A stretch of DNA of 64,000 nucleotides from Colwellia demingiae. Its GTDB lineage: Bacteria > Pseudomonadota > Gammaproteobacteria > Enterobacterales > Alteromonadaceae. The stretch's first letter is position 1. Every line of letters begins with the position of its first letter. The DNA lies in assembly GCF_007954275.1 (NCBI RefSeq), contig NZ_VOLT01000009.1, positions 124,001 to 188,000 of the forward strand, given 5' to 3'. The position numbers and the translations under genes were made by a program. Positions 1 to 64,000 of the stretch are shown here, piece by piece. The notes below the pieces were generated by a model. The model worked only from the letters and a program-made list of their open reading frames with translations. It ran no database searches and was not told where the DNA came from.

Positions 1-2
1 CT

Positions 3-671
3 ATTTATGATATTCCAACAAAAAAACGTCAATTCTTTGGTTTTGTTCGTCCAGCAATAGAAGCGAAGAATAATCAATTAGCTGAGGATAGATCGAAACT
101 AGAGCATTGGCATGAGCAGATCTCACTTGGTTTAGGGCTGACTATAGAAGAACAAACGTCACTGCAAACCCTTATCAAGGCTTATCGTATTAATAAAGAA
201 GCTTCAACCTTACAGCAAATTAATGACTTGTTGATACGTGTTGATATTATCCCTACTTCATTGGTGTTGGTACAGGCTGCTAATGAGTCTGCTTGGGGAA
301 CATCACGTTTTGCCCGTATAGGTTTAAACTTCTTCGGTATTTGGTGTTATAGAACGGGCTGTGGCATGGTACCAGGGGGACGTAATACTGGAGCCAAGCA
401 TGAAGTTGCAGCATTTCAAAGTGTTGATGCTGCTGTTTCGGGGTATTTTAATAATATAAATAAGCATAATGCTTATCATGTATTTAGAACAATTCGTGCT
501 GAATTAAGAGCGCAAGACCAGGCACTTGATGCTGAAATTTTAGCAACTGGCTTGTTACCTTACTCTGAGCGTGGTGTGCAGTACGTGTTAGATATAACTG
601 ACATGTTAAGACATAACCAACGTTACTTTGTTAAGCTAAACAGTCAGCAACAGACTGCTTCATCAGATTAA
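3..671 (+). CDS. Bax-like glucosaminidase domain protein (5' truncated by window edge)
   Basis: The reading frame is open from base 3 with no stop, so the gene begins to the left of the window; the first internal start, at 228, is not the real one. The visible 222 codons begin with KKRQFFGF, which matches the region ahead of the catalytic domain in Bax-type proteins. Then come QAANESAWGTSRFA and NFFGIWCY, the hallmark block of the glucosaminidase family (peptidoglycan N-acetylglucosaminidase, glycoside hydrolase 73-like), with Glu of NESAWG as the likely catalytic acid. Proteins of this kind are exported and trim peptidoglycan, but the signal peptide lies outside the window. The gene is convergent with ttcA across a shared terminator. 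The family is fairly certain; the substrate is inferred. Confidence 0.8.
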   Translation: MYDIPTKKRQFFGFVRPAIEAKNNQLAEDRSKLEHWHEQISLGLGLTIEEQTSLQTLIKAYRINKEASTLQQINDLLIRVDIIPTSLVLVQAANESAWGTSRFARIGLNFFGIWCYRTGCGMVPGGRNTGAKHEVAAFQSVDAAVSGYFNNINKHNAYHVFRTIRAELRAQDQALDAEILATGLLPYSERGVQYVLDITDMLRHNQRYFVKLNSQQQTASSD

Positions 672-709
672 TAATTTAAGTTTATTAGCTAAATAACTAT
701 TCAAACGTT

Positions 710-748
710 AGTTAAGTTGTTTAGTTAAGTTGTTTAGTTAAGTAAGTT
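710..748. repeat. Three short tandem repeats of 13 bp
   Basis: The unit AGTTAAGTTGTTT occurs at 710-722 and 723-735, followed by a diverged third unit at 736-748. It lies between the stop codon of the Bax-like gene and the shared terminator. No function is evident; probably slippage. Confidence 0.6.
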
Positions 749-756
749 AGCATATA

Positions 757-795
757 AAAAAACGGCCAATGTTATTAACATTGGCCATTTTTATT
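757..795. terminator. Bidirectional terminator between the Bax-like gene and ttcA
   Basis: The arms GGCCAATGTTA and TAACATTGGCC (764-786) are preceded by an A-run and followed by a T-rich tract, so the hairpin can end transcripts from both convergent genes. Confidence 0.85.
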
Positions 796-852
796 TGTGT
801 ACTAAAATCGGTTGATATTTAATTAGTAGACACTTAATCCATTTGCAATCAA

Positions 853-1797
853 TTATTTAACTTCAATCACATTGAGTTGTTGGGCATCGTTAAGATGATT
901 TTTAGGTGACAAGTCCTGTGGTGTTTCAATCGCTACTTCATCAAAGGCAGTATCACCACCGTTAATAATCCCCGAAGTGCTGTTAATGCTTTTAAAATCA
1001 AATAATTTACTGTCGCATAAATGTGAAGGAACAACGTTTTGCATTGCAGTAAACATAGATTCAATACGACCCGGAAATTGGTCATGCCAATCATTTAACA
1101 TGCGTTTTATATTTTGTCTTTGCATATTGGGCTGAGAGCCACACAGGTTACATGGGATAATAGGAAAATGTTTTAATTCACTGTATTGAATAAGCTCACT
1201 TTCTTTGCAAAAGGCTAACGGGCGTATAACCACATGCTCACCATTATCTGAGACAAGTTTTGCTGGCATTGCCTTCATCTTACCGCCATAAAACATGTTC
1301 AACATTAGGGTTTCAATCATGTCATCACGATGATGGCCTAGCGCTATCTTAGTGGCACCAATCTTTTTAGCTGCTTTGTATAAAACAGCGCGACGTAGTC
1401 GAGAGCATAAGCTACAAGTCGTTTTACCTTCAGGAACTTTATCTTTGACAATATCGTAAGTGTTTTCTTCAACAATATGATACTCAATACCGAGTTTATC
1501 GAGATACTCGGGTAAAATATGCTCAGGAAAACCAGGTTGCTTTTGATCTAAATTAACCGCTATTAAGTCAAAATGAATGGGAGCCGATTCTTTTAATCGC
1601 ATTAAAATGCTCAACATGGCATAGCTGTCTTTGCCACCAGACAAACAAACCATTACTTTATCGCCATCTTCAATCATATTGTATTGCGCAATGGCTTGAC
1701 CAACATTACGCCTGAGTTTCTTTTCTAATTTTATAAATTGTGTTTTTTGGACCGATGTTAGTTGGGTCGTGGGTAACGTTAGCTGTTCTACTGTCAT
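853..1797 (-). CDS. ttcA: tRNA 2-thiocytidine(32) synthetase TtcA
   Basis: TtcA thiolates cytidine 32 of certain tRNAs in the cytoplasm, using ATP and an iron-sulfur cluster. The 314-residue protein has the PP-loop SGGKDSY at about residues 53-59, which adenylates the target base. It also has the two CxxC pairs typical of the family, C128/C131 in CSLC and C216/C219 in CNLC, which hold the 4Fe-4S cluster with the PP-loop domain. Its length is normal for gammaproteobacterial TtcA. It is transcribed alone and convergent with the Bax-like gene. Upstream on its strand lies a copy of a dispersed repeat (1850-1990). The identification is firm. Confidence 0.96.
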
Positions 1798-1849
1798 GTG
1801 GCTTACTTTATTGATTGAAATTAACGGCGGGAATTATAGCAGTTTGATA

Positions 1850-1990
1850 ATACCAATTGTACTAATGAAGTGATCATTTTTAGATGGCCTAAATATCCAA
1901 TGATATTGTTACTTTCAATCACAATAGTCAGTTATCACTCAATCAAGTATCTTACTCTTGAATATGTTTAAACACATTTTACAGAGTGGG
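1850..1990. repeat. Dispersed intergenic repeat, copy 1 (right end degenerate)
   Basis: This copy begins with ATACCAATTG and shares a long alignable stretch with the copy at 32699-32858, including GTGATCATTTT and ATGGCCTAAATATCCAAT. The right end has drifted and lacks the inverted TGGTAT end. It fills the ttcA / DUF3135 spacer. Confidence 0.75.
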
Positions 1991-1993
1991 ATG

Positions 1994-2323
1994 TCATTCT
2001 CTATCCGTTAAATAGATAACATTAGAGTCTTTTTTTGTATCGGACATAGGCTGATTTTTAGTAAAGTTTGCTAATGCTTTATTTAATTCAATAAAAGAAT
2101 CATGCATCATTCGCGATATTCGAATACAAGAATCGACAGGGTTTTTGGCCAGTTTCCGTTGTACATCTATCTGAAATTGCAAACCTTGTAAACGTCGCCG
2201 TTGGCTTCCTGATGTTTGCTCGATGAGCGCGGCAATATTTTCTCTAAGAATAAATTCAAGTTTATCGGGGGAGTTTTCAGCTAATTCGCTTAGCGTTTCA
2301 TGGTCGGGGAGGTGATTATTCAT
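1994..2323 (-). CDS. DUF3135-like small protein
   Basis: A 109-residue cytoplasmic protein of unknown function. The N-terminal part (NNHLPDHETLSELA) and the middle (RRRLQGLQFQID, then a run ending SFIELNKAL) resemble the DUF3135 family of marine gammaproteobacteria; this is recognition from memory, not a search. The start at 2323 is chosen because an AGGT ribosome binding site lies about 8 bases before that ATG; an upstream in-frame start at 2347 would add eight residues. It has no membrane segment and appears mainly helical. Its stop codon abuts the degenerate end of the dispersed repeat. No operon partner is visible. Confidence 0.7.
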   Translation of the reverse strand: MNNHLPDHETLSELAENSPDKLEFILRENIAALIEQTSGSQRRRLQGLQFQIDVQRKLAKNPVDSCIRISRMMHDSFIELNKALANFTKNQPMSDTKKDSNVIYLTDRE

Positions 2324-2677
2324 AGTGAATACCTCATAGGATCGCATCTAAGTAGTTACTATTTTGATCATCCGTAAAATACTTACAAAAATTAATTGTG
2401 CTCCTTGCAGTAAGTATAGGTCAATTATTACTAACCAAGCAAAGAGCACTACACGAAAAATCGCCCAATATCCTATACTAACAATATGAATTGATTAGTT
2501 TTGTATATTAATTTGTAAGTTGTTAGTCCAGTTATCGACCTAATTTAAGTACGAAAGTATGCCATTATGGAAGCTAAATATTTGAAATTCATGCACATGA
2601 ATCAAAGACTAGCTTACTGTTAAAATATCCATTGCAGTACTGTCTACATAATGTACGGATATGTTTAAGGATAAATC
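2324..2677. other. Intergenic region, no gene seen
   Basis: About 350 AT-rich bases between the divergent DUF3135-like gene and the nuclease-like gene. It must hold both promoters, but I could not pick out hexamers with confidence. No RNA gene or repeat was recognised. Confidence 0.5.
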
Positions 2678-3367
2678 ATGAGACCAGATGAAGAATATGT
2701 TCTTGCGACCCTAGCATCTAAATTCGGTGGTAAATATATCGACGGCGAAGACCCGCCAGACGGTTATTTACTACTAAATAACCGGAGGATTGCCGTAGAA
2801 GTTACCAAACTGGTTGAGCACATCAACGAAAATGGAAAGCGGCGCTCAAGGTTGGCAGATGATGTGCCAATCTCAAATATTGTCGAACAGTTAAATGAAG
2901 AAATAGGCAACCTAATTCCTAAAAACCGATGGATTCATCTTGTTATTCCGAGCCCTATTAAGCGGATAAATGAATTTAAAAAAGAACTGACCCGAATCAT
3001 TCTCAATATGATTGCTACCAAAACACATGAGGCAGTGATAGACATTTTAGGTTATGTGGTATCAATCAATTTATATAAGTGTAAACATCCACCAAAGAAA
3101 AAAGTGATTCAGTCAATAGCCACTAAATTCGCTTCAACAAACATTCAAGAAAACACTCAGTTTCTGTTAGAAAACAGGATCGTCATTAAGAATCAAAAAT
3201 GTAACGCTACTGGTGATGCAGATGAATATTGGCTGGCACTGTTTAATACCTATTGCATGGCCGATGTTGATTCATATCGGGGAGCCTATGACGCTTTAAA
3301 ATTAGAACATAATTTTAGTAAAATTTACCTAATTGACGGATACCGACGTGTTTATAAATTATACTGA
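2678..3367 (+). CDS. Hypothetical protein with a PD-(D/E)XK-like motif
   Basis: I do not recognise this 229-residue protein. Near the N-terminus, D28 in DPPDGYLLL is followed by R37-I-A-V-E41-V-T-K44. That spacing and strand pattern (Asp, then a strand ending in E-V-T/K) is typical of restriction-endonuclease-like folds, so a nuclease or decayed nuclease is an inference. The rest is mixed helix and strand and ends in YRRVYKLY. It has no signal peptide or membrane segment. It stands alone between backbone genes and lies outside the tRNA-Val island. AGGATAAATC before the ATG gives a usable ribosome binding site. It may be an independently acquired defence gene or a lone remnant. Confidence 0.6.
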   Translation: MRPDEEYVLATLASKFGGKYIDGEDPPDGYLLLNNRRIAVEVTKLVEHINENGKRRSRLADDVPISNIVEQLNEEIGNLIPKNRWIHLVIPSPIKRINEFKKELTRIILNMIATKTHEAVIDILGYVVSINLYKCKHPPKKKVIQSIATKFASTNIQENTQFLLENRIVIKNQKCNATGDADEYWLALFNTYCMADVDSYRGAYDALKLEHNFSKIYLIDGYRRVYKLY

Positions 3368-3813
3368 CGCCAAACTGAAATAAAAAATGGATCGAGAAAT
3401 TCTAACTCTTCGCTCATTGGTATAATTTATAAGTATTCAGTGATGGTCTATTAGATATTTAATTATTTTAGAATAAGGGATTAGTGACTAATAACATGAC
3501 TCTTACACACAAAAATCCTGCTTAATAAAAATGGCATTTCTATTTTATTAGGTGCAGGTAGGAGACTTATTTCAGGTGGAGTCATTATTCACGAAATAAC
3601 TCAATAGTTTCAATTTATTATGAGGGGAAGGGAGTTTTTAGATCTATAACTCTTGGTTAAATTGAAGTGGAATAGTTAAATTTTTACGTATTCCTGCATA
3701 ACGTATTTACCATCTACGCTAGCTCAGCATTATTAAGTACCCTTAATATAATTTCTCTTCAATATATGTTAGAATTTGACAATATTACTATTTAAAATTA
3801 TTAGGCGTATTTC
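3368..3813. other. Intergenic region, no gene seen
   Basis: About 446 AT-rich bases with stops in all frames. I see no hairpin terminator, RNA gene or repeat that I can defend. The promoter of the S4-domain gene should lie near the right end. Confidence 0.45.
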
Positions 3814-4176
3814 ATGTCTGAACACTCAATTATCGACATTTGTGTTGAACCTATAGAACTTTATAAATTACTAAAAATATCCAATATTGTTGGTGGCGGC
3901 GAAGCTAAAACCATGATCAGTGAAGGTAATATTTTAGTAAATAATAAAGTTGAAGTTCAAAAGCGTAAAAAAATTCGCAACGGCGATATTATCGGATATA
4001 ACGGTGAAACTTTTAAAGTCGCTTATAATCCCACCAAAAAATCAGCAGAGTTTATTAGTACAGTAGTTTCAGCGACTAAAAATTCAAAACATAAAAAAAG
4101 AGCTAAAAGTAAAGCACCAGTTAATACATCAGAATCTGTTACTGAACGCTCGAAAAGAAAGTCTAGTTCAGTTTAA
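3814..4176 (+). CDS. YbcJ-type S4-domain RNA-binding protein
   Basis: The first 75 residues form an S4-type RNA-binding domain: ELYKLLKISNIVGGGEAKTMI, then GNILVNNKVEVQKRKKIRNGDII, the alpha-L pattern also seen in E. coli YbcJ and in ribosome-associated S4 proteins. The remaining 45 residues are a basic, disordered tail rich in Lys and Ser (KHKKRAKSKAP), longer than in YbcJ and likely to add non-specific RNA affinity. At 120 residues it is larger than the roughly 70-residue family norm because of this tail. It probably binds structured RNA or the ribosome in the cytoplasm. It is the last backbone gene before the island. Confidence 0.8.
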   Translation: MSEHSIIDICVEPIELYKLLKISNIVGGGEAKTMISEGNILVNNKVEVQKRKKIRNGDIIGYNGETFKVAYNPTKKSAEFISTVVSATKNSKHKKRAKSKAPVNTSESVTERSKRKSSSV

Positions 4177-4279
4177 TTATTCGTTAAATTCGTGAAGTAA
4201 TTTAAAACAAATCGCAATTTTTAATCGGAGAAAGTTAAATTCCCCGTAGATTTGAAGAACGGGCATAAAATAGTTTAGG

Positions 4280-4365
4280 ACATAAAAAACCCGTAAAGCC
4301 TTTGGTTATGGGCTTTACGGGTTTTTAATGGTTCTTAATGAACCGGTATTTGGTGCCGCTACGGG
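4280..4365. repeat. Left attachment repeat of the tRNA-Val island
   Basis: An imperfect direct repeat of 21430-21517. It has two matching blocks: the terminator hairpin CCCGTAAAGCC...GGCTTTACGGG (4289-4326) and a tRNA 3'-end remnant GGTGCCGCTACGGG ending at 4365, which differs from the functional tRNA by one missing T. Between them the sequence differs but again contains a small hairpin (GGTTCTTAATGAACC). This is the displaced tRNA 3' end expected at the far side of an element integrated in tRNA-Val. Confidence 0.75.
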
Positions 4366-4797
4366 CTTCTACTCTAAAGGTTAACTTGTTGATGTTTAAA
4401 TGTTTTGTTTGTTTCTGTTTTTGTCGGTACTACTTGTGGTACTACTAAAAGCTGAAGTCACTCTCTTTTTCGATGAATCGTAGCTGTTTTATAATGTTTA
4501 CAAAATGGCTAATTACACGTTAAAACTCAAGAATATATTACCTCATTTAACTACCTTGCCAAGAAAATTATAGCTTAATCGAATATCAATTCGCTGGCGT
4601 ACTGAGTATATTTAAAAACCAACTAGTAGTTAAAAAGTTACTTTAAACAGTTTAAAGATGTACTAAGGCATTTAATTACTTTAATAAATAGACGCTTGTG
4701 TTAAATTACCATTAAGTCCAATTTATTCAATCCTGCTTTTGATTTCAAGCCTTTATCATTAGTGTTATCGATAGCAGGAAGCTTTTAAGGTAATCTA
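4366..4797. other. Non-coding left edge of the island / hsdM upstream region
   Basis: About 430 AT-rich bases between the left attachment repeat and hsdM. They should contain the operon promoter. No gene, RNA or clear operator palindrome was recognised. Confidence 0.4.
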
Positions 4798-6900
4798 ATG
4801 TCAGACAATTTCTCTTCTACAGCCGCATTTCTATGGTCGGTTGCCGACCTTCTTCGTGGTGATTTTAAGCAAAGCCAATACGGTCGCATTATCTTACCTT
4901 TTACCCTATTAAGACGCTTAGAGTGTGTACTTGAAGATACCAAACCTAGCGTACTTAGCATGTACGAAACAGTTAAAGAAAAAGATGAAAAAGCTCAAGA
5001 CAAATTACTTACCCATTCAGCCAAGTTAAGTTTTTATAACACAAGCAAAATGGATTTAAACAAGCTTGGTGAAACAGGTGTTGCACAAAACCTTGAAAGC
5101 TATGTGCAATCATTCAGCCCTAATGCCCGTGAAATATTCGAACATTTTGATTTCTTCAATACAATCGACAAACTTGAAGAAGCTGATTTACTTTATAAAG
5201 TAGCTAAACGCTTTGCAACTACCGATCTTCATCCTGAAGCAGTTGATAATCACAACATGGGTTTAGTGTTTGAAGAATTAATCAGACGCTTTGCTGAAAG
5301 CTCTAACGAAACCGCAGGGGAACACTTCACCCCACGTGATATTGTGCGTTTAACCACGTCACTAGTCTTTTGTAATGATGATGACCTACTAACTCAATCA
5401 GGCTTAGTTCGCAGTATTTATGATCCAACGGCTGGTACGGGTGGCTTCTTATCATCAGGCATGGAATACGTGCATGAGCTTAACGATAAGGCGGCATTAT
5501 CGGCATTTGGGCAAGAGTTAAACCCTGAGTCATACGCTATCTGTAAAGCCGATATGCTGATTAAAGGGCAAAAGGTTGATAACATTAAATTGGGTAATAC
5601 CTTATCTGACGATCAACTTACCACAGCTAAATTTGATTACATGTTATCTAACCCACCATTCGGGGTTGATTGGAAAAAAGTACAAAAGAAAATTAATGAC
5701 GAGAATAAAGAAAAAGGCTTTGAAGGTCGTTTTGGTGCTGGTTTACCAAGGGTTTCTGACGGTTCGTTATTATTCTTAATGCACCTGATTAGCAAGATGC
5801 GTCCTGTAGGTGGTAACAGTGATACAGGCTCTTCACTTACAAATACAGGTTCACGTATTGGTATTATCTTAAATGGCTCACCTTTATTCACAGGGGGTGC
5901 AGGTTCAGGTGAAAGTGAGATAAGACGTTACGTGCTTGAAAATGATTTACTTGAGGCAATAATCGCCTTACCTACCGATATGTTCTACAACACTGGCATC
6001 TCTACTTATGTTTGGATCTTATCAAATAATAAACCAGCACAACGTAAAGGTAAAGTTCAGCTAATCAATGCCTCAAAAGAACGAGCTAAAAAAGGTGGGC
6101 GTGGTCGAAGTGGTGGCGGTGAGGTTGAAGGTAATGATGAAAACGTATTCTACCAAGCTATGCGTAAGTCATTGGGTAGTAAACGTAAAGAACTTACAGA
6201 AAAAAGCATTGAAACCATAGTTAAAACATACGGACAATTTATTGAAAACGACTTTAGCAAAATATTTGATTATCAAGACTTTGGTTACAGACGCATCACC
6301 GTTGAACGTCCGTTAAAACTTGCGTTTGACGTAACTAAAGATAAATTCGAACTTTATTGCCAAGACTATATTGAAAAAGCACAGAAGAAAAATCCAGACG
6401 TAACAATAGAACTTTCTCAACCTGCTGGATACTCAACATTACAAAGTTTGACTGGTAAACAGAAAATATATAGCCGTACTGATTTATTTAAACGCTTTGC
6501 TGAAGATAAAAGCGAAAAGCTATCAGCAGCAGAGCAAAAAAATATCTGTAAGTTTTTTGGAGAGCAAGATGAAAACGCTGAAACCTGTATATTTGAATCA
6601 GGTAAAAACAAAGGTCAACCTGAGCCAAACCCTGATTTACGTGATAATGAAAATGTACCATTAAAAGAATTAGTAACAGACTACTTTAAACGTGAAGTAT
6701 TACCACATGTACCTGATGCGTGGATAGATGAAAGTAAAACTGATGAAAAAGATGGTGAAATAGGAATTGTTGGTTACGAATTACCTTTTAATCGCCAGTT
6801 TTATGTATACCAACCACCAAGAGCATTAGAAGCCATTGATGCAGATTTAGATACAGTATCAACCGATATTATGAAGTTACTGCAAGAGGTGCATTCATAA
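4798..6900 (+). CDS. hsdM: Type I restriction-modification DNA methyltransferase subunit HsdM
   Basis: HsdM transfers methyl from S-adenosylmethionine to adenine N6 within the bipartite site chosen by HsdS. The 700-residue protein has the helical HsdM N-domain (residues 1-150), the [10 protein letters not shown] block at 174-183, the SAM-binding DPTAGTGGF at 209-217 and the catalytic NPPFG at 285-289. It is longer than the roughly 530-residue E. coli enzyme because of an extended C-terminus after about residue 450. It opens a five-gene operon: its TAA overlaps the hsdS ATG by one base (TAATG), implying translational coupling. The motifs are intact, so it should be active. Confidence 0.96.
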
Positions 6901-8279
6901 TGACAGGACGTTATCAAGCTTATCCAGAGTATAAAAAATCGGGTGTTAATTGGTTGGAATCAATACCAGTTCATTGGGAAGTAAGGCCTTTAAAATATCT
7001 ATCATCATGTAATGATGAAGTGATAAATGAAAAGACTGCTCCAGATCATGAGGTTGAATATGTTGATATTGGATCAGTATCAGCAGTTGATGGGATTTCT
7101 AAAACTGAAAAAATGGTCTTTGGAAGCGCACCTTCAAGAGCAAGACGGAAAGTAAAAGATGGTGATGTCATTGTTTCGACCGTAAGAACATATTTGGAAG
7201 CAATAGCACCAATAACAAATCCTCCTGAAAACATGCTCGTCTCTACAGGCTTTGCAGTTATTCGACCTAACAGTAATTTTGATAAAGGGTTCGCATCTTA
7301 TTGCTTGAGAGCTAGAGGTTTTATCGAAGAGGTTGTGACAAGGTCGGTTGGTGTAAGTTATCCAGCAATTAACTCTACAGATTTAATTAATATTAAGACT
7401 CCACTTATTCCTATAAATGAACAACAAAAAATTGCCAACTTCCTCGACCATGAAACTGCAAAAACTGACACTTTAATTGCCAAGCAAGAAAAGTTAATTG
7501 AGCTATTAAAAGAAAAAAGACAAGCTGTTATTTCTCATGCCGTCACACGTGGCCTCAACCCCGATATCCCAATGAAAGACTCAGGCGTTGAATGGCTAGG
7601 TGAAGTCCCTAAACATTGGGGAATTGGTGCGTTGAAGCACATTGTTAAACAGAAAAGAAACTCAATGGTTGATGGACCTTTTGGATCAAGTGTGAACACG
7701 ACTGAAGATTATGTTGATGAAGGTATACCAGTTGTTAGAACAGTAAACATTACAAATAAAGGATTTAATAAAGAAAATTTAATGTTTATGAGGGAGGCTA
7801 AATTTCGTGACCTTGATAGACACGCTGTATATCCGAATGATGTTCTCTTTTCTAAAGTAGGCACAATTGGTAATGCGTGCTTGCTTCCGATTGATGTACC
7901 TGAAGCGATCCTTTCCACTACAGGTAGTTGTAAAATAACGGTAGAAGAGCACGACTACATTCCGTCTTTTCTAGTGTGGGTAATTCAATCTATGAATCAG
8001 CAGCTTATGTTGATAGCAAATTCAAATGTTCAACCATTCTTGAATATGTCGAATATTAAGAACCTTACTATACCAATGCCTCCCGTGAGAGAACAAAAAG
8101 AAATTATAGAAACAACTATTACTAAATTAGAAATAATGGATGAAGCCATAATCAAATCAGGCAGTTTAAGGTCTGTATTAAAGGAACGCAAAACAGCTCT
8201 TATTTCTGCCGCTGTCACTGGCAAAATAGATGTAAGGGATTGGCAAGCTCGAATTATTAAGGAAGAAGAGGTGGCATAA
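6900..8279 (+). CDS. hsdS: Type I restriction-modification specificity subunit HsdS
   Basis: HsdS reads the two half-sites of the DNA target and bridges HsdM and HsdR. The 459-residue protein shows the expected internal duplication. Each half begins with the same motif (SGVNWLESIPVHW at about 14-26, SGVEWLGEVPKHW at about 228-240), followed by a variable target recognition domain and then a helical spacer. The first spacer is INEQQKIANFLDHETAKTD and onward; the second is REQKEIIETTITKLE and onward. Both halves look complete, so an asymmetric bipartite site is expected, but its sequence cannot be read from the protein. The start overlaps hsdM by one base and the stop overlaps the next gene by one base. 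Confidence 0.95.
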   Translation: MTGRYQAYPEYKKSGVNWLESIPVHWEVRPLKYLSSCNDEVINEKTAPDHEVEYVDIGSVSAVDGISKTEKMVFGSAPSRARRKVKDGDVIVSTVRTYLEAIAPITNPPENMLVSTGFAVIRPNSNFDKGFASYCLRARGFIEEVVTRSVGVSYPAINSTDLINIKTPLIPINEQQKIANFLDHETAKTDTLIAKQEKLIELLKEKRQAVISHAVTRGLNPDIPMKDSGVEWLGEVPKHWGIGALKHIVKQKRNSMVDGPFGSSVNTTEDYVDEGIPVVRTVNITNKGFNKENLMFMREAKFRDLDRHAVYPNDVLFSKVGTIGNACLLPIDVPEAILSTTGSCKITVEEHDYIPSFLVWVIQSMNQQLMLIANSNVQPFLNMSNIKNLTIPMPPVREQKEIIETTITKLEIMDEAIIKSGSLRSVLKERKTALISAAVTGKIDVRDWQARIIKEEEVA

Positions 8280-8677
8280 TGGACTTGATACCAATTGCTA
8301 ACTTATTTGTTAGTGCAATATCTTCAATAGCGACTGTAGTACAAGCTCACAGTGGTCAAAATGTGAAATCGGCAGATATTACTAAAGCACAGCAGCGCAT
8401 TGACGACCCTTTGAAGCGAGGTGGCTCAAAAGTAGCCTCCGTTATAGATAATAAACTGTTAGAAGCGTTAGCAAAAAAAGCACATAAAGAAGCCCAAGAA
8501 CTAATTCACAATATTAATAATCAAGACGATGTTGATATTATTCAAAACCATATATCGGAAGCTAATTCACGTGTTTGTTTTTATTTAAATAAAATTAAGA
8601 ATCATAACGAAAATGAATTACCGACAGAACGGCTAAAAAAATTATGGTTATCTCATATTTGTGAAGATTGTAACTAA
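8279..8677 (+). CDS. Unknown small protein inside the type I RM operon
   Basis: I do not recognise this 132-residue protein. Residues 1-22 (MDLIPIANLFVSAISSIATVV) are hydrophobic and could be a membrane anchor or buried helix. The rest is helical and charged, with KKAHKEAQELIHNI and ERLKKLWLSHICEDCN at the end, including a C-x-x-C pair near the C-terminus. It is joined to hsdS and to the next gene by TAATG one-base overlaps, so it is co-translated with the restriction system. Possible roles are a restriction modulator or an accessory defence component; the sequence does not decide. Confidence 0.75.
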   Translation: MDLIPIANLFVSAISSIATVVQAHSGQNVKSADITKAQQRIDDPLKRGGSKVASVIDNKLLEALAKKAHKEAQELIHNINNQDDVDIIQNHISEANSRVCFYLNKIKNHNENELPTERLKKLWLSHICEDCN

Positions 8678-9321
8678 TGAAAGTAGCTCTATTTGCAAAA
8701 TATGGTCAAAAAGAGCATTTGTTCAACCTGCTCAATAAAGGTGAACTTTATCTTCAACCATTTTCAAATTATCGAAAAATTGAAGATGATGGTGTTAGAG
8801 GTGATCCAAACGAAGGGGTTGCGGAGCACAGAACAATTCCAAATGGCAGTAAGCTCTCAATCAAAATTGATGGTGAATACCAAGAAGTTGCTGAAATAAC
8901 TTCGGGTGCAATGAGGACTTTTGGTAGTAATTTTGAAAAATTTTCAATCTACTGCTTATATGCTGTTACGGAAAATTGGTCGTTAGAGTCATTACCAGAC
9001 GAAATTAAAAAATTTGGAGACCATGTAGCAGTAATTCACAATCCTAAAATTTTTGTTGAGCGAATTAAAAAAGTTATTTCAGAGTTAAATGGAGACTGCT
9101 TTAGGCAATTAGTTGAGTATAAGAGTGGTGACGAATTTGAAGGTTTTATTGGTCCATTCGTCAAACATAATGATTTCCAGTGGCAAAGCGAATTTAGGAT
9201 TTGTATCAATACTGATTTGCTAACTGATAATAAAATAAATATTGGCGATCTTTCTGACATTATTAGCATATATGAAGCGAAAGATTTTGATATTCAAAAA
9301 GAACAGAAGGAATTGGCGTAA
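8677..9321 (+). CDS. Unknown protein inside the type I RM operon (DUF2971-like N-terminus)
   Basis: A 214-residue soluble protein without a named family that I can assert. The N-terminus (LLNKGELYLQPFSNYRKIED, then VRGDPNEG) follows the pattern short-strand, Leu-Tyr, Phe/Tyr-Arg, acidic-Gly. That pattern resembles DUF2971-type proteins often seen in defence islands; I offer this as a resemblance only. The C-terminal half has FQWQSEFRICI, a conserved-looking aromatic/acidic block. It is coupled on both sides by one-base TAATG overlaps, upstream to the small protein and downstream to hsdR. Its insertion between specificity and restriction subunits suggests it acts with, or regulates, the restriction complex. 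Confidence 0.75.
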   Translation: MKVALFAKYGQKEHLFNLLNKGELYLQPFSNYRKIEDDGVRGDPNEGVAEHRTIPNGSKLSIKIDGEYQEVAEITSGAMRTFGSNFEKFSIYCLYAVTENWSLESLPDEIKKFGDHVAVIHNPKIFVERIKKVISELNGDCFRQLVEYKSGDEFEGFIGPFVKHNDFQWQSEFRICINTDLLTDNKINIGDLSDIISIYEAKDFDIQKEQKELA

Positions 9322-12300
9322 TGACAAACACTCAGGAAGTTATTTTCCAAAACGATATTTTAGACCAAATGCAGTCACATGGCTGGTTATTAGGTGAGTC
9401 TAAAAATTATAATAAAGAATTAGCGTTGTACCCTGAAGATTTAATTGCTTTTGTTCAAAATACACAAGCCGACCAATGGAAAAAGCAATTAGGCATACAC
9501 CCAAAAAACCCCGAAGAAGCATTATTAAAAACAGTGGTTCGTGATTTATCAGCCAGTAACAAAGGTACGTTATGGGTATTACGCAACTTAATTAAAGATC
9601 GTGGTGCTAAATTTAGTTTATGTACCTTTAAACCTGATCATAGTTTAAATCCTGATGCCATTGAACGTTATAACCAAAATATATTACGTGTTGTTCCTGA
9701 GCTGGTTTATTCGCCTAATAACTATGAAGGCAGAATAGATTTAACTTTGTTTGTTAATGGTATTCCTGTTGTTACTTTAGAATTAAAGTCTGAATTTAAA
9801 CAAGCATTAGACAACGCTAAAATTCAGTATATGAAGGATCGCCAACCTAAAGATCCTAAAACTAAAAAGCCCGAACCTCTATTAACATTTAAGCGTGGCG
9901 CATTAGTGCATTTTGCTGTTAGCCAATACAACGTAGCAATGACTACACGTTTAGCTGGTAAAAGAACTTTTTTTTTACCTTTTGACCAAGGCACAAGCGA
10001 AGGTGGTGAAGGTAATGATGTATCTGATATAGGATATCCAACAGCCTATTTATGGAATGAAATTTTCGAGAAAGATAATTTATTACTAATTTTAGGTCGT
10101 TATATTCATCTGCAAGTTGAAGAAAAAGAACAACTTGATGGTGCTATTGTTAAAAAAGAAACGCTGATATTTCCACGTTACCATCAGTGGTCTGCTGTAT
10201 CGACATTATTAAATACTGTCGAAAAAGAAGGTACTGGCGAAAAGTATTTAATTCAACATAGTGCTGGTTCAGGTAAATCAAATTCAATTGCTTGGTTATC
10301 GCATCAATTAGCATCATTGCATTACTACTCAAACCATAAAGAATTAAAGAAAAGTGTTGGTGATAAAGTATTTGATTCAGTGATTGTTATTACCGACAGA
10401 ACCGTACTTGATAGTCAGTTACAAGACACAATTTATCAGTTTGACCATAACGAAGGCATGATAGCTCGTGTTAACCGTGAGGAAGCTCAAGGCAGTAAAT
10501 CAAGCCAATTAGCTGGCGAATTAAAAGCTAGTACCTCAATTATCATCGTTACTATTCAAACCTTTCCACACGTTTTAGAAGCTATCCGTAAAGATTCAAC
10601 CCTTGTTGGTAGAAGCTTTGCTGTTATTGCTGATGAAGCTCATTCTAGTCAAACAGGAACAACAGCACGTAAATTACGTGAAGTGTTGATGTCTGAAAAA
10701 TTGGGTGATGATGAAGAGTTAGATTCTGAAGATATTTTACGTTTAAGTTTAGAAGCCAGAAAAGGCTCTAAAAACATTAGTTACTTTGCTTTTACCGCCA
10801 CACCTAAAGGTAAAACGCTAGAATTATTTGGTCGTTGTCCTGATCCTGAATCACCAGCAAGTGATGAAAATAAACCAGAAGCCTTTCATGTTTATTCAAT
10901 GCGCCAAGCTATTGAAGAAGGTTTTATATTAGATGTATTACAAAACTACACCAGTTATCGCGTAGCGTACCAATTAGCGCATCAAAATCCTGATAGTGAC
11001 CACGAAGTAGATAGTAAAAAAGCAGCATCTAAAATGGCTAAATGGGTACGATTACACCCACATAATATTGCCCAAAAAGTTGAAACCATTATTGAGCACT
11101 TCAATAGTAAGGTTAAACACTTATTAGGTGGTGAAGCTAAAGCCATGGTGGTTACATCAAGCAGATTAGAAGCAGTAAGGTATAAATTAGCTTTTGAAAA
11201 ATATGTTGCCAACAAAGGCTATGAAAACGTAAATGCAATGGTGGCATTTTCAGGTGAAGTTAATGACCCTGACTTTCCTGATATCGCTTTTACTGAAAAA
11301 AGTATGAACCCAAATTTACGTGGCAGAGATATGCGTAAAGCCTTTGATACAACTGACTATCAGATAATGCTGGCTGCGAACAAGTTTCAAACAGGTTTTG
11401 ATCAGCCCAAATTAGTCGCTATGTATGTTGATAAACCGTTAAGAGGTGTTGAATGTATTCAAACACTTTCGAGGTTAAACCGTACTTATAAAGGAAAAGA
11501 TAAAACCTTTGTATTGGATTTTGTTAACGAACCTGAAGAAGTCTTAGAAGAGTTTAAAGTTTATTTTCAAACTGCTGAGTTAGCTGGCGTGTCTGATCCT
11601 AATCTTGTATTTGAAATAATGGATAAACTTAATGCTGTTGGCATTTACCAATGGGTTGAAGTTGAAAACTTTGTTGAAGCTTATAACAACAAACGGACTA
11701 AACAAGAGAAGTTAGCCAATATTTGTAAACCTGCTGTTGAGCGTTTTTCTGTTCGATATAAAGAAGCTACTCATGTGATGGATATTGCCAGAGTAGAATT
11801 AGAAAAAGCGAAAGCTGAAAACAACGATAAGAAAATTAAATTTGCTGAAAATAGCGTTAAAAATGCTAAAGAAGCGCGAGATATTATAGAAGTATTTAAA
11901 AAAGATTTAATTTCATTTTGTCGCTATTACGAGTTTAGTTCTCAGATTGTCGATTTTGATGATTTTGATTTAGAAAAACTCAGTATCTTTGCTAAACATT
12001 TACACCCGTTATTACGCTTTGATGTACTGCAAGACGATATTGACTTGTCTGATGTGGCAATGACCCATTACCGCTTACATGAACAACGTGAAGCTGATTT
12101 ACAACTCGGTTATAAAGTGGGTGAAGAACCTAAACCGTATTTAGCACCAACTAAAGAGAGCAGTGGGGCAACACCGAAGGATGCTGAAACCGAATTATTA
12201 AACGAAATAATTAGCCGTATGAATGATTTGTTTGTTGAAGACGGGTTAACTGAAGGCGATATGATCAATTATGCCAATACTATTGCTGGCAAAGTTGCGG

Positions 12301-12527
12301 AAAATGAAACAGTGATGGATCAACTTCGCAACAACACCAAAGAACAAGCCATGCTAGGCGCATTCCCTGAGTCCATTAATGATGCTGTTATACAAAGCAT
12401 GGGCGTACATGAAAACATGGCAATGAAGGTGTTATCAAACGAAGCCGTAGCTAAAGGCTTTGCTGAATTGATGTTTGATGTGTTGATGAAGGGATTGGGT
12501 AAAGATGGTTCAACACCGCAGCCATAG
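9321..12527 (+). CDS. hsdR: Type I restriction enzyme endonuclease/translocase subunit HsdR
   Basis: HsdR pulls unmethylated DNA through the complex using ATP and cuts at a distance. The 1068-residue protein has the N-terminal nuclease motif (R138-I-D140, then E154-L-K156), Walker A HSAGSGKSN at about 313-321, the DEAH box at 438-441 and the helicase motif FTATPKG near 495. Motif VI-like residues lie in QTLSRLNRTYKGK, and a helical C-terminal domain follows. Length and motif order are normal for the family and no key residue is missing. It is last of the coupled hsd genes. The next gene starts only 22 bases later behind an AAAGGAAAAG ribosome binding site, so it may be in the same transcript. 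Confidence 0.96.
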   Translation: MTNTQEVIFQNDILDQMQSHGWLLGESKNYNKELALYPEDLIAFVQNTQADQWKKQLGIHPKNPEEALLKTVVRDLSASNKGTLWVLRNLIKDRGAKFSLCTFKPDHSLNPDAIERYNQNILRVVPELVYSPNNYEGRIDLTLFVNGIPVVTLELKSEFKQALDNAKIQYMKDRQPKDPKTKKPEPLLTFKRGALVHFAVSQYNVAMTTRLAGKRTFFLPFDQGTSEGGEGNDVSDIGYPTAYLWNEIFEKDNLLLILGRYIHLQVEEKEQLDGAIVKKETLIFPRYHQWSAVSTLLNTVEKEGTGEKYLIQHSAGSGKSNSIAWLSHQLASLHYYSNHKELKKSVGDKVFDSVIVITDRTVLDSQLQDTIYQFDHNEGMIARVNREEAQGSKSSQLAGELKASTSIIIVTIQTFPHVLEAIRKDSTLVGRSFAVIADEAHSSQTGTTARKLREVLMSEKLGDDEELDSEDILRLSLEARKGSKNISYFAFTATPKGKTLELFGRCPDPESPASDENKPEAFHVYSMRQAIEEGFILDVLQNYTSYRVAYQLAHQNPDSDHEVDSKKAASKMAKWVRLHPHNIAQKVETIIEHFNSKVKHLLGGEAKAMVVTSSRLEAVRYKLAFEKYVANKGYENVNAMVAFSGEVNDPDFPDIAFTEKSMNPNLRGRDMRKAFDTTDYQIMLAANKFQTGFDQPKLVAMYVDKPLRGVECIQTLSRLNRTYKGKDKTFVLDFVNEPEEVLEEFKVYFQTAELAGVSDPNLVFEIMDKLNAVGIYQWVEVENFVEAYNNKRTKQEKLANICKPAVERFSVRYKEATHVMDIARVELEKAKAENNDKKIKFAENSVKNAKEARDIIEVFKKDLISFCRYYEFSSQIVDFDDFDLEKLSIFAKHLHPLLRFDVLQDDIDLSDVAMTHYRLHEQREADLQLGYKVGEEPKPYLAPTKESSGATPKDAETELLNEIISRMNDLFVEDGLTEGDMINYANTIAGKVAENETVMDQLRNNTKEQAMLGAFPESINDAVIQSMGVHENMAMKVLSNEAVAKGFAELMFDVLMKGLGKDGSTPQP

Positions 12528-12549
12528 ATTTATAAAGGAAAAGTATTAG

Positions 12550-13953
12550 ATGAATGAAATCAAAACGGACTTAGATTTAGCGGATCAGTTTTCTAGTAGT
12601 ATTTTTGATGATTATCAAACAGCACTAGAGTTTTTAACTGACAACCCTGATTATTCATTATTAAAATTTAGAAAAATAACAGAAGAGTTATGTGTTCTAA
12701 TTGCAGAGAAAATGGCATTAGAGTTTTCATCTAATAAATTGAATGACAGAATTAATACTCTGGATGATTCACAAATAATAAACCGAAATACAAAAAACTT
12801 ATTTCATGATCTTAGAATTCTTTGTAATGATGGCGTACATAATAATAAAAAAACTGAACTAGACAATGATGCTACTTTTATTCAAGAGACTAAGAATAAA
12901 TGTTTAGAAAAAGCAAATACGGCTAGAAAATACATCATTGAATTATTTGAAGATACCTATCTGTTGCTAAAGCTTGGAAAAAGTATTTCAAAAATTAGTT
13001 ACGTTGATTGTAGTGATTATGGCTTCAAGAAAATAATCTTTGATGCTGCAATAAGTTCTTCATATCTTTCTAAGCTTAAAGCTGGAATTGCCTATGAAAC
13101 AATCGCTAAACAAGCAACTATTGGCATGCCGTTAGTTGTAGATAATACCTTTAAGTTACACCATGACGGGTTATTAAAGTTAGCCGCTAATCATTATGAG
13201 TCAGCTTATAAGTTAAGTTTTAAAGAGTCCAACTATCATTCAGACGCTAAACAATTATACCAACACTGTGATGCTGAATCGTTATTTCGCAGCGCAAAAA
13301 TAGCAGCGAGTGGTCTAGTAAACGGAGTTACTGAGGAAGAAGCTTTTCAATACATTAAGATTGCTGCGGATAGAGGTTATAACGAAGCTGTAGCTTTTTA
13401 CGGAGCTTATCTATTTGATGAAAAACGATATGAAGAGTCTAAAGAATATTTACAGCAAGCCCTTAAAGTCGATTCAGCATTAGCGAATCGCTATTTGTTT
13501 TATATTCATTCAGAAATAGAGTTTGATAATAAATTAGCATTAGAGCATTTAGAAAAAGCCATTGAATTAGGTTGTGCCGACTCAATTGGTGAACTCGGTA
13601 TTTTGTACCATAAAGGATTTATCGTAGAAAAAAATAACGATAAATCTGAGGTTCTATTACTTGATGGTATAAGTAAAGGTAGCTATGTGGCAAAGCGATA
13701 CCACCTTATAGAATTTGAAGATTTAGTTGGTCAAATGCAGAAAGGCATGCAAGACTTTCTTGACCAATTTGATAAACAATCAGAACAAATCCAAAAAGAA
13801 ATTGAAGAATCAAAACCAAAGCCTTTAAGAGTGATAAAAGTTGGCAGGAATGATCCGTGTTCTTGCGGTTCAAATAAAAAATATAAAAAATGTTGTGGGA
13901 AGAACGAATCTCCAACCCCAATTACAACTAAAAATTCAAGCATATTCGGCTAA
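12550..13953 (+). CDS. DUF4145 / Sel1-repeat / SEC-C protein
   Basis: A 467-residue three-part protein. Residues 1-120 (LLKFRKITEELCVLIAEKMA, later HDLRILCNDGVHNN) look like DUF4145, a HEPN-like domain often attached to HsdR or found near restriction systems. Residues about 250-420 hold Sel1/TPR-type helical repeats (EEAFQYIKIAADRGYNEAVA; LALEHLEKAIELGCADSIGE). The C-terminus has a SEC-C zinc motif, GRNDPCSCGSNKKYKKCC, the metal-binding tail also found on SecA. It lies 22 bases after hsdR in the same direction. HEPN-like plus a repeat scaffold suggests a defence sensor or effector, but no HEPN R-x4-6-H nuclease motif is obvious. Function unknown. Confidence 0.8.
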   Translation: MNEIKTDLDLADQFSSSIFDDYQTALEFLTDNPDYSLLKFRKITEELCVLIAEKMALEFSSNKLNDRINTLDDSQIINRNTKNLFHDLRILCNDGVHNNKKTELDNDATFIQETKNKCLEKANTARKYIIELFEDTYLLLKLGKSISKISYVDCSDYGFKKIIFDAAISSSYLSKLKAGIAYETIAKQATIGMPLVVDNTFKLHHDGLLKLAANHYESAYKLSFKESNYHSDAKQLYQHCDAESLFRSAKIAASGLVNGVTEEEAFQYIKIAADRGYNEAVAFYGAYLFDEKRYEESKEYLQQALKVDSALANRYLFYIHSEIEFDNKLALEHLEKAIELGCADSIGELGILYHKGFIVEKNNDKSEVLLLDGISKGSYVAKRYHLIEFEDLVGQMQKGMQDFLDQFDKQSEQIQKEIEESKPKPLRVIKVGRNDPCSCGSNKKYKKCCGKNESPTPITTKNSSIFG

Positions 13954-14012
13954 TGAAAATTCAAAGGTGAAATACAGTTACCAATAAATTAATGGCAATA
14001 GAATAATTACCC

Positions 14013-14663
14013 ATGACAGATCTTATAAAGAAAGCAAAAACAGGCTACAAAATTATTAAATTTATTAAAAATTCTGCATTTCGTTTTGCAGCATTTATTT
14101 GTGGTTATGTGGCTGCAAGCTTTTATACCTTAGAATCTTTTCAATTAATAATAGCCAAAGCCAATCAGATTGAAGGGGTTGATAAAGTATTTAATGTTCA
14201 AGATATAATTATTGGAAAATTGACTAGTGTATTAGCAATATTCTTTTTTATTACTTCAGGAGCAATGTACTATTTTTGGAAGAATCAGGGTGAAATTGAC
14301 TCTATCAATATAGTACTTAAAAAAATTAGATTTATATTAAAAATACCATCAAGTTTTTTATACATGTGTTGGTTTTTTATATCTGGATTTTCTTTATATG
14401 CTTATTTAAATAGCGGACAAGTTGGAGTTGGAATTTTTACCGTTGGAACTATACTGTTTGCAATACCAGCTCTAATGTTTTCATATTGGTTGAAGGATGA
14501 TTTCTTTAAACCGATTGAAAAAGATTGGCAAAAATTCTTATACCCTTGGGTTATAGTAATTTTTACCATAGCAACTGGAACCTGTTTTTTATACAGCCCA
14601 ATAGACTTCTTTTTAGACCTACCTGACTGGTATAACTTTATTCACTTACATTTTGTCAAATAA
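14013..14663 (+). CDS. Island-encoded multi-pass membrane protein, unknown
   Basis: A 216-residue inner-membrane protein with about five hydrophobic segments, roughly residues 20-40, 68-88, 108-130, 136-155 and 175-198. It has a short basic N-terminus (DLIKKAKTGYKIIK) and short loops. I find no family motif. It follows the SEC-C gene by about 60 bases in the same direction. A small membrane protein beside a sensor-like gene would suit an effector that disturbs the membrane, but that is speculation from neighbourhood only. Confidence 0.7.
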   Translation: MTDLIKKAKTGYKIIKFIKNSAFRFAAFICGYVAASFYTLESFQLIIAKANQIEGVDKVFNVQDIIIGKLTSVLAIFFFITSGAMYYFWKNQGEIDSINIVLKKIRFILKIPSSFLYMCWFFISGFSLYAYLNSGQVGVGIFTVGTILFAIPALMFSYWLKDDFFKPIEKDWQKFLYPWVIVIFTIATGTCFLYSPIDFFLDLPDWYNFIHLHFVK

Positions 14664-14760
14664 TATATAGCTACCAATAAAGGCTATTAATGTTTCAGTT
14701 GTATATTATTTGAACTTTGTTAGTGTGTGTATATGACGCTAGCAAAGATAAAAATTAAAA

Positions 14761-15957
14761 ATGTCTACTCCATATTCGCCTAAACAATTTTTTCGTAAAA
14801 TATCTAATGCCTTCTTAATTAAATATTTTGAACATAAAAACATTGAATTTGGTATTGATTTACATGCTGTAGATGAAAATGACGTAAATACTATTTTTAA
14901 GTACTTTTTAGAGCTTAGTGATGATGTTAGGGACAATGTGGTTGCTGATTTTTATAGTATTAATTCGCTGGCGTCTGAAGGAGGTATTATTGCGTTAATT
15001 GATGAGGCGAAAGAATATGGCAATATTGAATTTGTTGAAGTTATTACCGATGTACTTGGCTTACATAATAAATCAATGTGGGCATTCTTAAATAACCCTG
15101 AATACTGGCAGGGTGCTTCTTTATATTTTCAAGCCGATAATATTACACCTACGGCATGGCGTAAAATTAAAAACTTACCTAAAGCCAAGTTAGCATTAAT
15201 AAAACTAGATATAGATTTATTATCTAAGGCTATCAGTGACCACTTCCACTTTGAGGAAGGTCGAGGTAGACATTGTAAGATTGAGAACTATAAGCGAGGT
15301 GATTTGGAATACTTTTGTGCATTTCCTGAAGACTTTGCAAAATCAACGGTAGAGTGGGTAGAACATAAGTTAATAGATTTACCTCACACAATGGCCTTTG
15401 AAATAATAATGGTTTATTGCGAAAAAAATGGGACTTTAGATATTCATGCTAAAAATAATACTAAGTCTATTCCTGTTTTACAAAAATTATTTGCTGAATA
15501 CATTTTAAAAGCACCACTACCTGAACATGGGTTAGTAGAAAAACAAGTTTATAACCTTGATGTACTAACTGAGCAAGATTTTGAATTTAAAATCCCCAAA
15601 GAAGGCGGGATATACTCAGTTGCACTAATTGAAGCTAGGTCTAGCCATAAAGCTATACCAAGTAGCTATATAACAATAGGTGAGTGTACTACACGTAATA
15701 AAAATGCAATTCATGAGCAGTTGCATCAACTTAATCTAATCCTTGTAGATCGGTTTATCAGCCAAGTCACGTTAAAAGTGTCTTTTTATCCAACAATGTC
15801 AAAAAAGACACGGAATAAACTTATTAAAATTACCCACCCTGATAAGTGTCGGCTTGGATACTGCGGTGATGATCTAGTTATTCGAAAAATGCTTATTGCT
15901 TCTGACATTGAGCCTCATGTGATAGACGAAGAGCAGCTTGAATTCAAATGCATGTAG
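14761..15957 (+). CDS. Unknown island protein, 398 residues
   Basis: I do not recognise this protein. It is soluble, mostly helical in the first 230 residues, then changes to a strand-rich C-terminal section (FKIPKEGGIYSVALIEARSS; HEQLHQLNLILVDRFISQVT). A GIY motif is present but without the following YIG and catalytic residues of a GIY-YIG nuclease in the right spacing, so I do not assign that fold. Its last ten bases overlap the start of the next gene, implying the two work as a pair. Low GC content like the rest of the island. Confidence 0.7.
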   Translation: MSTPYSPKQFFRKISNAFLIKYFEHKNIEFGIDLHAVDENDVNTIFKYFLELSDDVRDNVVADFYSINSLASEGGIIALIDEAKEYGNIEFVEVITDVLGLHNKSMWAFLNNPEYWQGASLYFQADNITPTAWRKIKNLPKAKLALIKLDIDLLSKAISDHFHFEEGRGRHCKIENYKRGDLEYFCAFPEDFAKSTVEWVEHKLIDLPHTMAFEIIMVYCEKNGTLDIHAKNNTKSIPVLQKLFAEYILKAPLPEHGLVEKQVYNLDVLTEQDFEFKIPKEGGIYSVALIEARSSHKAIPSSYITIGECTTRNKNAIHEQLHQLNLILVDRFISQVTLKVSFYPTMSKKTRNKLIKITHPDKCRLGYCGDDLVIRKMLIASDIEPHVIDEEQLEFKCM

Positions 15958-16760
15958 AGCAAGTTTTAGCGTTAATCATTAATAATTTATCTGCCAACAA
16001 GCATAAAATTATGTTCAGTTGGTCGGCTATTCAATTGTGGCATCAATCGGCATTTGATATTTTACTTTCGAACAAAGTAATTATTCCTAAAGCTACTGCA
16101 TCAGCTATACAGTGCCATGGTTGCGAATACCGTTGTAATGTTGATGTTGTGCGACACGAATACCCCAATAACACCCGATATTATGCAGTCTGTGAACATC
16201 CTGTAATGCATGAGCAAATGGGCAGGTTGATAGTACCTACTGAACAGCTGAAGCAATGGGAAGTGAGCATCAAGCAATTAGCTATTATTATTTCTGATCT
16301 ATTAAATCTGTCTGATACCGTTAGCTACAAACGAGATCAAAAAAGCATTACATTAGGCACATTAAAAAGTAAGTTGCTAGGGCGTAAAAGTGTTGTGTTA
16401 AATGTAGAGCCATTATCATTGATTGTTAATCAACGTGAGTTACCTATTAACGAACTTCTATACTTTGAAAATAATAAGATAGCGTTAGATAAAGAACAAA
16501 TTGACCATGCTTTAAACCTTAAGCAATCATCTCCCGTTAAAGCCTATCGCCCTAATACTGATAAAAATGAACAGAGCAAAGCAAACACTCAAGCTATGTA
16601 TCAAGATTGGCAAGACGAATACGAAAAGTTAAAACGTAAAAATCCTAATAAAGCTAATCAACCTAAGAAAACTAAAGGTTGGTACGCTTATCAAATATCA
16701 AAAATGCCAATTGCACAGGGTGGTGGAGTTGCAAATATCACCAGAGTTTTAAAAAACTAA
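15948..16760 (+). CDS. Unknown zinc-ribbon-like protein paired with the preceding gene
   Basis: A 270-residue protein overlapping its upstream partner by ten bases (ATGCATGTAG contains its start and the other's stop). Residues 56-63 read C-x2-C-x3-C, with another Cys at about 82 and His at 85, consistent with a metal site. The C-terminal 70 residues are charged and end in SKMPIAQGGGVANITRVLK, which resembles a helix-turn-helix recognition segment. A DNA-binding role is therefore plausible. Family unknown. Downstream is a perfect 16-base palindrome and then the AlpA gene. Confidence 0.7.
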   Translation: MHVEQVLALIINNLSANKHKIMFSWSAIQLWHQSAFDILLSNKVIIPKATASAIQCHGCEYRCNVDVVRHEYPNNTRYYAVCEHPVMHEQMGRLIVPTEQLKQWEVSIKQLAIIISDLLNLSDTVSYKRDQKSITLGTLKSKLLGRKSVVLNVEPLSLIVNQRELPINELLYFENNKIALDKEQIDHALNLKQSSPVKAYRPNTDKNEQSKANTQAMYQDWQDEYEKLKRKNPNKANQPKKTKGWYAYQISKMPIAQGGGVANITRVLKN

Positions 16761-16770
16761 AAAAACTTAG

Positions 16771-16786
16771 GGGGAAATATTTCCCC
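16771..16786. promoter_or_regulatory. Perfect palindrome, terminator or operator
   Basis: GGGGAAATATTTCCCC lies just after the preceding stop codon, with A-rich sequence before it. It lacks a long T-run, so an operator for one of the three DNA-binding proteins nearby is as likely as a weak terminator. Confidence 0.45.
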
Positions 16787-16961
16787 TACTGAAACCTGCT
16801 ATGTATAAGGCCTTGGAGGATATTTAAAGAATAACCAATAAAAACCAAAGTAGTTAACTTACTGTTATACATTGTTTTATATTTTTTATGTTCGTGTTTT
16901 ATCCCCTAAATCCCCGACTTAATCTCTAGTTGAATTTATTAATCAACTAAGAGAATCCATC

Positions 16962-17165
16962 ATGGCTCATAAAATGTTACGCCTACCTAGTGTTATTGAA
17001 CTAACTGGTCTATCGCGCAGTAGTATCTATTTACGTATGAAAAACAACGTATTCCCTCAATCTATTTCTTTAGGTGATAGAGCTATTGCATGGCTTGAAA
17101 GTGACATTGAACAGTGGATAGAAGAAAAAGTGTCGTTAGCCAAATCTGATCAAGTTAAGGGGTAA
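16962..17165 (+). CDS. alpA: AlpA-family excisionase/regulator
   Basis: A 67-residue winged-helix DNA-binding protein of the AlpA (MerR-like excisionase) family: MLRLPSVIELTGLSRSSIY, then FPQSISLGDRAIAWLESDIEQW. In prophage-like elements AlpA activates or assists excision by the tyrosine integrase. Here it starts a three-gene run with a helix-turn-helix/zinc-ribbon protein (3-base gap) and a tyrosine recombinase, which fits control of island mobility. Length and motif are typical. Confidence 0.9.
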   Translation: MAHKMLRLPSVIELTGLSRSSIYLRMKNNVFPQSISLGDRAIAWLESDIEQWIEEKVSLAKSDQVKG

Positions 17166-17168
17166 TGT

Positions 17169-17600
17169 ATGGCTAAACGTTATAACCCTAATAAATGTAA
17201 AATAAACCGAAATTATACTGTCAGTGATATTGCCAAGTTGTACGGAGTTCATAAGAACACGGTAAAAAATTGGATTAAAAGAGGCTTGAAAAAGATAGAT
17301 AACCATCGACCTTACTTGATATTGGGCAGTGAATTAAGGGAGTTTTTAAAAGATCTTCGGACGATTAATAAACGTCCTTGTGAGTTTGGCGAAATTTACT
17401 GCTTTTGTTGTAATTCAGCTAGAGAGCCATTGCAGGAATCAATTGAATTTGAACCTTACAATTTAAGCCTGTTTGTCTTGAAAGGGAGGTGCAATATTTG
17501 CAATTCTTTGATGAACAAATACCAGAGGTTAGAGGATTTAGCACGATTACAACGATATTTTGCAGTGATATTACCGTTGCAACAAAAACGATTAAGTTAG
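17169..17600 (+). CDS. Helix-turn-helix plus zinc-ribbon protein
   Basis: A 143-residue DNA-binding protein. Residues 16-40 (YTVSDIAKLYGVHKNTVKNW) form a clear helix-turn-helix of the excisionase/Rep type. C78/C81 and C108/C111 form a four-cysteine zinc ribbon. It sits between alpA and the recombinase gene, 3 bases after alpA, so it probably serves as an accessory factor for recombination or as the module's regulator. I know no gene name. Confidence 0.75.
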   Translation: MAKRYNPNKCKINRNYTVSDIAKLYGVHKNTVKNWIKRGLKKIDNHRPYLILGSELREFLKDLRTINKRPCEFGEIYCFCCNSAREPLQESIEFEPYNLSLFVLKGRCNICNSLMNKYQRLEDLARLQRYFAVILPLQQKRLS

Positions 17601-17647
17601 TTGTTCAAACTCCCCCTAAACAGTACTTTTGATATGCAGGTGACACA

Positions 17648-18742
17648 ATGAAAAATCATGATATTAATAACGAAAGAATTAAGCGTAAATATATAACTTT
17701 TATGAAGGAAGCAAAACGCCATAGTGAAGCATCAATAGATTGTATTTCCAAGGCTATAAAACGCTTTGAAGAATACACGAAATTTAAAGACTTTAAGGCT
17801 TTTCATTTTAACCAAGCGGTGGCTTTTAAAAATTCATTACTTAGTCAAAAAAGCCTTAAAACAGGTGAGAATTTAAGTAAGTCAACGATAAACGGAACAT
17901 GCAATCATTTAAAAGTTTTCTTTCAATGGTTAGCACAGCAAACAGGTTATAAATCACGCTTCAATTATACCGATGCGGATTACTTTAACTTATCAGAAAA
18001 AGATACCCGTATTGCTGGCGCTAGACGTAAAAAGCCAATCCCTACATTAGAGCAAATAACTCATGTATTAGAGAAGATGCCGAGTCAAACTGATATTGAA
18101 AAACGGAATAGGGCAATAATGGCGTTTACCGTATTAACTGGGGCAAGAGATAGTGCAACAGCTTCATTTAAAGTTAAGCACGTTGATTTAGTTAATGGTG
18201 CGGTATTTCAAGATGCAAGGGAGGTGAAAACTAAATTCAGTAAAACCTTCACAACTTACTTTTTTCCTGTTGGTGAGTTACCACTACAAATATTAACGGA
18301 GTGGATAGAACATTTGAAGACAGAGTTATTGTTTAGCCATGATGATCCATTGTTTCCTAAAACTAAAGTCGCGAATACTAAAGGTAAAAAGTTCAGTGCT
18401 TGTGGTGTATTAAAAGAACATTGGTCTACAGCTAATCCAATACGCGATATATTTAAACGTTCTTTTAAAGCGGCAGGACTGCAATACTTTAACCCGCATA
18501 GCTTTAGAGATACTTTAGTTAGGAAAGGTGAGCAGTTATGCCAAAGCCCTGAAGAGTTTAAAGCATGGAGTCAAAACTTAGGGCATGCTGGCGTATTAAC
18601 AACCTTATATAGCTATGGTGATGTACCTGATTACCTACAAGCAGAGTTGATTAAAAAGCTAAACCAACCAAGAGCAGAACAAAGCCAAGATATGCAGGCG
18701 GTAATTGAAGCTACGCTTAAAAAAATGATGGATAAAGATTAA
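17648..18742 (+). CDS. Tyrosine recombinase internal to the island
   Basis: A 364-residue site-specific recombinase with the complete catalytic set: R167 in TGARDSA, H284-x2-R287 in PHSFRDT, H313 in LGHAG and the nucleophile Y321 (or Y323) in TLYSYG. The N-terminal 110 residues are the SAM-like core-binding domain. AGGTGACACA precedes the ATG. It is a different branch from the P4-type integrase at 20094, lacking its arm-binding N-domain. With alpA and the helix-turn-helix gene it forms a self-contained mobility module, so the island may be composite. Confidence 0.9.
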   Translation: MKNHDINNERIKRKYITFMKEAKRHSEASIDCISKAIKRFEEYTKFKDFKAFHFNQAVAFKNSLLSQKSLKTGENLSKSTINGTCNHLKVFFQWLAQQTGYKSRFNYTDADYFNLSEKDTRIAGARRKKPIPTLEQITHVLEKMPSQTDIEKRNRAIMAFTVLTGARDSATASFKVKHVDLVNGAVFQDAREVKTKFSKTFTTYFFPVGELPLQILTEWIEHLKTELLFSHDDPLFPKTKVANTKGKKFSACGVLKEHWSTANPIRDIFKRSFKAAGLQYFNPHSFRDTLVRKGEQLCQSPEEFKAWSQNLGHAGVLTTLYSYGDVPDYLQAELIKKLNQPRAEQSQDMQAVIEATLKKMMDKD

Positions 18743-18868
18743 TGAATTGATTCAAATGCAAACTGATCGTTCCTGCTGTGATACTATTTTAGTCTTACAG
18801 ACAGGAAAGTGCGTATTGAAGGCATTAGCCATAAAATATTTGCCCCTTAACCTAAATCGGACAATATA

Positions 18869-19912
18869 GTGATCACCAAAATATCGAGAAACCCTGAGAA
18901 ATTTGATTCATTTGAACTCTATTCAAAATTGTGTGCAAAAAATGCCTTTGATATTAATGATGTAAATTCTGTAGACAAGGTTATTGAAAGTCTTAGAAGC
19001 GCGCTTAAGGAAAATCATAAAAATCTAAATCTTGTCTTTGGAAAACGTGTTGAATCGATGTTTGGTCTTGTTGCCGCTTCACTTGGTAAATGTAGTCTTA
19101 TCAAGCAAGAAGATGGTGGTGAAGCGTACTGTAATGATGATATATCAATACCTGACTTTAGAATTGTCCTAAAAGAAAACAACTCATCATTTTTGGTAGA
19201 AGTTAAAAACTACCATCGAGAACCATTTAGTAATAAGTTCTCATTTACAAAACGATATTTTGAATCTGTTTTGAAATATTCAGAACTTGTCGGTTGCCCA
19301 GTAAAGTTTGCGATTTATTATTCTAAAATGAATCTATGGGTACTGTTAGATCCTGAAGCCTTTGAACCGCATGGTGGGAGGTATGTTGTCGACCTTCAAA
19401 CGGCTATGATGCAAAATGAATTTATTACACTTGGTGACCAATGGATCTCAACTACTCCTCCAATTGAAATCTATATAATATCTGATCCGTCTAAACCTGC
19501 GACGTACGATGAAGATAGTGGTGAAACGAACTTTATAATTAAGAATGTTTTGTGTTATTGCGCAGGAAATCTTGTTGAAACCGATAAAGAGAAAGAGTTG
19601 CTAAACCTATTTGCTATGTATGGGAAATGGACTGAAACAGAGGCTTTACCTGTAGTTTCTCAAAATCGTCTCATTAGCATTAAATACAAATTCGAACCAG
19701 AGGAAGAGTATTCTGAAAATGGCTTTGACTCGATTGGTCAATTAACCTCAATGATCTCATCAGCTTATAAAATGGCTACTGAAGATAATGGCTCAGTTGT
19801 AGCTATAGAGACTGTAAGGGAAGCAAAATCTTTCTCTATTGTGATACCAGAAGACTATAGCAGTAAGTTGTTACCATTGTGGAGATTCAGGCTTCAACCA
19901 AACAAGGGCTAA
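18869..19912 (+). CDS. PD-(D/E)XK nuclease-like protein
   Basis: I do not know the family, but the catalytic signature is clean: E63 in GKRVESMFG, P95-D96 in SIPDFRIVL, then E111-V-K113 in FLVEVKNYH. These are the Glu, Asp and Glu-x-Lys of PD-(D/E)XK nucleases. The start is GTG at 18869; no better ATG exists before residue 64, and the ribosome binding site is weak. The 200 residues after the nuclease core have no recognised domain. It lies between the two recombinase genes at the edge of the island, a common spot for defence cargo. A role in degrading foreign DNA is inferred from the fold alone. Confidence 0.7.
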   Translation: MITKISRNPEKFDSFELYSKLCAKNAFDINDVNSVDKVIESLRSALKENHKNLNLVFGKRVESMFGLVAASLGKCSLIKQEDGGEAYCNDDISIPDFRIVLKENNSSFLVEVKNYHREPFSNKFSFTKRYFESVLKYSELVGCPVKFAIYYSKMNLWVLLDPEAFEPHGGRYVVDLQTAMMQNEFITLGDQWISTTPPIEIYIISDPSKPATYDEDSGETNFIIKNVLCYCAGNLVETDKEKELLNLFAMYGKWTETEALPVVSQNRLISIKYKFEPEEEYSENGFDSIGQLTSMISSAYKMATEDNGSVVAIETVREAKSFSIVIPEDYSSKLLPLWRFRLQPNKG

Positions 19913-20093
19913 GTTGTTCACGTGGGGGAAAATACAGTTTGCTCCGTTTTACATTTCAGCCAACGATTATGTTTGGGCGTTATCGATACAAAATCTAATT
20001 TTAAGCCGTGACTTGACGTTAACAATCTAATGTCTTTAATGTGGTATTTAGATCCTAAACAGTTTCATTTAAAAAGCGGTAGTACATATGAGA

Positions 20094-21335
20094 TTACATC
20101 ATATTAAGATGTTTGATATTACTCACTGTTGATGACTTACCTGTAGCTGCATCTTCAATATGCTGCGACCACCAGCACATTAATACACGTCTACGTTCAA
20201 GATATTCAGCACGATTATAAACGCGCCTTACTTCGTTTTTATCTACATGTGATAGAGCTGCTTCAATAACGTCAGGATCATGCCCTTGTTCATTTAATGT
20301 TGTACTGGCTAAAGCGCGTAAACCATGAGCCACTAACTTGTTTTTATACCCCATACGACCTAATGCTTTATTTGCTGATTCAACATTACAATGTTTATTA
20401 TGATCAATGTAAGAAGGAAATAGGTACTTTCTATCTCCTGTCATCGGTTGTAAACGCGCCAATATTTCAATGGTTTGTGGTGTTAAAGGGACTTTATGCT
20501 CTAACCTCATTTTCATTCGTTCAGCGGGTATCGTCCAAAGCTGATTTTCAAAATCAATTTCAGACCATTGTGCTTTTGCACTTTCACTCGGGCGTGTCAT
20601 GGTATGCAATTGCCACTCAAGTAAACATCGAGTGACTAGTTTAATGCTAGCGTAGCTTATATCAATCATTAGCTTACCAAGTTCATTTGGTCTAATGGTT
20701 GCCATATTAGTTACTTTAGGCGTTTGAAATGCGCTACGAATACCAGATAAAGGATTATGGTGTAATATCCCTGTATTAACCGCATGAGTCATTACATTGT
20801 TTAAATGACCGATGATCTTCCCTGTAGTTTCTAAATTACCTTTAGCGGCTAAGGGCTTCAATGCTTCAATAGCTTCAGGCGCTAATATTTTATCTATTGG
20901 CCTGTGGCCTAGTTTTGGGAATACGTGGTTTTCAAACTTACGCCATAAACTTTTAGCGGTATTTTCTGCAATGGTCGTCTTTTTAATAACAAACCAGTCA
21001 ATAGCCACACTTTTAAACGTATTACTGGCGGAAAGTAGCTGTTCGCGGTGTTTATCGTCTTTGAATTCTTTGGGGTCAATGTCTTTGGCCAATAGCTCTC
21101 TTGCGGCTACACGTTTTTTTCTCGCTTCAGCTAGTGAAACTTCGGGGTATGTACCAAAGCCCATTGAGGTTCGTTTTTTAGTGATAGGTTTAAAGTAATC
21201 AAATAACCAAGACTTCGAGCCAGTCGGCTTAACTCTTAATTGCAAACCACCACCGTCTGCAAGCTTATAAAGCTTCTCTTTAGGTTTTGCTTGTTTTACT
21301 TCAGTGTTAGTAAGGGGGGTAACGCCTCTAGCCAT
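20094..21335 (-). CDS. P4-type tyrosine integrase of the tRNA-Val island
   Basis: This 413-residue integrase inserts and excises the island at tRNA-Val. It has the DUF4102 arm-binding domain at the N-terminus (LYKLADGGGLQLRV, FGTYPEVSLAEAR), a core-binding domain, and the catalytic residues in TMTRPSES (Arg), HGLRALAS (His-x2-Arg), LSHVDKNEV (His) and VYNRAEYLERR (Tyr). It is read toward the island interior with its start about 170 bases from the tRNA 3' end, the usual place for such integrases. The motif set is intact, so the gene is probably active. Confidence 0.93.
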   Translation of the reverse strand: MARGVTPLTNTEVKQAKPKEKLYKLADGGGLQLRVKPTGSKSWLFDYFKPITKKRTSMGFGTYPEVSLAEARKKRVAARELLAKDIDPKEFKDDKHREQLLSASNTFKSVAIDWFVIKKTTIAENTAKSLWRKFENHVFPKLGHRPIDKILAPEAIEALKPLAAKGNLETTGKIIGHLNNVMTHAVNTGILHHNPLSGIRSAFQTPKVTNMATIRPNELGKLMIDISYASIKLVTRCLLEWQLHTMTRPSESAKAQWSEIDFENQLWTIPAERMKMRLEHKVPLTPQTIEILARLQPMTGDRKYLFPSYIDHNKHCNVESANKALGRMGYKNKLVAHGLRALASTTLNEQGHDPDVIEAALSHVDKNEVRRVYNRAEYLERRRVLMCWWSQHIEDAATGKSSTVSNIKHLNMM

Positions 21336-21429
21336 TTTAGTAGTACCGCTTTGTTGTATTTTTAACTGGTACTACTAACAGTACTACTAAAAAGCGTGGA
21401 TTTCAAAGAACCACATGAAATAGCTTTAG

Positions 21430-21517
21430 ACATAAAAAAACCCGTAAAACCTTTGGTTATGGGCTTTACGGGTTATTTTAGTGGGTTATAAAACCCTAAT
21501 TTGGTGCTCGCTACGGG
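21430..21517. repeat. Right attachment repeat of the tRNA-Val island
   Basis: Covers the terminator and the last bases of tRNA-Val, and matches 4280-4365 in the same orientation with scattered differences. The best block is ATTTGGTGCTCGCTACGGG at 21499-21517, against 4348-4365 at the left end with one base missing. The crossover probably lies here. Confidence 0.75.
21433..21474 (-). terminator. Terminator of tRNA-Val
   Basis: Read on the minus strand, CCCGTAAAGCC pairs with GGTTTTACGGG around a short loop and is followed by seven T. One stem position is mismatched compared with the copy at 4289-4326. Confidence 0.85.
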
Positions 21518-21578
21518 ACTCGAACCTGTGACACCTTGCATGTCATGCAAGTACTCTAACCAACTGAGCTAAGCGAGC
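21502..21578 (-). tRNA. tRNA-Val (anticodon GAC)
   Basis: The cloverleaf on the minus strand has acceptor GCTCGCT/AGCGAGC, D arm GCTC/GAGT and anticodon stem CTTGC/GCAAG with loop ATGACAT, giving GAC. The T arm is ACAGG/CCCGT with loop TTCGAGT, and the CCA is encoded. The T stem has one A-C mismatch, which may come from replacement of the 3' end by the integrating element. The gene is the island's attachment site. Confidence 0.93.
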
Positions 21579-21603
21579 AGACGTTGATAACTCAACGAGC
21601 GCT

Positions 21604-21632
21604 ATGTTAGCTTTTGGTTAATCCTCTTGCAA
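21604..21632 (-). promoter_or_regulatory. Probable sigma-70 promoter of tRNA-Val
   Basis: On the minus strand TTGCAA (21627-21632) and TAACAT (21604-21609) are separated by 17 bases and followed by GC-rich AGCGCTCG, the discriminator type of growth-regulated stable RNA promoters. Confidence 0.6.
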
Positions 21633-21749
21633 GTAGTTTTGTTTAATTCATTTAAAAATTAGTATTGTTTGCTTGTTAAATCATCAAAGTGACTGAAAGT
21701 TATGCTAGTCAACAGTATTACCGGATGATACATGTGCTAAGTTGTCAGT

Positions 21750-23123
21750 CTAATCCATCTCAAATGTGTTATTTTTAATTCGCTGCTGAATTACTTTTAA
21801 ACGCCAAGCGAGTAATATTGCTGCTGTGGTCAAACCAACAATAAAACCAATCCAAAAGCCATAAGGCCCCATTCTTGGTACAAACCAGTCAGTTATCCCT
21901 AATATTAAGCCTACAGATAAACCTACAAGCCAATAAGATACAAACGTTATATATAATATAGACTTAGTGTCTTTATAGCCGCGTAATGCTCCTGCTGAGA
22001 CAACTTGAATGGTATCTGAAAATTGATAAATGGTAGCAAGTAACATTAAACTGGCGGCTAATTCAATAACGGGAGTTTCTGTACTGTAAATACCAGCAAT
22101 TTGTGTTCTAAAAAGTACGGTTATTAGCGCCGTGAAACAAGCTAGGGCTAAGCCAAGCACAATTGAGTACATGGTGTAGTCTCTTGCTTGCTTGAAGTTT
22201 TTATTACCGACAGCAAAGCCGACTTTAATTGTAGTAGCCATGGCTATGCTTAATGGCACCATAAATACCAAGCCAGTAAAGTTTAGCGCTACTTGATGGC
22301 TAGCGACAACTTGAGCGCCAAAGGGCACTAAAATAATAGCAACAATTGCAAAAAGACTCACTTCAAAAAGCAGTGACAAAGCGATTGGTATACCTAAGCC
22401 AAGTATTGCTTTTATTTCAGCAAATACGGGCCAATAAAAGGCACTAAATAAATTTGCTTGTTTTAGTACCTTTGAATAAAAGCAATAAATAAGCATACTG
22501 ATAAACATAGACCAGTAAACTAGCGCTGTAGCTACCCCACAACCGGCACCGCCTAGAGCAGGCATGCCAAATTTTCCATAGATGAAAATATAATTAGCGG
22601 GGATGTTGACCAGTAAACCAATGATACTAATCACCATCGTTGGTTTAGTGTACGAAAGACCTTCGGAATAATTTCTGAGTACAAGGTATAAACAAAATCC
22701 AGGAGCACCCCAAACAATAAAGCCTAAATAATCGAACATCAACTCTTCAAGATTGCTCTCTAAAGTGACGAGTGGTGACACTATAGGGGTGACTATGTAG
22801 TAGAGAAGTATCAGTGACAAACCTAACACTAAAGATATCCAAGCAGTTTGGTAGGTTTGTTCTACTATTTTTGTATAGTTTTTGGCACCGGCAAGCTGAG
22901 AAACAATAGCAGAAAGTGCCATTATTAACCCATAAATGGTCAATATAAGTGGTAACCAAATACTATTTGCCACAGCAACCGCGGCCAAATCAGTAGCGCT
23001 GACACGTCCTGCCATAACAATATCGACAAAACCCATTAAATTTTGAATTAATTGCGCGATTAAAATGGGGTAAGTGAGTTTTAATAAGCTTTTACTATGG
23101 GTGAAGAAGTCAGCTAAATTCAT
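21750..23123 (-). CDS. norM: MATE-family multidrug efflux transporter, NorM type
   Basis: A twelve-segment inner-membrane antiporter that exports cationic drugs in exchange for sodium or protons. From the start at 23123 the protein is 457 residues, the usual NorM length. A longer reading to 23213 would add 30 residues (MFAQAISSMMLEIWQYR...) ahead of NLADFFTHSKSLLK, so I prefer the internal ATG, though neither start has a strong ribosome binding site. Typical MATE blocks are PILIAQLIQNLMGFVDIVMA near the N-terminus and GYKDTKSILYIT later. The NorM assignment rather than another MATE branch is likely but not certain. Transcribed alone. Confidence 0.88.
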   Translation of the reverse strand: MNLADFFTHSKSLLKLTYPILIAQLIQNLMGFVDIVMAGRVSATDLAAVAVANSIWLPLILTIYGLIMALSAIVSQLAGAKNYTKIVEQTYQTAWISLVLGLSLILLYYIVTPIVSPLVTLESNLEELMFDYLGFIVWGAPGFCLYLVLRNYSEGLSYTKPTMVISIIGLLVNIPANYIFIYGKFGMPALGGAGCGVATALVYWSMFISMLIYCFYSKVLKQANLFSAFYWPVFAEIKAILGLGIPIALSLLFEVSLFAIVAIILVPFGAQVVASHQVALNFTGLVFMVPLSIAMATTIKVGFAVGNKNFKQARDYTMYSIVLGLALACFTALITVLFRTQIAGIYSTETPVIELAASLMLLATIYQFSDTIQVVSAGALRGYKDTKSILYITFVSYWLVGLSVGLILGITDWFVPRMGPYGFWIGFIVGLTTAAILLAWRLKVIQQRIKNNTFEMD

Positions 23124-23288
23124 GTCATTGGTTACTTTAGTAAAGAAGAAGGGGAGCGATTTTCGGTATTGCCAAATTTCAAGCATCATAGATGAGATAG
23201 CTTGAGCAAACAAGGCAAAAAGTGTCTTATAAAGTAAAGTAATCCAGGTTTCTATTAGTACAGTTTACTGAGTCTTGAATGAGGGAGT

Positions 23289-23495
23289 CTAGAAGACTTG
23301 CTCGTCATCACTATCTACGGTTAATTGAATCTTTTTTCTATATTCATCAACATGCAAATTGTAGTGAATCTCCATGCAGCAAGAAGGGCACTCATCGTAA
23401 TAATCTTGATCACCAGCAGAGGCATCTAGCGTCGCGTGCAAGTGATGACCACAGTGAGGGCAAGTAATGCGTTTTTCACTTAGTTTAATGGTCAT
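23289..23495 (-). CDS. CPXCG motif-containing cysteine-rich protein
   Basis: A 68-residue protein with CPHCG near residue 12 and a second C-x2-C in ECPSCC, giving a four-cysteine zinc-ribbon core, then an acidic tail (TVDSDDEQVF). It matches the short CPXCG family common in gammaproteobacteria; its function is unknown. GGAGGCTATATG gives a good ribosome binding site at the chosen start. Confidence 0.85.
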   Translation of the reverse strand: MTIKLSEKRITCPHCGHHLHATLDASAGDQDYYDECPSCCMEIHYNLHVDEYRKKIQLTVDSDDEQVF

Positions 23496-23636
23496 ATAGC
23501 CTCCGTAAGTAAGGGGTATTCGATTTCATATAATCGAGTTTATTCAGTATAACTATTTTTAATTAAATGACTAAAAAATAGTCGAAATTTTTTCTGGAAA
23601 ACGAATATTTATATATCTACTTATTATCTTAAATTA

Positions 23637-24557
23637 TTAGTGTAATGGTAATGACATAATTCTTGATAACGTTGCTTTGGCTTGATCAATATAAATGCCG
23701 CCGAAAATATTAGCGTGATTTAAAATATGGTAAAAATTATAGACTAGTTTTCTTTGTTCGTAACCATCATCTAAGGGATATTCTGCTTGGTAGCCATGAT
23801 AAAAATCATCAGGAAAGTGACCAAATAGTTCGGTCATAGCAATATCAACTTCTCGGTCGCCATAATAGCAAGCAGGATCAAATATCATCGCCTGTTCACC
23901 AGAAAAACCGGTATTACCTTGCCATAAGTCACCATGAACTAAGCAAGGAGACACTTGATGGTGTAGTAATGCGTCGTGACAAACTTGCGTGATATGCTCA
24001 ATATTACCCAGCATAATTGAACGCTCAGACAGTAATTGTAATTGCCAAGCAATTCGTTGATCAGAAAAAAAGGTGGTCCAGTTACTGCTCCAATGATTGG
24101 GCTGAATTGTACTGCCAATGAAATTATCATGTTGCCAACCAAATTGACCGTGGCGAGTTTCATAATGCATTTGGGCGAGCTGTTGACCCAATTGATACCA
24201 AAGAATAGGTTTTGCTCTACTAAAGTCAATATAATCGAGTATTAAGAAGCTCTTGTCTAAACTAGTGCCTATACCTGTCACGCTAGGGCTGGCAATGTTA
24301 GCCAAACTATTGAGTTGCTTCAATGAGTATGCTTCCGCTTGGAAGTTTTCAAGGTAGTCTTTGTTGTTGATTTTTAGAAAATAACTGCGATGTCCGTCAG
24401 TAATTTTGAATGATAAATTTGGTGGTGGTTCTTTCTTATCATATGAACAAGTGAATGAGGAGCTGCTGGCGGGCCTTGTTGATATTTCCTTTTTGTCTGA
24501 AATATAAAATGGCTTCCCAGTTTCAACGCTAATGGCTTGTTCAATGCAATGCCACAT
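23637..24557 (-). CDS. Fructosamine kinase family protein (YniA-like)
   Basis: A cytoplasmic kinase that phosphorylates ketoamine adducts on glycated proteins or amines so that they fall apart. The 306-residue protein has the aminoglycoside-phosphotransferase-like fold: FLKINNKDYLENFQAEAYSL (ATP-binding lysine region), HGDLWQGNTGF (catalytic loop, Asp and Asn) and FDPACYYGDREVDIAM (metal-binding DPA-type motif). All catalytic residues are present. The ATG at 24557 is preferred because GGAG lies eight bases upstream; that same GGAG lies inside the next in-frame upstream codons, starting at TTG 24569. Single gene. Confidence 0.92.
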   Translation of the reverse strand: MWHCIEQAISVETGKPFYISDKKEISTRPASSSSFTCSYDKKEPPPNLSFKITDGHRSYFLKINNKDYLENFQAEAYSLKQLNSLANIASPSVTGIGTSLDKSFLILDYIDFSRAKPILWYQLGQQLAQMHYETRHGQFGWQHDNFIGSTIQPNHWSSNWTTFFSDQRIAWQLQLLSERSIMLGNIEHITQVCHDALLHHQVSPCLVHGDLWQGNTGFSGEQAMIFDPACYYGDREVDIAMTELFGHFPDDFYHGYQAEYPLDDGYEQRKLVYNFYHILNHANIFGGIYIDQAKATLSRIMSLPLH

Positions 24558-24646
24558 AGTTATCTCCAAGGGTAATTATATGTTCTTTAGTATAGCTGTT
24601 TTCCCGCAGAGTGTTGTCTTGGTAATAAATATTTATTTAACACGTT

Positions 24647-24982
24647 TTAGTCATCTGATTGAGTTTCTAAATATTGAATTTTATCTGTGACGCCATCCCA
24701 TTTTTTTGCTTGTTCTAAGGGCGGCTTAACTTCGGTAATTCTAGGCCAGTGTTTTGATAATTCGGCATTAAGTTCAATGAACTCTTGCTGGTCTGCGGGG
24801 ACTTCATCTTCCTGATAAATAGCGCCTGCGGGGCATTCAACAGGGCATAGGTCACAGTCGATACAATCATCAGGACTAATGACCAGAAAATTAGGGCCTT
24901 CATAGAAGGCATCAGCAGGGCACACTGCCACACAGTCAGTGTATTTACATAATATACAGTTATCGGTTACTACAAATGCCAT
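24647..24982 (-). CDS. fdxA: Seven-iron ferredoxin FdxA
   Basis: A small cytoplasmic electron carrier with one 3Fe-4S and one 4Fe-4S cluster. The 111-residue protein has the exact family pattern: C-x2-C-x4-C-x3-C-P near the N-terminus ([14 protein letters not shown]) and [16 protein letters not shown] for the second cluster. An acidic C-terminal extension ([13 protein letters not shown]...) is typical of FdxA of Azotobacter type. It could serve housekeeping redox reactions; no partner gene is adjacent. Confidence 0.94.
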
Positions 24983-25129
24983 AGTGTTATCTAAAGTCGT
25001 TAATATTTGTCTTAATAGTGGTGTGGATCATACCTTTGTTGAGAGCAATTTCAATCTCTTGTTTCTAAAATGTTAGCGTACAGGTAAAATAGCGAAAAAT
25101 ATTACTCTTCCTATGCTGGATCTCAAAGA

Positions 25130-26815
25130 ATGATTCGTTTAACCAATATTAAACTTGCGCTTGACCATCAAGAGCACGAACTTGAACAAGCAATTTTAAC
25201 TAAATTATCAATTAAAGACGTTCAGTTAATAAAATTCACAGTGTTTAAACGTGGTTATGATGCGCGCAAGAAAAATAATATCTTCTTGATATATACCCTT
25301 GATGTCGAAACGACTGTTAATGAACAGCTTCTGGCAACATTTGAGGATGATACCCAAGTAAAAGAAACACCCGATATGGCCTACAAATTTGTTAGCCAGG
25401 CACCAAAGAATCTTAAAAATCGTCCTGTCGTTATAGGTATGGGACCTTGCGGTATCTTTGCTGGCCTAGTGTTAGCGCAAATGGGCTTTAATCCTATTGT
25501 GCTAGAACGCGGTCAAGAAGTTAGACAACGTACTAAAGATACGTTTGGCTTTTGGCGTAAAAAAGTACTGAATACTGAATCCAATGTGCAATTCGGTGAA
25601 GGAGGTGCGGGGACCTTCTCAGACGGCAAACTTTATAGTCAGGTGAAAGACCCTAAGCACTACAGTCGTAAAGTGCTTCATGAATTTGTTGCAGCGGGCG
25701 CACCTGAAGAAATTCTTTATGTAAGCAAACCCCATATTGGTACGTTTAAATTAGTGACTATGGTTGAGAAAATGCGTGCCAAAATTTTTGAACTTGGCGG
25801 TGAGGTTAGATTTAACCAGCGGGTTGATAATATTCACTTTACTGATGTTGATGGTAATGAATGTACTACGCAAGGTATTGAAGGTTATCAAAATCAAAAA
25901 GTGACGGGGTTAACACTCTCTAATGGTGAACATATTGAAACTAATCATATTGCTTTAGCCATTGGTCATAGTGCTCGTGATACCTTTAGCATGTTATTTG
26001 ATGAAGGGGTTTACATTAAAGCAAAACCGTTCTCAGTTGGTTTTCGTATTGAACACGAGCAGGCGGTTATTGATGAAGCACGCTTTGGCAATAATGCCGG
26101 TAATGAAATTTTATGCTCTGCAGATTACAAGTTAGTTCACCATTGTAGTAATGGTCGTTCTGTTTATAGTTTTTGTATGTGCCCAGGTGGAACTGTTGTT
26201 GCCGCAGCTTCTGAAGAAGGACGTTTAGTGACCAACGGTATGAGCCAATACTCCCGTCTTGAGCGTAATGCTAATAGTGCTATTGTTGTTGGTATTGAAC
26301 CGGAAGATTTTATCACCAGTGAATTTGCCTCGAACAGAGATTATGTGCTTGCGGGTATGGAGTTTCAACGTAGGTTAGAAGAAAAAGCATTTAAACTTGG
26401 CGGCGAAAATTACGACGCACCAGTACAACTTGTTGGAGATTTTATCGCAGGGCGTAAAAGTGGCGAGCATGGCTCAGTAACGCCATCTTATAAACCGGGT
26501 GTTACTTATTGCGATTTAAGTGAAACTCTACCGGATTATGCGATAGCCGCCATTAGAGAAGCATTGCCTGCTTTTGATAAAAAAATTAAAGGTTTTTCAA
26601 TGGCGGAAGCAACATTAACCGCAGTAGAAACTAGAACTTCATCACCCATTCAAATTACACGTGATAAAGAAACGTTACAAAGCCTTAATACGCAAGGTTT
26701 GTATCCTGCTGGCGAAGGTGCTGGTTACGCAGGTGGTATTTTATCTGCAGGAATTGATGGTATTAAGATTGCTGAAGCAATGGCATTAGCCATGACAGCA
26801 GAGCAACAGCCTTAA
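25130..26815 (+). CDS. FAD-dependent dehydrogenase (COG2509-like)
   Basis: A 561-residue flavoprotein. After an N-terminal domain of about 95 residues (IKLALDHQEHELEQAI...), the Rossmann dinucleotide motif GMGPCGIFAGLVLAQMG starts near residue 103. FGEGGAGTFSDGKLY and the C-terminal YPAGEGAGYAGGILSAGIDG are the family's FAD-contact blocks. Members are annotated as uncharacterised FAD-dependent dehydrogenases; the substrate is unknown. It is read alone, divergent from fdxA. No strong ribosome binding site precedes the ATG. Confidence 0.88.
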   Translation: MIRLTNIKLALDHQEHELEQAILTKLSIKDVQLIKFTVFKRGYDARKKNNIFLIYTLDVETTVNEQLLATFEDDTQVKETPDMAYKFVSQAPKNLKNRPVVIGMGPCGIFAGLVLAQMGFNPIVLERGQEVRQRTKDTFGFWRKKVLNTESNVQFGEGGAGTFSDGKLYSQVKDPKHYSRKVLHEFVAAGAPEEILYVSKPHIGTFKLVTMVEKMRAKIFELGGEVRFNQRVDNIHFTDVDGNECTTQGIEGYQNQKVTGLTLSNGEHIETNHIALAIGHSARDTFSMLFDEGVYIKAKPFSVGFRIEHEQAVIDEARFGNNAGNEILCSADYKLVHHCSNGRSVYSFCMCPGGTVVAAASEEGRLVTNGMSQYSRLERNANSAIVVGIEPEDFITSEFASNRDYVLAGMEFQRRLEEKAFKLGGENYDAPVQLVGDFIAGRKSGEHGSVTPSYKPGVTYCDLSETLPDYAIAAIREALPAFDKKIKGFSMAEATLTAVETRTSSPIQITRDKETLQSLNTQGLYPAGEGAGYAGGILSAGIDGIKIAEAMALAMTAEQQP

Positions 26816-26836
26816 TTTAGGTGTATAAAAGGTCTT

Positions 26837-27559
26837 TTAGTTAGAAGGTATTACTGATAATTCAGTAATACCTTCTACTGTTTGTTGTTGCCATTTTTCT
26901 TTTGGTAACTGACGCCTAATATTACGCATACTTTTCCAAATAGATTTAAGCGCTAGATGATCAGCTAACCATTTTGGTGTGTCTCCTCGGCCATCGGCGA
27001 TAAAAATATATTCAATCAAAATCTCACTACCTTCCTCCTCAGAGTACTTTGGTATTATTTTCCAATGTGCACTATGAGTTTTTATTTGTAAAAAATCATC
27101 TAAATTACTAACGGCCAATGACATGAAGTCGTTAACCAAAGCAGACTCTGCATCTGTTAGATTGATTTCTACACTCAGATCATCATTTTGCCAATAAGTG
27201 GAATGTAGCATTAATATTCTAGGCTCTAATGGCCAAACTTGAGTAAGTTTTATATAAAAACTATTTTCTTTTGCTGAGTATTGCTTAATTATTTTGCTTT
27301 CACCGGCATTTATTAACCAGTTTTGTGTGTTATTGACGTCTTGCAAAAAGAGTAAAAATCCAGAGATACTTGAATGGACAGTCGCTGTCGCTTTAATTTC
27401 AATTAGCTTGTCGTCAGTGTGGGTATCTATTTTAGCGGGACGATAACTAACACTTTGAGAGCTACTTTTGTTCCATAACTTCCATGGGACTTGTGCGGCA
27501 TATGCTAAATGTAGACAACTAAAAAGTAGTAGTATGATAAGAAGGGACGTTTTGTTCAC
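26837..27559 (-). CDS. Exported START-domain-like protein
   Basis: A 240-residue protein with a clean signal peptide (MNKTSLLIILLLFSCLHLAYA, cleavage before AQVP). The body reads like a START/SRPBCC lipid-binding fold: FLLFLQDVNNTQNWL, LMLHSTYWQNDDLSVEI and SEILIEYIFIADGRGDTPKWL, with a C-terminal helix that would close the pocket. It likely acts in the periplasm on a hydrophobic ligand, which is unknown. It is convergent with the FAD dehydrogenase gene and divergent from the thrS leader. Confidence 0.8.
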   Translation of the reverse strand: MNKTSLLIILLLFSCLHLAYAAQVPWKLWNKSSSQSVSYRPAKIDTHTDDKLIEIKATATVHSSISGFLLFLQDVNNTQNWLINAGESKIIKQYSAKENSFYIKLTQVWPLEPRILMLHSTYWQNDDLSVEINLTDAESALVNDFMSLAVSNLDDFLQIKTHSAHWKIIPKYSEEEGSEILIEYIFIADGRGDTPKWLADHLALKSIWKSMRNIRRQLPKEKWQQQTVEGITELSVIPSN

Positions 27560-27805
27560 TAAATTCAGCTGGTTATTAAATCATTGAACAATAGTATTAC
27601 TGATTTTCCGCTAAAGTGCTATGTAGTTTAAACGCTGATAGTTTTGTCATTTATTCCACAGATATAGCTTTGTTAAAGGATAGTTTTGACTGTAGTCGAA
27701 TTTAAAGCGGGTATAAACCGTTTTAATTGTTCGAACCGTGTTGAAAACCCTTGTTTAAAAAGGGTAAGGCTTTTACAATCATCGGGTGAAAAACCTAATT
27801 TAATA

Positions 27806-27828
27806 AAAAGAGCTGTATGCTCTTTTTT
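27806..27828 (+). terminator. Intrinsic terminator upstream of thrS
   Basis: AAAAGAGC-TGTAT-GCTCTTTTTT is a compact hairpin with a T-run on the thrS strand. No plus-strand gene precedes it, so it ends either a short transcript begun within 27600-27800 or part of the thrS leader. A second hairpin (ACCCTT...AAGGGT, 27747-27765) lies just before it. Confidence 0.65.
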
Positions 27829-27905
27829 CTGTTCAGGATGAACATGATTAAGCGATTGCAGGATGCAGCAGCTAATACCATTTATTTTTAACTATTAAAA
27901 CTCAA

Positions 27906-27927
27906 GCGACGCTTCGTATTGCGCCGC
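27906..27927 (+). promoter_or_regulatory. Putative thrS operator hairpin mimicking a tRNA-Thr anticodon arm
   Basis: GCGACGC and GCGCCGC form a seven-position stem (six pairs, one A-C) with loop TTCGTATT. The loop holds CGT in the place of an anticodon (threonine anticodon CGU), flanked by U and A as in a tRNA. It ends eight bases before the AAGGAAA ribosome binding site (27935-27941). In E. coli, ThrRS represses its own translation by binding such anticodon-like hairpins upstream of thrS. Confidence 0.6.
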
Positions 27928-27944
27928 CACTGATAAGGAAAAAC

Positions 27945-29855
27945 ATGCCTGTAATTACTCTCCCTGACGGTTCACAACGCTCTTTTGAAAATGCTGTATC
28001 TATAATGGATGTAGCCCTTGATATTGGTCCTGGTCTTGCTAAAGCAACCATTGCAGGTCGTATCGACGGAAATCTTGTTGATGCTTGTGAATTAATTACT
28101 CAAGACGCCTCTTTACAACTTATCACCAGTAAAGATAGTGAAGGTCTTGAGATCATTCGTCACTCATGTGCACATTTATTAGGGCATGCAATAAAGCAGT
28201 TATACCCAAATGTTAAAATGGCTATCGGTCCAACGATCGACAATGGCTTTTATTATGACATTGACCTTGATGAATCAATTACTGAAGATGATTTAGTTAA
28301 GCTCGAAAAACGCATGACTGAATTAGCACGTACCGGTTATGAAGTTGTTAAGAAAACAGGTTCTTGGCAAGATGCTTATGACGCCTTTACCGAACGTGGC
28401 GAAACATACAAATTAGCTATTCTTGATGAAAACATCGAGAAAACAGATACACCGGCTTTATATCATCATCAAGAATACATTGATATGTGTCGTGGTCCTC
28501 ATGTACCAAGCATGCGTCATTGTCATCATTTTAAATTAATGAAAGTTGCTGGCGCTTATTGGCGTGGCGATTCAGACAACAAAATGTTGCAACGTATCTA
28601 TGGCACTGCATGGGCGGATAAAAAGCAACTTAAAGCTTATATCGTACGTTTAGCGGAAGCTGAAAAGCGTGACCATCGTAAAATTGGTAAAACATTAGAT
28701 TTATTCCATTGGCAAGAAGAAGCGCCAGGCATGGTGTTTTGGCATAACGATGGTTGGACTATTTATACTGAGTTAGAGAAATTTATTCGTGAAAAGTTAC
28801 ACGAATATGATTACGACGAAGTTAAAGCGCCAATGATGATGGATAGAAGTCTTTGGGAAAAATCAGGACATTGGGACAAATATGCCGATGGCATGTTTAC
28901 TACTACTTCTGAAAAACGTGAATACGCAATTAAACCAATGAACTGCCCAGGTCATGTTCAAATATTCAATCAAGGTTTGAAATCTTACCGTGATTTACCA
29001 TTGCGCATTGCTGAGTTCGGCTGTTGTCATCGTAATGAACCTTCAGGCTCTTTACATGGTTTAATGCGCGTTCGTGGCTTTACTCAAGATGATGCTCATA
29101 TTTTCTGTATGGAATCACAAGTTCAAGCGGAAGTGAAAAAATGTATTGAAATGGTATATGACGTCTATGGCTCGTTTGGCTTTGAAGATGTTGTTGTCAA
29201 GCTTTCTACCCGTCCTGAAAACCGTATTGGTAGTGATGAGATTTGGGATAAAGCGGAAGCTGGTTTAGCACAAGCATTAACAGACAGTAATATTGCTTTT
29301 GAATACTTACCTGGTGAAGGTGCTTTTTACGGTCCTAAAATAGAATTCACTTTAATGGATTGTTTAGGTCGTGCTTGGCAATGTGGAACAGTACAACTTG
29401 ATTTTGCATTACCAGAGCGTTTAGGTGCAACTTATGTCGGTGAAGATAACGAAAGATATACTCCGGTAATGATTCACCGAGCTATTTTAGGTTCATTAGA
29501 ACGTTTTATTGGTATTTTAATCGAAGAGTTCTCTGGTAAATTTCCAACATGGTTATCGCCTATTCAGACAACAATTATGAATATTACTGATAAACAAGCG
29601 CCATATTGTGAGAAAGTTGTTAAAAAACTAAAAGAAAATGGCTTTAGAGCAAAATTAGACTTGAGAAATGAGAAGATAGGCTTTAAAATCCGCGAGCACA
29701 CTTTGAAGCGAGTTCCTTATTTATTAGTTGTTGGTGATAAAGAGATGGAGTCCGGTGAAATATCCGTTCGAACTCGAAGTGGTGAAGATTTAGGAAAAAT
29801 GTCGGTTGATGATTTTATTGCTAAGTTATCTGATGAAGTTAAAACACGTCAGTAA
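27945..29855 (+). CDS. thrS: Threonine-tRNA ligase
   Basis: Charges tRNA-Thr with threonine and edits mischarged serine. The 636-residue protein has the N-terminal TGS domain (1-62), the editing domain with [11 protein letters not shown] and the HxxxC-type [12 protein letters not shown], the class II catalytic core ([10 protein letters not shown] with a zinc-binding Cys; [28 protein letters not shown]) and the anticodon-binding domain from about 535. Full length and intact. It heads thrS-infC-rpmI-rplT, the conserved translation cluster. Autoregulation is suggested by the anticodon-like hairpin before its start. Confidence 0.98.
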
Positions 29856-29906
29856 CACTTAAATAACGATAAAGCTAAAAACGGATAACATATAAAAATA
29901 ACATAG

Positions 29907-29942
29907 TCTGCCTTTCCTATAATTGTATAGAGTAAAGGCAGA
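29907..29942 (+). promoter_or_regulatory. Stem-loop in the thrS-infC spacer
   Basis: TCTGCCTTT and AAAGGCAGA pair across an 18-base loop. There is no T-run after it, so it is more likely an RNA-processing or control structure ahead of infC than a terminator. Confidence 0.4.
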
Positions 29943-29985
29943 GATTACATAAGCAGATTAAAGAGTTCTTTGGAGGAACATGGCT

Positions 29986-30537
29986 ATTAAAGGTGGACAA
30001 CGAGGCGGGCGTAAAGAGCCAGCTCATCGTTTGAATGAGTTAATTACAGATATTTTAGACAACGAAATTCGTTTGATTAAGTTTGACGGAGAGCCTGGTG
30101 GCATCGTTACATTAAATGAAGCAATGGACCAAGCTGACGAAGCTGGTGTTGATCTTGTTGAAATTAGCCCTACTGCTAAACCACCAGTTTGTCGTGTGAT
30201 GGATTACGGTAAATTCATCTATGAAAAAGCTAAAGAACAGAAAGAACAACGTAAAAACCAGAAACAAATACAGGTTAAGGAAATTAAATTCCGTCCTGGT
30301 ACAGATGAAGGCGATTATCAGGTGAAATTACGTAACCTGAAACGCTTTTTAGAAGGCGGCGACAAGGTCAAGGTTACATTACGTTTCCGTGGCCGTGAAA
30401 TGGCCCACCAAGAGCTCGGTTTAGCGCTTCTTACTCGTGTTAAAAACGATTTAGAAGAATTAACCGTACTTGAATTCTTTCCGCGTAGAGCAGAAGGACG
30501 TCAAATGGTGATGGTCTTAGCCCCTAAAAATAGATAA
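29986..30537 (+). CDS. infC: Translation initiation factor IF-3 (probable AUU start)
   Basis: IF-3 binds the 30S subunit, blocks premature 50S joining and checks the start codon. The body is standard ([49 protein letters not shown]), giving 183 residues from the chosen start. An ATG at 29980 exists, but GGAGG (29972-29976) is only three bases from it. The same site is nine bases from ATT at 29986, which opens ATT-AAA-GGT-GGA, the same opening as E. coli infC, whose AUU start lets IF-3 repress itself. I therefore choose 29986; the ATG at 29980 would add two residues. Confidence 0.93.
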
Positions 30538-30748
30538 TCTTTGGTTTGACAAGTAATTAAACTTTTACTTTTTATTAAATAGAAGTTTAATTCACCAATT
30601 TTATCTTTACGCTGGTAGTACAGGCTTGCAAGTAAATTGATTGTTTCATGTTTTATTGTGATAAAAATCAGTTTCGCCCTCGCTACTTAATATTTGGCAT
30701 ATACCTCTTCTTTTATTAGAAAAGTGTATAAATTTGAGAATTATTCAC
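30538..30748 (+). promoter_or_regulatory. infC-rpmI spacer, probable L20 control region
   Basis: In E. coli the matching region holds the L20-binding structure that represses rpmI-rplT. Here 211 AT-rich bases separate the genes; I could not derive the pseudoknot by eye, so this is position-based. Confidence 0.35.
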
Positions 30749-30943
30749 ATGCCTAAAATGAAAACCAATAAAGGTGCTGCAAAGCGCTTTAAAAAAACAG
30801 CCAATGGCTACAAGTTCAAACAAGCTGGCCTTCGTCATATCTTGACTAAGCGTCGTACTAAAGTTAAGCGTCATCTTCGTGCTAAATGCATGATCGCCGC
30901 ATCTGACATTAAGTCAGTTAAAAAACTATTACGTCACGGTTAA
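30749..30943 (+). CDS. rpmI: 50S ribosomal protein L35
   Basis: A 64-residue basic protein of the large ribosomal subunit: [20 protein letters not shown], then [13 protein letters not shown]. The ATG at 30749 is the conserved start; the in-frame TTG at 30734 would add five residues not present in the family. It is followed after 16 bases by rplT behind an AGGAGA ribosome binding site. Confidence 0.98.
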
Positions 30944-30956
30944 TTAGGAGAGATAG

Positions 30957-31319
<363 letters not shown>

Positions 31320-31362
31320 GTAAAGTAATGTAAGCTTAATTAAGATTTAGTTAAGCTTAAAA

Positions 31363-31395
31363 AAAAGGACGCTTTATAGCGTCCTTTTTATTTTT
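31363..31395 (+). terminator. Terminator after rplT
   Basis: AAAAGGACGC-TTTATA-GCGTCCTTTTT, a strong GC-rich hairpin followed by a T tract. Confidence 0.92.
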
Positions 31396-31530
31396 AAAAG
31401 ATAGTGTTTAACTAAAGTTATTACTCGGTAATAGTAACGTTAGTTAAGCAGCAATTTTTATACACGCTGAAAATATTTAATACTTAGACTGATTGGTATT
31501 AACCAAAATTAATAATTAAGAGAAATAATT

Positions 31531-32634
31531 ATGAACTTAGCTGATAAAGTTTTAGCCGTTAATAACGACCTTCCTATCCGTACTGATGCACCTGTACACA
31601 GTGGTAAAGTACGTTCTGTTTATTGGTTGACAGCAACAGATAGCAAGCGTCTTATCGAAGAAAAGGGCTATGATGTTCCCAGTGATACTTCGTTAGCCAT
31701 TATGGTGATAAGTGACCGAATTTCTGCTTTTGATTGCATTTGGTCAGGAGAGAATGATATGCGTGGTGTTCCTGGTAAGGGCGCAGCACTTAATGCAATA
31801 TCAAACCATTGGTTTAAATTGTTCAAAGAGCAAGGTCTTGCTGATAGCCATATTCTAGACATTCCGCATCCCTTTGTATGGATTGTGCAAAAAGCTAAGC
31901 CAGTAATGATTGAAGCCATTTGTCGTCAATACATTACAGGTTCAATGTGGCGTTCATATACTAAGGGTGAAAGAGACTTTTGTGGTATTGAATTACCAGA
32001 AGGGTTAGCGAAAGATAGTAAGTTAACTGCACTATTACAAACACCTTCTACCAAAGGTATATTAGAAGGTATTCCCGGTGTTCCTGCTGTTGATGATGTC
32101 AATATTACGCGTAAAAACATTGAAGATAATTTTGAAGCATTTAACTTTAAATCAGTCGATGATATTGCACAGTATGAAAAGCTGCTGACTGAAGGTTTCG
32201 ATGTTATTTCTGCCGCTTTATCAAAAATAGACCAAGTTTTTGTTGATACAAAGTTTGAGTTTGGTTACGTCAAAGATGTTAACGGCGATGACAAACTAAT
32301 TTATATGGATGAAGTGGGTACGCCTGATTCTTCACGAATATGGGATGGGGAACAATATCGAGCAGGTAAGGTTGTTGAGAACTCCAAAGAAGGTTTTCGA
32401 CAGTTATTGTTAAACCATTTTACGGATCCTGATATTTTATTAAACAAAGATCGTATGAGTGAACGTGAAGCATTAGCACGTGATAATAAACTTCCGCTGT
32501 CAGTACTTATGGATGTTTCAAAAACTTATACTGATATCGCAGAAAAAATTACTGGTGATAAAATTGTTTTATCTGATAATCCTAAAGCTGAAATTGTTTC
32601 AATTTTACGTGAGCAGTATCAGTTAATTGATTAG
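31531..32634 (+). CDS. purC: Phosphoribosylaminoimidazole-succinocarboxamide synthase
   Basis: Joins aspartate to CAIR with ATP to give SAICAR in purine synthesis. The 367-residue protein is the long form seen in Vibrio and relatives rather than the 237-residue E. coli form. It has [11 protein letters not shown] at the N-terminus (ATP loop), [12 protein letters not shown], the substrate-binding [16 protein letters not shown] and [15 protein letters not shown] (metal/ATP site). Single gene with its own terminator. The purB product acts two steps later in the same pathway. Confidence 0.94.
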
Positions 32635-32654
32635 TCTGTAAAATATCGAGTTCA

Positions 32655-32684
32655 TAAAAAAACCAGCTGATTGCTGGTTTTTTT
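32655..32684 (+). terminator. Terminator after purC
   Basis: AAAAAACCAGC-TGATT-GCTGGTTTTTTT, perfect stem with a T-run; the A-run before it could also serve the opposite strand. Confidence 0.92.
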
Positions 32685-32698
32685 ATATCAAATATTTA

Positions 32699-32858
32699 AT
32701 ACCAATTGAACTAAGTAAGTGATCATTTTCAAATGGCCTAAATATCCAATAACGTCGTTGCTTTCAATCCCAATAGCTAGCTATTGCTCAGTCAAGCGTC
32801 TTGTTCTTGAAAATTTAATCTCATTGAATTCTGTAACCTTAATTAATCCAAATGGTAT
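32699..32858. repeat. Dispersed intergenic repeat, copy 2 (MITE-like)
   Basis: 160 bases between purC and the leucine dehydrogenase gene. The ends are inverted: ATACCAATTGAACTAA at the left and, read on the other strand, ATACCATTTGGATTAA at the right. The interior aligns with 1850-1990. It has no coding capacity. The shape is that of a small non-autonomous mobile repeat. Confidence 0.75.
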
Positions 32859-32876
32859 AAGTCTTAATTATCGAAG

Positions 32877-33914
32877 CTAAGCTTTACCGCCATTCGCAAT
32901 TATCTCACGCGCCATTTCATCAGCAATGATGCCTGTAGGTCTATTTTGAGCATCCGCTTTAGCGTAAATATCTAACAAGGTGTGATAAATGTCACCAACT
33001 TTATTAGTTGATTTTTCGTGATCATAATTGTCTTCAAAAGATATGTTGATTATACCACCCGCATTAATCACATAATCGGGTGCGTATAATATACCGCGTT
33101 CAACCAATGCTTGGTCATGACGAGGTTCGGCTAATTGGTTATTCGCACAACCTGCAATGATAGTCGCTTTTAAACGATGTAGGGTTTCATCATTGATAGT
33201 GGCACCCAGAGCGCAAGGCGCATAGATATCGACGTCTTGATCGTATATTTCATCTAAGCCTACTATGGTGGCATTAAACTCAGTAGCAGCCATATCCAAA
33301 GCTGTTTGGTTGATATCAGTGATAAAAAGTTTTGCCCCAGCTTTGTGGAGGTGCTCACATAATTGATAGCCTACGCTACCTAAACCTTGAATGGCTACTT
33401 TGAGACCAGTCAAATCATCGCGGTTAAGTTTATGTTTTACTGACGCTTTGATACCAAGGAATGTTCCAAGAGCTGTAAAAGGTGCAGGGTTACCACTTTT
33501 ACCTTCAGTGCCTGTTACGAAAGGGGTTACGCTGTTTGTGATGTCAATATCACTGGTAGTAATATTGACATCTTCCGCACTTAAATAGCGTCCATTTAGC
33601 CTATTTAAAGCTTCACCAAAGGCCTTGAATAACGCTTTTGATTTTAGTTTTTTAGCATCGCCAATAATGACAGACTTTCCTCCGCCCATGCTAAGACCAG
33701 CCATAGCATTTTTATATGTCATACCTTTAGATAGTCTTAAAACATCAACGAGGGCTTCATCATCGTCAGCGTAATCCCACATTCTACAGCCACCCACTGC
33801 TGCTCCAAGTTTGGTACTATGTACGGCAATAATAGCCTTAAGGCCACTCGCTTCATCACTGCAATAAACTACTTGCTCGTGGTCGTCAAAATCTGGTAAA
33901 TCAAATAAAGCCAT
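32877..33914 (-). CDS. Leucine (branched-chain amino acid) dehydrogenase
   Basis: Oxidatively deaminates leucine, valine or isoleucine with NAD, feeding branched-chain breakdown. The 345-residue protein has LRLSKGMTYKNAMAGLSMGG GKS (substrate-binding and catalytic Lys region of the Glu/Leu/Phe/Val dehydrogenase family) and the NAD fold VAIQGLGSVGYQLCEHLHKA, with Asp of FITDIN selecting NAD. Phenylalanine dehydrogenase is an alternative, but length and sequence suit leucine dehydrogenase. Single gene with its start behind AATGGAGAC. Confidence 0.88.
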   Translation of the reverse strand: MALFDLPDFDDHEQVVYCSDEASGLKAIIAVHSTKLGAAVGGCRMWDYADDDEALVDVLRLSKGMTYKNAMAGLSMGGGKSVIIGDAKKLKSKALFKAFGEALNRLNGRYLSAEDVNITTSDIDITNSVTPFVTGTEGKSGNPAPFTALGTFLGIKASVKHKLNRDDLTGLKVAIQGLGSVGYQLCEHLHKAGAKLFITDINQTALDMAATEFNATIVGLDEIYDQDVDIYAPCALGATINDETLHRLKATIIAGCANNQLAEPRHDQALVERGILYAPDYVINAGGIINISFEDNYDHEKSTNKVGDIYHTLLDIYAKADAQNRPTGIIADEMAREIIANGGKA

Positions 33915-34143
33915 TGTTTGTCTCCATTCTTTCTTGCTAGAAAAGGCAATTTAAATGTGTTGTAATGTTGTTAAGGAACGATAGCACCTAGAAAAAACTC
34001 AAGCTAGTCACTGATAAAATTAACAATTTAAACTTAGGATGCAAGCTGTAAGCGAAAAGCTACAACATGCAAATTTAACGTGACAAACAGAGCTTTGCTA
34101 TAAATAACTAATCCAAAATAAATTCGAATAATTGAGAATTAAA

Positions 34144-34551
34144 ATGACCGAAGCAATACAAATGACAGAAGAGCAGCAACAGCAATGGATAAAAACGCAA
34201 TATCAAGTTGCTACTAAATACCTAGCCGAGAAAGGTGTTGTTACACAGAGTGTTCAGGTAGAAGAGAGTCGTTATTTAGTACCGATATTGGCGTTATGGA
34301 AGTTGACATCTATAGATGGCAATAAGTTTTGGGTTTTATGTGGGGATTTACCGAGCGACCATAGCGGTGTTGATGTTGCACCTAATGCTCGTGAAGCATT
34401 AAGGCACTTCTCCTTAAAGTGGCAAATGCAAGCTGAAAACTTATTACAAGCCAATAATGAAGAACAAAATAAATTTGCTCATTTATTAATTGGTCGTGCC
34501 GATGGTTTGTACAAATTATTCAATAATGAGTCATTGTGGCAGTCAAAATAA
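34144..34551 (+). CDS. DUF4826-like protein
   Basis: A 135-residue cytoplasmic protein of unknown function. TEEQQQQWIKTQYQVATKYL, then YLVPILALWKLTSIDGNKFW and GDLPSDHSGVDVAPNAREAL, resemble the DUF4826 family from marine gammaproteobacteria (recalled, not searched). The ATG at 34144 has GAGAATTAAA before it; an in-frame TTG at 34132 is less likely. Convergent with purB across a shared terminator. Confidence 0.75.
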   Translation: MTEAIQMTEEQQQQWIKTQYQVATKYLAEKGVVTQSVQVEESRYLVPILALWKLTSIDGNKFWVLCGDLPSDHSGVDVAPNAREALRHFSLKWQMQAENLLQANNEEQNKFAHLLIGRADGLYKLFNNESLWQSK

Positions 34552-34648
34552 ATTAGTCTTTTTATATTTTACAGGGTGTTAATCCAGAAAAACACTAACA
34601 CCATGTTTCATTTACAAATTTGACAAATAAATATACAAGTATAGAAAT

Positions 34649-34677
34649 AAAAAAAGAAGGCAGAGCCTTCTTTTTTA
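34649..34677. terminator. Bidirectional terminator between the DUF4826-like gene and purB
   Basis: AAAAAGAAGGC-AGA-GCCTTCTTTTTT, with an A-run on one side and a T-run on the other. Confidence 0.9.
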
Positions 34678-34700
34678 TAGTCAAAATCTGAAAGAAAAGA

Positions 34701-36089
<1,389 letters not shown>

Positions 36090-36144
36090 TTAATATTCTC
36101 TTTAATTAAAATGCTTAATTTAAGAGTTAAATAGTGTTTAAATT

Positions 36145-36780
36145 TTATCGAATAGATTTAAGTAATTCTTTTGCGGTATCGACTATTTTCTTACGACTGA
36201 ATAATATGTGGCGTCTTTTACCGCCTACTTGTCGCCATAATACAGCCGCACGTATACCCGCTAATAGTAAGGCTCTAATTTTATATTGGTTTATATTTTG
36301 TTTTAAAATACTTGGCTCGCCAGTGACCTGAATCTTATGACCTAGCGGGCTGATAATATCGCTATAAATACTAGCGAAACTTGCCGTTAATGTGTCGCTG
36401 GTTAGTGTGTAATGTTCAAGTTGCCGCTCGGTTGCGTTTATACGTTCACCGAGAGCGTTAAGCTGTTTAGGTTGCTTAGTAAGACGTCTTTCTAAATTTA
36501 TTAAGCTAATGATATAGCGAGTAAGTTCGGGATCTTTGCCCTTTTTAGCGCTGTCTGTACCATTATCACTACCTAAATGGCTGATTAATAGCTCAAGACC
36601 TTTTTTAATATTACCGATCTCACCACCATAAACCGCTAAGGTATTTACTGGCGAGGTTTCAATGATACTTTGCAATAAAACACTGAATTCTTCATCAGAG
36701 ATTTGTCCCGTGCGTGATACTTGTTGTACTTGATAGGCTACTTGACAAATAGCCGCAAAGGTAATTGTTTGATCTTTCAT
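36145..36780 (-). CDS. hflD: High frequency lysogenization protein HflD
   Basis: A helical peripheral membrane protein; in E. coli it binds the lambda CII activator and shifts phage toward lysis. The 211-residue protein has the family blocks FAAICQVAYQVQQVSRTG, VYGGEIGNIKKGLELLISHL and IRALLLAGIRAAVLWRQVGG. Its normal role apart from phage is unclear. It sits between mnmA and purB, the E. coli order. Confidence 0.93.
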   Translation of the reverse strand: MKDQTITFAAICQVAYQVQQVSRTGQISDEEFSVLLQSIIETSPVNTLAVYGGEIGNIKKGLELLISHLGSDNGTDSAKKGKDPELTRYIISLINLERRLTKQPKQLNALGERINATERQLEHYTLTSDTLTASFASIYSDIISPLGHKIQVTGEPSILKQNINQYKIRALLLAGIRAAVLWRQVGGKRRHILFSRKKIVDTAKELLKSIR

Positions 36781-36853
36781 TGTTTCTCTAGTTTTTAGTT
36801 TGTCTGTTTTACTTTATTAGTCTTAGTTGGACTTGGCTTAGGCATGCTCAATG

Positions 36854-37981
36854 TTAGCGAATAAGGGTATCAATGATACCACCACCTAAACAGACATCAT
36901 TTTGATAAAATACAACGGACTGTCCAGGAGTCACTGAACTTTGTTGCTCAGTAAAGTCTATTTGATATTCTCCCGTAGCAGAGTCGCTTATAGGAGTGAC
37001 AGTACATGAAACATCTTCTTGACGATAACGAGTCTTCACTGTGCATTTAATGCTCGTTGTTAGTGCTTTTCTATCAACCCAATGTAATTGATTGGCAATT
37101 AGGCCTTTAGAAAATAGGCGAGGGTGGTTATGCCCTTGACCAACAATAAGCACATTGCGTAATAAATCTTTTTCAACAACATACCAAGGCGCTTCACCTG
37201 CATCAGCTAAACCGCCAATACGCAAACCCTTGCGTTGTCCTAAAGTATGATACATAAGCCCATCATGATGACCGACAGCAACACCTTCTGCTGATTCAAT
37301 AATACCGGGCTGTGCAGGTAAATATTGACCTAAAAAGTCTTTGAATTTACGCTCACCAATGAAACAAATACCAGTACTGTCTTTTTTGTTATGGGTTATT
37401 AATCCCGCTTTTTCTGCGATAGCACGTACTTCAGGCTTTTCAATATGGCCAACAGGAAATAAAGTGTGCGCTAACTGAGCTTCATCAAGGGTGTAGAGAA
37501 AATAACTTTGGTCTTTATTATTATCAAGACCTCGTATCATTTTCCATGAATTATCGCGTAGCTCACGCTGAACGTAATGTCCGGTGGCAATGTAATCAGC
37601 ACCTAAATCTTCACAAGCAAACTCTAAAAATGCTTTGAACTTTATTTCTTTATTACACATGATGTCAGGGTTGGGAGTACGTCCAGCCTTATATTCAGCT
37701 AGGAAGTACTCAAAAACATTGTCCCAATATTCAGTAGCAAAGTTGATAGTATGTAATTTGATATCTAGTTTGTCACAAATAGCCTGCGCATCTTCTAAAT
37801 CTTGGGCTGCAGCACAATACTCATCAGTATCATCCTCTTCCCAATTTTTCATAAACAAACCCTCTACTTGGTAACCTTGCTCTTTAAGCAAATAAGCAGA
37901 GACAGAAGAGTCGACACCTCCAGACATACCAACAATGACTTTGGTTTGTTCTGGGGCTTTAGTATTTGAGGCTGTTAACAT
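36854..37981 (-). CDS. mnmA: tRNA-specific 2-thiouridylase MnmA
   Basis: Thiolates U34 of tRNA-Lys, -Glu and -Gln. The 375-residue protein has the PP-loop [12 protein letters not shown] (about 18-29), the catalytic cysteines C109 in IMCNKEIKF and C206 in [10 protein letters not shown], and TGHYVQR for tRNA contact. Full length. About 110 bases separate it from nudJ upstream, with hflD following; the group matches the E. coli nudJ-mnmA-hflD-purB order. Confidence 0.97.
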
Positions 37982-38092
37982 GTGTTTTGACCAATAGATT
38001 TATTAAAAATTAGCGTACTAACTATAATTAAAAGTAAGTGTACTGAAATAAGAGGCGAAAAATTATAACATGCACAACTAATAGGATATAGA

Positions 38093-38617
38093 TTAAAGAT
38101 TAGATTTTAACTGTGATAACGGAATTTTATTGCCAGCTAAGTAATCTTCTACACACTCTAGCACCATAGAACTACGTAATTGAGAACGTTTTTCTTTGAT
38201 TTGTTCAAGGGTATACCAATGGGTATCAATGATTTCATTGTCTTGAGGTTGGCCTTTTAACCACTGTTTTAATTCGACAACAAAACAAAAGCGTAAAAAA
38301 TATAGCTTGAGATCAGGTTGGTGAAAATAATAAATACCGCATAAAAAATCGGGTTCTACTTGTAAGCCTGTTTCTTCTAGTACCTCTCGTTTTATGGCCG
38401 CAGTAAGACTTTCATTTTCCTCTAAATGCCCGGCAGGTTGATTAAAAACGACTCGGCTCTTTTCATGTTCTTCAACAAACAAAAATTTACCACCGTGATG
38501 AATAATGGCAGCAACGGTTGTATTTGGTTTAAATTGATTTATACCATGGTCGTTTTCATTAGATATATTAGGACCAGATGTGAGGGGCTTGTTACTGCTC
38601 AACTTTATATTCCCCAT
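38093..38617 (-). CDS. nudJ: NUDIX hydrolase NudJ
   Basis: A phosphohydrolase of the NudJ group, acting on nucleoside di- and triphosphates or thiamine pyrimidine pyrophosphate. The Nudix box is complete: G-x5-E-x7-REVLEETGL at about residues 68-90. The 174-residue protein is about 20 residues longer than the E. coli enzyme because of an N-terminal Ser/Asn-rich extension, so the true start may lie further in, near [14 protein letters not shown]. Its 5' end overlaps rluE by 26 bases. Confidence 0.88.
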
Positions 38618-39197
38618 TATTAATATTGTCTAATGTCCAGTTACCAATACGATATCTAATGAGTCGCAGGGTAGGGAAGCCTATGTTTGCTGTCATCCGT
38701 CTAACTTGTCTATTACGACCTTCTGTAATTGTAATTTCTAGCCAAGTCGTTGGGATACTGGCACGCTCTCTTATAGGAGGATTACGTGGCCAAACGTTAG
38801 GTTCAAGCATAATGGCAACTTTAGCCGGTTTAGTCATACCGTCCTTTAATTCGACTCCTTGACGTAATTTTGTTAAATCTTGTTCTGAAGGCGTCCCTTC
38901 AATTTGCACCCAATAAGTTTTTTCGGTCTTCTTAACTGGATTGGCAATCTGATGTTGTAATTTCCCATCATTGGTGAGTAACAATAAGCCTTCACTATCT
39001 CTATCTAGTCTTCCCGCGGCATATATACCTGGTATTGTAATAAAATCTTTTAATGTACGGCGGTTGTTCTCATCGGTAAATTGACAAAGAACGTCAAACG
39101 GTTTGTTAAAAAGCACTACTATCTGCTTTTCATCAAGTGGTCGTACCTTTCTTTGCTTTTTAGCGGTATGTCTTGTATAGCCGTTGCTCTGATTCAT
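38592..39197 (-). CDS. rluE: 23S rRNA pseudouridine(2457) synthase RluE
   Basis: Isomerises uridine 2457 in the 23S rRNA peptidyl-transferase region. The 201-residue protein has the RsuA-type catalytic motif [14 protein letters not shown] with Asp at about 65, preceded by [13 protein letters not shown] and followed by [20 protein letters not shown]. It has no S4 domain, as expected for RluE. Shares its 3' end with the start of nudJ. Confidence 0.93.
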
Positions 39198-39319
39198 TTG
39201 TAGACTAATTTTCCTTTAAAATATGTGATGCCTTTCTGCTTGGCTATATTAATACGCTTTGAATTACTATACTATGTGCGCGCAAAAAATAAATTTTAGC
39301 TTGGGTGAATATGCATTAA

Positions 39320-41611
<2,292 letters not shown>

Positions 41612-41670
41612 GTCAATTTTTTGATTTAAAATAAATATGTAGTTAAGGTGCTAGTAAATAGCACTATATT

Positions 41671-41706
41671 AATCAAAAGCTAAGAAATAATGCTTAGTTT
41701 TTGATT
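41671..41706 (+). terminator. Hairpin after monomeric icd
   Basis: AATCAAAAGCTAAG and CTTAGTTTTTGATT pair around AAATAATG with one G-T. It lies 60 bases after the stop and separates the two icd transcripts. Confidence 0.7.
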
Positions 41707-41852
41707 ATCTTTATTATTATATTTAAGTCTAATTTATGTTTATTCATTTTAATGATAGTAGTTATCACTAAATAGTGATTAGTGACTTATCCTTTTTTGA
41801 ATTATTTTAGTAAAATAACCTTTTTATACTTGTTTAATGTGGAGCTCGCCCT

Positions 41853-43103
41853 ATGACTAATCAAATCATCATCCCCACTACCGGAGATAAAATTACCTTT
41901 GTTGATGGTAAATTATCAGTACCAAATAATCCGATAATCCCTTTTATTGAAGGTGATGGCATTGGTGTTGATGTAACACCCCCAATGCTAAAAGTTGTGA
42001 ATGCAGCAGTTGCTAAAGCATATGCCGGCGAAAGAGAAATTGCGTGGATGGAAGTCTATGCGGGCGAAAAAGCAACTAAAATGTATGATAGTGAAACGTG
42101 GCTACCTGAAGAAACACTGGCCATATTACAAGAATATAAAGTTTCCATTAAAGGACCTCTAACTACACCAGTAGGTGGTGGTATGAGTTCTTTAAATGTA
42201 GCAATAAGACAAATGCTTGATCTTTACGTGTGTCAACGTCCTGTACAATGGTTTACTGGTGTTCCAAGCCCAGTTAAAAGACCTTCTGAAGTTGATATGG
42301 TTATCTTTCGAGAAAATACCGAAGATATTTATGCTGGCATAGAGTTTCAAGCCGGTAGTGACAAAGCGAAAGCTATGATTGAATTTCTAACGGAAGAAAT
42401 GGGTGCTAATAATATCCGTTTTACTGATAATTGTGGTATTGGTATAAAACCTGTATCAAAAGAAGGAAGCCAACGTTTAGTCAGACAAGCGATTCAGTAC
42501 GCAATTGATAATGATAAAGACTCGGTAACTCTGGTTCATAAAGGTAATATTATGAAATTCACAGAGGGCGCTTTTAAAGATTGGGGTTATGAACTTGCTC
42601 GTGATGAATTTGGTGCTAGTTTGATTCATGGTGGGCCTTGGAGCACGCTTACAAACCCTAACACAGGTAAAGAGATTATCATCAAGGATGTTATTGCTGA
42701 TTCTATGTTACAGCAAGTTTTATTACGTCCTGCTGAATATAGTGTTATCGCTACGTTAAACTTAAATGGTGATTATTTATCTGATGCGCTTGCTGCTCAA
42801 GTTGGTGGTATAGGTATTGCACCAGGAGCAAATTTAGGCGATGAAGTTGCTGTATTTGAAGCAACCCACGGAACAGCTCCTAAATATGCTGGTAAAAATA
42901 AAGTAAACCCTGGTTCTGTTATTCTTTCTGCAGAAATGATGTTAAGACATATGGGCTGGTTAGAAGCGGCTGATTTATTGCTTAAAGGAATGTCAGGAGC
43001 AATCAAAGCGAAAACAGTAACATATGATTTTGAACGCCTTATGGATGATGCGACATTAGTCTCTTGTTCAGCGTTTGGTGATTGTATTATTGATCATATG
43101 TAA
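41853..43103 (+). CDS. icd: Homodimeric NADP isocitrate dehydrogenase (IDH-I)
   Basis: Same reaction as the upstream gene, but from the unrelated homodimeric family like E. coli Icd. The 416-residue protein has [37 protein letters not shown] (the Ser that IDH kinase phosphorylates in E. coli lies in this SLNVA loop), [13 protein letters not shown] and [19 protein letters not shown]. It has its own promoter region (about 240 bases after the previous gene). Two different isozymes in tandem suggest division by temperature or carbon source. Confidence 0.97.
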
Positions 43104-43138
43104 ATATTGATCATATACACTAACGAAAATTATCTAAT

Positions 43139-43172
43139 AAAAAACACAGCTAAATAGCTGTGTTTTTTTTTA
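43139..43172. terminator. Terminator between icd and cspD
   Basis: AAAACACAGCTA-AA-TAGCTGTGTTTTTTTT, perfect stem, A-run and T-run on both sides; serves convergent icd and cspD. Confidence 0.9.
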
Positions 43173-43196
43173 TCATATTAGCGTAACATTTTATAT

Positions 43197-43415
43197 TTAT
43201 TCTAGTTCGCCATCAGCTAATTTGATACTTGCTGCGTGATGACCTTTAGGGCCATCATTTAGTTCGTAATCGACATCCTGTCCTGCTTTTAATGTTCGAT
43301 ATCCATCCATTTCAATAGTTGAATAGTGTGCGAAAATATCTTCTCCGCCGCTATCTGGGCGAATAAAGCCAAAACCTTTCGCATTATTAAACCATTTAAC
43401 TGTACCGTGTGCCAT
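43197..43415 (-). CDS. cspD: Cold shock domain protein CspD-like
   Basis: A 72-residue single-stranded nucleic-acid-binding protein: GTVKWFNNAKGFGFIRP (RNP1) and EDIFAHYSTIEMDGYRTL (RNP2 region). It has the short acidic tail and longer size of CspD rather than the 69-residue CspA type. Its place divergent from clpS-clpA is the E. coli cspD location. In E. coli CspD inhibits replication in stationary phase; that role is inferred here. Confidence 0.9.
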   Translation of the reverse strand: MAHGTVKWFNNAKGFGFIRPDSGGEDIFAHYSTIEMDGYRTLKAGQDVDYELNDGPKGHHAASIKLADGELE

Positions 43416-43669
43416 ACTTCAACTTCCTTCTATATCCTTTAGTATTCAATTATGTTTTACTTATATTTACGTACCATGCTTTAAAAAGAGTAGGTAAATA
43501 ATAAGTAGGTGCATAGACAACAGATTAAGCGACTAAAAATTAGCCACCTATAGAATCGTAGATAAATTATAAAATTTGTCAAGTTTAAAAGCTGTTTTTT
43601 TTTATTGTTTTCAGCTTAATTGCACGAAAAGTTACAGCAAAAGTAAAAAGTAGAGACTAAGATAAATAT

Positions 43670-43990
43670 ATGAGCAACTGGAAAGAGTTATTTGACACCG
43701 AAGGCATTGTAGAAGAGTCAGTTAAAGAGCAAATAGAAGAGCCAGCTAGATACTATGTTTTTTTACTTAATGATGACTACACCCCAATGGATTTTGTTGT
43801 AGACGTATTGTGTAACTTTTTTAATAAAAGTGAAGAGCAGGCAACAGATATAATGTTAACCATTCATTATAAAGGAAAAGCCCTTTGTGGCACATATACT
43901 GCTGAAATAGCAGAAACAAAAGTAGAACAGGTTGTCCGGTACGCTTTTGAAAATCAGCACCCTCTTAAGTGTGTGATGAAAAAAGCCTAA
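43670..43990 (+). CDS. clpS: ATP-dependent Clp protease adaptor ClpS
   Basis: Delivers N-degron proteins to ClpAP. The 106-residue protein has the disordered N-terminal tail needed for ClpA engagement, then [20 protein letters not shown] (binding pocket Asn-Asp) and [14 protein letters not shown]-like [20 protein letters not shown]. Twenty-one bases before clpA, same operon. Confidence 0.96.
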
Positions 43991-44010
43991 AGTTATAAAT
44001 TGGAGTAGCT

Positions 44011-46269
44011 ATGCTAAACAAAGACTTAGAAGTATCACTTAATTTAGCCTTTCGCCAAGCTAAAGAATCTCGCCATGAATTTATGACTGTTGAACATTTA
44101 TTGTTGGCCCTATTAGATAATCCCTCAGCGATCGAGGCACTTGGTGCTTGTGGAGCGGATTTAACAAAACTTCGTAAAAGTTTATTAGACTTTATCAGCG
44201 AAACTACACCTACGATTCCGGTAAGTGAAAATGAGCGTGAAACTCAACCTACGTTAGGTTTTCAACGGGTATTACAACGCGCTGTATTTCATGTGCAATC
44301 ATCAGGTAAAAATGAAGTCAGCGGCTCAAATGTCTTAGTGGCAATTTTTAGCGAACAAGAATCACAAGCAGCTTATATCTTGAAAAAATCTGATATTAGT
44401 CGTTTAGATATTGTTAATTATATCTCTCACGGTATTGCAAAAATTGATGATGAACATTCTCCACATACTTTGGACGGCGAACAGCAAAGCGAAGAAGAAC
44501 CACGTACCATCGAGAACTTTTCGGTAAACCTTAACGAAGAAGCTATAAAAGGTAATATTGACCCTTTAATTGGTCGTGACGATGAACTTGAACGTACTTT
44601 ACAGGTGTTGAGTAGACGTAGAAAAAACAATCCGCTTTTTGTTGGTGAGGCAGGCGTAGGTAAAACCGCTATTGCTGAAGGCTTAGCTAACTTAATTGTT
44701 AATAAACAAGTGCCTGAGTTTTTAGCTGATGCGACCATCTATTCTCTAGATATGGGAGCGTTACTCGCAGGAACTAAATATAGAGGCGATTTTGAAAAAC
44801 GCTTTAAATCCTTATTAAAAGAGCTTGAAGCAGATAAGAATGCCGTACTATTTATTGATGAAATTCATACTATTATAGGGGCTGGTGCGGCGTCTGGCGG
44901 TATGATGGATGCTTCCAACCTACTAAAACCGTTATTGTCAGCTGGGAAAATTCGTTGTTTAGGCTCTACGACATACCAAGAGTATCAAAGTGTTTTTGAA
45001 AAAGATCGAGCCCTAGCCCGTCGTTTTCAAAAAATTGACATCGCTGAGCCTAGTGTTGCTGACACCACTAAAATACTGCAAGGTTTAAAAGAGAAATATG
45101 AAAGCCATCATGGCATTCGTTATACTAATAAAGCCTTACAAGCAGCAGCTCAGCTGTCAGCTAAATATATTAATGAAAGGTTTCTTCCTGATAAAGCTAT
45201 TGATGTCATTGATGAAGCGGGTGCCAAGCAACAACTTGTTGCACCTAATAAGCGTAAGAAAGTTATTAATAATACCGATATTGAAAGCATTGTTGCAAAA
45301 ATGGCTAGGATTCCTGAAAAATCAGTATCACTTACTGAAAAGGATGGACTTAAAAATCTAGACCGAAACTTGAAACTTGTTGTCTTTGGTCAAGATAAAG
45401 CTGTTGATGAGCTTTCGTCCGTTATTCGATTATCTCGAGCAGGGCTAGGTAGTGAAGAAAAACCGGTAGGTTCTTTCTTATTTGCAGGCCCTACAGGTGT
45501 TGGTAAAACAGAAATAACGCAACAGTTAGCTAAAATATTAGGCATAGAGTTATTACGTTTTGATATGTCAGAATATATGGAGAAACATGCTGTTAGTCGT
45601 CTTATTGGCGCTCCTCCTGGTTATGTAGGTTATGAGCAGGGTGGTTTACTAACGGATGCAGTTATAAAACATCCTCATGCGGTAGTTTTATTGGATGAAA
45701 TAGAAAAAGCTCATGAAGATGTTTATAACATTCTATTGCAAGTGATGGATCACGGTACATTAACGGATAATAATGGTCGAAAAGCCGATTTTAGAAATAT
45801 TATCCTAGTGTTAACAACTAATGCAGGGGTACAAGAAACGGTACGTCAATCTATCGGCTTTAAACAGCAAGACCATAGCCTAGATGCATTGAGTGAGATA
45901 AATAAAGTCTTTTCACCTGAGTTTAGAAACCGCTTAGATAATATTGTTTGGTTTAATCATTTGGACAATATTGTTATTCATCAAGTAGTCGATAAATTTA
46001 TTGTCGAGTTACAGGCTCAGCTTGATGATAAAGGTGTATCACTTGAATTAACTAAGCAAGCTAAAGATTGGTTAGCTGAAAATGGTTATGATAAAGCCAT
46101 GGGAGCAAGACCAATGTCTCGCTTAATTCAAGAGCACTTGAAGAAAACACTATCCAATGAGTTGCTTTTTGGTGAATTGACCCATGGTGGTACTGCCAAG
46201 GTTGATGTTAAGAAAGATAAATTGGTCTTTAATTTTGAAAACAAGCAAGAATTGATTACCGCGAAATAA
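44011..46269 (+). CDS. clpA: ATP-dependent Clp protease ATP-binding subunit ClpA
   Basis: A hexameric AAA+ unfoldase that feeds substrates to ClpP. The 752-residue protein has the N-domain that binds ClpS (1-145), the first AAA module (Walker A GEAGVGKTA, Walker B LFIDEIHTIIGAG) and the second (GPTGVGKTE, VVLLDEIEKAHED). The ClpP-binding loop IGF appears in SIGFKQQDH. Full length. It follows clpS closely and ends at a strong terminator. Confidence 0.97.
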   Translation: MLNKDLEVSLNLAFRQAKESRHEFMTVEHLLLALLDNPSAIEALGACGADLTKLRKSLLDFISETTPTIPVSENERETQPTLGFQRVLQRAVFHVQSSGKNEVSGSNVLVAIFSEQESQAAYILKKSDISRLDIVNYISHGIAKIDDEHSPHTLDGEQQSEEEPRTIENFSVNLNEEAIKGNIDPLIGRDDELERTLQVLSRRRKNNPLFVGEAGVGKTAIAEGLANLIVNKQVPEFLADATIYSLDMGALLAGTKYRGDFEKRFKSLLKELEADKNAVLFIDEIHTIIGAGAASGGMMDASNLLKPLLSAGKIRCLGSTTYQEYQSVFEKDRALARRFQKIDIAEPSVADTTKILQGLKEKYESHHGIRYTNKALQAAAQLSAKYINERFLPDKAIDVIDEAGAKQQLVAPNKRKKVINNTDIESIVAKMARIPEKSVSLTEKDGLKNLDRNLKLVVFGQDKAVDELSSVIRLSRAGLGSEEKPVGSFLFAGPTGVGKTEITQQLAKILGIELLRFDMSEYMEKHAVSRLIGAPPGYVGYEQGGLLTDAVIKHPHAVVLLDEIEKAHEDVYNILLQVMDHGTLTDNNGRKADFRNIILVLTTNAGVQETVRQSIGFKQQDHSLDALSEINKVFSPEFRNRLDNIVWFNHLDNIVIHQVVDKFIVELQAQLDDKGVSLELTKQAKDWLAENGYDKAMGARPMSRLIQEHLKKTLSNELLFGELTHGGTAKVDVKKDKLVFNFENKQELITAK

Positions 46270-46290
46270 TAATTCACAGGTAACCTATTA

Positions 46291-46319
46291 AAAACCTAAC
46301 GAGTTCGTTAGGTTTTTTT
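46291..46319 (+). terminator. Terminator after clpA
   Basis: AAACCTAACGA-GT-TCGTTAGGTTTTTTT, a long stem with a T-run, 25 bases after the stop. Confidence 0.92.
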
Positions 46320-46576
46320 ATGCCTGCTATTTAATCTTTTATTAAAGGGTGTAGTGGTTGTTGGTTGATGTGAATTTAAATATTTGTCTTATTAAGGGCG
46401 AAAAAACTTGATACAGAATGTTTTGTTTAAAATTTAATTTGGCTTCTAGAACTTTATATAAAATGGCTCAAGCCAGCGATTTATAAAGGCTTAAAGAGAC
46501 TGTAGTCTATCGTTTTATCTACAATTATATTAGAGAGTTAGATGGTGGAATTACGGAGGTAACTTTTCTATAGGCG
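46320..46576. other. Intergenic region, no gene seen
   Basis: About 260 bases between the clpA terminator and the tRNA-Asn terminator. I see no open frame, RNA or repeat. Confidence 0.45.
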
Positions 46577-46602
46577 AAAAAAAACCTGCATATAGCAGGT
46601 TT
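46577..46602 (-). terminator. Terminator of the tRNA-Asn array
   Basis: On the minus strand AAACCTGC-TATAT-GCAGGTTT is followed by eight T; it lies about 18 bases after the last tRNA. Confidence 0.9.
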
Positions 46603-46619
46603 CGTTTCACATTTTAATG

Positions 46620-46695
46620 TGGCTCCCCAAACTGGGCTCGAACCAGTGACACATGGATTAACAGTCCATCGCTCTACCAACTGAGCTATTGGGGA
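46620..46695 (-). tRNA. tRNA-Asn (GTT), distal copy
   Basis: 76 bases on the minus strand: acceptor TCCCCAA/TTGGGGA, anticodon stem ATGGA/TCCAT with loop CTGTTAA (anticodon GTT), T arm CTGG/CCAG with TTCGAGC, CCA encoded. Last of three identical copies in transcription order. Confidence 0.97.
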
Positions 46696-46735
46696 ATAAA
46701 CTTTTTTAACTTCTGTTTATTAATGAAGTTGAATG

Positions 46736-46811
46736 TGGCTCCCCAAACTGGGCTCGAACCAGTGACACATGGATTAACAGTCCATCGCTCTACCAACTGA
46801 GCTATTGGGGA
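46736..46811 (-). tRNA. tRNA-Asn (GTT), middle copy
   Basis: Identical in sequence to the copies at 46620 and 46852, with a 40-base spacer on each side that is also identical, giving a 116-base repeat period. Confidence 0.97.
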
Positions 46812-46851
46812 ATAAACTTTTTTAACTTCTGTTTATTAATGAAGTTGAATG

Positions 46852-46927
46852 TGGCTCCCCAAACTGGGCTCGAACCAGTGACACATGGATTAACAGTCCA
46901 TCGCTCTACCAACTGAGCTATTGGGGA
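46852..46927 (-). tRNA. tRNA-Asn (GTT), promoter-proximal copy
   Basis: Identical to the other two copies. It is the first of the array to be transcribed from the promoter at 46962-46990. Anticodon GTT. Confidence 0.97.
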
Positions 46928-46961
46928 ATCTCGCGTTAACCTCAGTGGCTAACGGGGCAGA

Positions 46962-46990
46962 ATAATAAAGACCTGTGGCCTATGTGTCAA
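46962..46990 (-). promoter_or_regulatory. Sigma-70 promoter of the tRNA-Asn array
   Basis: On the minus strand TTGACA (46985-46990), exactly 17 bases, then TATTAT (46962-46967) and a GC-rich TCTGCCCC discriminator, as in growth-rate and stringently controlled tRNA promoters. Confidence 0.85.
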
Positions 46991-47567
46991 CACAAAAATA
47001 ATAAATTATTGAAATAAATATTGTTTGCTGAAGATGTGTTCAGAATAGGTTCTTTTACACCACTATTAGACGGTTTTTTGTACTCATCGATATCTTGATA
47101 ATATTTTAACCTGATAATAGTGCAAATACTTAGTTATCCACGATTCCTGTGGATAACTATGTGGATTAAAGTGTAAGTTTACGTTGCTAATACGGTTTGA
47201 TTGGCGTGTCTATAAGTCAATAGAAAATGACATTGTTTTTATATCGTTATATTTCAAAAGGTTGAGCTGTTTTTATGTTTTATTTGATAATTAGGCTGAT
47301 TTTTAACCACCCCATTTTTTTACTATATTACTTGTGTTTTGTTATTCCTTGATATCTTAATTGTATAAGCTTGCAGTACCTTTTGTTATGACACTTCAAT
47401 AAAGGAATATGTTACGTATTTATTTTTATGGCATTAGTTAAACGTAGTTTTTGATAAAGGGTGGTTATCGGATAAATCTACACTAGGTAAAAGTTAGTTA
47501 ATCTTTTACAATGTACTACTACATATTATTTACCCTGACAGACCCAAAGAATCACTGATAATAATAA
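46991..47567. other. Intergenic region with clustered DnaA-box-like sites
   Basis: About 577 bases with no gene. It holds three DnaA-box-like 9-mers at 47134-47142 (TTATCCACG), 47148-47156 (TGTGGATAA, a perfect box on the minus strand) and 47160-47168 (TGTGGATTA), all within 35 bases. The promoter of the following MATE gene should be near its right end. Confidence 0.5.
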
Positions 47568-48956
47568 ATGACCAAAACTAACACTGTTACACCTAATAAA
47601 AAACGAGTTAATCTACTCGAAGATCCTGTTGCTAGTACTTTAAAACGTATGACCATTCCAATGATTTATGGCATGGTGCTTTTGATGACATTCAACTTAA
47701 TAGATACATTTTTTGTTGGACTTCTCGGGACACAACCCCTCGCAGCTATTAGTTTCACATTCCCTGTTACCTTCACTGTACTTAGTTTAACTATTGGTTT
47801 GGGTATAGGAACCTCTGCAGTTATCGCTAAATATTTAGGTAAAAAAGATACAAAGTCTGCAAAAAATGCGGCAACAGCTGCATTGTATTTAGCGGCAATT
47901 ATAGTCGCGTGTTTATCCACAGTGGGTTATTTTATTACAGATCCTTTATTTACTTTGCTTGGTGCTCAGCCATCTTTATTGCCTTTAATTCATCAATATA
48001 TGGATATTTGGTATATCGGAAGTGTTTGTTTAATTGGTCCTATGATCGGTAATGCAGTTTTACGTGCATCAGGGGATACTAAAACACCCAGTATGATAAT
48101 GGGCAGTGCCGGACTTATTAACGCCATACTTGACCCTATTTTTATTTTTGGTTTCGGGCCAATCCCAGCTATGGGAATACAAGGTGCGGCAATTGCCACC
48201 TTAATTTCGTGGGTTTTTGGTTTAGGTTTCGTATTGTATATTTTAACTAAAAAACACGACCTTATTCATACAACTATGTTGCCTATTAAAGAGCTGGTTA
48301 TTGCCTGTAAAGATATCTTAAAAATAGGTTTACCTGCTGCAAGCGCAAATATGTTAACACCCTTAGCGGCGGCTATTATGACTGCAATAGTTGCTACTTA
48401 TGGTGAGGCAGCTGTAGCAGCCTTTGGTGTTGGTTCAAGACTTGAATCAATAGCTTGTTTGATAGTACTAGCCTTATCGATGACTTTACCCCCTTTTATT
48501 AGCCAAAATTTTGGAGCAGGTCAATTACATCGAGTAGAAACTGCTTACAAAGCTGCCATAAAGTTTATTCTAGTTTGGCAAATCGTAATTTATATTTTAT
48601 TAGCTTTATGCGCACATTGGATCGCAAGTGTTTTTACCAAAGAGACTGAAGTTGCTGATTTAATTAAACTGTTTATTTGGATACTCCCACTAGGGTATGG
48701 TTTGCAAGGCATTATCATATTAACTAACTCTTCATTTAATGCTTTACATAAGCCAATGATTGCTTTGGGTTTAAGTATCATACGATTATTTGTTTGTTAT
48801 TTACCATTAGCCTATTTAGGCAGTTTATTTTACGGGTTAGCAGGTTTATTTGCCGGTGCTTTACTTGGCAATGTGTTAATGGCCATGATTTCGTACCGAC
48901 TATTTAGCAAAGAATTTATTCATAATGAGTCGGCTTCATCGGAGCAAGTGGTATGA
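47568..48956 (+). CDS. MATE-family efflux transporter
   Basis: A 462-residue twelve-segment inner-membrane cation antiporter: [20 protein letters not shown] and [20 protein letters not shown], then the inverted half with [20 protein letters not shown]. It belongs to the DinF/VmrA-like side of MATE rather than the NorM branch of the gene at 21750. The stop overlaps the uvrB start by four bases (ATGA), so the two are co-translated. Efflux beside nucleotide-excision repair suggests a damage-response link, which is inference. Confidence 0.85.
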
Positions 48957-50974
48957 GAAAGTTAACTATTTGCTCTGAATATACTCCTAGTGGTGACCAA
49001 CCAACAGCGATAAAGCAACTGTTAGAAGGTATTGAGTCGGGTTTAGCCCATCAAACGCTTTTAGGTGTAACTGGCTCAGGTAAAACTTATACCATTGCAA
49101 ACGTGATTGAAAAACTTAATCGACCTACTATTATGTTAGCACCCAACAAAACGTTGGCGGCGCAATTGTATGGTGAGATGAAAGAGTTTTTCCCGAATAA
49201 TGCAGTTGAGTACTTTGTTTCATATTATGATTATTATCAGCCTGAAGCTTATGTGCCAACAACAGATACTTTTATAGAGAAAGACGCTTCGGTTAATGAA
49301 CATATCGAGCAAATGCGGCTATCGGCTACTAAGGCACTGTTAGAGCGTCGAGACGTGATTATAATTGCTTCAGTATCTGCTATTTATGGTTTGGGTGATC
49401 CTGACTCTTATTTAAAGATGATGTTACATATCAGTCGAGGTGACATTATAAATCAGCGCGATATTTTACGTCGTCTCGCTGAACTACAATACACTCGAAA
49501 TGATGTTGCTTTTGCGCGTGCTACTTATAGAGTTCGTGGTGACGTTATTGATATTTTTCCTGCTGAATCTGATCGCCTAGCTTTACGTGTTGAACTATTT
49601 GATGAAGAAATTGAACGGATAAGTCAATTTGATCCACTCACAGGACAAGTTGAAAGAACGCTGGATCGGGTTACGGTATACCCAAAAACACACTACGCTA
49701 CGCCTAAAGAAAAAATCTTAGCGGCAGTAGATAAAATTAAAATTGAGCTGAAGCATAGGTCACAACAGCTCAAGGATAATAATAAGTTAGTCGAGGAACA
49801 ACGTCTTACCCAACGTACTCAATTTGATATTGAAATGATGACTGAGCTTGGTTATTGCTCTGGTATAGAGAACTACTCTCGCTATTTATCAGGGAGAGAA
49901 GAGGGCGGTGCACCACCAACATTATTCGATTATTTACCTAATGATGGTTTACTCATTATTGATGAATCACATGTTACTGTCCCACAAATTGGCGCCATGT
50001 ATAAAGGGGATAGATCGCGTAAAGAAAACCTGGTGGAATATGGCTTTAGATTACCGTCTGCGTTAGATAATAGGCCAATGAAGTTTGAAGAATTTGAAGC
50101 TATATCACCACAAACAATTTATGTCTCGGCTACACCAAGCAAATTTGAATTAGAGAAATGTGGTAGCGATATTGCGGAACAAGTAGTTAGGCCTACAGGC
50201 TTACTTGACCCAGAAATCGAAGTTAGACCGGTTGAAACACAAGTTGATGATTTATTATCAGAAATAAATAAGCGACTACCACTAGACGAAAGGGTCTTAG
50301 CCACTACATTAACCAAACGTATGGCCGAAGATTTAACGGATTATTTGTATGAGCATGGTATTAAAGCACGCTATTTGCATTCAGATGTTGATACGGTTGA
50401 ACGGGTAGAGATTATAAGAGACTTTAGACTAGGTAAATTTGATGTTTTAGTGGGGATTAACTTACTTCGAGAAGGCTTAGATATGCCAGAAGTCTCTTTA
50501 GTGGCAATTTTAGATGCGGATAAAGAGGGCTTTTTACGTTCTGATCGTTCCCTGATTCAAACTATCGGGCGAGCTGCGCGTAATCTCAATGGTCGCGCAA
50601 TACTGTATGGAGATAGAATCACGGGCTCTATGCGACGTGCTATTGATGAAACAGAACGACGTAGAGTGAAGCAACACCAATACAATTTAGACAACAATAT
50701 CACTCCCCAAGGCGTTGTTAGAAGAATTACCGATGTTATGGGCGTTGGTAGTTATAGTGATGCTAAGTCACTCGATAAAGTTGCAGAGGCTAATACAAAC
50801 TATCATATTAACCAGCAAGCTGAAGAACCTCTACTAACCACGTCACAAATTGACACTAAAATAGTTGAGCTTGAAAAGCTAATGCAGGGGCATGCGCAGA
50901 ATTTAGAATTTGAACAAGCTGCTGCTATGCGCGATAAAATCGCAAAGTTACGAATACAGCAACTATCTACTTAA
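48953..50974 (+). CDS. uvrB: Excinuclease ABC subunit UvrB
   Basis: Damage-verifying helicase-like subunit of nucleotide excision repair. The 673-residue protein has Walker A GVTGSGKT (38-45), the beta-hairpin [25 protein letters not shown], the ATP motif [16 protein letters not shown] and a C-terminal UVR domain ([20 protein letters not shown]) that contacts UvrC. Full length and intact. The start overlaps the MATE gene by four bases. Confidence 0.98.
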
Positions 50975-50986
50975 ACAGAGCTCAAA

Positions 50987-51199
50987 TTATTTCAGCTCTT
51001 GTACTGAGTAATGACCGAGAATATTAGCAATCGCATCACTACTACAGTGCGGAAGGTGGCTTATCTCTTCTATTATTCGGTCTTGAATATCGACAGGAAA
51101 CAATAATAGCCGTTCCATATAAAGGTGGGCCTGAGTTTCATTATTTGAGTCAATCATCTGCTTTAAAAGTCGTGCTTGATACTTCCAAGTTGCACTCAT
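50987..51199 (-). CDS. Small protein of unknown function
   Basis: A 70-residue protein: MSATWKYQARLLKQMIDSNN, then MERLLLFPVDIQDRIIEEIS and a short tail. TTGAGGATATC before the ATG is a good ribosome binding site, so the frame is probably real. I recognise no family. It is convergent with uvrB; a hairpin AGAGCT...AGCTCT around 50976-50997 may end both. Confidence 0.65.
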   Translation of the reverse strand: MSATWKYQARLLKQMIDSNNETQAHLYMERLLLFPVDIQDRIIEEISHLPHCSSDAIANILGHYSVQELK

Positions 51200-51375
51200 A
51201 AGATATCCTCAATTAATCATTGAACACCTTTTAAGTCTAGAGCTAAAGCGTGCTAACGGTTATAAAATTTTTGTCTTAAAAGAGAATAATGGGAAGATAA
51301 TAATCTATAGTTATATATGCTATTAAAAACATTATGTTAAATGATTAAAAAAATAGAACAAAAGGGCAACTTGCA

Positions 51376-51559
51376 TTATTTGCTGCAGTAGAGGCACTTC
51401 TCGTGATGATTTCCTTGTGATAAATATCTTATGCTGCGTTGAAAGTCCTCTTGAGAAATTTCTAATTTATCAGCTAAATTCGATTAAATATTGCTGATAG
51501 TAGTATGACTCTGATTCAAAGATAGCTGCAATATGTGCATCTAACTTTGATTCAGACAT
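51376..51559 (-). pseudogene. Frameshifted small open reading frame
   Basis: Read on the minus strand, MSESKLDAHIAAIFESESYY continues to QQYLIEF and stops at TGA. One base over, the next frame continues without a break as LADKLEISQEDFQRSIRYLS, then HHEKCLYCSK and a stop at 51376. The whole stretch is 184 bases, one more than a 60-codon gene, so a single inserted base explains it. The product family is not recognised. Alternatively the two frames are chance. Confidence 0.5.
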
Positions 51560-51606
51560 AGTTTCACTTTTGTAAATCACTCTACCTGAAATTACTTCAG
51601 CGTTCT

Positions 51607-52263
51607 TTATTCGTATGTGATTGGATCAGTTACATCATTCTCTTCAAAAGCTTGTAAGCGCTCTTCGCATGCACCACATTTTCCACACGCTTTATCTCGT
51701 CCGTTATAACAGGTCCACGTATTACTGTAATCTAGACCCATTGCTATACCATCCGCAAGGATTGCCGTTTTATCGACACTCAAATAAGGACTAAATATTT
51801 CGACACTTTCATAATTTGCAATTTTACAAACATCATTCATTTTTTCAACGAATTCAGGTCGACAGTCTGGATAAATAGCATGGTCACCAGAATGAGCACC
51901 ATAATAAACTTGATCTGCCCCAACCGATACTGCATAAGCAACGGCTAAAGAAAGTAAAATCATATTGCGGTTAGGCACAACAGTTGATTTCATACTATCT
52001 GCTTCGTAATGACCTTCAGGAATATCAATATCATCAGTAAGTGAAGAACCAGCAAGTAATTGATTAATAGCTGAGATATCAATTACCTTATGGTTGATAG
52101 CTAACTCATTACAAACAGTGCTAGCGCACTCCAACTCTTTTACATGGCGTTGACCATAATTAAAAGATAAAGCAAATACTTCTTTTCCGTCTTTTCGAGC
52201 ACGGTTTAATACAGTAAAAGAATCCATGCCACCAGAATAAATAACAACAACTTTTTCAGCCAT
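51607..52263 (-). CDS. queC: 7-cyano-7-deazaguanine synthase QueC
   Basis: Makes preQ0 from 7-carboxy-7-deazaguanine and ammonia for queuosine synthesis. The 218-residue protein has the PP-loop SGGMDSFT (10-17) and the zinc-binding cysteines C185, C193, C196 and C199 in the C-terminal tail. Divergent from queE, whose product makes its substrate; the two share the promoter region 52264-52403. Confidence 0.97.
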
Positions 52264-52403
52264 TTGAAAGCTCTCTTAATTGATCTAAGGTATAATAATA
52301 ATCGCCTATCATTTTACTTGAAATAAGTAACAGGCTAAAGCAGAAAGTGAATACCACGCCTAATAAAATAAACCACAATGCAGAAGAGAAAACCATAACA
52401 GAC

Positions 52404-53072
52404 ATGAACTATAAAATTAATGAGCTTTTTGAAACCATTCAAGGGGAGGGCTCCTTCACGGGCCAGCCATCAATTTTCATTCGATTACAAGGTTGTCCTG
52501 TCGGATGTTCGTGGTGTGATACTAAACATACTTGGGATATCGAACTTACGGACCAAGTCAGCCCTGAAATTATGTTAGCTAAAAAAGCGGAGACTGCTCA
52601 GTGGGCTAATTTCTCAGCTGAAGATATTCTAGCATTAGTGAAGGAAAAGCATTTTAACGCAAAGCATATCGTTATTACTGGCGGCGAACCTTGTATGGTT
52701 GACCTAACGCCACTTTGTGAAACCTTTGAGAATCTAGGTTATAGTACGCAAATTGAAACATCTGGTACCTTTGAAATTCTTACTACAGCAAAATGCTGGG
52801 TAACCGTTTCTCCTAAAATTAAAATGCGCGGTGGTTATGATATTTTAGCGAGCGCTATGTCACGTGCTAATGAAATAAAACACCCCGTTGCTACAGAGCA
52901 GAATGTAGATGACTTAAAAGCACTATTGGCAATGCATCAGGTTGAAAATACTCCTGTATATTTACAACCCATTAGTCAAAAGAAGCGTGCAACCGAGTTA
53001 GCAATAGCAACATGTATAGCTAACAATTGGCGTTTATCCGTGCAAGTTCACAAATATATTGGTATCGAATAA
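52404..53072 (+). CDS. queE: 7-carboxy-7-deazaguanine synthase QueE
   Basis: A radical SAM enzyme that contracts the pterin ring to CDG in queuosine synthesis. From the ATG at 52404 the protein is 222 residues, as in E. coli, with MNYKINELFETIQGEG and the cluster ligands C31, C35 and C38 (C-x3-C-x2-C). A GTG at 52347 would add 19 residues not found in the family. TGGEPCM and SPKIKMRGGYD are also canonical. Paired with queC head to head. Confidence 0.95.
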   Translation: MNYKINELFETIQGEGSFTGQPSIFIRLQGCPVGCSWCDTKHTWDIELTDQVSPEIMLAKKAETAQWANFSAEDILALVKEKHFNAKHIVITGGEPCMVDLTPLCETFENLGYSTQIETSGTFEILTTAKCWVTVSPKIKMRGGYDILASAMSRANEIKHPVATEQNVDDLKALLAMHQVENTPVYLQPISQKKRATELAIATCIANNWRLSVQVHKYIGIE

Positions 53073-53091
53073 ATAAAACTGCGCCGTTCAG

Positions 53092-54174
53092 TTAACCGGC
53101 AAATACTTTGGGTACGCGTTTAGATACTCGAGTTAATAATTCATAATTAATGGTATCGCTGTTTTGAGCAACGATATCAATACTTAAGTTTTTGCCCCAC
53201 AACTCAACAATATCTCCGATCGCAGTATGTTTCAAATCAGTAATATCAACAGTGATCATATCCATTGAAACTCGGCCAACGAGTGGTGCTTGGGTACCAT
53301 TAATAAATACAGGTGTACCTGATTTAGCATTGCGAGGATAACCATCAGCATAACCAATAGCCACTGTTGCTAGTTTCGTTTCTCGTTGAGCTTGCCAATT
53401 ATTGCCATAACCCACTGATTCACCAACTTTCACTGTATGTATAGCAATAATATTGGCTTGTAAGGTCATAACGGGGATTAGTGGTTGGCTTAATGGACTA
53501 TCTCCAATAGGAGAAGCACCATAAAGTGCTAAGCCTAATCGGTTGTGATCGCCGTGACTCGCAGGCCAATTTAAAATACCCGCTGAATTAGCCATACTAT
53601 ATTTACAGCCATATTTTGCAACTAATGCTTTTAATTGGGCTAGTTGTTTGGCAGGTCGATCGCAATCAATTTGGTCAGCGGTTGCAAAATGTGAACATAA
53701 TACCAAGTTATTAATTTGTTGAGCTGATAATTGGGACATAACATCGTCAATTTGCCCAACATGGAATCCTAAGCGGTTCATCCCCGTATCGACTTTTAGC
53801 CAAATATCACCAGAAAACTCAGGAGTAATTGATTTCAGCCACTCTATTTGATAATCACTGTGAAGCATTAAAGCAAAGTTATTTTCAAGGGCTATTTCAA
53901 AGTCACTTTCTTTAAAAGGTCCTTCAAGAATGAGTACAGAGTTATTAATGCCAGCATCACGAAGCGCTAGCGCTTCATCAATAAAAGCAACTGCAAAAAG
54001 TTTAACTTTTGAACGTAAAGCGTGAGCTACTTTACTGGCGTCATGACCATAGGCATCCGCTTTGAGAACGGCAATGGTATTGCTGTTACTTGCGAGATTA
54101 TCAACATATTGATAATTTTTAACAAGGGCGTCTAAGTCGATAATGGCTTGTGTAAGTCTGGAAGTATAACTCAT
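53092..54174 (-). CDS. alr: Alanine racemase
   Basis: Interconverts L- and D-alanine for peptidoglycan, using PLP. The 360-residue fold-type III enzyme has K38 in AVLKADAYGHD as the PLP lysine, GLALYGASP, the second catalytic Tyr in GESVGYGNNW and GRVSMDMITVDIT. Convergent with queE; its start faces the murQ promoter across about 200 bases. Whether it is alr or dadX cannot be told. Confidence 0.95.
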   Translation of the reverse strand: MSYTSRLTQAIIDLDALVKNYQYVDNLASNSNTIAVLKADAYGHDASKVAHALRSKVKLFAVAFIDEALALRDAGINNSVLILEGPFKESDFEIALENNFALMLHSDYQIEWLKSITPEFSGDIWLKVDTGMNRLGFHVGQIDDVMSQLSAQQINNLVLCSHFATADQIDCDRPAKQLAQLKALVAKYGCKYSMANSAGILNWPASHGDHNRLGLALYGASPIGDSPLSQPLIPVMTLQANIIAIHTVKVGESVGYGNNWQAQRETKLATVAIGYADGYPRNAKSGTPVFINGTQAPLVGRVSMDMITVDITDLKHTAIGDIVELWGKNLSIDIVAQNSDTINYELLTRVSKRVPKVFAG

Positions 54175-54373
54175 GTGATATTTCTAATGCTTTACTGATG
54201 AAAAGTGGCGAAAATAAAATTAAGTCAACGAAATAAATGTCGTTAATTTTTCTATTTATTATAAGTTATCAGTGTACCATGATCAATATTGTGGACCTTA
54301 GCTTAATCATTGATTTTATGGTCAAGCGATTATATTTAAAACAAGATCCTAGCAACCATAACGAGAGAATTTA

Positions 54374-55300
54374 ATGAATACGCAAGCCAAGTTAGTTAAT
54401 GAGCTTAAAAATATAACAACAGAGGGACAAAACCCTAACACGCTAGATATAGACTTGCTTGATTCTCTTGGTGTACTTAAAAAAATAAACACAGAAGATC
54501 AAAAAGTTGCTGCAATTGTTGGCCTGTTACTACCTGAAATATCCCAAGGGGTTGATCTTATTGTTGACGCTTTTGCTTGTGGCGGTAGATTAATTTATAT
54601 AGGTGCGGGGACTAGTGGACGCTTAGGTGTACTTGATGCTGTTGAGTGTCCACCTACATTCAGTGTTTCGAGTGAGCAAGTTATTGGTATTCTTGCCGGC
54701 GGTGCTGGCGCTATGTATAAGGCAGTTGAAGGTGCTGAAGATAATAGACAACTGGCTATTGATGATTTGAAAGCGATTAACTTATCTAACAAAGATGTTG
54801 TAGTAGGTATAGCTGCCAGTGGTCGAACGCCCTATGTGTTATCAGCAATGGCTTTTGCCAGAGAGCAATACGCCAAAGTGATAGGTATTAGTTGTAGCGC
54901 TAATAGCAATTATGCACAACACTGTGATATTAATATTTGCGCTGTCGTAGGCGCAGAAGCATTGACTGGCTCCACTAGAATGAAATCAGGCACGGCACAA
55001 AAACTCATTTTGAATATGCTTAGTACTGCCAGCATGATCCGCAGTGGCAAAAGTTATCAAAACCTAATGATTGATGTAAATGCCAGTAATAAGAAACTTT
55101 ACGCACGTGCTGTTCGTATTGTGATGCAGGCAACTGAATGTGATTTTGATACAGCAGAAATGGCACTCGGCCAAGCAAATAATCAAACAAAATTAGCCAG
55201 TTTAATGGTGTTGACGGGCTTAGATAGTACTCAAGCAAAAGCTGCGTTAGCTTCAAATAAAGGCTTTCTACGTCAAGCGGTAGAGCAACAAGGCTGTTAA
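54374..55300 (+). CDS. murQ: N-acetylmuramic acid 6-phosphate etherase
   Basis: Cleaves D-lactate from MurNAc-6-phosphate so that cell-wall sugar can be reused. The 308-residue SIS-domain protein has YIGAGTSGRLGVLDAVECPP, GAEDNRQLAIDDL with the catalytic Glu, and GSTRMKSGTAQKLILNMLST. Full length. The next gene, 10 bases on, encodes a NamZ-type muramidase, giving a two-gene MurNAc recovery operon. Confidence 0.97.
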   Translation: MNTQAKLVNELKNITTEGQNPNTLDIDLLDSLGVLKKINTEDQKVAAIVGLLLPEISQGVDLIVDAFACGGRLIYIGAGTSGRLGVLDAVECPPTFSVSSEQVIGILAGGAGAMYKAVEGAEDNRQLAIDDLKAINLSNKDVVVGIAASGRTPYVLSAMAFAREQYAKVIGISCSANSNYAQHCDINICAVVGAEALTGSTRMKSGTAQKLILNMLSTASMIRSGKSYQNLMIDVNASNKKLYARAVRIVMQATECDFDTAEMALGQANNQTKLASLMVLTGLDSTQAKAALASNKGFLRQAVEQQGC

Positions 55301-55310
55301 TGTAACGTCT

Positions 55311-56507
55311 ATGAAATTAGTTATTCTTATCAAAGTAATCATACTATTCCTTAGCTTTTATACGTGCATTATTAGCTTGTCTGTTAGTGCTAATGAGAGC
55401 ATCACTGTAGAAAACAATATCATTGTTGGCGCGGAGCAAGTTGAGCAATATCTACCGCAGCTAAAAGGGAAAAAAGTCGCGTTAGTAGTCAATCAAACTT
55501 CTAAGGTGTTTGATGAACATTTAGTGGATGTTTTGTTGAACAAAGAGATAGATATTAAGATGATCTTTGCACCCGAGCATGGCTTTCGAGGAAATCGTGA
55601 TGCGGGTGAAAAATTTGATTCAAGTATTGATACTAAAACAGGCATACCGCTCATTTCTCTCTATGGTAAAAACCGTAAGCCATCCATAAGTACAATGAAA
55701 AACCTTGATGTTATCATTTTTGATATTCAAGACGTTGGAGTCCGTTTTTACACTTACATCAGTACTATGCATTATATGATGGAAGCTGCGGCAGATGCGG
55801 GGGTTGAATTCATGGTGTTAGATAGACCTAACCCTAATGGTGCCTTTGTTGACGGCCCGATACTTGAAAAAGAGTTTCGTTCTTTCGTTGGCATGCATCC
55901 AATTCCTTTATTACACGGAATGACTGTGGCTGAGCTTGCGCTAATGATTAAAGGAGAAGGGTGGTTAGCAAGTGAAAAGGAACTATCTCTTACCGTTTAT
56001 AAAGTACAAAGTTATCAAAGAAACAATGTCTATAATTTGCCAATAAAACCAAGTCCTAACTTGCCAAATTCACATTCAATTGCTTTATATCCCTCATTAG
56101 CATTTTTTGAAGCAACCCCCGTTAGCATAGGCCGAGGAACGCCTTTTCCGTTTCAGGTGATCGGTCATGAAAATATAAATATTGGAGATTTTAATTTTAC
56201 CCCTGTTTCAATGCCTGGAGCTGCGAGTAAGCCAAAATTCATGAATATAAGGGTGCAAGGAGAAGACCTTCGTCAGGTTGTAAGTCATGGCCTAGATTTA
56301 CGTTTTATTTTGCGCTGGTATAAAGCATTTGAAGAACGAAATGCTACTTTCTTTAATAGCCCAAAATTTATGGATAAATTGGCAGGCACGGATAAATTAA
56401 GAAAAGACATCATCGCCGGGAAAAGTGCAGAGCAGATTAGACTAAGTTGGCAAGCTGGAATTATTGATTTTAAGCAAAAGCGTAAACCGTATCTCTTATA
56501 CCACTAA
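55311..56507 (+). CDS. namZ: NamZ-type exo-beta-N-acetylmuramidase (DUF1343)
   Basis: Releases terminal MurNAc from peptidoglycan chains. The 398-residue protein starts with a signal peptide (about residues 1-28, ending SVSANES), then VALVNQTSKVF, FAPEHGFRGNRDAGEKF, DVGVRFYTYISTMHYMMEAA and LDRPNPNGAFVDGPIL, all hallmark blocks of DUF1343/NamZ. It acts in the periplasm. MurNAc would be imported, phosphorylated and handed to MurQ, encoded just upstream; the importer/kinase gene is not next to them. Confidence 0.92.
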   Translation: MKLVILIKVIILFLSFYTCIISLSVSANESITVENNIIVGAEQVEQYLPQLKGKKVALVVNQTSKVFDEHLVDVLLNKEIDIKMIFAPEHGFRGNRDAGEKFDSSIDTKTGIPLISLYGKNRKPSISTMKNLDVIIFDIQDVGVRFYTYISTMHYMMEAAADAGVEFMVLDRPNPNGAFVDGPILEKEFRSFVGMHPIPLLHGMTVAELALMIKGEGWLASEKELSLTVYKVQSYQRNNVYNLPIKPSPNLPNSHSIALYPSLAFFEATPVSIGRGTPFPFQVIGHENINIGDFNFTPVSMPGAASKPKFMNIRVQGEDLRQVVSHGLDLRFILRWYKAFEERNATFFNSPKFMDKLAGTDKLRKDIIAGKSAEQIRLSWQAGIIDFKQKRKPYLLYH

Positions 56508-56532
56508 TACTTAAACGATAAGTATTAGTGGT
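56502..56532. terminator. Hairpin at the end of namZ
   Basis: Perfect 13-base arms CCACTAATACTTA/TAAGTATTAGTGG with loop AACGA, overlapping the stop codon. There is little T-run, so it may act as a bidirectional terminator of moderate strength for the convergent GGDEF gene. Confidence 0.7.
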
Positions 56533-56571
56533 TATTCAGTTTAGCCATTAATATAGATCACGAGTATAGAA

Positions 56572-57837
56572 TTAAGCCGCTGTTTTGTTACTACCGGTAT
56601 TTTTTGCTTTATACAGGGCTTTATTTGCACGGGTAATTAAATCATTAAGATCTTCATCATACATTTGTGCGACAGCGGAGCTACAGGTTATTTTAATTTC
56701 ATTTGGCCAAGTGGCTCCCTGTATTTTTGCTCTGATTTTATCCGCAACATCAATCGCTTGAGATAACTCAGTGTCTGGGCATACTAATAAAAATTCTTCT
56801 GAGTTCCATCGGGCTACCGTATCACTAGAGCGGCAGGTATTATCAACTTCATTTACAAATTGCTGTAGAATTTTATCTGCTATTTTATAACCGTAATTTG
56901 GATAAAGATCTTCAAAATAATCGATGTTAAGGAAGATAACACTTAATTTTTGTAGATCAGTGGGCGCTAATTGATCAAAACATTTTCGTAATCCAATACG
57001 ATTTAATGCGCCTGTCAGAGGGCAACTCATAGTACCGAACTCAATGGTTTGACTCGCTTGTTCAGGTATTTCAATTTCCACTTCTTTAGCTGGCACTAAT
57101 CGTCTAATGACATAGCCCAGCGCTATACTCCACAACATAATTAACACGGCAATAAGTACTGTAGTACCAATATACTTGCCTTTTAATTCAATGCGTTCAA
57201 CGGTTAACTCATACATCCCTTGTTGCACTTGCACAGTTGGTGTTATGACAATGGAATAAATATTTGAAAAATCAGTACCACCATTCTTTAGCGTTAAATT
57301 ATGACTGTTATTCCACCATTGAGGGATAGAGAAATCAGCTAATTTCAGCCAAATAGGGTTAGGAACGTATGCTTCTAAATACTCTAAACTATTATGTTTT
57401 AATATTATTTCGTTTCCTTTATTTGAGTAATCGGTATTAAAGTTACGTAACTCAATACGAGTACCCGGTTGTGTTGGGTGATTATGATTAATCCATAAGC
57501 CGATTTGCTCATAATTAGATAAGTCTAAACCAGTAAAGGGAGCTTGTTTGCTTAAATCTTGTAGATTTATAATTAACTCACAATACGGTTGAGTTAGATG
57601 AGATTTTGTTATTTGGCAGGTAAATTCAAGACCATGATTGGTTTTTACTACTTTTGCAACTGATGCACCTAGCACTGCACGATCATCCACAACCTTAATG
57701 TCTGCCGCATTTAAATTGATTACTTTATGCTTGTCTATGTTGAGAAAAAGTAATGATAAAATGAGTAAAGATATAAGTATCAGTGAAATAGTGGCATAAA
57801 GTTCTTTGCTTTTTTTAGTATTTTTTTTTGTTTGCAT
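56572..57837 (-). CDS. Membrane GGDEF protein with degenerate active site
   Basis: A 421-residue signalling protein: transmembrane segment at 14-33, a periplasmic sensor region of about 190 residues with a beta-sandwich look (LDLSNYEQIGLWINHNHPTQ), a second transmembrane segment at about 228-250, then a GGDEF domain. The GGDEF signature reads NSEEF (345-349), losing both glycines, and the metal loop is LNIDYFED rather than D-x-D. The inhibitory site RSSD, five residues before NSEEF, is intact. Such a domain is more likely a c-di-GMP sensor, or weakly active, than a normal diguanylate cyclase. Single gene. Confidence 0.88.
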   Translation of the reverse strand: MQTKKNTKKSKELYATISLILISLLILSLLFLNIDKHKVINLNAADIKVVDDRAVLGASVAKVVKTNHGLEFTCQITKSHLTQPYCELIINLQDLSKQAPFTGLDLSNYEQIGLWINHNHPTQPGTRIELRNFNTDYSNKGNEIILKHNSLEYLEAYVPNPIWLKLADFSIPQWWNNSHNLTLKNGGTDFSNIYSIVITPTVQVQQGMYELTVERIELKGKYIGTTVLIAVLIMLWSIALGYVIRRLVPAKEVEIEIPEQASQTIEFGTMSCPLTGALNRIGLRKCFDQLAPTDLQKLSVIFLNIDYFEDLYPNYGYKIADKILQQFVNEVDNTCRSSDTVARWNSEEFLLVCPDTELSQAIDVADKIRAKIQGATWPNEIKITCSSAVAQMYDEDLNDLITRANKALYKAKNTGSNKTAA

Positions 57838-58969
57838 GGAAAAACTATTCCTTAACCTAGGTGAACGTGTTCAATAGTTTAAATCCCAAAAGGATAAAAT
57901 TAAGATAAATTTTTATTTGGTGAAAATTGAACATAAAAACAGTACTACTTTAAAAGTAATACAGCATTAGTAATAATACCAATGTCTTCAGCCTATCGCT
58001 AATTTAGCGATGAGCAATTGATTTACATCAAAAGTATACAGTATTTAAAGTAGTGGCATATTTTTACCCGTTACTATTATTTCATCACAATGTTTTGAAT
58101 TGAAAAAGTTCAAGCACTCTGAAACAGGCATCTTGATTAACGGGTTTAAAGGTAAAAAGACAAACACAAACACAAAGAGAGCTGGCATTGAACAAACGCT
58201 ATTCCAGTAACTCGTTTTCAACGAAAAAAGTAAATCAACGCAATACAGGGTTAATTTAACCAAAAACTTATTGGCCTGATTGATGCTTTATTTGTACGAT
58301 TTACATTCAATAAAAGTTCTGTAATTATCTGTTTATATTAAATATATGGAACAACTTGCTGGTCCGATCAGTGTGTTCGTATTTTAAAATCTTACCTTTA
58401 CTGAATAATCCAATCAATTGCAAAAATGCACTTTTAGACTAAACTTTTTGTAAATTAGTAATAAATATTTACTTTGCCAATGTATGTCGCTGTTTGAGGG
58501 GTAAATATGAATTAATTTACATACTTCTGTGGGTATTATTATGAGTCAATATTTTCTCATCACCGGTAATCAATCAGCAACATCAGTGGCACCAATTATG
58601 CCGCAGAGAAAAACCAACCTCTTAATCGTTTTTTATCATTTCTTGCGGCTTCAATTCAATATATCGTCGCCAATTGGCTTATATCTTTATAAATCAAACA
58701 ACTATTCCCTAGCGATTTTTAATATTTGCTTATCACTTTTTAGTTGTTATCGATTTTTATATCTCTGGTTTGTTATCTCCTTTTCACCGTTTAAATGTGT
58801 AAATGTATTCACAAAGCTATCAATACGACGAGATCTCTACCTAGAGACAGAGCAATATCTAGTTGATTATGGCTAGTTTTTGGTGGGTTACTAAACACGC
58901 GAAAGATAGCAGTTACATTTTGGTTATAAATCAATATCCATACATTTCAGGTACAAAAGGGAAAGTATT
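57838..58969. other. 1.1 kb region before the PqqD/ATP-grasp cluster
   Basis: No gene that I trust. A 17-base palindrome ATCGCTAATTTAGCGAT lies at 57995-58011. A weak 115-codon open frame at 58529-58876 encodes a hydrophobic Phe/Tyr-rich sequence and is listed separately. The promoter of the downstream cluster should lie in the last 150 bases. A precursor peptide gene, if the cluster needs one, could be hidden here, but I could not point to one. Confidence 0.45.
58529..58876 (+). CDS. Doubtful small hydrophobic open reading frame
   Basis: 115 codons from 58529 (an inner ATG at 58541 is equally possible): SQYFLITGNQSATSVAPIMP, then a hydrophobic stretch FNICLSLFSCYRFLYLWFVI. It is close to and on the same strand as the PqqD-like gene. 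Composition is not protein-like in places and there is no convincing ribosome binding site. It could be chance, or a small membrane or precursor peptide gene; I lean to chance. Confidence 0.25.
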   Translation: MGIIMSQYFLITGNQSATSVAPIMPQRKTNLLIVFYHFLRLQFNISSPIGLYLYKSNNYSLAIFNICLSLFSCYRFLYLWFVISFSPFKCVNVFTKLSIRRDLYLETEQYLVDYG

Positions 58970-59278
58970 ATGAATAGTTTTACTAATAGAGAACCGATTA
59001 CTATTCCTCAACAATTTGCGCTGCGCTCTTGGGTTTCTCTAGAACCAGGATTAGAGGAAAATGAGTGGGTATTGATAGATAACCGCAGCGGAGCTATTTG
59101 TACCTGTAATGACAGTGCAGGCGTATTATTGGTCGCCTTACAAAAAGGCACTACCTGCGACCAACTGGCTGATGCTCTTGCTAGTCGCTTCGATGTGTCA
59201 GTGACAGAAGCCAGACAAGATGCACTACTTTTCATTCAACAACTCAGTGGCACAGGATTTGTTTATGAAAACTTCTAA
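58970..59278 (+). CDS. PqqD-family protein (peptide recognition-like)
   Basis: A 102-residue protein of the PqqD fold, which in RiPP pathways grips the leader of a precursor peptide. The pattern VLIDNRSGAICTCNDSAGVL, then CDQLADALASRFDVSVTEAR and LLFIQQLSGTGFVYENF, is the family's three-strand, three-helix layout. AAGGGAAAG precedes the ATG. Its last 14 bases overlap the ATP-grasp gene, so the two proteins are made together. It may deliver a peptide or carrier to that ligase. No precursor peptide gene is evident. GC content looks higher than in the preceding genes. Confidence 0.8.
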   Translation: MNSFTNREPITIPQQFALRSWVSLEPGLEENEWVLIDNRSGAICTCNDSAGVLLVALQKGTTCDQLADALASRFDVSVTEARQDALLFIQQLSGTGFVYENF

Positions 59279-61469
59279 TACTCGAGTCGCCATTACAGGG
59301 TTTGGTGGTCTTGATATTCCACATGCCGGAGCCAGTGTTGCTCGTGCATTACGCGCAGGTTGGCAGGGACCACTTATTATTGATGCTCTGGTTGATGATT
59401 CGGCTATGACAGGGGCTTGGCAACCCGGAGTGGTTGATACAGTGACAAGAATTCAAAGTCCACTTAAAGGAGATGAAGCGTTTTATTTAAGTTTAATCAA
59501 TTCACAAAAAAAATTAGGATTTACCGCCTTTATTCCGTGTTTAGAACAAGATATTGCTGCTACAGCTAGGCTAGCAGAGCGACTACATAAAAATGGCATA
59601 AAAACACTTGTGCCCAATGCCGATAAAATTGCCCAATTGAGTCCACTTACTTTAGCTTCTTATCTACATCAACATCATATTGCGTATCCCCACAGTTTAA
59701 TTGCTCACCATCTGCATGAAGTATCCCATTATGCCGATCATCTTGGCTATCCTGTGTTAGTCAAAGGAGCAGAATTGGAATTAATTGCCCACAACGCCGA
59801 ACAGGTTGTACGTTTTTCATCTGCCGTGCTTGAGCGAGATCGACGCTCAGGAGTACTATTACAGGCGCGCATTGCGGGTGAAGCTTATTCACTGGTTTGT
59901 CTTAATAATAAAAACGGTGATCGCGTTGAAAACCTCTCATGTAGAAAACTGGCTATAAATAGCAATGGTCATGCGGTTTGTAGCAGTATCATTGATAGCC
60001 CAGAATTAGAGGCGCAAGGACTGGAAATTATCAAAAAGCTAGGTGCTCAGGGACCTATCACTTTAGATTTGATCCACCCAACAGGCGGCTCAATTTACTT
60101 TTTAGAAGGCGTTAAATCCTGTCTTCCTGATTGGTGTATGCTCAGCCATTGGGCCAATAAAAATTTAGCTGTAGAACTACTGAAATTATTAACTGAACCT
60201 GAGATTAATAAAACGACATCCCCTTCAAATCATTCCAGTGACGCCCCATTGTTAGTTCGTAGTATTACAGAAGCCGTAGTGCGACTCGATGACATGCAAC
60301 ATTTGGATCGGCATGGCCACATAGATGTGACAGAAATGACTAACGGTCAATCTCGAAGTAATCATGACGATAAACCACTAGCTGTTAGAGAGGGACTGCG
60401 TGTCGCGGTTACTGGAACCAGTAGCTTTGATCTTGTTAATGCGGGTATTGGCGTTGCCAGAGCGTTACGCAGTGCTTCTGGCGACTTGCATTTAATTGGC
60501 CTATGTTACGGCACCTTCGATTCTGGGGCATATAACAAAGAGTTGTTTGATGTTTGTTTTCAATTACCGATAACAGAAAGTGAAAGTACGTTATTCGAAC
60601 GTCTCAAAAAAATTATAAAAATGCAGGCCATTGATGTATTGATCCCCTGTTTGGATGGCGAAATACCGTTTTTTATTAAATTTGCCGATGAGCTAAAAAA
60701 ATTGGGCGTTCATACTTTATTACCTAACCTAGATAGCTTTGAAAAACGGAGTAAAACACAGCTATTTAGTGGCACTTATAAAGCGGATCAGCAGGGCTTT
60801 ATGATCCCCGAAACCATTAGTGCCCGTAATGAAGATGAAGTATTAGCAGCTGTTAAAAAAGTTGGTTTACCAGCGGTGGTAAAAGGACCTATCTCTTTTT
60901 GTGTATCAGTCATGGATGAAAGTCAGGCAAAAGCTGCATGGCACACACTCTATTATGATGGAATGAAAGAAGTATTGATTCAGCCAATGATTAGCGGACC
61001 AAGTTTTGCAGTGGCTACCGTTTGTAATCATCAACACGAACCGCTAACTATGCTGACGGTAAAAAAATTAAGTTTATGTCCCAGAGGCAGTACTTGGCGA
61101 GCCATGCGTTTACCACAAGTAGAATTAGAAGCGGCTTTTGCCCGCTTTTTAAAAGAAATCAAATGGGTTGGCCCGGTAGAGGGGGAATTTATTAGAGACG
61201 AGATATTAGACCGTTTTTATCTTATCGAGATCAATCCACGTTTTACTGGCTGGATCTATTACTCTGCCACGCTAGGATCGAATCATCCTCAACAGGTTGT
61301 CCATACTGCACTAGGTAAAGAAATCACCCCCGAACCAGATAAAACAGACCTTGTATTTGTAAGAAGTACTACTGAATTACGTTTACAGCCTTATCAGTTA
61401 GCCTCTTTTTCGACCAAGGGATATCTACACCATAATCGAATTGCTCCAGACCAAATTAAGGAAAATTGA
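59265..61469 (+). CDS. CarB-like protein with two tandem ATP-grasp halves
   Basis: A 734-residue ligase made of two homologous halves, each opening with a Rossmann-like sequence (VAITGFGGLDIPHAGASVAR at about 8; VAVTGTSSFDLVNAGIGVAR at about 380), like carbamoyl phosphate synthetase large chain. The second half keeps the metal-binding ending FYLIEINPRFTGW. The first half has YFLEGVKSCLPDW there instead of E-x-N, so only the C-terminal half is likely catalytic. ATP-grasp enzymes join a carboxylate to an amine. The ATG at 59265 has AGGA before it and overlaps the PqqD-like gene by 14 bases. Substrate unknown. Confidence 0.85.
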   Translation: MKTSNTRVAITGFGGLDIPHAGASVARALRAGWQGPLIIDALVDDSAMTGAWQPGVVDTVTRIQSPLKGDEAFYLSLINSQKKLGFTAFIPCLEQDIAATARLAERLHKNGIKTLVPNADKIAQLSPLTLASYLHQHHIAYPHSLIAHHLHEVSHYADHLGYPVLVKGAELELIAHNAEQVVRFSSAVLERDRRSGVLLQARIAGEAYSLVCLNNKNGDRVENLSCRKLAINSNGHAVCSSIIDSPELEAQGLEIIKKLGAQGPITLDLIHPTGGSIYFLEGVKSCLPDWCMLSHWANKNLAVELLKLLTEPEINKTTSPSNHSSDAPLLVRSITEAVVRLDDMQHLDRHGHIDVTEMTNGQSRSNHDDKPLAVREGLRVAVTGTSSFDLVNAGIGVARALRSASGDLHLIGLCYGTFDSGAYNKELFDVCFQLPITESESTLFERLKKIIKMQAIDVLIPCLDGEIPFFIKFADELKKLGVHTLLPNLDSFEKRSKTQLFSGTYKADQQGFMIPETISARNEDEVLAAVKKVGLPAVVKGPISFCVSVMDESQAKAAWHTLYYDGMKEVLIQPMISGPSFAVATVCNHQHEPLTMLTVKKLSLCPRGSTWRAMRLPQVELEAAFARFLKEIKWVGPVEGEFIRDEILDRFYLIEINPRFTGWIYYSATLGSNHPQQVVHTALGKEITPEPDKTDLVFVRSTTELRLQPYQLASFSTKGYLHHNRIAPDQIKEN

Positions 61470-61473
61470 TATT

Positions 61474-62859
61474 ATGACAATTGCACTTAAACCTTACCAT
61501 CGGCCAGTTATAGAGGTTTTGCCATTTTTGGCTTTGGAGAAACACCAACTACATAATATAACGGTAGCAGCAGATGAACCCTTAACTCTAGATACTGTTG
61601 AATTATTGCAAAGGTTTGGCTCTCCACTTTATGTGGTGTCAGAGCAAAGATTACGTCAAGATTTTAAAAATTTTAAACGCAGCTTTAGTGATGAACACGT
61701 TAATACCAAAGTGGCATATTCCATAAAAACTAATTACCTACCAGCGGTTTGCGCCATTCTTCGTCAAGAAGGTGCCCAGGCTGAAGTAGTTTCTGGCATG
61801 GAATATGAGTTGGCACGCACCTTGGGTATCCCTGGCAAAGATATAATATTTAATGGCCCCCATAAAACTCAATCAGAACTTAAACTGGCACTTAGCGAGG
61901 GGGCGCTGGTCAACATTGATAACTTCAATGAATTGGAACTTATAGAACGGCTTTCTGAAGAACTTTTCACCCCTGCTAGAGTCGCTATTCGGGTAAATTT
62001 TCGTTATGGCACCAACCCATGGACCAAGTTCGGGTTTAACAATGAAAATGGTGAAAGTTTAACTGCGCTAAAGAAAATTTCCCGTAATACAAAACTTCAA
62101 TTTGAAGGTTTCCACTGCCATGTGGGTACCTTTGTTTTGGCCCATGAACTTTACGCTAATGCTGTCGAAAAGCTCATAGAACTAGCAAAACAAGCACGAG
62201 AAATAGGGCTTAACCCGACGAGTATAGATATTGGCGGCGGCTTTCCTTCGGCCAATACTCTTAGACCTGAGTATGACTTACCCGGTGGTAGTCAACGGAC
62301 AAATAATGATTATCTGCTACCTTATGCGGAACATATTTTTGGGCAATTACGTAAACATAGCGAGCTATTTGGAAATAACCCAACATTGATTCTAGAACCT
62401 GGACGAGCGATAGTCGACGCCTCGACACAACTTATAAGTACCGTCATTGCTAAGAAAGAGATAGCTGGAGGTCGCAACGCGGTTATTATTGATGCAGGGG
62501 TTAACTTAGTTCCTACCGTTTGTTACTACAACCATCAAATCAAGACAGTTGCAGCAACAAAAAGTGAGGAGAGAGGGTTATTAAAGCCAGTCGATATCTT
62601 CGGCCCTTTGTGTATGCAAAGTGATAGATTGCGTGAGCAAATATTGATGCCAGCATTAAATGTCGGAGATCACCTCAGTATTGGTAATGTTGGCGCATAT
62701 TGTCACACTCAATCGAATCAGTTTATTCAACCCAGACCGGCGACCATATTATTAGGTGAACAGGGGCCAGAACTTATCCGACGTGCCGAGACTTACCAAG
62801 ATATATTTGCGCTTGATCTATTACCGGGCCGACTGCGTGATGATAAATGCCAATTTTAA
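61474..62859 (+). CDS. LysA-like PLP-dependent decarboxylase (fold type III)
   Basis: A 461-residue decarboxylase of the diaminopimelate/ornithine group. The PLP lysine is in VAYSIKTNYLPAVC, with HCHVGT, the glycine loop DIGGGFPS, EPGRAIVDAS and FGPLCMQSDRL with the active-site Cys. NVGAYCHTQSNQFIQPRPA matches the end block of LysA. A longer N-terminus (about 45 residues) precedes the barrel. The ATG at 61474 lies four bases after the ATP-grasp stop. Here it probably decarboxylates an amino acid or ligated intermediate of the cluster rather than making lysine. Carboxynorspermidine decarboxylase is another option. Confidence 0.88.
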   Translation: MTIALKPYHRPVIEVLPFLALEKHQLHNITVAADEPLTLDTVELLQRFGSPLYVVSEQRLRQDFKNFKRSFSDEHVNTKVAYSIKTNYLPAVCAILRQEGAQAEVVSGMEYELARTLGIPGKDIIFNGPHKTQSELKLALSEGALVNIDNFNELELIERLSEELFTPARVAIRVNFRYGTNPWTKFGFNNENGESLTALKKISRNTKLQFEGFHCHVGTFVLAHELYANAVEKLIELAKQAREIGLNPTSIDIGGGFPSANTLRPEYDLPGGSQRTNNDYLLPYAEHIFGQLRKHSELFGNNPTLILEPGRAIVDASTQLISTVIAKKEIAGGRNAVIIDAGVNLVPTVCYYNHQIKTVAATKSEERGLLKPVDIFGPLCMQSDRLREQILMPALNVGDHLSIGNVGAYCHTQSNQFIQPRPATILLGEQGPELIRRAETYQDIFALDLLPGRLRDDKCQF

Positions 62860-64000
62860 AAATCATTTTACCGTTCAATGGAGGTCATTCGCCCAACTTG
62901 CCTTTTTAGACCGGCAAACGTCTGGTCTATTAATTTTTTTAGCCATTGCCCTGGTTTCGGTGTGGTCGGCTTTTGCCGCAATAGTTGGTGTGTTAATAAA
63001 CAATAGTTTAAGCCTCATCATTAAAGACTACACTGTGCAAGAATGGAAACTTGGCATTGCAGGTTATAACGGCGCAATAGTTGGCATGTATTGGGGCGAT
63101 TCTATATTTAGCATCAAGGGATTGTGTTTGTTTCTTGTTACACTGCTACTTTGCCTACTGATTGAATTTCGATTACGCGCCTTACTCATTCCAAGACAAC
63201 TGCCAATATTATCTCTTCCAGCAATGGCCAGTATTTTGCTCATTGTATTAACTATTTCATTGTTTTCGTTAGATACAAATCATCTTTTATTTGAAGGGGC
63301 AGCTGAGCCTATTTTTCAGACCTATAGTAGAGAAATTGCAATTATTCTCGTGGTGTCTGCTATGGCCTATCAATATCCGCTAGCCACTTTACAAACCCTT
63401 GGTATCAGCCTAACAGGTGGCCTCATAGCTCAATGGATAACGGGACTAAGCTTATATGTTTTGGTCGACTTATGGGCAATTAACTTGGCTCTGGCTTACT
63501 TCTCGATAAAAACGCTATTTTTAAAGCATTATCGCTTAGCTACCTTAGCGGCAACATTTAATACCCTGTTGGCATGGGTTATTTGGTATTTTTGGTTAAT
63601 CACAGGATTAGAGCAGTTAAGCGCGCCTCTCTTAATCCCCTTCATTATGAGCAGCTTGATAACATTAAGTTTGTTCAAACGATATAAAAACCATAACCTA
63701 CTTCAAAGCGAGCTTTGGAGAACATTTCAGCTCCTGCTAACCAATCGCTTAAGGGCTAAACAATGTGTGGCTATTACGGGTTCAGGAATACGCAAAGGAA
63801 CACTGCCAGATTATCCCTCTGGACAATGGTTAGATCCCAAGGTGCCAATCACTAGTTATACTCTGGCTGAATTTAAAACGTCGAAACGTTGCCGATATCT
63901 CTACTGGAAAGCATCATTTGACTACTACCAGCAAGCATTAGCAATTAATAAAAATAACATTGATAAACAACTCGATTATTTGTTGAATCACTATTTATCG
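62840..64000 (+). CDS. Urea-transporter-like membrane domain fused to a sirtuin-like domain (3' truncated)
   Basis: Open from ATG 62840 to the right edge, 387 codons; the end lies beyond the window. The start overlaps the decarboxylase gene by 20 bases, and no stronger ribosome binding site exists for an alternative. Residues 1-280 are a membrane domain with the twofold repeat of urea transporters: LGIAGYNGAIVGM (71-83) with LPILSLPAM, and LVDLWAINLALAYF with LSAPLLIPF in the second half. From about 305, CVAITGSGIRKGTLPDY and SYTLAEFKTSKRCRYLYW resemble the NAD-binding start of Sir2 proteins (TGAGIS...GIPDFR). Transport of a small amide or amine product is a plausible role. Confidence 0.72.
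   Translation, partial: MINANFKNHFTVQWRSFAQLAFLDRQTSGLLIFLAIALVSVWSAFAAIVGVLINNSLSLIIKDYTVQEWKLGIAGYNGAIVGMYWGDSIFSIKGLCLFLVTLLLCLLIEFRLRALLIPRQLPILSLPAMASILLIVLTISLFSLDTNHLLFEGAAEPIFQTYSREIAIILVVSAMAYQYPLATLQTLGISLTGGLIAQWITGLSLYVLVDLWAINLALAYFSIKTLFLKHYRLATLAATFNTLLAWVIWYFWLITGLEQLSAPLLIPFIMSSLITLSLFKRYKNHNLLQSELWRTFQLLLTNRLRAKQCVAITGSGIRKGTLPDYPSGQWLDPKVPITSYTLAEFKTSKRCRYLYWKASFDYYQQALAINKNNIDKQLDYLLNHYLS

Follow-up and report, generated by a model that had tools for sequence, protein, structure and literature searches.

The 64,000-nucleotide stretch of DNA from the marine, cold-loving bacterium Colwellia demingiae analysed here (the window) ends in an operon whose core comprises a PqqD-family small protein, an ATP-grasp ligase and a FigC-type PLP decarboxylase. 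Judged from sequence comparison, the chances are about even that this is an undescribed biosynthetic operon, which would carry out an amide ligation followed by a decarboxylation. A literature search returned, among the matches listed, no described operon of such composition, which agrees with the preliminary description of this DNA, where the gene set was not recognised as a described pathway.

Operon layout and genomic setting

The features considered in this study are the following:

58400..58545 (approximate), + strand: conserved upstream block from a 4-genome alignment, possibly promoter and 5′ leader
58541..58876, + strand: weak candidate for a small gene, an ORF (111 aa) located 93 bases 5′ of the PqqD gene
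58970..59278, + strand: PqqD-family small protein of 102 aa (PF05402)
59265..61469, + strand: tandem ATP-grasp ligase (N-terminal half ~59265-60340, degenerate; C-terminal half ~60390-61469)
61474..62859, + strand: alanine-racemase-fold PLP decarboxylase of FigC/FslC type (from Pfam, NCBIfam and solved-structure matches and from residues)
62840..64000, on to L002:8490 (window-equivalent 64489), + strand: fusion of a UT-like membrane domain and a pseudo-sirtuin domain, 549 aa (UT-Sir2)

The PqqD gene and the ATP-grasp gene (ATG at 59265) overlap by 14 bases, a gap of 4 bases lies between the end of the latter (61469) and the decarboxylase ATG (61474), and the decarboxylase end (62859) overlaps with the UT-Sir2 ATG (62840) by 20 bases. 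The single operon that had been proposed is hence confirmed, and so is its continuation past the window edge: UT-Sir2 extends to window-equivalent 64489 and is followed, with a 13-base overlap, by a gene of the DLH family (dienelactone-hydrolase-like; L002:8478-9377), which raises the original count of four genes to five. This DLH hydrolase of Colwellia stands where other clades have an M23 domain. An Rfam search over 57700-64000 yielded a single match (27.2 bits vs. a gathering score of 100) and none in the conserved upstream block.

The operon was found in four of 39 Colwellia genomes, and in all six operon-less relatives examined its site is filled by other genes. Its GC content is modestly raised. 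The genes for PqqD, ATP-grasp and decarboxylase each have a higher GC than any of the window's 34 background ORFs, while UT-Sir2 is topped by three of these and DLH by nine. For GC3, none of the 34 reaches UT-Sir2 or DLH, but eight surpass ATP-grasp, and three each surpass PqqD and the decarboxylase. The transfer formerly hinted at from GC content is supported to the extent that signs of it are present.

Recurrence in bacteria, phage and plasmid

Of 397 other genomes sampled from the phylum, 36 contain the core of PqqD, ATP-grasp and PLP decarboxylase; none of the 36 belongs to the class of the window, and the order of the core is constant across ten or more bacterial families beyond this class. 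Co-occurrence in other genomes, the absence of which the preliminary description had named as a refutation, is widespread for the core. In all 37 distant places the decarboxylase gene lies 3′ of the ligase gene, in 35 the PqqD gene lies 5′ of it (the other two being contig ends), and in 31 a UT-like gene follows 3′ of the core. Since distant genomes repeat this order, it is more than chance. The earlier assignment of an ATP-grasp ligase together with a decarboxylase is supported. Tree distances of the two proteins are correlated (r 0.887; maximum of 1000 permutations 0.406; 38 loci), which is partly owed to shared descent.

The triple is also present on one phage contig, which encodes a major head protein, a virion structural protein and a primase/helicase; a TerL search of this record gave no match. 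No UT, M23, barrel or TPR matches could be detected in the 9.6 kb searched around the phage triple. Viral contigs scanned with the alignment of the decarboxylase gave no match, and two later scans gave only the same phage contig. Annotated phage records contained no ATP-grasp match; the decarboxylase matched 11 of them (25-28% identity), of which two are annotated as lysA, one as ornithine/lysine decarboxylase and eight carry no annotation. Finally, ligase and decarboxylase are fused in one Streptomyces plasmid protein, which has diverged strongly (Glu and Arg in place of Thr327 and Tyr331) and beside which no PqqD was seen.

The ligase and the PqqD protein

The ligase matches Pfam ATP-grasp_3 with 36 bits (cut-off 23.2). 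The ATP-binding Lys170 and the metal-binding Glu284, Asn286 and Arg288 are kept in 38 of 38 sequences (C-terminal halves and single-domain relatives). N-terminal halves have lost most catalytic residues, with Lys170 being kept in Colwellia. Of the tandem ligase initially described, a ligase with an intact C-terminal half therefore remains, whereas its first half is degenerate. The solved structures matched at an E-value of 1e-10 are carbamoyl-phosphate synthases or, in one case, bear that name. ATP-grasp enzymes can also make bonds other than amides.

The small protein reaches 48.8 bits for Pfam PqqD (PF05402; cut-off 23.4) and 15.6 bits for the PqqD of PQQ synthesis (TIGR03859), below the cut-off of 46; its matches included no carrier-protein family. 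Nine of 18 PqqD proteins have an additional N-terminal stretch of TetR length (TetR_N tested in one), which suggests sensing or regulation. AlphaFold2 models of PqqD (three sequences, mean pLDDT 42) and UT-Sir2 (two sequences, 34) were of low confidence and were not used.

A search through 441 small ORFs close to the operon at 24 loci (later loci L051-L065 left out) yielded no precursor peptide of wide conservation; the matches between small ORFs join members of one genus, barring a single 14-residue match that links two genera within a family. The 111-aa upstream ORF is open in all four Colwellia genomes, in one of them 57 bases shorter in frame. Its dN/dS is 0.44-0.72 vs. 0.03-0.07 for PqqD, and its substitutions are spread evenly over the codon positions (36, 27, 31; PqqD: 7, 3, 35), which makes it only a weak candidate gene.

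These results bear on a peptide- or carrier-bound route, in which PqqD would be a RiPP recognition element for a ribosomal peptide or stand in the place of BtrI, the carrier protein of butirosin synthesis, with the ligase extending the bound chain by an amino acid and the decarboxylase trimming it there. Such a route would fit with PqqD being almost as constant as both enzymes, with an open frame just 5′ of its gene, and with BtrK, of the same decarboxylase clade, having as its substrate a glutamyl group bound to a carrier, and MccE an intermediate of microcin C. However, the missing precursor at the 24 loci, the little coding constraint on the upstream ORF and the TetR-length part of half of the PqqD proteins argue against it. 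Moreover, PqqD is not known to have a carrier site. Altogether, a bound route appears possible but rather unlikely.

The decarboxylase

The decarboxylase matches Pfam Orn_Arg_deC_N with 140.6 bits (cut-off 23.4). The enzyme had been called LysA-like, of which the decarboxylase assignment stands; it is, however, not of the LysA type, as it scores 252.2 bits for LysA (TIGR01048, cut-off 297.9) and as its nearest solved structure is an N-citrylornithine decarboxylase. A diaminopimelate decarboxylase was rejected also because the Arg that serves the distal DAP carboxylate is absent. The profile gives 319 bits to N-citrylornithine decarboxylase vs. 234 to LysA, and the NCBIfam model of the former (NF041039) is matched with 229.6 bits, below its cut-off of 500.

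From FigC, the PLP-binding Lys63, the catalytic Cys354 and the adjacent Met355 are each kept in 38 of 38 sequences, Thr327 in 37 and Tyr331 in 36. The citrate-contacting His357 and Arg387 occur in none of the 38, and Asn389, a possible further citrate contact, in three. As the position of FigC Thr330 is occupied by Trp or Tyr in all 38, the pocket differs. In the specificity helix, Thr and aromatic residues are present, and Met takes the place of the acidic neighbour of the Cys.

The reverse reaction order, in which a free amino acid would be decarboxylated and the amine then coupled by the ligase, has a parallel in E-64 clusters: these are reported to carry a decarboxylase proposed as amine supplier, the removal of which left the products unchanged (PMC12568646). 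Against this order speak the presence of the FigC-type Met and the absence, in this family, of the residues with which related enzymes hold their free amino acids (ornithine, arginine or DAP), and we regard it as quite improbable.

The UT-like, sirtuin-like and M23 domains

UT-Sir2 is above the Pfam cut-offs for UT (PF03253, 56.3 bits vs. 25) and SIR2 (PF02146, 37.7 bits vs. 24), so that the fusion of a urea-transporter-like and a sirtuin-like part described earlier holds for its Pfam domains; yet the catalytic His is lost and the fusion was seen in four Colwellia genomes only. Elsewhere the UT-like protein carries an M23 peptidase domain (15 of 15 aligned from distant places, none with a sirtuin) or nothing, and the PF03253 match is whole-length in the two M23-type proteins tested. 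The window protein keeps the equivalent of UT-B Q63 and has Ser for T172, and in one aligned M23-type protein (L029) Gln and Glu of dvUT are replaced; all of these are pore residues. Urea transport itself is not supported.

A nitrogen metabolism in which urea imported by the UT domain would be used by a carbamoyl-phosphate-synthase-like ATP-grasp enzyme appears very improbable. It draws on the Pfam UT match and on the solved relatives of the ligase, but the urea-transporter model TIGR03441 is matched with 35.2 bits (cut-off 274.6), pore residues are altered, a separate UT of 204.9 bits is encoded elsewhere in the genome, the decarboxylase has no evident place, and UT matches are missing within the 9.6 kb around the phage triple and in three distant places with room for them.

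An active sirtuin is improbable, as in all four Colwellia genomes the catalytic His is replaced by Tyr (ECYGS for EIHGS of SIRT5) and QN by ET (TETVD for TQNID); the zinc-binding Cys4 set is kept (CLDC and CQHC, four of four). An NAD-dependent deacylase or defence system built on this domain, suggested by the SIR2 score, is hence very improbable, the more so as the UT protein of G1120 has no sirtuin part and PADLOC matched neither PqqD, ATP-grasp, decarboxylase, UT-Sir2 nor one UT-M23 protein, and DLH only as DruL (13.4 bits).

Proposed pathway and significance

In the favoured reading, amide ligation followed by decarboxylation, the intact ATP-grasp half would activate a carboxylate with ATP and link it as an amide to an amino acid (or an amino acid to a partner), and the decarboxylase would strip the alpha-carboxylate off the conjugate to leave an acylated amine. 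PqqD may dock the substrate or a peptide for the ligase, the UT-like domain could carry product or precursor across the inner membrane, and the sirtuin-like domain of Colwellia would be at most a binding or regulatory part. Gene order, conservation and the kept and lost residues are observed; the sequence of ligase before decarboxylase, the part played by PqqD and the transport direction are our inference. In favour of this reading count the invariant ligase-decarboxylase order (37 of 37), PqqD (35 of 37), the correlated trees, the Streptomyces fusion, the phage triple, the higher profile score of the decarboxylase to N-citrylornithine decarboxylase than to LysA, the kept FigC residues and the invariant ATP-grasp residues; the structure matches to carbamoyl-phosphate synthases, the ability of ATP-grasp enzymes to make other bonds, the share of common descent in the tree correlation, the divergent Streptomyces fusion with no PqqD seen beside it and the changed Thr330 count against it.

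A bolder version, which we consider speculative and unlikely, would see the core as a new mobile biosynthetic module common to bacteria and phage. Here PqqD would present a peptide or carrier, an amino acid would be added to its end and decarboxylation would follow; the resulting amine-capped products would be of a new class, and a urea channel turned to a new use would move them.

That this three-gene core keeps its order in bacteria and is found in a phage and, as a fusion, on a plasmid of an actinobacterium strongly indicates a metabolite pathway not yet assigned. Furthermore, a urea-transporter fold is joined here to two unrelated soluble domains (M23 and sirtuin-like), and a sirtuin fold has lost catalytic residues. 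Automatic labels such as diaminopimelate decarboxylase, carbamoyl-phosphate synthase and urea transporter may thus mislead metabolic reconstruction.

Comparison with known systems

With urea transporters (UT/Yut) the operon protein has PF03253 in common, but differs in its altered pore residues and its fusion to M23 or a pseudo-sirtuin. The best family matches of the ligase are the carbamoyl-phosphate-synthase-like ATP-grasp family PRK12767 and ATPgrasp_Ter, with all NCBIfam matches being below their cut-offs. With PqqD proteins and RiPP recognition elements the small protein shares the PF05402 domain, but no PQQ or radical SAM gene is among the five operon genes, and no precursor peptide was found at the 24 loci.

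In butirosin biosynthesis (BtrI/BtrJ/BtrK), too, a bound intermediate is worked on by a small protein together with a ligase and a same-clade decarboxylase. BtrJ is an ATP-grasp enzyme. The small protein BtrI is, however, a carrier protein and not a PqqD, and the operon decarboxylase reaches 102.6 bits with BtrK vs. 195.4 with FigC. Rhizoferrin synthesis in Francisella (FigA/FigC, also FslA/FslC) differs in that its ligase is an NIS synthetase and not an ATP-grasp enzyme, that FigC has the His357 and Arg387 lacking here, and that PqqD and UT take no part in it. Nevertheless, FigC is the closest solved relative of the operon decarboxylase, and there, too, a ligase amide-links an amino acid before an alanine-racemase-fold PLP decarboxylase removes a carboxylate of the conjugate.

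Operon layout and distribution in Colwellia

The four genes named in the preliminary description were found at the positions reported there, and the cluster does, as had been proposed, continue beyond the window. There, in the longer locus L002, the gene for the fusion of a urea-transporter-like and a sirtuin-like domain (UT-Sir2) reaches its end and is followed, as fifth gene, by a DLH-family hydrolase, for which inspection by eye reveals an apparent hydrophobic stretch at the N-terminus. After the hydrolase comes a 2OG-Fe(II) oxygenase gene in the opposite orientation.

Genes of the operon, all in operon direction
58970-59278, PqqD
59265-61469, tandem ATP-grasp ligase
61474-62859, PLP decarboxylase
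62840 to L002:8490, UT-Sir2 fusion
L002:8478-9377, DLH-family hydrolase (13-base overlap with UT-Sir2)

The raised GC content that had been noticed is genuine, but modest and differing from gene to gene. Positions 58400-58876 contain a conserved leader block and a candidate ORF, the frame of which is open in four of four Colwellia genomes. The window's genome also encodes a separate full-length urea transporter (L074, G000:C25:285319-286128; 204.9 bits).

Within the genus, the tandem ATP-grasp protein was found in four of 39 genomes, and the complete five-gene set is present at four loci (L002, L004, L005 and L049). The UT-Sir2 protein was detected in only one of 394 genomes of the order, the window's own. 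In the class, eight of 369 genomes gave a match to it (E 1e-6), namely the window's own, G1120 (UT part) and six with the sirtuin part alone. Six (L079-L084) of the 35 Colwellia genomes without the operon were compared at the equivalent site, where, with gene names assigned by eye, the flanks are a diguanylate-cyclase-like gene and the 2OG oxygenase. Between them lie an FdhD-like gene and a large molybdopterin-oxidoreductase-like gene (6/6) as well as an FAD oxidoreductase (5/6). As these six operon-less relatives carry other genes at the same place, genes have been replaced at this site, in keeping with acquisition by transfer but leaving the direction undecided.

In G1120, from a second gammaproteobacterial family, the operon is split between two contigs: PqqD and the beginning of a tandem ATP-grasp gene stand at the end of one (L078), while the remainder of this gene, followed by decarboxylase, UT and DLH, lies on the other (L073). 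G1120 is the only one of five genomes of its family with the operon. Its UT lacks the sirtuin part. The simplest reading is an older set of PqqD, tandem ATP-grasp, decarboxylase, UT and DLH, which gained the sirtuin domain in the Colwellia lineage; as there is a single outgroup, loss of this domain in G1120 is a possible alternative.

Distant operons across the phylum

The ATP-grasp protein was detected in 37 of 398 genomes of the phylum sample (E 1e-10), the window's own included. The other 36 belong to ten families and are related to it at phylum level only. Together they hold 37 distant places, and the DNA around each was scored with profiles made from 14 to 20 of these places, whose matches hold by construction; for the decarboxylase this applies to 17 distant places and four Colwellia. 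The decarboxylase lies immediately downstream of the ligase in 37 of 37 places, and PqqD upstream in 35, the two exceptions having just 101 and 26 bases of contig there. A match to the profile of a urea-transporter-like domain with an M23 peptidase domain (UT-M23) follows downstream in 31 of 37 places, some interrupted by the contig end. Among the six places without it, the contig stops within 1.2 kb in three, one of which (L052) bears a UT-M23 gene and a piece of decarboxylase at the opposite end; in G583, G486 and G546 (L042, L056, L065) no UT match follows the core triple of PqqD, ATP-grasp and decarboxylase despite room on the contig.

An uncharacterised protein of about 300 aa is encoded close by in 24 of 37 places, adjoining a TPR protein; judged from its sequence it is perhaps an outer-membrane beta-barrel, and a Pfam search with it gave no match. 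At one distant operon, another UT-like domain, joined to TPR repeats, is encoded downstream (L036:1900-3819, minus strand), and upstream of it are genes for a FecR-domain protein and a TPR/SlipAM-like protein (L036:10736-13176, minus strand), whose two sequence clusters also have members in L038 and L041. In nine of 18 PqqD proteins (L037:8974-9792 and eight similar) the PqqD domain follows an additional N-terminal part, which is TetR_N in the single protein tested.

Phage triple and Streptomyces fusion

L085:3444-5922, core triple of IMGVR_UViG_3300047160_011268, close to replication genes
L086:5998-8274, ATP-grasp and PLP decarboxylase fusion, Streptomyces zaomyceticus plasmid NZ_CP108525.1

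A scan of viral contigs yielded a single contig with PqqD, ATP-grasp and decarboxylase, arranged with head-to-tail overlaps. PHROG matches of the neighbours comprise DNA polymerase, nucleoside deoxyribosyltransferase, exonuclease, DNA methyltransferase and endonuclease and, farther along, primase/helicase, virion structural protein and major head protein, which identifies the contig as phage. None of the three core proteins matches any PHROG at E 1e-3. In the Streptomyces plasmid, decarboxylase and ATP-grasp parts form one 758-aa protein. Its decarboxylase part scores 31.8 bits (cut-off 23.4); ATPgrasp_Ter scores 24.2, under the cut-off of 29.1, the ATP-grasp part being backed by tblastn (30.5% identity, E 2e-28) and a retained motif. 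No PqqD was seen next to the fusion. A fatty acid desaturase gene is located two genes beyond it.

Residues of decarboxylase and ligase

The decarboxylase has an alanine-racemase fold, and its top solved match is the N-citrylornithine decarboxylase FigC (7kh2; profile score 319 bits, versus 234 for LysA). The FigC paper names the residues which substitute for the free-amino-acid contacts (PMC7857480). These positions were compared in 38 loci: 32 of the 37 distant places, three of four Colwellia, G1120, the phage and Streptomyces; left out were both G493 places, G607 and G613 (truncated genes), G553 (decarboxylase in two frames) and L005. FigC-type residues are retained at Met355 (38/38), Thr327 (37/38), Tyr331 (36/38) and Arg290 (37/38), whereas neither citrate contact, His357 or Arg387, occurs in any of them (0/38 each); of the other positions, Thr330 is kept in 0/38 and Asn389 in 3/38. 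This combination we read as that of an enzyme whose substrate would be an amide-linked conjugate other than a citryl one. For clade members not acting on DAP, the same paper considers specialised metabolites likelier than polyamine synthesis (PMC7857480).

In the ligase, Lys170, Glu269, Glu271, Glu284, Asn286 and Arg288 (L037 numbering) are retained in 38/38. The N-terminal ATP-grasp halves of Colwellia keep Lys170 and have lost the remaining residues, and some of them are gone in that of G1120. In their trees, the distances of the ligase correlate with those of the decarboxylase (0.887; permutation maximum 0.406), part of which is due to common descent.

Membrane and accessory domains

The UT domain is still recognisable, with altered pore residues. 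Charge and hydropathy allow both termini to be cytoplasmic, a reading which draws on the topology of known UTs. The M23 and pseudo-sirtuin domains would then lie inside the cell, which is an odd location for M23. All 15 UT-M23 proteins aligned have H359, D368, H444, H477 and H479 without exception; the HxxxD spacing typical of M23 is absent. Haloarchaeal proteins are among the 15 of 41 plasmid matches listed for the M23 part; as haloarchaea are not known to have peptidoglycan, this branch of M23 may have some other target, to be cut or bound. In the sirtuin domain the zinc cysteines are retained, while Tyr replaces the catalytic His.

Comparison with known systems

Among the papers listed for the operon and its parts, mostly non-subscription articles without preprints, no description of the operon was found; published surveys of ATP-grasp operons are the likeliest source of any earlier one. 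The operon is real and conserved, a biosynthetic one made of known enzyme families and apparently lacking a description in the literature. It is a variant of ligase-then-decarboxylase pathways, for which we infer the core chemistry with moderate confidence.
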